A program made the position numbers and the translations under genes. This document shows positions 1 through 41,336 of a DNA stretch of 41,336 nt, piece after piece. Origin of the DNA: Defluviitaleaceae bacterium (GTDB taxonomy: Bacteria; Bacillota; Clostridia; Lachnospirales; WQUN01); the NCBI GenBank assembly GCA_009785605.1, contig WQVY01000017.1:1-41336 (forward strand), written 5' to 3'. The stretch's first letter is position 1. Every line of letters starts with the position of its first letter. The notes under the pieces were generated by a model. That model had not been told where the DNA came from and searched no databases. It saw only the letters and a list, made by a program, of their open reading frames with translations.

Positions 1-11
1 CAGACAAAATA

Positions 12-45
12 AAAACCGCCTAGAACCTTGATTCTAAGCGGTTTT
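12..45 (-). terminator. Intrinsic terminator of tRNA-Ala
   Basis: Read on the minus strand, the arms AAAACCGC and GCGGTTTT, extended inward by TTAGAA/TTCTA, form a hairpin with a six-base loop. It is followed by a T-rich tail (TTTTTATTTT). It lies directly 3' of the tRNA gene and should end its transcript. Confidence 0.85.
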
Positions 46-50
46 CCCGA

Positions 51-123
51 TGGAGGTAAGGGGGTTCGAACCCCTGACCTCGTGAATGCCATTCACGCGC
101 GCTCCCAACTGCGCCATACCCCC
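51..123 (-). tRNA. tRNA-Ala, anticodon GGC
   Basis: The minus strand folds into a 73-nt cloverleaf. The acceptor stem is GGGGGTA paired with TACCTCC, and the discriminator base is A. The D arm has GCGC/GCGC stems around AGTTGGGA. The anticodon arm is CGTGA-ATGGCAT-TCACG, giving anticodon GGC, which reads GCC. The T arm carries the standard TTCGAAC loop. Base 3 and base 70 form a G-U pair, the classic identity element for alanyl-tRNA synthetase, so the Ala assignment is firm. CCA is not encoded and must be added afterwards. A short palindrome (129-144) lies upstream, and a possible -10 (TATAAT on the minus strand, about 145-150) sits beyond it. Confidence 0.96.
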
Positions 124-187
124 GGAAATGGCTGAAATCAGCCATTATATTAAGTTTTTACATTACTAACGTATCAATGAAACTCTC

Positions 188-229
188 TTGAATGCCATTC
201 AAGCGCGCTCCCAGCTGCGCCAATGCCCC
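188..229 (-). pseudogene. tRNA-Ala relic 1: 5' half only
   Basis: The minus strand starts GGGGCATTGGCGCAGC and continues as a tRNA-Ala D arm. It then has a complete anticodon arm, CTTGA-ATGGCAT-TCAAG, again with GGC. The arm differs from the intact gene at 51-123 by a compensated base pair (C-T versus C-G context), so it comes from a once-functional paralogue. No T arm or 3' acceptor strand follows, so it cannot make a tRNA. Confidence 0.8.
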
Positions 230-290
230 TTGGGATATATTTCATTTTTTATTGCACTTTTTACTTTGCTCATGGGGTGTGTAACCGATT

Positions 291-320
291 GGGTTGCGCT
301 CCCAGCTGCGCCAATGCCCC
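291..320 (-). pseudogene. tRNA-Ala relic 2: acceptor strand and D arm
   Basis: The first 25 bases on the minus strand match relic 1 (GGGGCATTGGCGCAGC, then TGGGAGCGC). Similarity ends right after the D arm, and no anticodon arm or 3' half is present. Confidence 0.75.
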
Positions 321-430
321 AGATTAATACTTCTATTCAATTTTTGGTGTGCCATTCATGCGGTAGAACTAATTTTGAATGCCAGTCATCCGGCAGCACA
401 TTTTGGTGGGTATGTGACCGACCAGCTCGT

Positions 431-453
431 CCTCCCAACTGCGCCACGCCCCC
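431..453 (-). pseudogene. tRNA-Ala relic 3, diverged
   Basis: The minus strand reads GGGGGCGTGGCGCAGTTGGG followed by AGGAC, a degraded tRNA 5' strand and D arm. Further along, near 370-390, a GACTGGCATTC segment resembles the anticodon arm of the intact gene. This suggests the repeat unit is longer than the recognisable tRNA part. Confidence 0.65.
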
Positions 454-561
454 ATATTTTCATTTACGGATAGCTATCACTTTTGCAGAATGCCATTCAC
501 TCTGTAAAAGAACGCCAGTCATATATGCACATACCACCGGGGCGCTAATCACCCAGCCAGT

Positions 562-584
562 CCTCCCAGCCGCACCAACGCCCC
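562..584 (-). pseudogene. tRNA-Ala relic 4, diverged
   Basis: The minus strand reads GGGGCGTTGGTGCGGCTGGG then AGGAC. It shares the GGAC change with relic 3 and has the same downstream GACTGGC/GAATGGCATTC remnants (about 483-523). The 5' ends of relics 3 and 4 lie 131 bp apart, so the two probably arose by duplication of one unit that was already damaged. Confidence 0.65.
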
Positions 585-633
585 GCAAGAAGTACTATAG
601 CATATCCACTATACAATATGCAAGGTTTTACTC

Positions 634-3483
634 CTACAAAACTTCTCGCAAGAACATGCCGGTAAACGAATCTTCGCACATGGCTACTTCTTCTGGTGTG
701 CCGCAGGCCACTATTTGCCCGCCTCCGCGCCCACCTTCGGGGCCAAGGTCAATAATATAGTCGGCGGTTTTTATCATATCCAGGTTATGCTCTATTACTA
801 CTACGGTGTTGCCCCAGTCTGTAAGTTTTTGTAAGATTTCTATTAGCCGGTGCACGTCGGCGGCGTGTAGGCCCGTGGTTGGTTCGTCTAGTACGTATAA
901 TGTCTTGCCTGTAGCGCGGCGGCTCAGTTCTGTTGCCAGTTTTACCCTCTGGGCCTCACCGCCAGATAAGGTAGTAGAAGATTGGCCAAGCTTGATGTAG
1001 CTTAGTCCTACATCAAGCAAGGTTTGTAGCTTGTCCCGTAGCTTTGGCAGGCTGCTAAAGAAATCCAGCGCGACTTCTACTGTCATATCTAGCACGTCTG
1101 ATATGGATTTGCCTTTGTATTTGACCTCCAAGGTCTCGCGGTTATAGCGCTTGCCTTGACATACCTCGCAGGGGACATATACATCTGGCAAAAAGTGCAT
1201 TTCTATTTTTATTATACCGTCTCCGCTACAGGCCTCGCATCGGCCACCTTTTATATTAAAGCTAAAGCGCCCTTTTTGGTAGCCGCGTACTTTTGCTTCA
1301 GGTACTTGTGCAAAAACATCGCGTACCAAGTCAAACAAGCCCGTGTATGTTGCTGGGTTGCTACGTGGGGTGCGCCCTATGGGGCTTTGGTCGATATTTA
1401 TGATTTTATCTAGATATTCTAGGCCTGTTATATCCTTGTGGCGGCCGGGTTTTGTTTTGGCACGATTTAAGTCCCTGGCTAAGCGCTTATATAGCACTTC
1501 GTTTACAAGGGAGCTCTTTCCGCTGCCGCTTACCCCAGTCACACATGTGAAACTTCCTATGGGTACCGCAACATCAATGTCTTGTAGGTTGTTTTCTGAC
1601 GCGCCATGTATGTGAATGCGGTTACCGTTTGACTTGCGGCGGGTGGCTGGGGTTTCAATTTTTAGCTTGCCGCTTAGATACATACCAGTAATTGATTTTT
1701 CGCATGTCATGATGTCTTTTATATGCCCCGCAAAAACTATTTCGCCGCCATGTACCCCTGCCCCAGGGCCTATGTCTACTATATAGTCCGATGCCCACAT
1801 TGTATCGGTATCGTGCTCTACTACGATAAGTGTGTTTCCTATATCAGCCAAATGCCTTAAGGTCTTTAGCAAGCGGCCATTATCGCGCTGATGAAGGCCT
1901 ATGCTGGGCTCATCTAGTATATATACCACGCCAACCAAGCCAGAGCCTATTTGGGTAGCCAAGCGGATACGCTGCGCCTCACCACCAGACAATGAACCTG
2001 ACGCACGAGCCAATGTTAGATAATCCAGCCCAACATCCATAAGAAAGCCTGTGCGGGCGTGGATTTCTTTAAGTATTGGGCCTGCTATTATAAGCTGGGT
2101 GGACGTGAGTTTGAGATTGATAAAAAAGTCTTGCACGTCGCCTATAGTCATATCTGTAACTTGTGATATGTTTGTGTCACCTATGGTTATGGCCAGCACT
2201 TCTGGCTTTAGGCGCCGCCCTTTGCAACTGGGGCATGGTATGCTGGTCATGAAAGCTTCGTATTCCGACCGCATATAGTTGGATGATGTTTCCTTGTACC
2301 GCCGCCACTGGTTGTTTATTATGCCTTCGTGGGTGTAAGGGTACGAGCGTGGCTTGCCATCTTGGCCGGTGTATGAGATTTGGAGTTTCTGTTTTGTACC
2401 GTAAAGTATTATTTCTTTTACTGACGCTGGCAGTTCCTCATATGGTGTATTTAAATCAAAATTAAAAGCTTCGCTAAGGGCGCGCATTATCCCGCGTGAG
2501 CCGCTGCTTTCGTCACGTATAGCGTTCCAACCCGGGGCGGCTATTGCACCTTCGGCTATAGAAAGTAATGGGTTGGGGATTACCAGCTCTGGGTCGAAGA
2601 TTAGCTTCATGCCAAGGCCGGCGCAATCTTGACACGCGCCAGAGGGATTGTTAAATGAGAACATCCTGGGCTCGACTTCAGACAGGCTAATACCGCAATC
2701 TGGGCAAGAAAAATTTTGGCTGAAGGGGATGTCTTCTGTTGCGGATTCGCCTTCTGGTTTAACAGATTGCACGTTTACCACCAGCAGCCCATTTGTTAGT
2801 TGCATCGCTGCTTCTATGGACTCGGATAGGCGTTTTTGGATGCCTTCACGCACAACCAAGCGGTCTATTACTATGTCTATGTCATGTTTCTTGTTTTTGT
2901 CTAGCTGGGCAGTCTCGCCTAGGTCGTAGATTATCCCGTCTATACGGGCGCGTACGTAGCCACTGCGGCGTGCGTCATCCAGTAGCTTTGTGTGCTCACC
3001 CTTGCGCCCGCGTACTACAGGCGAAAGTACTTGAAGCCGCGAACCTTCTGGTAAGGACAGAACCCTATCTACAATTTGGTCAACTGTTTGCCGTTCTACA
3101 ACTTTGCCGCATAGGTGACAATGAGGTATCCCTACCCGTGCAAAAAGAAGGCGTAGATAGTCATATATTTCTGTAACCGTACCCACGGTAGAGCGCGGGT
3201 TTTGGCTTGTGGTTTTTTGGTCAATGGAAATGGCTGGGCTTAGGCCTTCTATAAAGTCCACATCTGGCTTTTCCATTTGCCCTAAGAATTGACGGGCATA
3301 GGCAGATAATGACTCTACATATCGCCGCTGCCCTTCGGCATAAATCGTGTCGAAGGCAAGCGAGGTCTTGCCAGAGCCGCTAAGGCCGGTAAAAACCACT
3401 AACTGGTTGCGCGGTATTTCTAAATCTATATTTTTTAGGTTGTTACCCCGTGCGCCTTTGATTACGATTTTGTCTATGTTCAT
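634..3483 (-). CDS. uvrA: Excinuclease ABC subunit UvrA
   Basis: UvrA is the damage-recognition ATPase of nucleotide excision repair; it dimerises and loads UvrB onto DNA in the cytoplasm. The 949 residues match the family's usual length (about 940). Visible features are the first Walker A GLSGSGKT (residues 33-40), a CxxC zinc module near residue 260 (CPDC then CQDC), signature [11 protein letters not shown], a second Walker [10 protein letters not shown], the C-terminal zinc module CEAC...CEVC, and the second signature [11 protein letters not shown] followed by VLDEPTTGL. The start ATG has an AAAGGGG SD and its own promoter just upstream. uvrB and uvrC are not in the window, and no terminator is visible after the stop. 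I see no clear LexA box in the 104-bp upstream gap. Confidence 0.98.
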
Positions 3484-3535
3484 GTGTGTCGGGTTCCCCT
3501 TTAGTGATAGGACTTTGTTTCTGGCGTTTTGTTCG

Positions 3536-3564
3536 ATTATATTCTACAATAAACATCGGCGCAA
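3536..3564 (-). promoter_or_regulatory. Candidate sigma-A promoter of uvrA
   Basis: On the minus strand TTGCGC is followed by a 17-bp spacer and a perfect TATAAT. It lies about 50 bp upstream of the uvrA start, so uvrA can be transcribed apart from the DUF445 gene. Confidence 0.6.
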
Positions 3565-3587
3565 TGCAATGAACGTATTTTCTATGC

Positions 3588-4658
3588 CTACCCTGGCAGC
3601 ACCAGCGACAATAATCCTATCAAAAACCCAAACAGTCCCCCCAGCATAACTATTAACTTCAGCTCCCGCCCTACTACAGACAGTATCACCCTTTCTGTAT
3701 CTGCTATGTCCAGGCCGCTCATTTTTTGCTCTATCATATCTGCGATGGGCATATGGGTGGCAAGATATGTGGCCGCAACCTCCAGAACACAGCGTATTGC
3801 GGATGCATACGGCTCTTGCTGGAAGAGTATGTTTGCACCCTCACGTATGTGGAAGTCGCATATGCGCTCGCATATTTTTTTACGGTCAACTTCGTTAGTG
3901 CCTAACAGTGCGGGTAGTATTGCATTAGGGGATGGTACGGCATAGTCGTTCCGTTTCAAATCCATCCCGCCTATCGCCGAGAACCGCGTTGAAGCGTTCG
4001 CGGTTTCAGCTCTGCCGGGGTGGTTTTCAACAGCAACGACTTTAGTACCTGTAACCAAGCCATCTATGGCGTTCATAACAGCATCGCGTATAACATCTTG
4101 GTTTTCTGGATTTGCAAGGTATTCAAAAATCGCTTCCTTTATATTGCTGTAGATTTTGTTGCGGTTTACAAATATCCCTGCAAGCCGGCTTATGCTTTTT
4201 TCTGCAATTTGCGATGTTAGTTCTGACAGTTTATTGTCAAGTTCGGGGAAGCGCTCAGGGAAATTTATAATGCCGTCTATAGCTTTGGGCAGCAGTGCAT
4301 CGGCGGCTTTTTTTACTGGGGTTGATATGATAGATTCTAGATAACTAACGGGGTCTTCTATGCCCAAGCCTTCCAAGCACTGGCCAACAGTACAATCAGG
4401 CAAAGGCCAAACAGACGGGTCCGCCAGCTTACTTGCAAGTATATCCGGGGTCAGTAAATGCAATCTAATTGCTTCGCCCAATTTCCTGGCAAGCCTGGTG
4501 CGTTCTTTGGGGATTAGGCCCGGCGTGAAGGGAAGGCGTATGCCAAACAGCCGCACTTCACTGTGGGGCCTAAACAGCATTTTTATTGCTATCCAGTTAG
4601 TGGACAAGGCTATTATCCCGCCCAAGATGGGTGGGAGTAGTAAATGTAAGATATTCAT
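3588..4658 (-). CDS. DUF445 family membrane protein (YheB-like)
   Basis: The 356-residue protein matches the DUF445/YheB family by its N-terminal membrane segment followed by [12 protein letters not shown] and [12 protein letters not shown], both typical of the family. A long, mostly helical soluble middle follows. The C terminus is hydrophobic ([13 protein letters not shown]) and probably a second membrane anchor. In Bacillus, YheB/YheA-type proteins have been linked to sporulation and the membrane, but no reaction is known. The ATG follows a weak SD (AAGAAAGAG). It lies upstream of uvrA with a 104-bp gap that holds the uvrA promoter. It is divergent from ksgA across a repeat-bearing spacer. 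Confidence 0.85.
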
Positions 4659-4776
4659 GACTCACTCTTTCTTTTATAAATGCGGTACGGTCATGCATGG
4701 TGATTTAGGCGAAGTCTAATATAAATTTACGAACGGTAATGACGATGGTTTATAGACGCTGTTAAATAGCACTCTT

Positions 4777-4866
4777 GGGTTTTGATACAGTTGGTAAAGG
4801 TTTTACCAGTTTTGATGATACCGATAAAGGTTTTTCTGGTCTAATGATACCGGCAAAAGCGGATTA
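4777..4866 (+). repeat. Three tandem 30-bp repeats of the GGTTTTGATAC motif
   Basis: Three imperfect 30-bp units follow head to tail: 4777-4806, 4807-4836 and 4837-4866. Units 1 and 2 share the frame (C/G)(A/G)GTTTTGAT and end in (G/C)(G/A)TAAAGG then TTTT(A/T)C. Unit 3 is more diverged (TCTAATGATAC...GCAAAAG). Unit 1 is a copy of the intergenic motif also found near 17940, 22240, 27510 and 28720. The array ends 3 bp before the TATAAT of ksgA, so it could affect ksgA or the divergent DUF445 gene. Confidence 0.7.
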
Positions 4867-4869
4867 TAG

Positions 4870-4875
4870 TATAAT
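4870..4875 (+). promoter_or_regulatory. Probable -10 box of ksgA
   Basis: A perfect TATAAT lies 36 bp before the proposed start codon. There is no good -35 at 17 bp. TGATAC of the third tandem repeat is the nearest candidate, 19 bp away. Confidence 0.5.
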
Positions 4876-4895
4876 CACCTAAGCCAAGAAAGCCT

Positions 4896-4914
4896 AAAGG
4901 GAGGAACAATCATA
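4896..4914 (+). promoter_or_regulatory. Strong SD that points to an ATA start for ksgA
   Basis: AAAGGGAGG (4896-4904) is followed by 7 nt and then ATA (4912-4914). No ATG, GTG or TTG lies in the reading frame at a suitable distance. The next possible start is TTG at 4939, which is 34 nt from the SD and has no SD of its own. Confidence 0.6.
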
Positions 4915-5754
4915 GAAAACCTAACAACACGCGCCGGCTTGCGCACAATAATAGAGCGCTACGGCATCCAAACACGCAAGAAACTAGGCCAGCACTTCCT
5001 GGTTGACACCCATGTTGTAGATAAAATAATTGCTGCCGCCAACTTATCAAAAGATGACTGTGTACTAGAAATAGGCCCTGGCCCCGGTGGGCTAACACAG
5101 GCACTGTCTGCCCATGCCGGGCATATAGTGGCTGTGGAGTTGGACAAGCAGCTAATCCCTGTACTAGAGGCACTGTTCCCCGGCCCCAATATCACCATAG
5201 TCCAAGGCGATATCCTCAAGCTTAGCTTGCCCGAAATCTTAGCCCCACATGCCCACTGCCCTATTAAGGTAGTGGCCAACCTGCCGTACTATATCACAAC
5301 ACCAGTAATATTATACCTGTTGGAGAGCGGCCTACCCTTTAAGTCCATAACGGTAATGGTGCAAAAGGAAGTGGCAAAGCGCATGGCTGCAAGCCCGGGT
5401 ACAAAGGATTATGGCTCACTAACCCTGGCCATAGGATATTATGCCGATGTAGAGCTGGTGGCCAATGTCCCGGTCAACTGCTTTATGCCGCGCCCGGCGG
5501 TAGATTCTGCCGTTGTGCACATTAGCTTACGCCCCACTCCACCCGTGTCAACAGACAAAGCCCTACTGTTTAAAATAATCCACGCCGCGTTTAACCAGCG
5601 GCGCAAAACACTGGTCAATGCCCTTAGTGCAGGGCTTGATATGGACAAGGCCCATATAACGGAAATATTAATTAATTGCGGCCTCAAACCAGACGTACGC
5701 GGCGAGACTTTGGACATGGCCGCCTTTGCACAAATAGCTGAGATGATATTCTAG
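4912..5754 (+). CDS. ksgA: 16S rRNA (adenine1518-N6/adenine1519-N6)-dimethyltransferase
   Basis: KsgA (RsmA) dimethylates two adjacent adenines in helix 45 of 16S rRNA late in 30S assembly, using S-adenosylmethionine. From the ATA start the protein has 280 residues, which is normal. Motifs are LGQHFLVD (about 25-32), SAM-binding LEIGPGPGG (52-60), the acidic loop VELDK, and NLPYY (123-127), the NLPY signature of adenine-N6 methylases. The first residues ENLTTRAGLRTIIERYGI match the usual KsgA lead-in before LGQ, so the longer form is preferred over the TTG at 4939. The TTG form would lack nine family-typical residues. It stands alone between the divergent DUF445 gene and the cotJ operon. Confidence 0.95.
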   Translation: MENLTTRAGLRTIIERYGIQTRKKLGQHFLVDTHVVDKIIAAANLSKDDCVLEIGPGPGGLTQALSAHAGHIVAVELDKQLIPVLEALFPGPNITIVQGDILKLSLPEILAPHAHCPIKVVANLPYYITTPVILYLLESGLPFKSITVMVQKEVAKRMAASPGTKDYGSLTLAIGYYADVELVANVPVNCFMPRPAVDSAVVHISLRPTPPVSTDKALLFKIIHAAFNQRRKTLVNALSAGLDMDKAHITEILINCGLKPDVRGETLDMAAFAQIAEMIF

Positions 5755-5778
5755 ACACGCCCACAAACAACCTTGCAT

Positions 5779-5803
5779 ATCCTATATCAAAGCAGTATAG
5801 GAT
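5779..5803 (+). terminator. Small hairpin between ksgA and cotJA
   Basis: ATCCTATA and TATAGGAT form an 8-bp stem with a 9-base loop. No T-run follows, so it is a poor intrinsic terminator. It may instead be a control element in front of cotJA, whose SD (AAGGAGG) starts about 10 bp downstream. Confidence 0.3.
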
Positions 5804-5825
5804 TTGAAAAGCAAGGAGGATAGCG

Positions 5826-6206
5826 ATGGACGAAATGTATATCCTGCACGAGTTGCACGGAGACAGTTTCCATGAAACCGAAGCGTCGCAAGAACCAGAA
5901 GCCTGGCAAGAACCATTGCCAGAAACGGTACCCGAACCAACCCCCGAATCCACACATGACCCACAGGTAGACCCCATACCCATAACGGAGAGCAACCTGG
6001 TATTTGTACCAATAGAAGAACCCAGCACAAACTGGGAGATGGAACTAGCACAAGCCTATGTGCGTGCCCAGCCGCTAGAAGGCGTGTTCTCTCCCGAAGA
6101 AGGCCTACGCATGGGGACAGCATTCCCCAACTTATCGCAGCCATATGAATCAAATTGGCCAAAAGCCAGTGACAACGAAATAAATCAAAATTGCTTTAGG
6201 AGGTAG
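5826..6206 (+). CDS. cotJA: Spore coat associated protein CotJA, N-terminally extended
   Basis: CotJA is a small protein of the inner spore coat, made in the mother cell with CotJB and CotJC. The family core is at residues 71-107: ELAQAYV, then VFSPEEGLRMGTAFPNL and QPY. The protein is 126 residues, longer than the usual 70-90, because about 60 residues rich in Glu and Pro precede the core (QEPEAWQEPLPETVPEPTPE). The ATG has the SD AAGGAGG. The gene ends 2 bp before cotJB. Expression is expected from a sporulation sigma factor such as sigma-E, but I could not identify that promoter with confidence. Confidence 0.88.
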   Translation: MDEMYILHELHGDSFHETEASQEPEAWQEPLPETVPEPTPESTHDPQVDPIPITESNLVFVPIEEPSTNWEMELAQAYVRAQPLEGVFSPEEGLRMGTAFPNLSQPYESNWPKASDNEINQNCFRR

Positions 6207-6208
6207 CC

Positions 6209-6481
6209 GTGGAAAGAGACGCATTGTTACGCGAGATAACCATTTTGGACTTCATGGCCCTAGACTTGCATCTTTTTCTAAACACTAACCCCGACGACTG
6301 CGAAGCGCTGGAAATGTACAACGATTGCATAACCCGCAGCTGTGAACTACGCCAAAAATACGAAGCAGACTATGGCCCCATGACTGCATTCCGTTCCCAT
6401 GGTCAGCCAGGCTGGGCCTGGATTAACGAACCATGGCCATGGGAAGAAAAATTCAATTTCGAAATATCCGAAACACTGTAG
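6209..6481 (+). CDS. cotJB: Spore coat protein CotJB
   Basis: CotJB is the second member of the cotJ operon and is needed with the other members for coat assembly. The 90 residues fit the family. Recognisable parts are LREITILDFMALDLHLFLNT at the N terminus and the C-terminal WAWINEPWPWE, close to the WPWE ending typical of CotJB. It starts at GTG with SD AGGAGG located inside the end of cotJA, so translation is probably coupled. Confidence 0.92.
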   Translation: MERDALLREITILDFMALDLHLFLNTNPDDCEALEMYNDCITRSCELRQKYEADYGPMTAFRSHGQPGWAWINEPWPWEEKFNFEISETL

Positions 6482-6550
6482 GGGGGACCAGATGAAAATG
6501 GCGTTGCCGTTTTTGTCTGGCTTTGTGCAAATCCCAGAATGGAGATTGTC

Positions 6551-7132
6551 ATGTGGATATATGAAAAGAAGCTGGAGTACCCGGTCAAAATCAAAAGAAC
6601 CAACCCTAAGTTGGCTAAAATAATAATTGCGCAATACGGAGGCCCAGACGGCGAACTGGGCGCAGCACTAAGATACCTAAGCCAGCGCTTTACAATGGTG
6701 ACACCTCAGGCCATAGCAACATTAAACGATATAGGCACCGAGGAGTTAGCACACCTAGAAATGATAGGCACAATATGCCACCAGCTAATAGACAAAGCCA
6801 CCCCAGAACAAATGCGCGAGGCTGGCATGGATGCAGAATATGTAAATCATGGGCTGGGAATCCACCCATCTGGTGCTGGCGGCGCACCATGGACCGCAGC
6901 CTATATACAGTCCAAAGGCGACCCGATAACGGACTTATACGAAAATCTTGCCGCAGAACAGAAAGCCCGCAGCACGTACGAATACCTGCTAGACTTGATA
7001 GATGACCCAGATGTTGCCGACCCTATAAGGTTTTTACGTGAGCGGGAGGTTGTGCATTTTCAGAGGTTTGGGGAGAGCTTGAATATCGTGCGGGATTATC
7101 TTGGTAGTAAGCGGATGTTCTACGGGAAATAG
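6551..7132 (+). CDS. cotJC: Spore coat protein CotJC, manganese-catalase family
   Basis: CotJC is a ferritin-like di-manganese protein of the spore coat related to Mn catalases. From MWIYEKKLEYPV the protein has 193 residues, close to the Bacillus length. Glu and His ligands are visible in GTEELAHLEMIGTI, and the GPDGELGAALRYLSQRF segment is typical. The C-terminal REREVVHFQRFGE supplies further ligands. I chose ATG 6551 because it follows GGAG at 6541-6544 and fits the family; ATG 6539 would place that SD inside the gene. The 69 bp after cotJB hold no credible separate gene. A strong terminator ends the operon. Confidence 0.93.
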   Translation: MWIYEKKLEYPVKIKRTNPKLAKIIIAQYGGPDGELGAALRYLSQRFTMVTPQAIATLNDIGTEELAHLEMIGTICHQLIDKATPEQMREAGMDAEYVNHGLGIHPSGAGGAPWTAAYIQSKGDPITDLYENLAAEQKARSTYEYLLDLIDDPDVADPIRFLREREVVHFQRFGESLNIVRDYLGSKRMFYGK

Positions 7133-7150
7133 CAGTAAAATCTGCAACAG

Positions 7151-7191
7151 AAAACAGCCGTTGGAGAGTGTGTCACCAACGGCTGTTTTTG
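7151..7191 (+). terminator. Terminator of the cotJ operon
   Basis: AAAACAGCCGTTGG and CCAACGGCTGTTTT form a perfect 14-bp stem with an 11-base loop, followed by TTTTTGTTGTTATTTT. The A-rich 5' arm means it could also work for minus-strand transcripts coming from 7211-7516. Confidence 0.92.
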
Positions 7192-7210
7192 TTGTTATTT
7201 TAGTGCCAGA

Positions 7211-7516
7211 CTAGTCATCAGACACATTAGTAATCCCTTTGCTCGTCACAACAAGCGCATCAGTGGATGTAGTCTCACCAAATCGCCAATTTTCGCTATG
7301 TCCAGAGCCATCAGCAAAGAACTCAAGTGCAAAGTCATTTTCAAATCCAATGGTCAAATCACCAAATCTGCCCACTCTTACGTATTTTACAATATAATCG
7401 CTAAAATCACCTCGAAAGTGTTTGTGAAGCAAATCATCGAAAAGCGTGTTGCCATGGGTTTGCCAGTCGAAGTTACTTTCATTAAAGCCTTCTTTGATAG
7501 CTAGATTTCTAATTTC
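7211..7516 (-). pseudogene. Short unknown ORF, probably 5'-truncated
   Basis: A minus-strand frame of about 100 codons runs from just after a TAA (7517-7519) to the stop at 7211. It reads like a real protein: IKEGFNESNFDW, then VGRFGDLTIGFEND, LEFFADGSG and NWRFGE, then LVVTSKGI. The pattern GDLxIxF...ExFxDxS...WRF recalls the C-terminal half of small stand-alone proteins found in Firmicutes, some encoded near toxin genes, but I do not name the family. There is no ATG. AAGGAG lies 9 nt before an ATT (7511-7513), and the first TTG (7432) has no SD. Either it starts at ATT or, more likely, its N-terminal half has been lost. It faces the cotJ terminator. Confidence 0.5.
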
Positions 7517-7657
7517 TTATTGCTCCTTACCGGCGGTGGCGGAAACATAGCACAGATGTTGATATTTGCTGCTTCTGGTACAATGCTTGCAAGCCTGGCA
7601 ATAATAATGCTTATAGTCAATAATAAAATACGTAAGCGTAAAAATACTGAAGCATAA
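7505..7657 (+). pseudogene. Remnant resembling a C-terminal cell-wall sorting signal
   Basis: The plus frame from 7505 reads LLLLTGGGGNIAQ, then a hydrophobic helix (MLIFAASGTMLASLAIIMLI), then the charged tail NNKIRKRKN and a stop at 7657. TGG plus a membrane span plus a basic tail is the layout of an LPXTG-type anchor with the LP lost. The only start inside is ATG 7556, which would give a 33-residue single-span peptide with a poor SD (GGCGGA). I read it as the tail of a lost surface protein, though a functional micropeptide is possible. Confidence 0.35.
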
Positions 7658-7693
7658 CAAAATCAAATTATATAATTGAACATCGATATCATC

Positions 7694-7730
7694 AAAAGAA
7701 GCCTCCGGAGTTACGGATGGCTTCTTTTTG
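7694..7730 (+). terminator. Intrinsic terminator after the 7505-7657 remnant
   Basis: AAAAGAAGCC with TCCG pairs with CGGA and GGCTTCTTTTT (one bulged base), followed by GG. It is a strong hairpin with a U-rich end on the plus strand. It separates the debris from the ATPase-TPR cassette. Confidence 0.8.
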
Positions 7731-7755
7731 GTTAGAATCAAAGTAGAGAAATCCA

Positions 7756-7784
7756 TTGCTAAGACACCGTTGCTGTGATACCAT
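7756..7784 (+). promoter_or_regulatory. Possible promoter of the ATPase-TPR cassette
   Basis: TTGCTA, a 17-bp spacer and TACCAT lie 35 bp before the proposed ATPase start and just after a terminator. Four of six bases match consensus in each box, so this is tentative. Confidence 0.35.
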
Positions 7785-7818
7785 CATAAAAAATGCCAGT
7801 TGTGAAAGGTTGTTTTAT

Positions 7819-9138
7819 ATGGCACTATTTAAAGAAAAACAAAAACGCGTTGAGTTGACTGATGGGCTACGTGCCGCGATAAAAACTTTCCAGCCCGAGC
7901 CATTGGATGAAGATAACTTTGATGCCTTTTACAATGCCAATACCATGGTTATACGTACAGGCAACGAATATATCACCCCCCTGGGAGATATTTTCGACGA
8001 CTGTACAACACCTTTAAACAGAAATGCACATTTGCTGTCAGGCCACAGGGGGTGTGGGAAAAGTACAGAGCTTTATTCTCTGAAGCTGCGGCTTGAAGAA
8101 GAAGGTCACCCCGTTTGTATGATTGATTGTCAATCTGAAATGAATTTGAATTTGGCTGACTGTTGGGACATTATGCTTTTTATCACAGAAGGCTTATGCC
8201 GCATTGCTGATATATATAACATTGAGCTTGATCAAGGTCTGGTTAGTGACATATACAACTACATCCTACAAGATAGTGAAATTACAAGTGAGTTTACAGA
8301 TTCTAGGGATATTAATGTTGGGCTAACCTTAAACTTGATTGCTTCCATCAAAGGAGGCTTGCAAATGGGTGATACCCAGCGTACTACATTAAAAACAAAG
8401 ATGGAGAAACGAGGCGCCGATTGGAAGCGCTATGTTAATGAAATTTCTGATGTCATTACTGAAGCTATGCAAGGCCGCCAGCCAATTTTGATTTTTGAAG
8501 ATATGGATAAAATCCAACCTTTCCATAGGGCTTTGGATATTTTTATGTATGATACCCTGGCCAAAATGCCGTTTCCTATAATATATACCTTTCCCATTGC
8601 TGAAATATATAGCTCTAAATTTGCAGCCCTTAAAGGTTTATATAAAACTCATGTGTTGCCTATGATTAAAGTCCACAATGCAGATAAATCTGAACACACA
8701 GCCGGAATAGCAGTCATAGAGGAAATTGTGGGAAAGAGAGCTGACATAGGATTTTTTGACGAAAATGCACTGCGGTTATTGGTAGAGCAGACAGGTGGAG
8801 CATTGCGCCACCTGTTTGAGTGTATCCTTACGGCCTGCCGTATAGCAATAAGACGAGGTAGCGAAAAAATTGAGATAGATGATGCCAAAATAGCCCTTGA
8901 GCGATTGACAAGTGAGCTTACTAGGTCGATATCCATAGCCGACAATGAAGTACTTACTAACATTTACAATAGCATCAACCATAGAAAGCAATTAGAGGAC
9001 ACGACCACTGTACTAGAGCATATGCACAGCTTGGTTGTACTAGAATACCAAAATGGAGAACGTTGGCATGATTTGCACCCGTTGGTTGTTGCTTTTTTAA
9101 AGGATAGAGGTATCTTTGATGTCCCAAAAAAAGATTGA
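7819..9138 (+). CDS. P-loop ATPase, split NLR/STAND-like partner of the TPR protein
   Basis: The cytoplasmic ATPase has 439 residues from ATG 7819 (MALFKEK). The start follows GAAAGG; the longer frame from 7756 has no SD and overlaps the likely promoter. Walker A is GHRGCGKST (75-83). Walker B is PILIFEDMDK (222-231), with an acidic ED pair. FPIIYTFPI (252-260) occupies the sensor-1 strand position. After about residue 390 comes a helical and winged-helix-like segment ending in WHDLHPLVVAFL. There is no HNH, nuclease, TIR or protease motif. It overlaps the next gene by 20 bp, so the two proteins are made together. The fold is AAA+/STAND type, but I cannot name a family. The partner and isolated setting suggest a sensing or defence role, which is inference. 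Confidence 0.72.
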   Translation: MALFKEKQKRVELTDGLRAAIKTFQPEPLDEDNFDAFYNANTMVIRTGNEYITPLGDIFDDCTTPLNRNAHLLSGHRGCGKSTELYSLKLRLEEEGHPVCMIDCQSEMNLNLADCWDIMLFITEGLCRIADIYNIELDQGLVSDIYNYILQDSEITSEFTDSRDINVGLTLNLIASIKGGLQMGDTQRTTLKTKMEKRGADWKRYVNEISDVITEAMQGRQPILIFEDMDKIQPFHRALDIFMYDTLAKMPFPIIYTFPIAEIYSSKFAALKGLYKTHVLPMIKVHNADKSEHTAGIAVIEEIVGKRADIGFFDENALRLLVEQTGGALRHLFECILTACRIAIRRGSEKIEIDDAKIALERLTSELTRSISIADNEVLTNIYNSINHRKQLEDTTTVLEHMHSLVVLEYQNGERWHDLHPLVVAFLKDRGIFDVPKKD

Positions 9139-10522
9139 TAACACAGAAGCTTTTTTTGCGCTAAGCTGGATAATAAGTGATGCCGATAAAGGGCTTTATA
9201 TTGTAGTAGCGCCTTCTCATATGCAAAAAGATATAGCAATACGCTATAAAACTCAAAGGGTTGGTGTGTATGACTTTGCTCAGGTTGACGGCTATTCCTA
9301 TACCAATATAAATGCCTGGGTGGATTCGCGGCCAGAAGGTACAGATATTTTGTTTTTACTAAACATGCAAGTTGCCCTGTGTGACAAGGAAGCCATGGCT
9401 GCATTTAATATGAGCCGGGATTTGCTTGCAAAAAAGAAAAAAATCTGGATTTTCTTTATGGACAAAGACTTGGAATATCAAATATCCACCTTTGCCTATG
9501 ATGTTTATGCTTATGTAAGGCAGAAGATTTATTTTGAAGCAGAGCTGGACGAAGATTTTGATGGAAAGCAGATTCTTGAATTTGATGGCCGCCACAATGT
9601 ACTACAGATTCAAGAGACATTGACGCGAAGTATGGATTTGGAAGGCCGCTATATGTCTCTACCAATTGAGGGAACCGCTACAAACCAGTTGCTTTCGGCG
9701 GCAATGGCGCTTACGAATATAGCTGTGCTTTATAATGACTGTGCTGAGTATGATAACGCATTAATATTACTAATGAAGGTAAAAGAAATCCGTGAGCAGG
9801 TACTAAAAATAGACCACCCCGATATTGCCGGGACATACAATACTATTGCTGTTATATATAGTCGTAAAGGTGAATACCACAAGGCTTTAAAGTGGCATCA
9901 ACAGGCTTTAGACATTACTAAAAAGATGTTAGGTAAAGAGCATCCTACTACGGCTACAATATATCATAACATTGCGAGAGTATACGTGATGCAAGGTGAT
10001 TATGATAAGGCTCACGAGTTGCTACAGGAAGCGTTGGATATTTCTATAAAAATGCGTGGCAAAGATCATCCAAACACTGCTTTTATATACAGTGGCATAG
10101 CATCTGTATACACTAGGCAAAAAGATTACAAAAAAGCTCTAGAGTTATATCAACAAACGCTGGATATCCGCGAACAAATGCTAGGCAAAGACCACCCACT
10201 TACAGCAGTGACATATAATGACATTGCAATAGTATATGAAAGTCAAGAAAATTACAGTAAGGCCCTAGAATTATATCAAAAAGCGTTGGATGTCTACAAT
10301 AATACGCTAGGCCAAGAGCATCCATACGCAGCCACCACCTACTCTAACATTGCGAGTGTGTATCACAATCGAGGTGACTATAACAAAGCTCTCGAGTTTT
10401 ATCAAAAAGCTTATACTATACGTCTTCGCAAGCTAGGCGAAAACCATCCTTCTACAAAAGTTATTGAAGATAGCATACAACGAGTAACTGCTCTAATATC
10501 AAAAAACCAAAACCCCAATTGA
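9119..10522 (+). CDS. Six-repeat TPR protein with an unknown N-terminal domain
   Basis: The protein has 467 residues and starts at ATG 9119 inside the end of the ATPase gene. Residues 1-180 form an alpha/beta-looking domain I do not recognise, with SWIISDADKGLYIVVAPS, VGVYDFAQVD, DILFLLNMQVAL and KIWIFFMDKD. Its alternating strands suggest a Rossmann-like or P-loop-like fold without a Walker A. Residues 200-460 are kinesin-light-chain-type TPRs. The marker (K/Q/E/I)(D/E/N)HP recurs at 231, 273, 315, 357, 399 and 441, exactly 42 residues apart. Each unit has YxxIAxVY then YxKALELYQxALDI. Such arrays bind peptides or oligomerise; in NLR-like proteins they form the sensor end. A strong terminator follows 50 bp after the stop. 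Confidence 0.8.
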   Translation: MSQKKIDNTEAFFALSWIISDADKGLYIVVAPSHMQKDIAIRYKTQRVGVYDFAQVDGYSYTNINAWVDSRPEGTDILFLLNMQVALCDKEAMAAFNMSRDLLAKKKKIWIFFMDKDLEYQISTFAYDVYAYVRQKIYFEAELDEDFDGKQILEFDGRHNVLQIQETLTRSMDLEGRYMSLPIEGTATNQLLSAAMALTNIAVLYNDCAEYDNALILLMKVKEIREQVLKIDHPDIAGTYNTIAVIYSRKGEYHKALKWHQQALDITKKMLGKEHPTTATIYHNIARVYVMQGDYDKAHELLQEALDISIKMRGKDHPNTAFIYSGIASVYTRQKDYKKALELYQQTLDIREQMLGKDHPLTAVTYNDIAIVYESQENYSKALELYQKALDVYNNTLGQEHPYAATTYSNIASVYHNRGDYNKALEFYQKAYTIRLRKLGENHPSTKVIEDSIQRVTALISKNQNPN

Positions 10523-10571
10523 TTCAAGTCATTAGCACACTGTCATGAGTATCATAACATCACCATACAAC

Positions 10572-10613
10572 CAGCCGCCAAACGGGTACAATAGCCCACA
10601 AGGCGGCTGTTTT
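10572..10613 (+). terminator. Terminator of the ATPase-TPR cassette
   Basis: CAGCCGCC and GGCGGCTG form a perfect 8-bp GC-rich stem with a 22-base loop, followed by TTTTGC. Confidence 0.8.
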
Positions 10614-10660
10614 GCTAATATTTATTGTTATGATACAACCGTAATAATAAACCCAGCAAT

Positions 10661-10689
10661 TTGACATAAGAAGACATTTAAAGTACATT
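10661..10689 (+). promoter_or_regulatory. Sigma-A promoter of the Cys-rich/DUF4418/ABC operon
   Basis: A perfect TTGACA, a 17-bp spacer and TACATT lie 35 bp before the start of the Cys-rich gene and just after a terminator. The four genes that follow on the plus strand have no other strong promoter between them. Confidence 0.7.
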
Positions 10690-10724
10690 TTATGCGAAGA
10701 TACCATAGCGAAAGGATGACCACT

Positions 10725-11144
10725 ATGGCAGAGAGCAAGCGCCGTTTGTACAAGGTTTTATTTATTGCTATCACTATTGTGGTTGTTGCATTGCTTGCTG
10801 TGGTCGTATTTGTGGATGCGCGTAATGAGACACCACATGAGTTAGATTGTTGTTACATAAATGTTGGTTATTTTGCTGTGGATGAGGCACTTGGGGGTTA
10901 TTATGGTGTTGCATATGCCCCTATGTACTATCTACCATATGAAGGGGATGCCAACTGCTGCGCTCCTTCTTGTTGCACTTTTTCTAGTGATTTGTCATGC
11001 TGTACATATACGCTTGCATCGCTGTATTATGCACATGGTTGTCAAATATTTGCGGAGTTCTTGGGTGTTAGTAAGGATGCCTCACAAACTCTCAAAGACT
11101 ATATATCATGTATTTACAAACCTCCTAAAATTGTAAACGCATAA
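10725..11144 (+). CDS. Cys-rich membrane-anchored protein of unknown function
   Basis: I do not recognise this 139-residue protein. It has a basic N terminus (KRRLYK), one membrane helix (about 10-30, FIAITIVVVALLAVVVFV) and an outside domain of about 108 residues. That domain holds ten cysteines, eight of them as four CC pairs (42-43, 78-79, 83-84, 92-93) plus C106 and C129. Tyr and Ala are frequent (GGYYGVAYAPMYYLPY). ATG 10725 was chosen because AAAGGA lies 8 nt before it; ATGs at 10692 and 10716 lack an SD. It is first in an operon with a tandem DUF4418 protein and an FtsX/ATPase exporter, and both of those also have paired or conserved outside cysteines. A disulfide, metal or redox role is therefore plausible but unproven. 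Confidence 0.6.
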   Translation: MAESKRRLYKVLFIAITIVVVALLAVVVFVDARNETPHELDCCYINVGYFAVDEALGGYYGVAYAPMYYLPYEGDANCCAPSCCTFSSDLSCCTYTLASLYYAHGCQIFAEFLGVSKDASQTLKDYISCIYKPPKIVNA

Positions 11145-11212
11145 GAAATCATAACCATGCTTAGATGGCATGGTATTAATTTGTGTGTTTGCAACTATTT
11201 AGGAGGTTTTTT

Positions 11213-12136
11213 GTGAAAAATAATTCTTTGGCTTCTACGGTTGTTGGATGTATTTTTGTTGCCCTTGGCCTGGTGGTTTTAATAGGGTTGTTTACATTTG
11301 CGGTGCCGTGTACACGTTTGCTTGATAGTGGTGTCGCGACACGGTGTTTTTCTAATGCACTGGTGGCACGTGGTTTTGCTGTTATTGTTATGGTACTTGG
11401 TGTTCTTATTATTGTATTTCGCAACTCTGAGCAATGGTTGAAAGGCTTGAGCATAATAGTTTTCTTTATTGGCCTTGTCCTGGTTGTGGGTGCTGTGGCT
11501 ACAGATATGTGCAATGTACGCACACATACGTTATCTGTTGGCGAAACACCAACTCAAGACAACCGTCACATGCATAGGGGTGTACTGGAAACAGACGAGA
11601 ATGTGTATGTAGTGTGGACTAATTTTGACTGCAACACCGGGCCGTTTGTACCTTTTGTGGCGTATATGGGTGCTGTTATTTCTGTTGTGTCTGCATTGTT
11701 TGCGTTTTTTGTTAATACTACTGTGCTAAGTGTTAAGCCGTCTTTCAAGACTATAGGCAGTGGGTTTGTTGCTTTGGGTGCGCTTACAATACTTGGGTTG
11801 GCTACATTTGCTGCACCTTGCCATGACTTGGCTGGGGCTACGTTGTTGCCTATGTTTATGCGCTGCTATGATGTGGCAATACACGTCCGTGGTATGGCCG
11901 CTGTGGCTGTTGTGGCTGGGGTGCTTATGATTTTATATTCTGGCGCAGTTGCTTTCCACAAGGGGCTTAATGTATCAGTGATGCTGCTTAGTGTATTAAT
12001 GATTATAACCCCACTTATAACAGAAACTTGCGGGGCATTAACAATGGTATGTAATACAGGGCTACTTACCCCATTTGTAACGGTTATGGGTATCCTTATG
12101 CTGGTTGCATCGGCTATAATACATTTGTATTATTAA
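11213..12136 (+). CDS. Tandem DUF4418 integral membrane protein
   Basis: The start is GTG 11213 with a strong SD (AGGAGG, 11201-11206), giving 307 residues. Two homologous halves are visible. Each has a helix ending FTFAVPC or ATFAAPC, then RC(F/Y) before an ARG/VRG-led helix containing VLGVLIIVF or VAGVLMILY, then T(D/E)xC, then CNTG...PFV..MG and a last helix. Most DUF4418 proteins have one such unit of about 120 residues, so this is an internal duplication. The first half also carries an outside loop of about 40 residues (THTLSVGETPTQDN). Four cysteines are conserved per half. DUF4418 genes commonly sit beside FtsX-type ABC exporters, as here; their function is unknown. Confidence 0.78.
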   Translation: MKNNSLASTVVGCIFVALGLVVLIGLFTFAVPCTRLLDSGVATRCFSNALVARGFAVIVMVLGVLIIVFRNSEQWLKGLSIIVFFIGLVLVVGAVATDMCNVRTHTLSVGETPTQDNRHMHRGVLETDENVYVVWTNFDCNTGPFVPFVAYMGAVISVVSALFAFFVNTTVLSVKPSFKTIGSGFVALGALTILGLATFAAPCHDLAGATLLPMFMRCYDVAIHVRGMAAVAVVAGVLMILYSGAVAFHKGLNVSVMLLSVLMIITPLITETCGALTMVCNTGLLTPFVTVMGILMLVASAIIHLYY

Positions 12137-12145
12137 AAACGAAAG

Positions 12146-13387
12146 ATGGTGATGAGGATTAATAATCATAAAGACACTGCAAATAAACCACTCACAACTC
12201 TTAGGATTGCTTTTAACAACCTGTGCGGCAAGCCTGGGAGGGCGGTAGCTCTTGTTACTATTGTTGCGATTATGGCCTTTGTCTTGTTTGGGGGGGCGAT
12301 ACTTTCCCGCGGGCTAGACAATGGGATGCGGAGCCTGGAGGCACGCCTTGGCGCAGATATAATTATTGTGCCCCAAGACAGCGAAGACGACTACGAAAGT
12401 CTTATTGTTGACGGCGAACCCACTGGTTTTTACCTTGATATGAGTGTTAAGGACTATATTTCTCAAATGGAGGGAGTTGGGCAAGTCACGAGCCAGTTTT
12501 TCTTGGCAACGCTTGGGGGTGGGTCTTGCTGTACAGCTTCAGCGCAGGTTATTGGCATCGACTACGAGACGGACTTTGTAATAATGCCGTGGGTTTCGCA
12601 GTTACTCAACCGCAACATTGGCGATGGTGAAGTTATTGTTGGCAGCGGTGTTAGTATAAATTACGATAATACTATATTGCTTTTTGATGTACTGTACCCT
12701 GTTGCGGCAAGGCTGGAGCATTCGTCTACAGGTATGGACAATACAATTTATGTAAGTATAAATACCATGCGAGACATGGCAAGGGATGCGCAAGCCCTTG
12801 GCGGCTTCCCTTATGATGTGGATATAGACAGGTCTGTATCTGCGATACTTGTGGATGTAGCACCTGGCTATGAGATAAACCTGGTTGCGCGGGTTATGCG
12901 ATGGGATATACCTGGTATTTCGGTGGTCGAAAGTTATGGTATTTATACAAATGTCGCGTCGGGATTGCGCTTTATTACTGGGGTTATTGGTACTATATCT
13001 GTTGTGCTTGGCGTTACGGTTATTGTTGTCTTGTTTGTGCTTTTCTCCCTTACTATAAGCGGAAGGAAGAAAGAGTTTGCGATACTGCGCATCTTGGGTG
13101 CAACCCGCACAAAGTTGGCCGGCATAGTATTAACAGAGGCGCTTGACCTTAGCCTTCTGGGCGCGTTTTTGGGCTGTGCCCTTTCTGTGCTTGTGGTATT
13201 CCCCTTTGGGCGACATATTGGTATGCAGATGGGTATGCCGCTTTTGCTGCCCGGTGTTGGTGACTCTTTGAGGCTTCTTGCCATTGCTTTGGCTGTGTCT
13301 GTTGCGGTTGGGCCCATATCCTCGGCTTATTCTGCATACAAGATAAGCCGCGCAGAAACTTATGCAACAATGAGAGAAGGCGAATAG
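12146..13387 (+). CDS. FtsX/MacB-type ABC transporter permease
   Basis: The 413-residue permease has the MacB/LolC layout. One helix (about 33-54) is followed by a large outside domain (55-270), then three helices (about 278-303, 328-350, 372-395) around the FtsX core FAILRILGATRTKL. The outside domain carries GGGSCC (C128, C129), a cysteine pair that echoes the Cys-rich protein at 10725 and is not usual for LolC/MacB. ABC proteins of this type use ATP to move or release substrates at the outer membrane face rather than pumping ions. It lies 9 bp after DUF4418 and 12-24 bp before its ATPase. The substrate is unknown. Confidence 0.88.
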   Translation: MVMRINNHKDTANKPLTTLRIAFNNLCGKPGRAVALVTIVAIMAFVLFGGAILSRGLDNGMRSLEARLGADIIIVPQDSEDDYESLIVDGEPTGFYLDMSVKDYISQMEGVGQVTSQFFLATLGGGSCCTASAQVIGIDYETDFVIMPWVSQLLNRNIGDGEVIVGSGVSINYDNTILLFDVLYPVAARLEHSSTGMDNTIYVSINTMRDMARDAQALGGFPYDVDIDRSVSAILVDVAPGYEINLVARVMRWDIPGISVVESYGIYTNVASGLRFITGVIGTISVVLGVTVIVVLFVLFSLTISGRKKEFAILRILGATRTKLAGIVLTEALDLSLLGAFLGCALSVLVVFPFGRHIGMQMGMPLLLPGVGDSLRLLAIALAVSVAVGPISSAYSAYKISRAETYATMREGE

Positions 13388-13411
13388 TAAAGCCTTGGGA
13401 TGGAGACTAAC

Positions 13412-14080
13412 GTGAAAATAGAAATAAAAAGCTTAGTAAAAGAATACAAGCAGGGCGACCAAACAATATCAGCGCTAAAAAAGGTTAACCTTACAATAAC
13501 CAGCGGTGAGTTTTATAGTATCACTGGGCGCTCTGGCAGTGGGAAAACCACGCTTTTAAATATTGTTGCGGGGCTTACCACCCCCACGTCTGGTAATGTG
13601 CTTTTGGATGGGAAAGACATATTTACCCTTTCGGACTCGGCCCTTTCTTTGTACAGGAATGCCACAATTGGCTGTGTTATGCAGCAGCATAGCGTACTTG
13701 CAAACCTGACAGTGCTGGACAATGTGCGGCTGCCCTTTCACTTAGCAAAGCGTGAAGGCGACTCTGCCAAGGAAGCATACAGACTGCTATCACTTATGGG
13801 TATAGAAGACTTGGCCAAGCGAATGCCAAAGCGCCTTTCGGGCGGGCAAATTAAGCGTGTTGTTATAGCGCGGGCATTGATAAACAAGCCCATGCTACTG
13901 CTGGCCGACGAGCCCACAGGCGACCTAGACTCGCATACAACAAAAGAAATCATGCAAACCCTAAAAACCGTGGCAAGTGAAGGGACAGCAATATTAATGG
14001 TGACCCACGACCACGACGCTAACGAATACGCAAGCACCCACTTTAGCATGAATGATGGGGCACTTAAACGGCTTAGCTAG
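13412..14080 (+). CDS. ABC transporter ATP-binding protein, MacB/LolD type
   Basis: This is the cytoplasmic ATPase of the preceding FtsX permease. Numbering from the upstream ATG 13400 (226 residues): Walker A GRSGSGKT (43-50), Q-loop VMQQHS, signature LSGGQIKR (146-153), Walker B MLLLADEPTGDLD, and H-loop VTHDHD (H203). GTG 13412 is preferred because GGAG lies 6 nt before it, while ATG 13400 has no SD; the difference is four residues. The signature reads IKR rather than the usual QQR, a minor variation. It ends 22 bp before the convergent FAD gene, and no terminator hairpin is obvious in that gap. Confidence 0.93.
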   Translation: MKIEIKSLVKEYKQGDQTISALKKVNLTITSGEFYSITGRSGSGKTTLLNIVAGLTTPTSGNVLLDGKDIFTLSDSALSLYRNATIGCVMQQHSVLANLTVLDNVRLPFHLAKREGDSAKEAYRLLSLMGIEDLAKRMPKRLSGGQIKRVVIARALINKPMLLLADEPTGDLDSHTTKEIMQTLKTVASEGTAILMVTHDHDANEYASTHFSMNDGALKRLS

Positions 14081-14102
14081 GCCTCTTAATTGAACTTCGT
14101 AA

Positions 14103-15905
14103 TTATGCCTCTTGGTTCCATACTTTTTCGAACCAGTCGTTACTTTCGGGCAGGGGCCTTACGGGCTCGTAATATGAGCTGCTGCCGGATGTTGTTATTA
14201 CTTTGTCAAACTTCATATCTGACTTGGGGGGGGCGCTGTTTACTAGTGCCCCCCCGTGGCTTCCGCATGTTTCTGCGGACAATATCATGGCAGATAGCAT
14301 AGCAACCCTGGTTAGTAACTGGTCATAGCTTTTGTATAGGTATGGCAGTTGTGAGTCATCGGATATTGTGTTGTCTTGAAAGAAATGTGTTGTGTGAGTA
14401 CATAAATCGTCGTAGAGTTTGCGCATCTTGGATATGTCGCGGTTGTAGGCCGCGTAGTGGCTCATGGCCTCTTGTATAGCGGCTTGGTTGGCTTGCGCGG
14501 TTGGGATATGTGAGTAGGTGACTGCGGGTTGCGGCAATTTTTCGGCAACATCATATGCGGGTGAGTTGCTTCCTTGTTTACTATTTGCTGCTATATGCTC
14601 TGCAGCGCGCATAGAGCCTACTTGTGTAGAATTGAGTGCGCTGCCGCCTGGGCGGTATACGCCAAATGTCCCGGCGGCTTCGCCAGCTACATATAGGCCT
14701 TTTATACTGCTTTCCCAGTTGGTGTCTACGGCTATACCGCCGTTGCAGTGCTGTGCACACACGGCAATTTTTAACGGCTCGTGATATAGGTCTATGCCGT
14801 TATCCTTGTATAGTTGGATTGCTTTTGGGTTCATCTTGGCAAGCCTTTCGATGGGGGTGCCAAATAAGGCTTCCGATTTTGCTAGGTAGTCATATGCCTC
14901 TGCAGACAAATCATTAAAGCTTAGGCCTGTAGGGTTGCGACGGAAGTCCATGTACACTGTCCGGCCTTTTTCTTTTATTTCTGCTGCTACCAGTAGGTCT
15001 ATTTGTGATGAGCCGTTAATTTTTTGGGTGTCAAAGGGCCATTGGTACCCTTTCAAAAATACGCGATTAAGCGCATCTGGTGTACCCAAATGCTCTTGCA
15101 GAAATTCGTATTCGTTACCAGCATCATCAACAGAGATATAGCGGGGTAAGACTTGCTGATACGTGCCAGAAACATTCCATCTAAAGTCCGTACTGGCTAG
15201 GCCATATTGCCACTGGTGTAGGTTGCAAGCTGCTGCGCCTGCTGCAATTGCGAGCCCTGTACCGCCGGTCTGGCTTATGGGGAATACCGTGTCTGCATAA
15301 ACCCCGGCCGGGCCGCCGGTTGCCAATATTATATGTTGTGCGTACAACTCACAAAGCCCCTGCTTGGGGTTGTAGTACACAAGCCCGTAAATTTTATTCT
15401 CCTTAACCAATAGCTTAACCACAGTGCAATCATCCAATATGGGGATAGCTTTAGCTTTGACGGAGCGCTCCAACGCCTCTGTCATCAGCTTGGAGGTCAA
15501 GGGGCCGCAGGACGTTGCGCGCTGGCGCGGGTCATGGTCTGTCTTGTAGCCTACGAATGCGCCGTAGCGGTTGGTTGGGAAGGGCAGCCCTAGGTTAACC
15601 AATTTCATGAAGGATTTAACAGAACACGCCGCTTCTACCATTGCCGTATCGCCGTGCACACTGCCGCCTTCGTATAGGGTGGTGGCCATCTCGTGTACAC
15701 TGTCTGGCTCGTTGCCGGCTATGGTTAGCTTGTAGTATGTCTGCTTATCGCTGCCGGTGTTGCGGGAGGTGCCTTTGTTTATGCCTTCTGTGACAATGGC
15801 TATGTCTGTTGTACCCAGGTCATGCAGCCAATCTGCGGCGTTGTACCCGGCGCATCCGCTTCCTATTATTATTGTGTTGTATGTGTTTTTATTGTTGTTT
15901 GCCAT
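14103..15905 (-). CDS. FrdA/aspartate-oxidase-type FAD-dependent oxidoreductase
   Basis: The 600-residue flavoprotein begins with a dinucleotide-binding motif, IIIGSGCAGYNAA (12-24). It later shows the family's HIILATGGPAG and CNGGIAVDTN...GLYVAGEAAG, then GSALNSTQVGS near the end of the FAD domain. The helical C-terminal domain is of fumarate reductase/L-aspartate oxidase type. It has no heme domain, FMN-transfer domain or signal peptide, so it is a soluble cytoplasmic enzyme that needs an outside electron donor. It is the last gene of a three-gene operon and starts 1 bp after the SDR stop, with SD GGAGGC. The old-yellow-enzyme protein two genes upstream could be its redox partner. The substrate is unknown; unsaturated carboxylic acids are the family norm. 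Confidence 0.85.
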   Translation of the reverse strand: MANNNKNTYNTIIIGSGCAGYNAADWLHDLGTTDIAIVTEGINKGTSRNTGSDKQTYYKLTIAGNEPDSVHEMATTLYEGGSVHGDTAMVEAACSVKSFMKLVNLGLPFPTNRYGAFVGYKTDHDPRQRATSCGPLTSKLMTEALERSVKAKAIPILDDCTVVKLLVKENKIYGLVYYNPKQGLCELYAQHIILATGGPAGVYADTVFPISQTGGTGLAIAAGAAACNLHQWQYGLASTDFRWNVSGTYQQVLPRYISVDDAGNEYEFLQEHLGTPDALNRVFLKGYQWPFDTQKINGSSQIDLLVAAEIKEKGRTVYMDFRRNPTGLSFNDLSAEAYDYLAKSEALFGTPIERLAKMNPKAIQLYKDNGIDLYHEPLKIAVCAQHCNGGIAVDTNWESSIKGLYVAGEAAGTFGVYRPGGSALNSTQVGSMRAAEHIAANSKQGSNSPAYDVAEKLPQPAVTYSHIPTAQANQAAIQEAMSHYAAYNRDISKMRKLYDDLCTHTTHFFQDNTISDDSQLPYLYKSYDQLLTRVAMLSAMILSAETCGSHGGALVNSAPPKSDMKFDKVITTSGSSSYYEPVRPLPESNDWFEKVWNQEA

Positions 15906-16622
15906 TTATAGCCTCCGGATATGGAACCCACCGTCTATGTTAAAGACCTGCCCTGTTGCAAAATCGTAATGGCCGCCGGTTATTCCTAGTACTGCGTCGG
16001 CTACGTCTTGTGGGGTGCCCATGCGTTTTGTTGGGGTTAGCCCTTCTTCTATGAGCTTTGTGTATTTGTCTTTTACTTTTTCGGTCATGTCTGTGAGTAT
16101 TATTCCTGGCCTTATTTCGTACACACCTATGCCGTACTCTGCCAGCCTGTCTGCAAATAGTTTTGTTACCATGCTTATCCCAGCCTTGGATATACAATAC
16201 TCGCCACGGTTTACAGATGACGTATAGCTGGAAATTGACGCTATATTTATTATGCGGCAGGGGTGACCCTTTGGCTGGCTTATCATGTGGCGGGCAAAAA
16301 GCTGGCACATAAAAAACGTCGCTTCCAGGTTGATGCGAAGCACCCTTTGGAAGCTTTCATCTGTGGTTTCTAGTATATCTAGCCTGGTGGCCGGGGCTAC
16401 ACCAGCGTTGTTTACCAACAAGTCTACCCGGCCATACATAGCAATGGTGTCTGCCAGCAATTGCTCGCGGTCATTTGTCTTAGAAATATCATAAGATGGC
16501 TGCGACGAACGGGCGGCGCGTACAACGTTGTACCCGGCTTGTTGTAAACTGTCCGCTATGGCTAGGCCTATACCCCTGGTTGCGCCTGTTACTACGGCTG
16601 TTGGTTTGGTTTGTGGCTGCAT
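15906..16622 (-). CDS. Short-chain dehydrogenase/reductase, FabG-like
   Basis: The 238-residue classical SDR starts at ATG 16622 (MQPQTK) after a GGGGAAAG SD. A frame opening at 16715 would add 31 residues that overlap the upstream gene and resemble no SDR. Motifs are TGATRGIG (12-19), NNAG (71-74), the catalytic Ser in IASISS, and YCISK with Tyr142 and Lys146. The C-terminal GQVFNIDGGF is typical of FabG-like enzymes. It should interconvert a ketone and a secondary alcohol with NAD(P)H. Its place between an old-yellow-enzyme reductase and an FrdA-like enzyme suggests a reductive pathway on a cyclic or unsaturated carbonyl compound, not fatty-acid synthesis. This is inference. Confidence 0.9.
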   Translation of the reverse strand: MQPQTKPTAVVTGATRGIGLAIADSLQQAGYNVVRAARSSQPSYDISKTNDREQLLADTIAMYGRVDLLVNNAGVAPATRLDILETTDESFQRVLRINLEATFFMCQLFARHMISQPKGHPCRIINIASISSYTSSVNRGEYCISKAGISMVTKLFADRLAEYGIGVYEIRPGIILTDMTEKVKDKYTKLIEEGLTPTKRMGTPQDVADAVLGITGGHYDFATGQVFNIDGGFHIRRL

Positions 16623-16635
16623 GATCTTTCCCCTT

Positions 16636-17859
16636 CTAATTTGCTGTGCAGTGCTGTTTAAACAACTGGTTGTACACATCGTCACGTATGGCACAGCCTG
16701 TAGATTGCCCTGCACGCATCAGCTTTGTACACCCGGCACAGCATAGGCAGGTTTGTTTTTTATCAAAATTACCGGCCAATATATCACGCGCAAAATTGGG
16801 ATAGGCAAAGCTCATCCGGCCCCAGCCAACTATCTTGCATACACCAGTTTCTACATAGCCAGCGGCAAGCTCGCCAGAGCGCTCTTTTAAGAAACTCACG
16901 CCAGAGCCTACTACGGCCATATCTGGGAACGCAATTTGTATATCTCTGGTGAGGTTGCACATGCGCTCTACCCCTTGTATGTCGCCGGGCCGGTTAACGT
17001 GGGAGTTTTGGTAGGGGTTGCCCATTGTAATGTTTAGCAACTCCGGCTTTATGATTTCTAGCAGGCGTATTGTTTCGGATAAGTCTGGCTCTATATCGCG
17101 GCCCTGGGTAACACCAAAACCATATGGGTATGGGTATGCGTCATATATATTCATGCGTGAGGTGACCATAAAACTTTTGTTAACAACGGCGCGCACCGCA
17201 TCAAATGTGTTGCGCATAAAACGTGTACGGTTTTCGAAATCGCCGCCGTATAGCCCTGGGCGTGTGTGTGATGCCAAAAGCTCACTCACTAGGTAGCCGT
17301 GGCAAGCTTTTATGTCAACCCCATCGAACCCAGCTTGCTGGGTCAAAACCGAAGCTGATGCAAAATCTTCTTCCAGGGCTTTTAGCTCATCGTCAGAGAT
17401 AATACACTCAGCCGGGAGGGCCGTATCCCCTTCAAATATGGGGTTGTTGCGGGCTATTACCGGGATACGCTCCGTCCCGTGGGGCTTGCTGTATCGCCCT
17501 GCGTGGGTGGCTTGCAATATAAGTACCGGGTTTATGCCGCATTCTTTAAGCGCTGTCTCTCTTATTTCTGATACCAGCCGCGCGTAGGTATCTACGTTGT
17601 TTTTGTTAATGTACATGTGCCAAGGGTTGGCGCGGCCTTCGTTGACAACAGCCACGGCTTCTATCCAGATAAGCCCTGCACCACCGGCAGCATAGCGGCG
17701 GTAACGGCGGAAGGACAACTCGCCTGGGGTGCCGTCTGTCGTGCTGTCGCATCCTTCCATGGGCTGGATGGCCAACCTATTGGGGAAGGTATGCGCGCCT
17801 ACAGTCAGTGGTTGGGCCAGTATGCCGGTGTTTGAACTAAATGGTAGTGGTTTTGACAT
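16636..17859 (-). CDS. NADH:flavin oxidoreductase, old yellow enzyme family, with Fe-S site
   Basis: The 407-residue protein is an FMN TIM barrel: PNRLAIQPMEG near the N terminus, the catalytic pair in ILQATHAGR and DIKACHGYLVSELLA, then RTRF. The C-terminal end holds C371-x2-C374-x2-C377-x11-C389, the 4Fe-4S pattern of 2,4-dienoyl-CoA, enoate and BaiCD-type reductases. Those enzymes usually run to about 640-670 residues with a further FAD/NAD(P) domain, and that domain is absent here. Electrons must therefore come from another protein. The start ATG has SD GAGGAG 6 nt upstream. It is first in the operon, 13 bp before the SDR. Confidence 0.88.
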   Translation of the reverse strand: MSKPLPFSSNTGILAQPLTVGAHTFPNRLAIQPMEGCDSTTDGTPGELSFRRYRRYAAGGAGLIWIEAVAVVNEGRANPWHMYINKNNVDTYARLVSEIRETALKECGINPVLILQATHAGRYSKPHGTERIPVIARNNPIFEGDTALPAECIISDDELKALEEDFASASVLTQQAGFDGVDIKACHGYLVSELLASHTRPGLYGGDFENRTRFMRNTFDAVRAVVNKSFMVTSRMNIYDAYPYPYGFGVTQGRDIEPDLSETIRLLEIIKPELLNITMGNPYQNSHVNRPGDIQGVERMCNLTRDIQIAFPDMAVVGSGVSFLKERSGELAAGYVETGVCKIVGWGRMSFAYPNFARDILAGNFDKKQTCLCCAGCTKLMRAGQSTGCAIRDDVYNQLFKQHCTAN

Positions 17860-17937
17860 AATGATTCTCCTCGTTTGTAATTTGTATAGAGATTAACATT
17901 TGTAAGGATGTTTAACAATAATACAGCGCCTCACTTT

Positions 17938-17963
17938 CGGTTTTGATACAAATGATAAAGGCG
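17938..17963 (+). repeat. Copy of the intergenic GGTTTTGATAC motif
   Basis: CGGTTTTGATAC continues as AAATGATAAAGGCGG. Relative to ileS it lies in inverse orientation directly after the stop codon. The copy after DUF503 (27501-27527) is placed the same way. Confidence 0.65.
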
Positions 17964-17964
17964 G

Positions 17965-20900
17965 TCACGTCCCAATATCTGATATATATACACCCAAAAC
18001 CCCATCGTCCAGCGCTATTTCCTTATGCATAACAGTCTTAGGCGCGGGCGCAGATATGCATTTTATTACAGACAGGGTTTCGCGCTCTATATCCTTGGCA
18101 TACGTAGCCAAAACAGCTTGTATTGTCTCGGACTTGCTTTCAAAAGAAAGCGCTACTCTGTCTGATATTACAAAGCCAGCTTCTTTGCGCAGTAGTTGGC
18201 AGTGGCGTAGTATTTCCCTGTATAGCCCCTCTGCTTTGAGTGCGTGGGTTATTTCTGTATTAATTGCCACTGGCACACCACTTGCTAGCCTTGCGATGTT
18301 CTTCTTATCCTTTTTGGATATTACAAAACAATCGGCAGGTATTTCACTGCTGTACCCGTCTATTAACACTGGTTGTGCATGCTTTATCGCTTGTATAATA
18401 TTGTCGTTTTCGGTAGGTGTTAGGTCATCGCATAAGGCCTTAACTTTGTTTAGGTCACTCTTTAACACCCGGCCGGCCACCTGAAAGTTAAGCGCTACAT
18501 ATTCGTGGCTTAGATTATCAAAGTCACTTAGATATACAATTTCTTTGATATTTGTCTCGCTGCGTATGACTGGTTCGTATGCAGACAGTGCTTCACATGA
18601 TTTTTCCAGGTACAAGATAGACAGTGGTTGTTTGATTTTTAAATTGTTTTCGTTGCGCAGTTTTAGTGCCAGTGCGATATCTGACCTTACTTTTTCTACA
18701 TCACTAAGCACCGGCATGTCATAACTGCGCACACATGGGAAGCTTGAAAGGTGTATAGATTCTTCTGCTACCGGCTCGTACACGCGCACCATGCTTTGCC
18801 ATATATGCTCTGTCATAAAGGGGATAATTGGTGCCATGATTTGCGCAATTTCTTTTATAGCGCTGTACAATGTGTTGTACGCACTCTGCTTGTCGGCATC
18901 ACTGCCTTCTTTCCAAAACCGCTTGCGGTTGATGCGGACATACCAGTTAGAAACATCATCTACACATGTTTCAAACTCACGCACAACTTCCGGTGTGCTG
19001 TAGTTTTCATATCCTTTAACGGCCTTGCTTACAAAAGCCGATACACGGCTTGCCAGCCATTTGTCTGACAAGTTGCTTTCAGCGCTGTTGTAGCAGTTTA
19101 CGTTTATTTCGGGCCTATCTATTTCTGCATATGTCATAAAAAAGGTATAAATATTCCAAAAACCCAGCAGCTTGCGCCGCGCATCTTCGCCAAGGTTAAA
19201 ACCAAAACGGACATCGTTTACCATAGATGCACTGGCAAACAGGTAGCGCACCGCATCAGCACCTATTTTGTCGGCAGCTTCTTCGAAGCGTATCATATTA
19301 CCGGTTTTAGAAAACTTGGTGCCGTCTTCTGCAAGTACCCAGTTGTTGGTTTGTACAAACTGATATGGGGCTTTTCCTGTTAATGTCACACTCATAAACA
19401 GTTGGGAATAAAACCATAACCGCACTTGCTCTTGCATTTCTATGACCCATTCGGCAGGGAAATTTTGCTCCCACTGCTTCATGTCCGTAAAATAGCCAAG
19501 GGTAGAATACGGTACTATCCCTGCGTCCAGCCACACATCCCCTACTTCGGGTATCCGGGAAACGGTACTGCCGCATATAGTGCAAGTGATTGTTACCTCG
19601 TCTATCCATGGGCGGTGCAGCTCTGGCAGGCTGTTTGCGGCGGTGCCGGCCATGGCTACCAGCTCGTCTTTTGAGCCAATAACTGTCAGGTGCTCACACG
19701 ATTCGCATGGGTAAAAAGGTAGTGGCAACCCGTAAAAGCGCTTGCGTGATATATTCCAATCCCCCATGTTATTTAGCCAGTCTAGCATACGCTTTCCTAT
19801 AAATGACGGCTCCCACCTTACTGTGTTAGCGGCCTGTATTAGCTGTGGCTTTATTTCTTTGGTTTTTATATACCACTCGCGCACAAGGCGGAACAGTACC
19901 TCCGTCTTACAGCGCCAGCACACGGGGTAGCTATGCGTATACTCGTGTGTCTTGTACAGCTTGCCCTGCTCGTGCAGCTTGGTAAAGATAAGGCTCGCGG
20001 CCTGGGATGCCGTTTGCCCTTCAAGAAAACCATAACCTTGCACAAATACCCCAGATTCATCTATAGGGCATATTTCAGCAATCGAGAATTTCTTGCCAAG
20101 CTCGTAATCCTCTGCACCGCAGCCAGGTGCGATGTGCACAATCCCGCTGCCTTCATCTGCACCTACATCGTCCCAGGGGATAACTGTATGGGTTACCTCT
20201 TGCTGCGCTGCAAGCCATGGGAAAAATGCTTCATATTCTAGACCCACTAGCTCGTCACCTTTTAGTATGCGCAGTACTTGCTTGTCGCCTTCTACATGTT
20301 TTATTGCGTTTTTTGCCATTACTATGGGCCTTTGTAAGCCTTCGCATTGTACAAGAGCGTAATCAAGCTCGGGGTTAACAGCCAGTGCCATGTTGGCAGA
20401 CAGCGTCCATGGCGTTGTGGTCCAGACCAGCATATCAAAGTCGGCATTTTTCATATTGGCTATTGCAAAGACGGCGGTATGGGTTATTTCTTTATAAGAG
20501 CCAGACATCTCATGCTCTGACAATGATGTCCCGCAGCGGGGGCACCATGGCATTGGCTTGTATGCTTTGGTTATCCAGCCGTTGGTATGGCAAATTTTTA
20601 GGAAATGCCAGATGGCAGTGATATTTTCGTCTGTGTGGGTATAGTACGAGTTTTCCCAGTCCATCCACTGCCCCAGACGCTTGGACTGCTGGGTAATGAC
20701 GGCAGAAAAGCGCTGTATACGCTCTACACATTTGCGTGTAAAATTGCCCATCCCGTAGGCTTCTATGTCTTTTTTGTCTTTAAAGCCCAGTTCTTTTTCG
20801 ACTTCTACCTCTACCCATAGCCCTTGGGCATCGAAGCCGTTTTTATAGTGGCAGGAGTAACCGTTCATGGCTTTGTATCGTATAAAAATGTCTTTTGTAC

Positions 20901-21081
20901 TTCTGCCCCAGGCATGGTGTATCCCCATGGGGTTGTTTGCGGTTATTGGCCCATCCAGGAAGCGGAATCTTTTGCCTTGAGCGTTTTTGTTGCGTAGCTT
21001 GTCAAAGTGGTTGCCCTCGTCCCATAGGGACAGGATGTTTTGCTCCATTTTTATGAAGTCTGGTTTTGTGTTTGTTGGCAT
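17965..21081 (-). CDS. ileS: Isoleucyl-tRNA synthetase, type 2, with GIHH signature
   Basis: IleRS charges tRNA-Ile and edits mischarged valine. From ATG 21081 (MPTNTKPDF, SD AAAGGA) it has 1038 residues, the length of eukaryote-like type 2 IleRS. The frame to 21156 would run into the T-box leader. The class I signature normally written HxGH is GIHH here (53-56, within NNPMGIHHAWGR), so first and third positions are exchanged. The KMSKS loop is KFSKT (589-593). Editing-domain marks are WTTTPWTL (220-227) and HIAPGCGAED (316-325). Four CxxC pairs occur (CPRC 180, CWRC 388, CESC 459, CTIC 500). Transcription is governed by an Ile T-box and a good promoter upstream. Confidence 0.97.
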   Translation of the reverse strand: MPTNTKPDFIKMEQNILSLWDEGNHFDKLRNKNAQGKRFRFLDGPITANNPMGIHHAWGRSTKDIFIRYKAMNGYSCHYKNGFDAQGLWVEVEVEKELGFKDKKDIEAYGMGNFTRKCVERIQRFSAVITQQSKRLGQWMDWENSYYTHTDENITAIWHFLKICHTNGWITKAYKPMPWCPRCGTSLSEHEMSGSYKEITHTAVFAIANMKNADFDMLVWTTTPWTLSANMALAVNPELDYALVQCEGLQRPIVMAKNAIKHVEGDKQVLRILKGDELVGLEYEAFFPWLAAQQEVTHTVIPWDDVGADEGSGIVHIAPGCGAEDYELGKKFSIAEICPIDESGVFVQGYGFLEGQTASQAASLIFTKLHEQGKLYKTHEYTHSYPVCWRCKTEVLFRLVREWYIKTKEIKPQLIQAANTVRWEPSFIGKRMLDWLNNMGDWNISRKRFYGLPLPFYPCESCEHLTVIGSKDELVAMAGTAANSLPELHRPWIDEVTITCTICGSTVSRIPEVGDVWLDAGIVPYSTLGYFTDMKQWEQNFPAEWVIEMQEQVRLWFYSQLFMSVTLTGKAPYQFVQTNNWVLAEDGTKFSKTGNMIRFEEAADKIGADAVRYLFASASMVNDVRFGFNLGEDARRKLLGFWNIYTFFMTYAEIDRPEINVNCYNSAESNLSDKWLASRVSAFVSKAVKGYENYSTPEVVREFETCVDDVSNWYVRINRKRFWKEGSDADKQSAYNTLYSAIKEIAQIMAPIIPFMTEHIWQSMVRVYEPVAEESIHLSSFPCVRSYDMPVLSDVEKVRSDIALALKLRNENNLKIKQPLSILYLEKSCEALSAYEPVIRSETNIKEIVYLSDFDNLSHEYVALNFQVAGRVLKSDLNKVKALCDDLTPTENDNIIQAIKHAQPVLIDGYSSEIPADCFVISKKDKKNIARLASGVPVAINTEITHALKAEGLYREILRHCQLLRKEAGFVISDRVALSFESKSETIQAVLATYAKDIERETLSVIKCISAPAPKTVMHKEIALDDGVLGVYISDIGT

Positions 21082-21130
21082 GGTTATTAGTCCTTTCAGG
21101 GGATATATTTGACTTTTTGTATTGGGACAA

Positions 21131-21392
21131 ATAAAAAAGCCTCCGCCCCAAAGCAAAATAATTTCGCATTGGGACGAAAGCTATGCTTTCGCTGTACCAC
21201 CCATTTTACGCCATACAAGCATATGCGTCCCCTGTTACGGGGGGAAGCCGTTGCGGCCTACTCGTTTACAAACTTTGGGCGCACCGCTCGGGAGTGATTT
21301 TCGGCTGTAGCTTACTTGTACCGGGTTTGCACTGTCTCCGGCTCACTGTGACTTTTGGCTAAAGCTTACTCTCTCCGTCTTTGCGTTTATGT
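21131..21392 (-). promoter_or_regulatory. T-box riboswitch (tRNA-Ile) controlling ileS
   Basis: On the minus strand the leader has all T-box parts. Stem I opens with GAGAGTAAGC and carries the specifier codon ATC (Ile) at 21298-21296, in the context AAA-ATC-A. The conserved T-box core GGGTGGTACAGCG lies at 21203-21191. Its UGGU bulge should pair with the 3' end of a tRNA with discriminator A, which fits tRNA-Ile. The competing terminator has arms CGTCCCAA and TTGGGGCG followed by GAGGCTTTTTTATTT (21176-21131). Uncharged tRNA-Ile should stabilise the antiterminator and switch ileS on. Confidence 0.93.
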
Positions 21393-21393
21393 T

Positions 21394-21422
21394 ATTGTAG
21401 CAAAGGTAGGTTGTGTAATCAA
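21394..21422 (-). promoter_or_regulatory. Sigma-A promoter of the T-box/ileS transcript
   Basis: On the minus strand TTGATT, a 17-bp spacer and TACAAT each differ from consensus by one or two bases. Transcription would start a few bases before stem I of the T-box. Confidence 0.8.
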
Positions 21423-21468
21423 GTAGCACTGTTGTTAAAGAGCTTGTGAATCAAGTCCTGTGAGAATG

Positions 21469-21852
21469 TCACCAAATCCAAGAAACATCATATTTTTGAA
21501 TGCTTTCGTCTGCTGTGATAATTGTCATGCCCTCGGCAATAGCTGTTGAGATGAGAATGCGGTCAAAGGGGTCACGGTGGAGTAATGGTAGCTTTTCTAC
21601 TGTTGCAATATGCGCTTCATTTACATGAAGTATCTCAACGCCAAACTGGCGTAATTTTTCAATGAAAAATTTAGAGCCGCCTTCAAAGCTCAATTTTCCG
21701 ACACTAATCTTAATGGCAATCTCCCACGCAGAAGCAAGGCTCACCCATATCTGCAAGGATGTATCACCTAAAATTGATTTGGCATTTTCGGATAACTTTA
21801 CATCGTCGTCAAGTGCCCATTTTGCAACATGCGTATCAAGCAAATATTTCAT
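21469..21852 (-). CDS. vapC: PIN-domain toxin, VapC-like RNase
   Basis: The 127-residue PIN protein begins MKYLLDTHVAKWAL. The four acidic positions that bind Mg/Mn in the RNase active site are present: D6, E44 (in AWEIAIK), D94/D97 (HRDPFDRIL) and D115 (ITADE). Such toxins cut tRNA or rRNA and stop growth when the antitoxin is lost. The ATG overlaps the antitoxin stop (TAATG), typical translational coupling. Nothing suggests inactivation. It ends 47 bp from the -35 of the ileS promoter, but the two are independent units. Confidence 0.9.
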   Translation of the reverse strand: MKYLLDTHVAKWALDDDVKLSENAKSILGDTSLQIWVSLASAWEIAIKISVGKLSFEGGSKFFIEKLRQFGVEILHVNEAHIATVEKLPLLHRDPFDRILISTAIAEGMTIITADESIQKYDVSWIW

Positions 21853-22070
21853 TACATATACTCCTCAAAATCCTCTAAGGGTTTAAACCAATCATGGTCA
21901 TCTGCCTCTTTAATTTTCCCTTTCATACAACCCAATTCAAAAGTCGGTCTAATGGCATTATTTTTCACCGGTTCAACAAAAGTGATAATTACCTCGTACT
22001 GTTCTTTAATAGGAATAGGTTGCTTCGGCTTAAAACTTACGCCATCATACAATGCTTTTACAGCATACAT
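21852..22070 (-). CDS. VapB-type antitoxin
   Basis: The 72-residue protein has the start of small Firmicute antitoxins paired with PIN toxins: MYAVKALYDGVSFKPKQPIP, then EQYEVIITFVEPV, a short beta-rich DNA-binding-type N terminus. It continues into an acidic helical tail (IKEADDHDWFKPLEDFEEY) likely to wrap the toxin. The strong SD GGAGG lies close to the ATG, so the antitoxin should be made in excess. Toxin-antitoxin complexes of this type usually repress their own promoter. A TATAAT on the minus strand near 22160 is a possible -10. Confidence 0.85.
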   Translation of the reverse strand: MYAVKALYDGVSFKPKQPIPIKEQYEVIITFVEPVKNNAIRPTFELGCMKGKIKEADDHDWFKPLEDFEEYM

Positions 22071-22237
22071 ATTATTCCTCCTTCATATTTAAAATGCAAA
22101 TTGATAGGGCCGGTATAATTTAAAGTTCATTAGACTCCTTTAAAAATCTACGAGACATATTATATCATAAACATTACGATACTCATTAAATAATTCTTCG
22201 CAAACCACTTGGTAGCGGTTTAATCAAGCACCCTATT

Positions 22238-22263
22238 CCGGTTTTGATACTAATGATAAAGGT
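22238..22263 (+). repeat. Copy of the intergenic GGTTTTGATAC motif
   Basis: CCGGTTTTGATAC continues as TAATGATAAAGG. It lies 8 bp before the inverted repeat of the ABC-exporter control region. The 20 bp before it (GCACCCTATTC) resemble the flank of the copy at 4777. Confidence 0.65.
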
Positions 22264-22270
22264 TTTATTT

Positions 22271-22336
22271 TGTGACTAAACTGTCACACAACCCACACAA
22301 TCCAGTCACCAAGGAGTCACATACGCACGCTATACT
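22271..22336 (+). promoter_or_regulatory. Phased GTCAC operator and promoter of the ABC exporter
   Basis: TGTGAC-TAAACT-GTCACA is an inverted repeat (22271-22288). GTCAC occurs at 22283, 22305 and 22316, spaced 22 and 11 bp, that is two turns and one turn of the helix. The -10 TATACT (22331-22336) has no consensus -35; the last GTCAC sits where the -35 should be. This is the layout of a promoter activated by an OmpR-family response regulator. No such regulator is in the window. Confidence 0.6.
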
Positions 22337-22364
22337 ACCCACATAAACCCGAGAGGAGCACATC

Positions 22365-23087
22365 ATGAGCATAATCCAAGTAAAACAACTAACAAAAATT
22401 TACGGCAAAGGCGATAACCAAGTGCGAGCCGTAGACAACATATCTTTTAGCGCAGAAAAGGGCGATTTCATAGCCATTGTGGGCGCGTCTGGCAGTGGTA
22501 AATCTACACTTATGCACTTACTAGGAGGTGTAGACCGTCCAACATCTGGCACTGTGCACATAGACGGCCAAAGTATTTTTGCTATGAACGAGTCCAAACT
22601 GGCAATTTTTCGCCGCCGCAACATGGGTATTGTTTATCAATTTTACAACCTAATACCTACACTTACAGCAGAAGAAAATATCATGCTGCCCTACCTGCTA
22701 GATGGCCGCAAGCCAAGCGAGGCCACAGTAAAGGATTTATTGTCCCTTACCGGCATGGCACCCAGGGCCAAGCACCTCCCAAGCCAACTCTCTGGCGGGC
22801 AGCAGCAGCGGGTAAGCATAGCCAGGGCACTAATAAACAGCCCAGCCGTAATTTTGGCAGACGAACCTACAGGCAACTTAGACAGTAAATCTAGCCGCGA
22901 AATATTAGAGCTGCTGATACTGGCCAACAAGCGCTATAACCAGACCCTGATACTAATAACTCACGACGAAAAAGTAGCTTTGATGGCAGACAGGATAATA
23001 ACAATTAGCGACGGCAGTATCTTGCGTGACGAAGGCGTAGGCGCTACAGTCCCCTACCCTGCAGCACATACAGAGGAGGTAATATAA
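22365..23087 (+). CDS. ABC transporter ATP-binding protein (YtrE/BceA type)
   Basis: This 240-residue ATPase has Walker [10 protein letters not shown] (40-48), Q-loop YQFYN, signature LSGGQQQR (142-149), Walker [13 protein letters not shown] and H-loop ITHDEK. It matches the MacB/BceA/YtrE subfamily. Those exporters give resistance to cell-wall antibiotics and peptides or release lipoproteins. The ATG has SD GAGAGGAG. Its last base overlaps the first base of the permease ATG (TAATG), so synthesis is coupled. A short C-terminal extension ([16 protein letters not shown]) follows the conserved part. Confidence 0.94.
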
Positions 23088-25027
23088 TGTGCCTAACCGC
23101 TAAGCTTGCGCTTCAACAGTTGTCCATAGCACGCAAGCGCACAATGTGGATGATAATAGGCATTGGCCTAAGCGTTGCCATGCTAACAGCAGTAAACGGC
23201 TTTGCGTCCAGCGCCTTTGCAATGTTTAATGCCAGGGGGCGGCTAGACAATGTATGGGAAAGAAACGGTATCGTTTTTATAGCGGCAGTACTGGGTAGTG
23301 TTATTGCAGTAGCGTCTATAATCGTTATTTCTAATGCTTTCCGCGTATCCGCGGGGGAGCGACTTCGCCAGTTTGGCCTGCTTAAGAGCGTAGGCGCTAC
23401 CAAGAAGCAAATCATTGCTACCGTAATGTACGAAGCGGTCTTTTTAAGCATTGTGGGCCTACCAATTGGCATTATTATGGGCTTATTTACACAATTTATA
23501 GCCACCACTTTGGCCAACCGCGCATTAGAGCCTATCGCATTTTTATCACGCGATTATCCACTATTGCTGCCTTTAACGGTTTCTGGTGTGGCTCTACTGT
23601 TGGCGGCTGTTGGGGCCTTTATAGTGATATTAATTTCTGCTTGGCTACCGGCACGCAAAGCTGCAAGTATCCCAACAGTAGCAGCAATTACACAGGCCAA
23701 TGAGTTAAAACTAAAAAAAGCCGGGCGTTTTGCTTTGGCCCGGCTACTGTTTGGGTTTGAAGGGCGGCTTGCAGCAGGTCAATTGCGGCGCAGCCGCCGT
23801 AGTTTTAGGGCTTCTGTTATATCAATAACAATAAGCATCATACTGCTTTTGGCTACGGCCAGCTTGCATGTTAACCTTTTGAGGCAGATAGATATGATGT
23901 ACAGCAATGTAGACGCAAATATTCGCATGAGCCTATGGGCAGAGCTTATAGGGTTTAAAATCACGGACTGGGAAACCATGACAGGCACCTACTTCCGCCA
24001 CGACTATGACGAATATGGCAACCTACCGGGTATATGCATCACTTCCATTCAAGATATGACCGTAAGGCTCAATGCCATACCAGGCACAGGCGCACGCGGC
24101 TATGGGCATACCAATTACACGCTGCATAACCCACAAGATGAACATACAGCCCTTAGGCTGATAGTAGTAGAGCCAGAGTTATACGCCACCCTGTGTATGA
24201 TGGCAGGTGTGCCGCACGGCTCAAATATTATAATCAACGCCCAGCGCCACGAAGATATATGGGGCATAACCCGCGAAACTCACCCACTAGGTCACAAAGT
24301 GGGGACATACCTAAACATATATAGGCAAGATTACCGCATAACAGATGACGGCTGGTGGGTATATTCGGAAATAGAAAACACACGGCGCACTATATATATC
24401 CATGGTCAAGTCACATCTGTGCCGGATGTGATGCTATACCAGGCATACTTTGTACCAACTGTTATTGTGCCGGATATGAATATAGGCGGCTACGAGATTT
24501 TTATCCTAACCCAACAAGACCCATCACATATCATTAGCAATTACCTGCTAGACATGCGGCACGAAATACAAGCCTCAACCACCATAAGACCCACAGAAGG
24601 CATGGAGCTGGAAATAGAAGCAATTACAAACCTAGCCAGGGTGTTTGTGTACGGCTTTGTGGGCATGCTCACGCTTATAGGCATAACCAATGTCATTAGT
24701 TCCATATCAACCAACACACGCCTACGTGCCCGTGAGTTTGCAATACTAGCAAGTGTGGGCATGACCCGTGGCGGCATAAGCAAGATGCTGGCCCTAGAAA
24801 GCCTATTATGTAGTATGCGCGCACTAATGTATGGGTTGCCGCTGGGCCTACTTGCGGCATGGGGCGTATATCGCGGCACGCAAATGGATAGAGTACGATT
24901 CTCGTTTGTATTGCCGTGGCAAGCCATGCTTGTTAGCATTGTCGGGTTGTTTATTTTGACCTTTGTTACGACTATGTTTTCAGCTTCGCGTATGCGTAAG
25001 GGGAATATTATTGAGGCAATACGGTAA
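23087..25027 (+). CDS. FtsX-family ABC permease, two FtsX domains
   Basis: The 646-residue permease has an FtsX domain near the N terminus (LRQFGLLKSVGATKKQI) and another near the C terminus (AREFAILASVGMTRGGI). An outside domain of about 230 residues (about 280-510) separates helices of the second half. This is the BceB/YtrF-like plan. The outside domain is rich in aromatic and His residues (TGTYFRHDYDEYGN), has few Cys, and probably senses or binds the substrate. BceB-type permeases also signal to a histidine kinase, which would fit the response-regulator-like repeats upstream. A hairpin terminator follows. Confidence 0.9.
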   Translation: MCLTAKLALQQLSIARKRTMWMIIGIGLSVAMLTAVNGFASSAFAMFNARGRLDNVWERNGIVFIAAVLGSVIAVASIIVISNAFRVSAGERLRQFGLLKSVGATKKQIIATVMYEAVFLSIVGLPIGIIMGLFTQFIATTLANRALEPIAFLSRDYPLLLPLTVSGVALLLAAVGAFIVILISAWLPARKAASIPTVAAITQANELKLKKAGRFALARLLFGFEGRLAAGQLRRSRRSFRASVISITISIILLLATASLHVNLLRQIDMMYSNVDANIRMSLWAELIGFKITDWETMTGTYFRHDYDEYGNLPGICITSIQDMTVRLNAIPGTGARGYGHTNYTLHNPQDEHTALRLIVVEPELYATLCMMAGVPHGSNIIINAQRHEDIWGITRETHPLGHKVGTYLNIYRQDYRITDDGWWVYSEIENTRRTIYIHGQVTSVPDVMLYQAYFVPTVIVPDMNIGGYEIFILTQQDPSHIISNYLLDMRHEIQASTTIRPTEGMELEIEAITNLARVFVYGFVGMLTLIGITNVISSISTNTRLRAREFAILASVGMTRGGISKMLALESLLCSMRALMYGLPLGLLAAWGVYRGTQMDRVRFSFVLPWQAMLVSIVGLFILTFVTTMFSASRMRKGNIIEAIR

Positions 25028-25033
25028 ATTCCA

Positions 25034-25072
25034 AAAGGGTTGAGCTTTTTCACCACCTTAGCTCAACCCTTT
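25034..25072. terminator. Bidirectional terminator between the ABC permease and trmD
   Basis: AAAGGGTTGAGCT and AGCTCAACCCTTT form a perfect 13-bp stem with a 13-base loop. The T-run is better on the minus strand (CCCTTTTGG) than on the plus strand (CCCTTTCATTT). It separates two convergent units. Confidence 0.8.
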
Positions 25073-25084
25073 CATTTACATCAA

Positions 25085-25795
25085 TCACATACCCTTTATT
25101 TCACCCAACAAGTCCGGCCGTTTTACCCGAGTCCTTTCTACTGCCTGTGCCTTACGCCAAGCATCAATATTGCCATGATGCCCAGAAAGAAGCACTTCTG
25201 GCACAGCCCTTTCACGAAACACCGGCGGGCGGGTATAGTGCGGATATTCTAGTATGCCATCAGAGAAGCTCTCGTCTTTAAACGATTCGGCTTTGCCAAG
25301 CACCCCTGGTACCAACCTTGATACAGCATCCATAAGTACAATTGCGGCCGGTTCGCCGCCGGTTAATACATAGTCGCCTATGGATATTTCGTCTGTCACG
25401 ATTTCTTCAATTATCCTTTCGTCTAACCCCTCATAATGGCCGCATAATAGTATTATTTCTTGTGACAATGCTATTTCTTCGGCAATTTTTTGGGTTAGTA
25501 CACGCCCCTGGGGCGACAGGTAAATTAGTGGCGGCTTAGATAGTGCATCGCTATTTTTTTGTATGTTGCATAGTACATGCTGGTACGCGTCATAGACCGG
25601 CGGTGCCATCATTACCATACCGGCCCCGCCACCATATGGCGAGTCATCTACTTGGCCGTGTTTATTAACAGCAAAATCGCGGATATTTATGCAATTAACA
25701 CTTATATGCCCGCTGTTTGCCGCCCGGCCCAAAATACTGTGGCTTACAGCCTGTTGTATCATCTCCGGAAATAGCGTTAGCACATGGTAAATCAT
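25085..25795 (-). CDS. trmD: tRNA (guanine37-N1)-methyltransferase
   Basis: TrmD methylates G37 next to the anticodon and prevents +1 frameshifting. The 236 residues are normal for the family. Motifs are MIYHVLTLFPEM, the trefoil-knot SAM site LSPQGRVL, LLCGHYEGLDERI and SIGDYVLTGGEPAA, then RPPVFRERAVPEVLLSGHH. The start codon overlaps the end of rimM by 4 bp (ATGA). Unlike the usual rpsP-rimM-trmD-rplS order, neither ribosomal protein gene is adjacent. Confidence 0.98.
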   Translation of the reverse strand: MIYHVLTLFPEMIQQAVSHSILGRAANSGHISVNCINIRDFAVNKHGQVDDSPYGGGAGMVMMAPPVYDAYQHVLCNIQKNSDALSKPPLIYLSPQGRVLTQKIAEEIALSQEIILLCGHYEGLDERIIEEIVTDEISIGDYVLTGGEPAAIVLMDAVSRLVPGVLGKAESFKDESFSDGILEYPHYTRPPVFRERAVPEVLLSGHHGNIDAWRKAQAVERTRVKRPDLLGEIKGM

Positions 25796-26328
25796 GCTTT
25801 TAGCTCCAACAGGCCTTCTATTAGCCGTACAGTCATTTTTTTGTGTGCAAGTGAAACATCAAGCACCACGTTTTTAATAGCCGGGAGCATAAAGGACTCC
25901 CCATTTGCATCTTTTACTATATATACATCGTTGGCCCCAGTGGGAAACACATCACTAACCGCCCCCAAAGCTTGTCCATCCTCTGTTTCTACATTAAGCC
26001 CAATTAGGTCGCGGACAAAATACTCATCTGCACCCAACGGCAGGGCCATTTCTGGCGGTATTGTTAACACGCCGCCCACCATCTCTTGTGCCGCATTGCG
26101 GTCGTTTATGCCTTCAAGTTTTAGCAGTACCAGGCCCTTGTGCCGCCTTGCAGATATTATTTTGTATGAGGCGCTATTTTCGTTTCCTGTGCCCAGTGTA
26201 CGAGGCCGTATAAATACTTCATCCAATAGCGCAAAGCGCTCTGGGTCATCTGTGGTGGGTAGTATCCTCAACTCGCCACCAATGCCCTGCGGCTTTACTA
26301 TTATGCCAATTTCAAAATTATTTTCCAA
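25792..26328 (-). CDS. rimM: 16S rRNA processing protein RimM
   Basis: RimM binds ribosomal protein S19 and helps mature the 30S head. The 178-residue protein opens with FEIGIIVKPQGIGGELRI, the RimM N-terminal beta barrel, and has DEYFVRDLIGLNVETEDGQ at the start of the PRC barrel. The C terminus has MLPAIKNVVLDV. The start is TTG 26328 with AGGAG 11 nt upstream; there is no ATG in frame nearby. It is translationally coupled to trmD and follows an SDR gene by 27 bp. Confidence 0.96.
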   Translation of the reverse strand: MENNFEIGIIVKPQGIGGELRILPTTDDPERFALLDEVFIRPRTLGTGNENSASYKIISARRHKGLVLLKLEGINDRNAAQEMVGGVLTIPPEMALPLGADEYFVRDLIGLNVETEDGQALGAVSDVFPTGANDVYIVKDANGESFMLPAIKNVVLDVSLAHKKMTVRLIEGLLELKA

Positions 26329-26355
26329 AATACATACATCTCCTGTCTTGTTTAT

Positions 26356-27138
26356 TTATAACACAAAGTTGCCACCAAACCCTTCGCCCTTATCACTTGC
26401 AATTATTTGCCCGGTAATACATTTTGCGTAACTGCTGTGCAAGAACAGTACTAAGTCAGCGGCATCGTTTGGCGTACACCAGCGGCTTGTATCACCAGGG
26501 TAATAACCAGTGTCGTTCGGTCCTGGGTTTATGCAGTTAATCCTTATGTTTCTTTTGCCTAAATCAACTATAGACTGGCGACAAAGGTTGCTGACCGCTT
26601 CCTTTGCCACGCAATATGGTATTTCGTTTATCATAGGGCCATTGGCTTGCCCGCTGGTAAAGAGTGTGATTGCATTGTCTTTGGTTGTATCAGCCTGGCC
26701 AGCAAACGCTTGAATCATCAACATACAAGCGCGGATATTAACAGAAAAATGCGGGTCAAGATTTTCTTCTGTCCATTCACCCATTTGTAGAGTTGTACCG
26801 TAGCAGTGGTTCAAAACCAAGCCATCTAGCCCCCTTAGTGTCTGCACCGCTTCATCTACAGCCATGCGTGCCGTTCCTGCTTTGGTAAAGTCTGATGGTG
26901 TAACAGCAACGACGTTTAATCCGCTATCTGCCAGTTGCTTTGCCAAAGTCATTGTGCCATCTGGTGTGGCGGAATTTTTTTCGCCCACTGTCAAGTCATA
27001 TTTAGCAAACCCGTGAATCGCAACTATTGCACCAGCTTCGGCAAACCGCCTTGCAAGTGTCGCACCAATGCCCAACGGGCGGCTTACGCCGGTTATTAGA
27101 ACCTTTTGCCCGTCAAGTCTGATTGTAGAATTTTTCAT
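26356..27138 (-). CDS. SDR family oxidoreductase, atypical
   Basis: The 260-residue SDR has the cofactor loop TGVSRPLGIGATLA (16-29), with the extra residue seen in some 3-ketoacyl-ACP reductase-like proteins. The NNAG motif is replaced by LNHCYG (109-114). The catalytic residues remain: Ser162 in LFTSG, Tyr175 and Lys179 in YCVAK. The C terminus GQIIASDKGEGFGG differs from the common GGxxxDGG end. It starts with SD GGAGTAGGG and heads the rimM-trmD operon, where no SDR is normally found. The substrate is unknown. Confidence 0.85.
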   Translation of the reverse strand: MKNSTIRLDGQKVLITGVSRPLGIGATLARRFAEAGAIVAIHGFAKYDLTVGEKNSATPDGTMTLAKQLADSGLNVVAVTPSDFTKAGTARMAVDEAVQTLRGLDGLVLNHCYGTTLQMGEWTEENLDPHFSVNIRACMLMIQAFAGQADTTKDNAITLFTSGQANGPMINEIPYCVAKEAVSNLCRQSIVDLGKRNIRINCINPGPNDTGYYPGDTSRWCTPNDAADLVLFLHSSYAKCITGQIIASDKGEGFGGNFVL

Positions 27139-27177
27139 ATACCCTACTCCTTATGTGTCTATATGTGACGTTATCTT

Positions 27178-27186
27178 TGCTATAAT
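27178..27186 (+). promoter_or_regulatory. Extended -10 promoter of the DUF503 gene
   Basis: TGC-TATAAT is an extended -10 box 28 bp before the DUF503 start. It explains the lack of a good -35. Confidence 0.6.
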
Positions 27187-27214
27187 ACTCCAAAACCACT
27201 AAAGGAGTCATCCA

Positions 27215-27499
27215 ATGTATATTCTTTCTGCCAAACTTACATTTTATATACCCCACGCAACATCCCTCAAAGACAAGCGCCAAGTGTGCCGCAGTATCAT
27301 AGACAAATCCAAAAAACGTTTCAACGCCTCCATAGCGGAAGTGGCAACCCACGATATCCACCAGACTCTTACCATAGGCATAGCAGTAGTCTCTGGTGAT
27401 GCTGCCCATGCGCAAAGTTACCTAGATGAGATAATCCGCTTCATGGAAACACATACAGACGCAGAGCTATATGAGGTAACAAGCGACAGGCTGGACTAA
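27215..27499 (+). CDS. DUF503 family protein (YlxP-like)
   Basis: The 94-residue protein matches DUF503: an N-terminal strand, then LKDKRQVCRSIIDKSKKRFN, then EVATHDIHQTLTIGIAVVSGD, and a C-terminal helix with the usual ME(T/R)H ending. In Bacillus the homologue YlxP lies beside rbfA in the nusA-infB operon, and a ribosome-related role is suspected. Here it stands alone with its own promoter and SD AAAGGAG. The intergenic motif follows the stop codon directly. Confidence 0.9.
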   Translation: MYILSAKLTFYIPHATSLKDKRQVCRSIIDKSKKRFNASIAEVATHDIHQTLTIGIAVVSGDAAHAQSYLDEIIRFMETHTDAELYEVTSDRLD

Positions 27500-27500
27500 T

Positions 27501-27527
27501 ACCGCCTTTACCAATTGTATCAAAACC
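27501..27527 (-). repeat. Copy of the intergenic GGTTTTGATAC motif, minus strand
   Basis: On the minus strand GGGTTTTGATAC continues as AATTGGTAAAGGCGGT. It begins 2 bp after the DUF503 stop. It is the copy closest in sequence to the first unit at 4777. Confidence 0.65.
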
Positions 27528-27540
27528 CAAAATTGTTGTT

Positions 27541-27627
27541 GACTTCTCCGGAAACTCCGAATGAGCGGCCAAAAAACTTACTAATGCCTAAGATTTTTTT
27601 GCCGCAAAGGAAGTTTCCGGATAAGTC
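27541..27627. repeat. 87-bp palindromic element, MITE-like
   Basis: The ends are GACTTCTCCGGAAACT and its near-complement AGTTTCCGGATAAGTC. Inner arms GCGGC-AAAAAA and TTTTTT-GCCGC also pair, leaving a loop of about 7 bases. It contains no gene. It could be a small non-autonomous transposable element or a transcribed hairpin. Confidence 0.6.
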
Positions 27628-27652
27628 TTGTGTCATTATTTCACTATAGCAA

Positions 27653-27681
27653 TTGACAGTACCGGCACTACGGGGTATCTT
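27653..27681 (+). promoter_or_regulatory. Promoter of the Gfo/Idh dehydrogenase gene
   Basis: A perfect TTGACA, a 17-bp spacer and TATCTT lie 31 bp before the ATG. The -35 is built from the end of the word CACTATAGCAATT (27642-27654), which is also the left end of the palindrome at 28740. Confidence 0.65.
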
Positions 27682-27712
27682 TCATTCATACTATATTTGA
27701 AAGGATGAGGAG

Positions 27713-28708
27713 ATGCAAAAACTAAAACTAGCACTAATAGGTTGCGGCGGTATAATGAACGCCCATGTGAGGGGGCTACTTACCTTCGAAGATGCTGAAA
27801 TAGTGGCAGTAGCAGACCCACGCCAGGAGCGTACCCAGGCTATGAAAACCCGCACTGGCGCAACCAGGAGCTACCCCTCCCATGTAGAACTCTTCGAAAA
27901 CGAAGACAACCTAGACGCGGTATATATCTGCGTAGAGCCAACTGCCCACAAAAATATCGAAGAAACATGTATAGCCCGCAGCCTACCCTTTATGGTTGAA
28001 AAACCCATGACAATGGACATGGATCAAGCAAAAGCCATTGCAAGTGCCACAACAAACTTAGTAACTTGCGTAGGTTTCCAAGACAGGTACCTAGACCTTA
28101 CAGACCGCATCCGCGAAGAAGTATCAGACATGAAAGTAGGCCTGGTATACGGCAGTTGGATTGGCGGCGTACCACAAGTATGGTGGTGGATGAAAAAAGA
28201 CACCTGCGGCGGCCAGTTGTATGAACAAAACATCCACTTACTAGACCAATTGCGCTATTTCTTTGGGGAAGCAGACAAAGTATACGCCACATGTGGCCGT
28301 ACGCTAATAAACCCCAACGAGTTCCCAGACACTCTACCATCCTATGATACAGACGATTTCTCTACCGCAACTATTACCTTCAAAAATGGGGTAGTAGCCA
28401 ACCTTATGTCTGGCTGTTATATAACCAAAAAAGGTAACCCTGTCCGCAACGGCCTCACAATTATAGGGCGTGACAAATCCCTAGAATATGGTTTAAGAAG
28501 CAACCTTGCCATATACGAGTCTGGCCGCGAAACCAAAATCACCAAACAAGTGGACCAGATGGCCCTTTTTGACCGTGCATTCTTGGATGCAGTAAAGGCA
28601 GGAGACCCATCTATGGTGCGCTCACCATATGCCGATGCATATAAAACTTTGTTGCTTGGTGCGGCGGCTAATAAATCCATGGAGACTGGTGAGGTTGTTA
28701 AACTATAA
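27713..28708 (+). CDS. Gfo/Idh/MocA family NAD(P)-dependent dehydrogenase
   Basis: The 331-residue protein has the Rossmann motif LIGCGGIMNAH (8-18), the EKP motif (96-98, within MVEKPM) that holds the cofactor and catalytic Lys, and the catalytic-site segment GGQLYEQNIHLLDQL with His175. This family oxidises or reduces sugars, inositols and sugar acids. The tryptophan cluster PQVWWWMKK next to the active site may help bind a sugar ring. It is followed by a hydroxypyruvate-isomerase-like gene, so the pair probably handles a sugar acid or uncommon sugar. No transporter is nearby. Confidence 0.9.
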   Translation: MQKLKLALIGCGGIMNAHVRGLLTFEDAEIVAVADPRQERTQAMKTRTGATRSYPSHVELFENEDNLDAVYICVEPTAHKNIEETCIARSLPFMVEKPMTMDMDQAKAIASATTNLVTCVGFQDRYLDLTDRIREEVSDMKVGLVYGSWIGGVPQVWWWMKKDTCGGQLYEQNIHLLDQLRYFFGEADKVYATCGRTLINPNEFPDTLPSYDTDDFSTATITFKNGVVANLMSGCYITKKGNPVRNGLTIIGRDKSLEYGLRSNLAIYESGRETKITKQVDQMALFDRAFLDAVKAGDPSMVRSPYADAYKTLLLGAAANKSMETGEVVKL

Positions 28709-28713
28709 AACAC

Positions 28714-28735
28714 ACGGTTTTGATACAAAGGTCAA
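28714..28735 (+). repeat. Short copy of the intergenic GGTTTTGATAC motif
   Basis: ACGGTTTTGATACAAAGGTCAAAC. It keeps the left half of the motif and diverges in the right half. It starts 6 bp after the Gfo/Idh stop and ends 5 bp before the palindrome at 28740. Confidence 0.5.
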
Positions 28736-28739
28736 ACAC

Positions 28740-28842
28740 TATAGCAATTCAACTTTAAAGCGGCCCGCCTGTCGCCGAAAAAGCGCTGAAGCGCCCGCTA
28801 TTTTCGGCTCGGGCAGGACCGTTTAAAGGGTAAATTGCTATA
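28740..28842. repeat. 103-bp palindromic element, MITE-like
   Basis: Perfect 10-bp ends TATAGCAATT and AATTGCTATA enclose further pairing arms CTTTAAA/TTTAAAG, CGG/CCG and GCCGAAAA/TTTTCGGC. TA at each outer end fits the TA target of Tc1/mariner-IS630-type elements. It lies between the two genes of a likely operon and would form a long hairpin in that transcript. Confidence 0.65.
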
Positions 28843-28864
28843 AGTCATGGAGGTATGATTTGAT

Positions 28865-29623
28865 ATGAAATTATCCATATGTCTTAACTCAGTAACACGT
28901 AGCCTAAGCAAGCCCGAAGCAATACACTTGGCTAAGAAACTTGGCTACCCTGCAGTAGAATTTTGGGAAGGCGCAAATGCCCCAGTAGACGAAATTAAGC
29001 AAGCACTAACAGAAACGGGCGTTAGCTTAGCATGCATGGGTGGCTCTAATAACCTACTGGTTGACCCAAGTACAAGGGCACAATTCCTAGACGGCTTAAG
29101 CGCTGCAATTGCCAACACCAAGATACTAGGCACAAAAAACTTGATTGCCACAACCGGGCAAGCCCTACCAGACATATCACGCGAGGCCCAACACGAGTCT
29201 ATCGTTGACGGCCTTAAAGAAGCCGCAAAACTCCTAGAAGGCACAGGGTTAACCCTTAACCTAGAACCGCTAAATGTCCTAGTCAACCACAAAGGCCACT
29301 ATTTGGCATCCTCTATCGAAGCTTTCGAAATCGTGCGCAAGGTGGCAAGCCCCAACATAAAAGTGTTGTTTGACATCTACCATCAACAGATAACAGAAGG
29401 GCACTTGATTGCCAATATCACCGCCAACATAGACCTAATAGGCCATTTTCATGTAGCTGGCAACCCAGGACGGGGTGAGCCATACTTTGGCGAGATAAAC
29501 TATAAAGAGGTATTTAAAGCCATAGACGCCACCGGCTACAAAGGCTATGCAGGTCTAGAGTATTGGCCCGCCATAGATGGGATGGAAGAAAGTTTAACAA
29601 AAACCTTAGAGTATTACGCATAG
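28865..29623 (+). CDS. Hydroxypyruvate isomerase family TIM-barrel protein
   Basis: The 252-residue protein belongs to the AP-endonuclease-2-like sugar isomerase superfamily. Metal and catalytic positions seen are Glu134 (LNLEPLN), Asp170 (LFDIYHQQI), His196 (HFHVAGNPGRGEP) and Glu232 (GLEYWP). The HxxGNPGRxEP stretch is typical of Hyi/OtnI-like isomerases. It would interconvert a small keto/aldo acid or sugar acid such as hydroxypyruvate and tartronate semialdehyde. ATG 28865 has GGAGG about 10 nt upstream. It probably acts with the preceding dehydrogenase. Confidence 0.87.
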   Translation: MKLSICLNSVTRSLSKPEAIHLAKKLGYPAVEFWEGANAPVDEIKQALTETGVSLACMGGSNNLLVDPSTRAQFLDGLSAAIANTKILGTKNLIATTGQALPDISREAQHESIVDGLKEAAKLLEGTGLTLNLEPLNVLVNHKGHYLASSIEAFEIVRKVASPNIKVLFDIYHQQITEGHLIANITANIDLIGHFHVAGNPGRGEPYFGEINYKEVFKAIDATGYKGYAGLEYWPAIDGMEESLTKTLEYYA

Positions 29624-29658
29624 AGCTGAGTACATCTCCTTTGCAGGGCCATACCCCA

Positions 29659-30096
29659 TTATGATTCCAACACGATGGTAAATGGCCCGTCATTAACCAA
29701 CTCTACTTGCATGCACGCCCCAAAACTACCATGTGCAACCTTAGCAAAATGCGGCGTTGCAGCTTTAATAAAGTATTCATAGAGTGCATTGGCTTTCTCT
29801 GGCGGCGCTGCGTCTGTAAAACTTGGGCGGTTGCCTTTACGGCAATCGGCGTAAAGTGTAAACTGGGACACTATCAGTAGTTCCCCATTAATATCATCAA
29901 TACTGCGGTTTGTTTTGCCTGTATCATCGGCAAACAGCCGCAGTTTTTTTATTTTTTCTATTAACTTATCTGCCGTTAATTCATCATCCATTGCACCAAT
30001 GCCTAAAAGCACAACATATCCGCATCCGATACTACCCACAATTGCCCCGTCTACCCCTACAGATGCTTGCGTCACCCTTTGTAATACAATTTTCAT
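29659..30096 (-). CDS. dtd: D-aminoacyl-tRNA deacylase
   Basis: DTD removes D-amino acids, and glycine on tRNA-Ala, from tRNA and so keeps D-residues out of proteins. The 145 residues match the family. The N terminus MKIVLQRVTQASV and the catalytic SQFTLYAD are intact. The Gly-cisPro motif is NDGPFTI, where most homologues have NDGPVTI; the Gly-Pro needed for chiral selection is kept. The SD is AAAGGAGA. It converges on the isomerase gene with a 35-bp gap and no visible terminator. Confidence 0.96.
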   Translation of the reverse strand: MKIVLQRVTQASVGVDGAIVGSIGCGYVVLLGIGAMDDELTADKLIEKIKKLRLFADDTGKTNRSIDDINGELLIVSQFTLYADCRKGNRPSFTDAAPPEKANALYEYFIKAATPHFAKVAHGSFGACMQVELVNDGPFTIVLES

Positions 30097-30127
30097 GGTA
30101 TCTCCTTTGCTATATGCATTAGTTTAC

Positions 30128-30156
30128 TTGTAATTTCCATCGCGCAGTGATAATAT
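30128..30156 (+). promoter_or_regulatory. Promoter of the flavodoxin-mtaB-ireB-ruvX-DUF1292-rnj operon
   Basis: TTGTAA, a 17-bp spacer and TAATAT lie 39 bp before the first gene. No other strong promoter is seen up to rnj, and the gaps in that block are short or overlapping. Confidence 0.55.
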
Positions 30157-30195
30157 CAAATATGTAAACCAAAATAGAATCGAGGCCCACAATAA

Positions 30196-30660
30196 ATGAT
30201 ACTCTACTACACACGCAGTCAAAAAACAAAAATTTTCGCGGAAGCATTGCATGATATTCTGGATTTACCACTCTATGAGCTAAAATCTGAGCTTGATACC
30301 ATGAAAAATTTTAAATTTTTGTACCGGGCGCTTGCATCTGTTTTTACCAGTAAGGAGTGCGCGGTTAGCAATATCCCAAGCAGCTTGCCCAATGAGATAT
30401 ACCTATGCGCACCCATATGGGGCGGACGGCTTGCCGCGCCCGCCCAGTACTTCCTTAAACATTCGGACTTAAGCGGTAAAAAAGCAAACATACTAGTAAC
30501 AGCAGAGACCCCAATAGAAAAATACAAGACCCGTGCACTTGAATATTTATCACAGCTAAACTGCGTCGCTGGCGATGCCTATATCTTTGCAACCAGTAAA
30601 GGTTTACCCGAAAAAGATATAATAATAGAGCATATGCACGAGTTAATGCGGACTTCATAA
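30196..30660 (+). CDS. Flavodoxin-like protein
   Basis: The 154-residue protein starts MILYYTRSQKTKIFAEAL. YTRSQKTK is the phosphate loop for FMN, and CAPIWGGRLAAPAQYFL is the 90s-loop region typical of short flavodoxins and the flavodoxin-like part of heme/anaerobic oxidoreductases. It probably carries single electrons. Its stop directly abuts the mtaB start, and MtaB is a radical SAM enzyme that needs one-electron reduction. A flavodoxin made from the same mRNA could supply it; this is inference. Confidence 0.8.
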   Translation: MILYYTRSQKTKIFAEALHDILDLPLYELKSELDTMKNFKFLYRALASVFTSKECAVSNIPSSLPNEIYLCAPIWGGRLAAPAQYFLKHSDLSGKKANILVTAETPIEKYKTRALEYLSQLNCVAGDAYIFATSKGLPEKDIIIEHMHELMRTS

Positions 30661-31956
30661 ATGAGAGATAAAGCACCAACAGTAGCTACCCACACACTGG
30701 GGTGCAAAGTCAATAAATGCGATACAGATGCTTTGCTAACCCAGCTAACAGGTGTAGGATATAAAGTAAGCGAGTTTTCGAAACCGGCAGATATATACAT
30801 TATAAATACCTGCACCGTTACACATGCCGGGGACAAAAAGTCCCTACAAATGATTCGCCGTGCACGAAGGCAAAACTCTGCGGCATTTATAGCTGTATGT
30901 GGATGTATGCCCCGTGGGCAGGCCGGTAGTGCGGAAAGCATAATGCAAGCAGGGGCAGATTTTGTCTTTGACACCCGCAAACCTGAAGATTTACTAGTAA
31001 AATTAGAGCAATTATTCACTGCAAATACACGAGCTTGCAACAATTGCAACATAACTGCTGAGCGCACACGTGCATTCATAAAAATACAAGATGGATGCGA
31101 CCGCTTTTGCGCTTATTGCATAGTGCCGTATGTACGTGGGCCGGTTGTAAGCCGTCCCATAGCAGATATTTTAGCCGAAGCCGATGCATGCATCCGGCAT
31201 GGGGCTCTGGAAATTGTACTAACGGGTATACAAGTAGCCGCCTATGGCTATGATACGGGCAACAATAAAATTACATTGCCCCTACTAATAAAGCGCATAG
31301 CAGAGTTGGGGCCAAAGCGCCTACGGCTAAGCAGTATAGACCCATGGGCTATAGACGACGACTTTATAGCGGTTGTAAGTGACTACCCTACCCTATGCTC
31401 ACACTTCCACCTTTCGCTACAAAGCGGCGCAGACGCAACTCTAGCCCGTATGAATAGGCGCTACACCACCGCCCAATACGCAAGTGCCGCAGCAAAACTC
31501 AAAAATTTGCGACCAGATATGGCGCTAACAACAGACATAATAGTAGGCTTCCCAGGCGAAAGTGATAATGATTTCGAGCAAAGCTTGCAATTTGTAAAAC
31601 ATATGGGCTTTTCGCGTATACATGTATTCGAATATTCCCCAAGAGCCGGCACACCAGCAGCAGATATGCCCGACCAGGTACCAAGTAATATCAAAGCTAC
31701 AAGAGGCCAAACAATGCGAGCCACAGCCAAAAGCCTAGAGCAGCAGTTTTTAAATTCACAGGTAGGGAAGCAAGTACAGGTACTGTTCGAGTCCGAATGC
31801 AAAGATTCGAGCTGCGAAGACAAAAGCACATGGCAAGGTCACACAGGAAACTACTGTCTTGTAAAAACAAGCGGCATAGACTTAGCAAACAATCTCAAAT
31901 ATGTACGAATTACAGGCATCACCAACGACGGTTTAGGATTAGTAGGAGAGTTTTAA
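30661..31956 (+). CDS. mtaB: tRNA threonylcarbamoyladenosine C2-methylthiotransferase
   Basis: MtaB converts t6A37 of tRNA to ms2t6A. It is a radical SAM methylthiotransferase with two 4Fe-4S clusters. The radical SAM cysteines are C146, C150 and C153 (GCDRFCAYC). The auxiliary-cluster cysteines of the N-terminal UPF0004 domain are C15 ([10 protein letters not shown]), C51 (NTCTVT) and C80 or C82. A C-terminal TRAM domain follows. The GCKVNKCD start and IVPYVRG separate it from MiaB. At 431 residues it has the normal length. Confidence 0.95.
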
Positions 31957-31969
31957 GGAGGCAATAAAC

Positions 31970-32221
31970 ATGAACACACAAAAATACGACGCTTTCAAAC
32001 GGGAGCCCAATGTCGAAGCCAAAGAGATATTAGAAGCGGTATATCTGGCATTAAACAACAAAGGATACAACCCAATGACGCAAATTGTCGGGTATATACT
32101 CTCAGGTGATCCTACATACATCACCAGCCATGACAACGCACGGGCAATAATAGGCAGGCTAGAACGGGACGAACTACTAGAAGAACTAGTGCGTGACTTT
32201 TTACGTGATGTGATTAAATAA
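31970..32221 (+). CDS. IreB family regulatory phosphoprotein
   Basis: The 83-residue protein matches IreB (formerly DUF965, YrzL). Marks are [39 protein letters not shown] and the C-terminal [13 protein letters not shown]. In Enterococcus IreB is a substrate of the Ser/Thr kinase IreK and affects cephalosporin tolerance. It lies in its standard place before ruvX, sharing a base of its stop codon with the ruvX ATG. SD AAGGAGG. Confidence 0.95.
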
Positions 32222-32667
32222 TGACACAAAAACCCCGGTATATAGGGCTAGATTTTGGCGACAAAACCATTGGCGTAGCCCTGGGATGCCCGGATAGCCG
32301 TGTAGCCACCGGCCTAGAAACCATCCGCCGCAACTTACCAGAAGCATTGCGCCCTAGCATCAACCGGCTACGGGAAATTATTGCTGCCTACAACATAACC
32401 CATATCGTATTAGGCCACCCATTAAACATGGACGGCAGCCTTTCGCCCCGTGCCGTTATGACCGGTAATTTCCGCGACAAGCTCCAAAGAAATTTCAAGT
32501 CACTAGAAATAGTACTGTGGGACGAGCGGCTAAGCACGCAAGCTGTCACACGCGCTTTTGCAACAAACACCACACACGGCAGCAAAAAGCGGAAAGAAAC
32601 TTATAATTTACATGTCGATGAAATGGCAGCTGTGTATATTTTGCAAGGATATTTATCAAGTTTATAA
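32221..32667 (+). CDS. ruvX: RuvX/YqgF Holliday-junction resolvase-like nuclease
   Basis: The 148-residue RNase H-fold protein has GLDFGDKTIGVALG at the N terminus with the first catalytic Asp, VLGHPLNMDGS in the middle, and LWDERLST followed by the C-terminal VDEMAAVYILQGYL with the last acidic residues. YqgF is tied to Holliday-junction resolution and to pre-16S rRNA maturation. It sits in the conserved ireB-ruvX-DUF1292 order. Confidence 0.95.
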   Translation: MTQKPRYIGLDFGDKTIGVALGCPDSRVATGLETIRRNLPEALRPSINRLREIIAAYNITHIVLGHPLNMDGSLSPRAVMTGNFRDKLQRNFKSLEIVLWDERLSTQAVTRAFATNTTHGSKKRKETYNLHVDEMAAVYILQGYLSSL

Positions 32668-32689
32668 TTTATACTTTACGGAGGTAACT

Positions 32690-33049
32690 ATGGAAAACGC
32701 AACAAACATGCCCGATGATTTAGAAAACATGGGTGACATCATCCTCATGACAGATGAGGAAGGAAACGAGTATCAGCTACACGTACTAGCCACAAAGGAA
32801 GGCGACAACTGCATCTACTTGCTAACCGCCGTAGCGGAAGATGACGACGAAACATCCGAAGTGCTACATTTCAAATGCGCAGCAATGGAGTCAGATTTTG
32901 AGGCCGGTGCAGAAGACGAGGAAGAAATGCCACTAGAGCTGATAGACGATGCTCATGAGGAATTTGAACATGTTATGGAGTTGTTTAAAGCCGACTACGA
33001 GGCACTAGGCATTATAATTGACGAGGAGGACTCACCGCTTGGCACCTAG
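32690..33049 (+). CDS. DUF1292 family protein (YrzB-like)
   Basis: The 119-residue acidic protein starts at ATG 32690 after CGGAGGT; a longer frame from 32558 would lie inside ruvX. It carries the DUF1292 pattern IILMTDEEGNEYQLHVLAT, YLLTAVAEDD and a second EEFEHVMELFKAD segment. Its function is unknown, but this gene follows ruvX throughout Firmicutes. The C-terminal 11 bp overlap the rnj start. Confidence 0.92.
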   Translation: MENATNMPDDLENMGDIILMTDEEGNEYQLHVLATKEGDNCIYLLTAVAEDDDETSEVLHFKCAAMESDFEAGAEDEEEMPLELIDDAHEEFEHVMELFKADYEALGIIIDEEDSPLGT

Positions 33050-34715
33050 GAAGAATAAGCTAAAGGTTTTTTCGTTGGGCGGCTTGGGCGAAATCGGAAA
33101 AAACATGACCGTTATGGAATACGGTAACGATATTATTATAATTGACTGCGGCGTAGCGTTTCCCCAAGATGAAATGCTAGGCATAGACTTGGTAATCCCC
33201 GATTTTACCTATCTAATCCAAAACCAAAAGAAAATACGCGGTATGTTTCTCACTCATGCACATGAGGACCATATAGGTACAGTGCCGTATTTCTTAAAAG
33301 AGGTTAATACAAAGGTATATGGTACCCCCCTAACCCTGGGCCTGGTTGGCAATAAGCTAAAAGAGCACGGGCTTGTTAGTGGTACAGACATGATAAACAT
33401 GGGCCCCGGCGAGACCGTTAACGCGGGCTGCTTTAAAGTCGAGTTTATACGTATTACACATTCTGTCGTTGACTCTGTAGCTATATCTGTACAAACCCCG
33501 GTGGGTGTCGTCATTCACTCTGGTGATTTTAAGATAGACCATACCCCAATCCAAGGCGAAGCTATGGATTTGCAGCGCTTTGCAGAGCTTGGCAAGAAAG
33601 GTGTAAAACTTTTCTTGTGCGAAAGCACCAATGTGTTGGCCCCAGGCTACACTATGAGCGAACGCACAATAGGTACTATTTTTGACCAAGTCTTCGAAAG
33701 TTCGCCAAACGAGCGGCTAATGGTTGCGATGTTCTCGTCTAATATAGACCGTATCCAGCAGGTGCTTAACTGCGCTGTGCGCTATAAGCGGAAAGTGCTG
33801 TTTATGGGCCGCAGTATGGTTAATGCCGTAAAAACCGCAATAGAGTTGGGTTACCTGGATGTACCCGATGGTGTAATTATAGAGCTTTCTATGATGCGCC
33901 ATCACGCCCCCAACCAGCTAGTAATAGTTACAACAGGCAGCCAAGGTGAGCCAATGGCAGCCCTGTCACGTATGGCGGCAAGTGACCACAGGCAAATTGA
34001 TATCGTCCCTGGCGATAAAGTCATAATAAGTGCGTCACCCATCCCCGGAAACGAGAAACTTGTTTCCCGGGTAATAAATGACCTTATGAAACTAGGTGCC
34101 GAAGTATTGTACGAGGGCCTTATGGAGGTACATGTATCCGGCCACGCAAAGCAAGAAGAGTTAAAACTCATGCATGCGTTAATAAGGCCAGAGTATCTTA
34201 TGCCGGTACATGGCGAGTTTAGACACCTAAAGCACCATAAAGACCTTGCAGTGTCTATGGGTATGCCCAAGGAAAATATTTTTGTCATGGATATAGGCGA
34301 CGTACTAGAGATTACCAACAGCGATGCCAAGATTAACGGCACGGTCCCAAGTGGGCAATTGCTGGTAGACGGCTTGGGGGTTGGGGACGTAGGCAACGTA
34401 GTCCTTAGAGACAGAAAGCATTTGTCCGAAGACGGTATGATAATAGTAGCAGTAGGTGTTAGCATACACGATGGCATTTGCCAGATTATTTCTGGGCCGG
34501 ACATTATCTCAAGAGGGTTTGTGTTTGTAAGGGAATCCGATGATTTAATGCTGGATGCAAAAGCCGTAGTAAGTGATACACTGTTTGAGATGGAACAAAA
34601 AAATACTGCCGATAGGCAGTATATGAAAAACAAAATAAAAGACGATTTAAGGGAGTTTATCTGGCAACGCACCAAAAGGAACCCGATGATTTTCCCAGTT
34701 CTGGTGGAGGCATAA
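33039..34715 (+). CDS. rnj: Ribonuclease J
   Basis: RNase J is the metallo-beta-lactamase/beta-CASP nuclease with endo- and 5'-exonuclease activity that drives mRNA decay and rRNA maturation in Firmicutes. TTG 33039 (MAPRKNKLKVFSLGG, 558 residues) is chosen because AGGAGG ends 9 nt before it; the frame also opens at TTG 33018, but there the SD would lie inside the gene. The Zn motif is HAHEDH (73-78), with later HSGDFKIDH, the beta-CASP TTGSQGEP, and MPVHGEFRHLKHH. The start overlaps the end of the DUF1292 gene, so translation is coupled. Confidence 0.96.
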   Translation: MAPRKNKLKVFSLGGLGEIGKNMTVMEYGNDIIIIDCGVAFPQDEMLGIDLVIPDFTYLIQNQKKIRGMFLTHAHEDHIGTVPYFLKEVNTKVYGTPLTLGLVGNKLKEHGLVSGTDMINMGPGETVNAGCFKVEFIRITHSVVDSVAISVQTPVGVVIHSGDFKIDHTPIQGEAMDLQRFAELGKKGVKLFLCESTNVLAPGYTMSERTIGTIFDQVFESSPNERLMVAMFSSNIDRIQQVLNCAVRYKRKVLFMGRSMVNAVKTAIELGYLDVPDGVIIELSMMRHHAPNQLVIVTTGSQGEPMAALSRMAASDHRQIDIVPGDKVIISASPIPGNEKLVSRVINDLMKLGAEVLYEGLMEVHVSGHAKQEELKLMHALIRPEYLMPVHGEFRHLKHHKDLAVSMGMPKENIFVMDIGDVLEITNSDAKINGTVPSGQLLVDGLGVGDVGNVVLRDRKHLSEDGMIIVAVGVSIHDGICQIISGPDIISRGFVFVRESDDLMLDAKAVVSDTLFEMEQKNTADRQYMKNKIKDDLREFIWQRTKRNPMIFPVLVEA

Positions 34716-34730
34716 GTGATATAAGGGGTA

Positions 34731-34940
34731 TTACAACGCCCTTACTATCATAGATGCCATGAACCACAACAAGCCGCAAACGGCAATGGCGGCTATCATG
34801 ATAATAATCCTACCAACCGCCACTTTGCGGCGAGCACTTTTTGCATGGGCCTTTGTCTGTGCGGCTGTGTTCGCCGCTTTTTTATGTTCTTGTAAGTCAA
34901 AGTTATCTTCATCAAAAGCTTGCATATGTTTGTTGTCCAT
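34731..34940 (-). CDS. Small single-span membrane protein, unknown
   Basis: I do not recognise this 69-residue protein. The N-terminal half is polar with an acidic start (FDEDNFDLQEH), followed by a basic Ala/Lys region (KAHAKSARRKV) and one C-terminal membrane helix (about 44-66). The ATG has SD AAGGAG. It converges on rnj with a 15-bp gap and is divergent from the M23 peptidase gene. Its basic segment before the helix predicts a cytoplasmic N terminus. Confidence 0.65.
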   Translation of the reverse strand: MDNKHMQAFDEDNFDLQEHKKAANTAAQTKAHAKSARRKVAVGRIIIMIAAIAVCGLLWFMASMIVRAL

Positions 34941-35052
34941 TTTATCACGCTCCTTAAGCGTTGTGACTATACCATACTAGCACGTTTGTTGATAGAGTAG
35001 TAGATGGATTTAATACTTTCGTAATATATTTTCACAATTTATTAATTTTTGC

Positions 35053-35081
35053 TTGATATTTTTTATTCGTTATGATATTAT
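35053..35081 (+). promoter_or_regulatory. Promoter of the M23 peptidase-bactofilin pair
   Basis: TTGATA, a 17-bp spacer and TATTAT lie in a strikingly A/T-rich stretch (34990-35110), 46 bp before the TTG start. Confidence 0.65.
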
Positions 35082-35127
35082 CCTCATGTGTGTGTCAAAT
35101 AAAATTTTGTAAAGGACGTGAGTTTCC

Positions 35128-36348
35128 TTGTTTCGCAAATATAACGCACGCCCGATAGTCAAAAAAGTTAGCGCACTAGTTGATAAAAGATCTCATAAAC
35201 AACGTAAATATCTGTCTTTAATGCTGGTGCCGTCTTATAGCTCCGGGAAAACACGCAGTTTGAGGATTCCCCGGTTAGTGTTCTACTGCATATTGGGTGT
35301 TGTATTTGTTGCATCCTCTATTACAGCCGGGTTGTGGATTAGCCGCCAACGTTTTGCCCAGCAATATCAAGAAACAAGCGAGTATTTGTATTATACCCAA
35401 TATAGATTTGATGCATTCCAAGACAAAACATTAGAAGAACAAGCACGTATGCTGGAAGAAAGCTCGCTGCTATACGAGCAATTAACAGACGAGCAACGCC
35501 AGGCACGCATACAGCGTTTTCTACTAGAGCAGCAACAGCAAAATGCCCTTAACGAGCTACGGATGCAACTAGACGAGCTAGAGCAGATGATCCGCTACTT
35601 CGACGAACAACGCCAGGCCTCAATTGACGGCCTAAGCTCCAGGCTTTTTATACCTCCCGTATCTGCTATGCATACCCTGCTAGTACAATCGCAGGCCGAG
35701 ATGCTTACTGAGTCTGTGCTGTTTGGTATGCCCGCATACGAAAATGGCTATGCTGTTACGGAAACAGAGGCTGTTGGAGCTGTAGGAACAGCCGGGTTTG
35801 TTCATTTTTCAGATGAAACATTTATATCACCGCTGGCTTTGAATGAATCATACCTGCACGGCAGGATAGACATGCTAAAGGCTGAGTTGGAGCTTCAAAT
35901 GCTCCTTCATGAAGACTTACAGGCCCGCAAACGCAGCATGGATCCTCATCTTAAAAATTTCCCAACTATGTGGCCCGTAAATGCCCAAATATCTTCCCCG
36001 TTTGGCTGGCGCCGCAACCCCTTTGGCAGTGGTAGCGAGTTCCATCACGGTATAGATTTACGTGCCCCTTCTGGTACGCCTATACGTGCGGCTGGGGGTG
36101 GTACGGTTATATTCAATGGCTGGCAAAGTGGGTATGGCAATACCATAATCTTGTGTCATGGCAACGGATATACGACGCTATATGCACACAACTCTGTAAA
36201 CCTGGCAAGTGTAGGCCAAAGGGTAGAGCGTGGCGATATTATCGCCCGGGTAGGTACAACTGGGCGTGTTACCGGCGCACATGTACACTTTGAAGTTAGG
36301 ATTAACGGAGAACGCGTTAACCCGCGCCCTTATATGATAGAACGCTAA
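35128..36348 (+). CDS. Membrane-anchored M23 (LytM) peptidase with coiled coil
   Basis: The 406-residue protein probably cuts peptidoglycan cross-bridges, or activates enzymes that do. Order: basic cytoplasmic tail (1-45), one membrane helix (about 50-70), an outside coiled coil rich in Gln and Glu (about 78-170), a linker, and a C-terminal M23 domain. The domain has the metal ligands H306-x3-D310 (HHGID) and HVHFE with H385 and H387. PFGWRRNPF before HHGID is typical. All ligands are present, so the enzyme should be active. The start is TTG 35128 with SD AAAGGACG; no ATG is in frame nearby. The bactofilin gene follows by 53 bp. Confidence 0.92.
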   Translation: MFRKYNARPIVKKVSALVDKRSHKQRKYLSLMLVPSYSSGKTRSLRIPRLVFYCILGVVFVASSITAGLWISRQRFAQQYQETSEYLYYTQYRFDAFQDKTLEEQARMLEESSLLYEQLTDEQRQARIQRFLLEQQQQNALNELRMQLDELEQMIRYFDEQRQASIDGLSSRLFIPPVSAMHTLLVQSQAEMLTESVLFGMPAYENGYAVTETEAVGAVGTAGFVHFSDETFISPLALNESYLHGRIDMLKAELELQMLLHEDLQARKRSMDPHLKNFPTMWPVNAQISSPFGWRRNPFGSGSEFHHGIDLRAPSGTPIRAAGGGTVIFNGWQSGYGNTIILCHGNGYTTLYAHNSVNLASVGQRVERGDIIARVGTTGRVTGAHVHFEVRINGERVNPRPYMIER

Positions 36349-36401
36349 ACTCATATCAAATAAATACAAATGATACCACGTGTATTGAGAAAGGTGTTAA
36401 T

Positions 36402-36803
36402 ATGTCACGAAGCCGCCAGTCAAGCCGTTTTGACGCGTCCACCAGCACAGTTATAGGAGAAGGTTTTACTATACACGCCGCATCCCTTAGTGGGGCAGAC
36501 AATGGCTCTATGCGTGTGGACGGTAATGTTATCGGCAACATTGATATTAGTGGTGTGCTTAACTTAAGCGATACCGGTTTTGTGGATGGTGATGTATATG
36601 TAGGCTCTGCCCGTATTGCCGGGCGCGTGCTGGGTAATATCCAGTGCAAGACGGCACTCCATCTTACAAGTACTGCAGAAGTAATGGGTGATATCTTAAC
36701 CGGCTCTATTATCATAGACGATGGAGTCGTGCTTCACGGCTTTTGCCAGACACAGGGTATGCCTGTGGTGCCTAAGTTGGCAAATCCTTCTGCTCAAGAC
36801 TAA
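36402..36803 (+). CDS. Bactofilin
   Basis: Bactofilins polymerise without nucleotide into membrane-linked filaments that place cell-wall enzymes. The 133-residue protein has the DUF583 beta-helix repeats: IGEGFTI, MRVDGNVIGNIDISGVLNL, GFVDGDVYVGSARIAGRVLGNI and AEVMGDILTGSIIIDDGV. Pairing with an M23 peptidase is a known arrangement. Its last 32 bp overlap the 3' end of the convergent TIGR03915 gene. Confidence 0.94.
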   Translation: MSRSRQSSRFDASTSTVIGEGFTIHAASLSGADNGSMRVDGNVIGNIDISGVLNLSDTGFVDGDVYVGSARIAGRVLGNIQCKTALHLTSTAEVMGDILTGSIIIDDGVVLHGFCQTQGMPVVPKLANPSAQD

Positions 36804-37626
36804 TTAGCGACTTTCTTTTTAATGTCTTTCTTGTTGTAGGCTTTTTTTGGAACTCTGTCATGGATTTGCGGAAGTATAAGGGTAACAGTTGACGTTGCAG
36901 TTTTGGCTTTACACGCTCTTTTATTGCAACAGAGTTGAAGAATGTTATCCATAAGTCTTGTATTTGAGCTTCGCTGTCTGTGTGCTGGACTTGAGCGTCT
37001 TTTGGCACATCTGCGATTACATATGTCTCACCATTATACACGGCAGCCTTGCCGTGTTTTTTGTCGTGTATTATCCAGGCTTGGTTCATCATACGGTCGC
37101 TAAAGTGTTCTGCCAGGCGGGGCAGTACGTAGTTTGTTGGTTCTATGGGGCAGTAGTATATGTTGTTTGTGGTTTCTTCGAAACGGCAAAAGCCTGTTAG
37201 CAGGTGAGTTTCGCGGCCTACCTGCCTCGCAAACTTGTGTACACGTAGCACGCAATCTTCGTACAAGTGGTCGTCTACTATAGCCCCTACCCTAAAACCC
37301 AGAAGCAGGTAACGGAACATAGCAATATATTTATCTTCTACATATGCCGCTAGGTATGCGCTTGAAAGTGTGTGCCAGGCTTGTGGGGAGATTTTTTTTA
37401 TTATGCCGCCTTGTACGCGGGTAGCGATGGTGCTGCAGGACAGGATATGATATTCCTCTGTGTCTAGGGTTGGTTGATAGTTGTCCTCTGTTTGGATAAT
37501 CAGGGGCGATACGTTTTCGTAATAATAGGCGTGAAGGATGCACAGGAAGCCTTCTAGGCTTCCGTCGAAGAGTATCGCAACCTCCCTCTTGGCTTTGCTT
37601 GCCTTTGTGTTGTCCGGGGCCGGCAT
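36772..37626 (-). CDS. TIGR03915-type putative DNA metabolism protein
   Basis: The 284-residue protein matches the TIGR03915/DUF4130 family: AILFDGSLEGFLCILHAYY at the N terminus, then FRYLLLGFRVGAIVDDHL, VHKFARQVGRETHLLTGFCRFEE, and NYVLPRLAEHFSDRMMNQ before WIIHDKKHGKAAVY. The biochemical role is unknown. It is nearly always encoded beside a TIGR03916 radical SAM protein, and here the two share one base. Relation to uracil-DNA glycosylase-like proteins has been suggested for some members. The Lys/Arg-rich C terminus (TTRKTLKRKS) may bind nucleic acid. Confidence 0.88.
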   Translation of the reverse strand: MPAPDNTKASKAKREVAILFDGSLEGFLCILHAYYYENVSPLIIQTEDNYQPTLDTEEYHILSCSTIATRVQGGIIKKISPQAWHTLSSAYLAAYVEDKYIAMFRYLLLGFRVGAIVDDHLYEDCVLRVHKFARQVGRETHLLTGFCRFEETTNNIYYCPIEPTNYVLPRLAEHFSDRMMNQAWIIHDKKHGKAAVYNGETYVIADVPKDAQVQHTDSEAQIQDLWITFFNSVAIKERVKPKLQRQLLPLYFRKSMTEFQKKPTTRKTLKRKSLISLEQKDLPT

Positions 37627-38993
37627 TAGCTTGCATCCTCTATTGGTGGGAGGACAGGCAGGGGGCTATCGTCTATGTTTGTGAGAAATGGCGTGGTGTC
37701 AGATGCGGCTTCTAGTAGCAACTGCTTGCCGGCAAACTGTTTCATGGGTATAGCCGCAGGTGCTATGTCAAACAAACTGGGCTGTGTATACGCGCCCCCT
37801 ACATAGTTTTCGGATAATCGCATCTCCAACACCGATGGGTCCCATGGCAATTTTTCCATCATCTTGCCGTTGCAGGTTATAAAAAGCTTGGCGCGTTTTA
37901 GTACCACGCCCATTTTCTTGAGTTGTGGGAAGTCAAGGTTGCCTATGCGCCGCGCGGCAATAATCCTGCTGGCGGATTTTTGGCCTATACCCGGTACTCT
38001 AAGCAGCATTAGATAGTCTGCCCTATTTACCTCTACAGGAAAGTGATCCAAGTTATTAAGAGCCCAGTGGCATTTTGGGTCTATGTGAAGGGTGAGATTT
38101 TCATCTTTGCTTTTGAATAGCTCTTGCGCTGTGAAACCGTAGAAGCGTAGCAGCCAGTCTGCCTGATATAGCCTATGCTCGCGCAATAGTGGGGTGTCCA
38201 CCATGGGCAGCTTGGCGTTGGTGGGGATGTAAGCCGAGTAGAAGACACGCTTCATTGTATAGCCTTTATATAGCCCCTGTGCAAGGTGCACGATTTGGCT
38301 GTCGCTTTCTGGTGTTGCTCCTACTATAAGCTGGGTGCTTTGCCCTGCCGGTACAAAGGGAGTCGCGTTTTTGTAGCGTATCAGCTCCTGCTTAGACTGT
38401 TGCATTTGCTTTTGAACAAAGCGCATGGGGGTTAGTATGGCTGGCTTTGTTTTCTCTGGTGCTAGGCTTAGCAGGCTGGTCTCTGATGGGAGCTCTATAT
38501 TGGTACTCATACGGTCTGCCAAGTGGCCCAGCCGCCATATTAGTGCCGGGTCAGCACCTGGGATGGCCTTAACATGGATATAGCCGCCAAAGTGATATTC
38601 TTCCCGTATATAGCGTAAGGCTTCTATTAATAGCTCCATTGTATAGTCGGGAGTTTTTACTACGGCAGAGCTCAAAAATAGCCCTTCGATGTAGTTGCGG
38701 CGGTAAAACTGCATTGTTAGCTCTGCCACTTCGCGGGGGGTGAAGGCTGTGCGGGGGACATCGTTGCTGCGGCGGTTTGCACAATATTGGCAATCATATA
38801 TACAGGCGTTGGTCAGTAGTAGCTTAAGTAGGGACACACATCGCCCATCTGCCGTAAAGCTGTGGCAGATACCGCATGCGCTGGCACTACCAATAGTACC
38901 GCGTGTGCCTTTGCGGTCTACGCCGCTGGATGTACAGGCAACGTCGTACTTGGCGGCCTCTGTCAGTAGCTGCAATTTTTCTTGTATATCCAT
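37626..38993 (-). CDS. TIGR03916 putative DNA modification/repair radical SAM protein
   Basis: The 455-residue radical SAM protein has the cluster cysteines C64, C68 and C71 (ACIYDCQYC). GRCVSLLKLLLTNAC before them and CGICHSF (40-46) are family marks. A helix-hairpin-helix DNA-binding motif, LLRVPGIGQKSASRIIAAR, lies near residue 335. The combination suggests a radical reaction on DNA bases, by analogy with spore photoproduct lyase (also radical SAM). No substrate is proven. Expression comes from the minus-strand promoter at 39029-39056, divergent from the MATE gene. Confidence 0.92.
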   Translation of the reverse strand: MDIQEKLQLLTEAAKYDVACTSSGVDRKGTRGTIGSASACGICHSFTADGRCVSLLKLLLTNACIYDCQYCANRRSNDVPRTAFTPREVAELTMQFYRRNYIEGLFLSSAVVKTPDYTMELLIEALRYIREEYHFGGYIHVKAIPGADPALIWRLGHLADRMSTNIELPSETSLLSLAPEKTKPAILTPMRFVQKQMQQSKQELIRYKNATPFVPAGQSTQLIVGATPESDSQIVHLAQGLYKGYTMKRVFYSAYIPTNAKLPMVDTPLLREHRLYQADWLLRFYGFTAQELFKSKDENLTLHIDPKCHWALNNLDHFPVEVNRADYLMLLRVPGIGQKSASRIIAARRIGNLDFPQLKKMGVVLKRAKLFITCNGKMMEKLPWDPSVLEMRLSENYVGGAYTQPSLFDIAPAAIPMKQFAGKQLLLEAASDTTPFLTNIDDSPLPVLPPIEDAS

Positions 38994-39028
38994 GAGTCAT
39001 CGTTCCTTTGTTCGTTCGATATAGTTAA

Positions 39029-39056
39029 ATCATACAGCGCTTGCAGGAAAATGCAA
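39029..39056 (-). promoter_or_regulatory. Promoter of the TIGR03916-TIGR03915 operon
   Basis: On the minus strand TTGCAT, a 16-bp spacer and TATGAT lie about 36 bp before the start codon. Confidence 0.6.
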
Positions 39057-39114
39057 ACAAATGCACGATAAGTGTAAAGTAATAAAAAATGACCACGGGC
39101 AACAATGATGCCAC

Positions 39115-39143
39115 TTGACAATATTATAGTCCATATTTATAAT
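39115..39143 (+). promoter_or_regulatory. Consensus sigma-A promoter of the MATE gene
   Basis: A perfect TTGACA, 17 bp and a perfect TATAAT. About 14 bp after the -10, GACCGT occurs twice 15 bp apart (39157 and 39172), inside TACGG...CCGTA ends (39153-39178). This could be an operator in the 5' leader, possibly for the MarR protein encoded after the exporter. Confidence 0.85.
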
Positions 39144-39213
39144 AGTAATATTTACGGACCGTCTTACTCGCGACCGTAGTTCGAAAAACTTTAACATAAG
39201 GAGAACAAACAAG

Positions 39214-40617
39214 ATGTCAATGTCTACAAGCAACGCAAATCAAGAAAGCACAACAGACCCAAATGATGTAACCCCACAGCAATCCAGTGAAAGCATAGCC
39301 AAGACCCCAACATGGCGGCACCTATTAAAATTTGCTTTCCCAACAATATTGTCCATGATAATCATGAGCACTTTTGGGATAGTTGATGGCATATTTGTAT
39401 CCAGGTTAATTGACCCTATAGCCCTGGCACCGGTAAGCGTTGTGTTCCCGTTTCTTTCTTTTGCAATGGCAATAGGTCTTATGCTGGGCGTGGGCGGCAA
39501 CGCCATGATAGCAAAAAAGATAGGCGAAGGCCGCGTAAAAGAAAGCCAGCAAAACTTTAGCCTTATCACGCTAGTAGCGCTACTTGTAGCAATAGCTATG
39601 ATGGCAGTAGGGTTACTTTTCCCAAACGTTATACTAGATATATTGGGGATAGACGACTTTATACGGTATATGGCATTGGATTACTTGCAACCCTTATTAT
39701 GGTTTTTGCCTGTAATAATGCTTGGCATGGTGCTTCAACAATTTCTGATAACCGTTGGCAAGGCCCACTATGGCGCTGTTACTTCGTTGTTGGGTGGGCT
39801 TGTAAGCGCAGCGCTTAACTTTGTATTTATACGCGTGTTGGATATGGGGATACAAGGGGCCGCTATTGCTTCATGCATCGGCTATTCTATTACTACTATT
39901 GTAAGTGTTGGGTATTTTACATTCGCAAGGCGCGGCAACCTATACTTTGTTGTACCACGAGTTGATTTTAAAGCACTGGGCAGGACTTGCATAAATGGTG
40001 CGTCTGAAATGGTGACGATGCTTGCCGGAAGTATTACTACTGTGTTTATGAACAATATCCTGCTAGACCTTGGAGGTGCAGAGGCACAGGCGGCGGCTGG
40101 TGTAATGTTTGCTGGTATGGGGATATTTTCGTCTTTGTTTTTTGGCTATGCATCTGGCGTTGCGCCTATAATTAGTTATAATTATGGCAAGGGTGACAGG
40201 GCTAACTTGAAGCGGTCGTATAGTAATAGCTTGCGGCTAATTGGGATACTTTCTGTTATTTCTGTGGCGCTTGCGCTTGTGTCTACTAATTTTATAATTG
40301 GCATATATGATATACCTGTGGGTACGCCTATGCATGATATGGCTGCTACCGGGTTTAAGTTTTTGGTTAGTGGGTTTATACTCATGGGCTTTAACTCATT
40401 TGCCTCTATGTTTTTTACAGCGCTTAATAATGGTATTGTATCTTCTATACTTTCGCTGTTTAGGACACTGATTTTTGTTTTTATTGCGTTTATGACTTTG
40501 CCGGCATTGTTTGGACTTACCGGTGCGTGGGCTGCGTGGCCAGCGGTAGAAGTTTTGGGAATTGGTATGACTGTGTTCTTTTTTAAGATTATGAAAAAGA
40601 AGTATGGATATGCGTAA
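39214..40617 (+). CDS. MATE family multidrug efflux transporter
   Basis: The 467-residue integral membrane protein has about 12 helices and belongs to the MATE family (DinF/NorM-like). It opens with a polar Ser/Thr/Gln tail of about 30 residues, then FAFPTILSMIIMSTFGIVDG, the usual first helix, LMLGVGGNAMIAKKIGEG in the loop after helix 2, and FGYASGVAPIISYNYGKGD at the start of the second half. MATE proteins expel cationic drugs using Na+ or H+. SD AAGGAGA. It is driven by a consensus promoter and followed, after a palindrome, by a MarR regulator. Confidence 0.93.
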   Translation: MSMSTSNANQESTTDPNDVTPQQSSESIAKTPTWRHLLKFAFPTILSMIIMSTFGIVDGIFVSRLIDPIALAPVSVVFPFLSFAMAIGLMLGVGGNAMIAKKIGEGRVKESQQNFSLITLVALLVAIAMMAVGLLFPNVILDILGIDDFIRYMALDYLQPLLWFLPVIMLGMVLQQFLITVGKAHYGAVTSLLGGLVSAALNFVFIRVLDMGIQGAAIASCIGYSITTIVSVGYFTFARRGNLYFVVPRVDFKALGRTCINGASEMVTMLAGSITTVFMNNILLDLGGAEAQAAAGVMFAGMGIFSSLFFGYASGVAPIISYNYGKGDRANLKRSYSNSLRLIGILSVISVALALVSTNFIIGIYDIPVGTPMHDMAATGFKFLVSGFILMGFNSFASMFFTALNNGIVSSILSLFRTLIFVFIAFMTLPALFGLTGAWAAWPAVEVLGIGMTVFFFKIMKKKYGYA

Positions 40618-40621
40618 TGTT

Positions 40622-40722
40622 ATACGAATCTCAGAAAATCACGTCGACAACCGAGTGGAAAATCGGCGGCTTTAAGCCGTTTTTCGCGATGTGTTGTCGA
40701 CGATGATTTTCGAGAATCGTAT
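40622..40722. repeat. 101-bp palindromic element between MATE and marR
   Basis: Left arm ATACGAATCTC-AGAAAATCA-CGTCGACAAC pairs almost fully with the right arm GTTGTCGACGATGATTTTCG then AGAATCGTAT. The centre holds a second perfect palindrome, CGGCTTTAAGCCG. It could act as a transcript hairpin or as a small mobile element of the same size class as the one at 28740. Confidence 0.65.
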
Positions 40723-40745
40723 TAAATGCCCGAAAGGAGCCTGTC

Positions 40746-41201
40746 ATGAGTAAAGCATTTTTGGACGATGCACGCGCCAAGTTTAAGGAAAGCAGCCATA
40801 GGATAGAGAGCCTGTTTAACTCATATGCCAAGTCAAAGGGCTTAAACTTTACATCTCTACTGATTTTGGAACTGCTTTATGACGAGAATGAGACTTATAC
40901 CCAAAAGGACTTATGCGAAAAACTCGCGCTCCCCAAACAGTTGGTTAACACAATTATTAAATCGTTTTGGGAGCAGGAATATGTGGAGCTAAAAGAAGCA
41001 AAGGACCGGCGAAATAAAAACATAATCCTTACAGACAAGGGAAAGAGTTATACCCAAGGCATTTTGCATTGTATGCAAGATGCGGAGGATAGGGCATGGG
41101 AGTGCTTTACGGACGATGAAGTGATCTCGTTTGTTAATTCATTGGAAAAATATGCGAAGTCATTTGAGCGTATTTTGAGGGATCATGTGAACATCAGGTA
41201 G
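40746..41201 (+). CDS. MarR family transcriptional regulator
   Basis: The 151-residue protein has the MarR winged helix: LNFTSLLILELLYDENETYT, the recognition region QKDLCEKLALPKQLVNTIIK, and the wing EAKDRRNKNIILTDKGK. The LTDKGK ending of the wing is the family mark. SD AAAGGAG. It probably represses the preceding MATE gene and possibly itself; no effector can be named. A terminator follows. Confidence 0.9.
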   Translation: MSKAFLDDARAKFKESSHRIESLFNSYAKSKGLNFTSLLILELLYDENETYTQKDLCEKLALPKQLVNTIIKSFWEQEYVELKEAKDRRNKNIILTDKGKSYTQGILHCMQDAEDRAWECFTDDEVISFVNSLEKYAKSFERILRDHVNIR

Positions 41202-41216
41202 GGTGTGTATAGCAAG

Positions 41217-41244
41217 AAGGGGCGCTGATTTTGCGCCCCTTTCG
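41217..41244. terminator. Bidirectional terminator after marR
   Basis: AAGGGGCGC and GCGCCCCTT form a 9-bp stem with a 7-base loop and a short T-run on either strand. It sits between marR and the convergent partial gene that ends at 41262. Confidence 0.8.
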
Positions 41245-41261
41245 TATTATCGTGATATTGT

Positions 41262-41336
41262 TTAATCTCTACCCTGCCAAACCCAAGTATCAGCAGAAGC
41301 AGTACCATCATAAGCATACCTACCCATAAGCTCAAC
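41262..41336 (-). CDS. 3' end of an unknown gene cut by the window edge
   Basis: The minus strand is open from the window edge to a TAA at 41264-41262. It encodes 24 residues ending VELMGRYAYDGTASADTWVW then QGRD. The composition (aromatic, small polar) looks coding, and the terminator at 41217 would serve it. The product cannot be identified from the tail. Confidence 0.45.
   Translation of the reverse strand, partial: VELMGRYAYDGTASADTWVWQGRD

Follow-up and report, generated by a model that had tools for sequence, protein, structure and literature searches.

A two-gene ATPase and candidate pseudo-ATPase module with an exchangeable sensor in a Defluviitaleaceae genome and in scattered other bacteria

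The nSTAND2 two-gene conflict system is a mobile operon that encodes an active STAND-type NTPase together with an eroded one, for which a hetero-multimer is predicted (Kaur et al. 2021, PMC8195603), and is related to the CR-ATPases and Dap3 rather than to classic STAND proteins (PMC8195603). The CARD-NLR system LypAB of Caulobacter likewise has two proteins: one is an Orc1-like AAA+ ATPase, and the ATPase domain of the other lacks Walker motifs. It has a TPR sensor, is rare and patchily distributed, and in Caulobacter lies outside defence islands (PMC13236601). A third relevant element is iSTAND, a compact inactive P-loop domain of MoxR-vWA ternary systems and of BREX BrxB that is a proposed sensor (PMC7159879, PMC12839542). 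A literature search found no description of the pair of genes reported here, which lies in a stretch of 41,336 nucleotides from a Defluviitaleaceae bacterium (contig WQVY01000017.1), referred to below as the window.

The pair consists of an ATPase gene and a partner gene that share 20 nt; in the partner protein an N-terminal domain (NTD) precedes an array of TPRs. A first-pass annotation, made from the sequence alone, had described a P-loop ATPase gene overlapping a TPR gene with an N-terminal domain of ~180 residues, and the open reading frames and their overlap are confirmed. The features to which we refer are as follows, in positions of the window, with + denoting the forward strand.

6539-7132, intact cotJC-like manganese-catalase gene, adjoining the pair
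7145-7205, hairpin 3' of this upstream cotJC-like gene (RNA fold -28.7 kcal/mol, z -6.6)
7690..7735, +, hairpin terminator 5' of the pair (RNA fold -21.7 kcal/mol, z -5.1), followed by a T run
7819..9138, +, ATPase gene, 439 aa, AAA+ of STAND/ORC type by prediction; ATG at 7819, stop at 9138
8041..8064, +, Walker A, GHRGCGKS, residues 75-82 (motif scan and alignment)
8485..8511, +, Walker B region, ILIFEDMDK, residues 223-231 (alignment and motif scan)
8794..8808, +, GGxLR motif, residues 326-330, at the place of AAA+ sensor 2
9043..9081, +, motif EYxNGERWxDLHP, residues 409-421, conserved in 17 homologues; possible winged-helix tail
9119..10522, +, partner (TPR) gene, 467 aa; ATG at 9119, stop at 10522
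9119..9571, +, NTD, residues 1-151; read from its AlphaFold model as a degenerate AAA+/P-loop fold that lacks Walker A
9698..10453, +, six kinesin-light-chain-type TPRs of 42 residues, residues 194-445
10565..10625, +, hairpin terminator 3' of the TPR gene (RNA fold -23.0 kcal/mol, z -3.9), with a T run

The annotated six repeats of exactly 42 residues are thus located at residues 194-445, and the cassette does have terminators of its own on both sides, as had been claimed. On RNA folding, 0 of 200 shuffles matched the stability of the hairpins at 7145-7205, 7690-7735 and 10565-10625; a simple terminator scan picked up none of the three, presumably because of its loop limit. The gene debris beside which the annotation places the cassette would lie at about 7200-7700.

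To judge from its sequence and its model, the ATPase is an active AAA+ enzyme of the ORC/Cdc6 type that has kept its catalytic motifs. The Walker A pattern GHxG[CS]GK[ST] is present in all 17 homologues, among which G75, H76, G78, G80, K81, T83 and E84 are invariant, and most share an hhhh[DE]xx[DE]K region around Walker B, where relatives have D[GQ]LEK or DNLDR; the protein thus has both the Walker A and the Walker B of the P-loop NTPases to which STAND NTPases belong. The GxP of classic STAND proteins is absent, and its position is taken by GG-x-[LVI]-R, as in sensor 2 of ORC and AAA+ proteins, with G326, G327 and R330 invariant in the 17 homologues. Pfam yields AAA_16 and AAA_22 weakly, neither at its cut-off. 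In structure comparison the AlphaFold model is best matched by Aeropyrum pernix ORC2 (Z 16.6), then by Cdc6 and TnsC, with eukaryotic ORC among the matches, and its fold appears to belong to the ORC/Cdc6-TnsC-like AAA+ clade, as read from a model with an overall pLDDT of only 66.5. The winged-helix-like tail proposed for this protein fared unevenly: the EYxNGERWxDLHP motif within it is conserved, but for the greater part of residues 370-439 the model has pLDDT values under 50.

Matches of the partner protein in Pfam are to TPR_12 (2.7e-89) and TPR_10 (7.4e-73), of the kinesin-light-chain/NPHP3 type. For the first ~186 residues Pfam gave nothing even at E<=10, and a sequence search of solved structures gave chance hits only. 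An AlphaFold model of the NTD, built from seven sequences, has pLDDT values mostly of 80-92 over residues 10-143 and has helices interleaved with five strands, as a P-loop core does. Structure comparison returned AAA+ domains throughout (best Z 12.1, over 135 residues at 2.9 A), and the first five Foldseek matches comprise a bacterial origin-unwinding complex, ORC, the STAND protein Avs4 and DnaA. A motif scan found Walker A missing in 31 of 31 NTD homologues, in all of which N97 and R100 are invariant, with A126, D128 and F139 nearly so. Because an AAA+-like fold is combined with the loss of Walker A and with conserved residues, the NTD is best read as a dead AAA+-like domain. This reading rests on structure, since comparison of the ATPase and NTD profiles gave no significant sequence link (0.6% probability).

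The annotation had also suggested that the NTD might be a new effector or sensor. An effector role as a nuclease, TIR or membrane domain is not supported by the degenerate AAA+/P-loop model; with the top fold-search matches being AAA+, we rejected each of these identities, and that of a metabolic enzyme. Its remark that no known effector domain is visible holds for both window proteins, as judged by Pfam and by the NTD model.

Searches run independently with the ATPase and with the NTD converged on the same genomes: the same 10 of 38 in the host family, the same 7 of 274 gammaproteobacteria, and the same 7 records, at 10 places each, among 72,556 plasmids. Random placement would give such agreement with odds near 1 in 5e8 for the family and 1 in 2e13 for the gammaproteobacteria, values that relatedness among the genomes makes less extreme. 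When gammaproteobacteria were searched with the ATPase only, the partner was found adjoining wherever the contig extends that far, and 26 of 28 measured pairs overlap or sit within 5 nt of each other, an overlap of 4 nt being the most frequent. The ATPase and the NTD are obligate partners that pair across phyla, a conclusion that is well supported, and the proposed division of an ATPase switch and a repeat sensor over two coupled genes is upheld by co-occurrence without exception in three genome sets and by adjacent or overlapping genes across phyla. We infer that the two proteins are in physical contact.

The carriers are scattered over at least five phyla and include Clostridia, Gammaproteobacteria, KSB1, Acidobacteria (in which the NTD match is weak) and cyanobacterial plasmids. 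Closer to the window, 295 genomes of the order outside the host family gave one marginal match (E 9e-4), and 398 genomes drawn evenly from the phylum gave no copy except the window itself. The pair is neither universal nor set among conserved housekeeping genes, being present in 10 of 38 family genomes with varied neighbours. In a tree the host-family copies form one clade with two subtypes, both of which occur within one genus, and the two congeners of the window carry the subtype that it does not. One genome (G004, L036) has a pair broken in both genes, and this joint decay indicates that the system can be dispensed with. Four scans of viral contigs and one of a phage collection found no phage or viral copies. 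A related ATPase without an NTD gene occurs in Nostoc (L047, C057), where it is fused to a SAV_2336-type protein and, at this locus only, adjoins MoxR.

The repeat sensor of the partner is swappable, and may be TPR, nSTAND1 with WD40, or none. Partners end in TPRs in Clostridia, Gammaproteobacteria, KSB1 and Acidobacteria, and carry nSTAND1 and WD40 on cyanobacterial plasmids. On one Nostoc plasmid (L126:8930-10796) the NTD is a stand-alone protein of 153 aa that adjoins the ATPase and has no sensor; the same strain has further copies on three plasmids. A plasmid operon of Calothrix NIES-4101 (L048:5989-13266) encodes an ATPase, a second ATPase fused at its C-terminus to a TIR domain (TIR_2, 1.5e-33), and a partner in which nSTAND1 accompanies two NTDs. 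With two ATPases for one double-NTD partner, a 1:1 pairing of one ATPase per NTD is suggested. The WD40, the nSTAND1 and this one TIR-fused ATPase place NLR/STAND hardware among the relatives of the pair.

Within TPR arrays, units of relatives are up to 98-99% identical in DNA, and near-identical units were seen at L043:5643-7385, L075:2313-4145 and L031:9577-10917; these are a sign of recent repeat expansion, which would fit a sensor under changing demands. A tandem-repeat search on the window TPR DNA found none, and the window array has therefore not recently expanded.

In the window the pair has housekeeping and export genes for neighbours. Downstream, at 10692-14080, lies an operon-like cluster of a 150-aa ORF of no assigned family, a double DUF4418 membrane protein, an FtsX-type permease and an ABC ATPase, which together form a putative export system. 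We found no defence genes beside the pair and no defence island in the window, in which the sole PADLOC match (637-3483) is read as a housekeeping ABC-type (UvrA-like) ATPase matching generic ATPase models. On the pair, PADLOC gave generic AAA and TPR matches and no pair-specific model.

The window shares its ksgA-cotJC surroundings with genome G016, in which a different, unrelated ATPase of the AAA_14/DUF4143 type (L115:9635-11712) follows at the post-cotJC position held by the pair in the window; because this position is occupied, the comparison offers no clean empty site. The post-cotJC spot may be a site of gene exchange. We note that in relatives L117, L121, L122 and L123 the cotJC-like gene is split: its pieces are collinear and separated by 3-4 kb, and large serine recombinases lie within the gaps or adjoin them. 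By analogy, these arrangements resemble skin-type elements excised during sporulation; a literature search found no report of skin-type interruption for cotJC.

Elsewhere the neighbours of the pair vary between loci, and many or most copies lie among ordinary genes. In the host family, two copies have a serine recombinase or integrase next to them. Two species of one genus have a copy that adjoins spoIVA. Outside the family, copies adjoin type I restriction genes or, on conjugative plasmids, TIR and NB-ARC genes, or NACHT, HicAB and integrases. At one host-family locus (G022, L034:4319-9934) a Tubulin_2 protein and a vWA protein are encoded beside the pair, both kinds being parts of predicted conflict systems. 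The pair has no transposase-like gene as a conserved companion. The suggestion in the first-pass annotation that this is a mobile defence-type module emerges weakened: some copies elsewhere do stand beside recombinases, type I restriction, TIR, NB-ARC or NACHT genes, but the window has no defence neighbours and phage or viral copies are lacking.

We consider that the pair is probably a partnered ATPase/pseudo-ATPase switch, and a two-protein NTPase switch of STAND/NLR-like kind, in which the ATPase acts with a dead AAA+-like domain bearing an exchangeable sensor, is likewise a likely description. In such a switch the dead NTD would dock on the ATPase to give a mixed ATPase/pseudo-ATPase assembly, to which it might lend the invariant Arg100; binding of a ligand by the repeats would then change the state or the oligomerisation of the ATPase, and the assembly would signal to an effector, either one that is part of the complex or one with its gene at another place. 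The most likely use of the switch would be to detect an intruder or stress, as part of a conflict or cell-fate response; the output might come from an effector outside this locus, as it would from the TIR domain in the Calothrix version. An immune role is plausible and is the use that we favour, but falls somewhat short of an even chance. More tentative is a new class of split NLR-like immune receptor, with an ORC-type ATPase that works only with a pseudo-ATPase adaptor, through which TPR, WD40 or nSTAND1 modules are plugged in, and to which a TIR effector is added by way of a duplicated ATPase.

A stronger form of the switch would be an anti-phage abortive system, in which the TPRs bind a phage protein, oligomerisation of the ATPase complex follows, and the cell dies or becomes dormant through a killing activity in the complex or in a host protein. 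The Avs/NLR-like logic and the Avs4 fold match argue for it, together with the TIR-fused relative, the conjugative plasmid copies beside TIR and NB-ARC or NACHT and HicAB, the copy adjoining a type I restriction system, and the same-family copies next to a serine recombinase or integrase. However, neither window protein has an effector domain, the phages and viral contigs scanned hold no copies, and most neighbourhoods consist of ordinary genes, so that we regard this form as possible but doubtful. Housekeeping and export neighbours with no defence genes among them would suit a regulator of host physiology instead, a developmental or transcriptional protein of the MalT/AfsR type, unrelated to phage defence, with the C-terminal domain of the ATPase binding DNA; the possible winged-helix tail with its conserved HP motif, the ORC/Cdc6-like fold, and the copy adjoining spoIVA in two species of one genus point the same way. 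Such a regulator is nonetheless unlikely given its patchy presence (10 of 38 family genomes), the lack of common regulon-like neighbours, the TIR fusion and the NB-ARC, NACHT or restriction neighbours in other phyla, and the swapping of sensors and turnover of TPR arrays. Finally, with TnsC and ORC as the best structural matches of the ATPase and with integrases or recombinases near some copies, the pair might be a TnsC/ORC-like ATPase for DNA loading or DNA remodelling together with an adaptor that selects the target, either a remnant of a mobile element or in the service of one; this is very improbable, as a conserved transposase-like companion is missing and the neighbours differ from locus to locus.

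If the ATPase/pseudo-ATPase switch is correctly interpreted, it would be a case in which an NLR switch and its sensor evolve on two proteins, with a dead ATPase domain to connect them. The NTD, which has no Pfam match here, would serve as a sequence handle for finding such systems across phyla, and the two-protein complex would offer a small setting in which to learn how a pseudo-ATPase controls an AAA+ switch.

Among systems already described, the pair shares with Avs and the bacterial NACHT (NLR-related) antiphage proteins an NTPase switch and a C-terminal TPR-type sensor; those are single polypeptides with N-terminal effectors, whereas here the ATPase and the sensor are separate and no effector is present. 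Classic STAND proteins (NB-ARC, NACHT, SWACOS) unite NTPase and repeat sensor in a single chain and are reportedly defined in part by the GxP motif, a criterion attributed to Leipe et al. 2004; in contrast, the ATPase has GG-x-[LVI]-R in place of GxP in its C-terminal helical bundle, and NTPase and repeat sensor are on two polypeptides, with the repeats on the partner. Like iSTAND, the NTD is by its model a compact inactive P-loop domain without Walker motifs or a C-terminal helical bundle, but the pair is unaccompanied by MoxR, vWA or BREX genes, a MoxR-vWA couple being absent both from the window and from the surroundings of those intact pairs that were inspected, and the partner of the NTD is an ORC-like ATPase. 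With nSTAND2 it has in common two adjacent genes, one with eroded NTP-binding motifs (the NTD being P-loop-like by its model); no nSTAND2-named match is among the Pfam or NCBIfam results, in libraries that may hold no such model, and the inactive module of nSTAND2 carries GT4 or HEPN effectors, whereas here it carries TPR, WD40/nSTAND1 or nothing. The likeness to CARD-NLR LypAB lies in an ORC-like ATPase combined with a Walker-less ATPase domain, a TPR sensor, and a rare and patchy spread. There the TPRs are on the active ATPase and the dead ATPase comes with a CARD and a protease, whereas here the TPRs are on the dead ATPase; a CARD or trypsin-like protease is in neither window protein, and the adjacent genes are the cotJC-like gene and the DUF4418/FtsX/ABC cluster. 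The logic and the parts of the pair thus resemble those of nSTAND2 and CARD-NLR LypAB, and the distribution of the parts differs from both.
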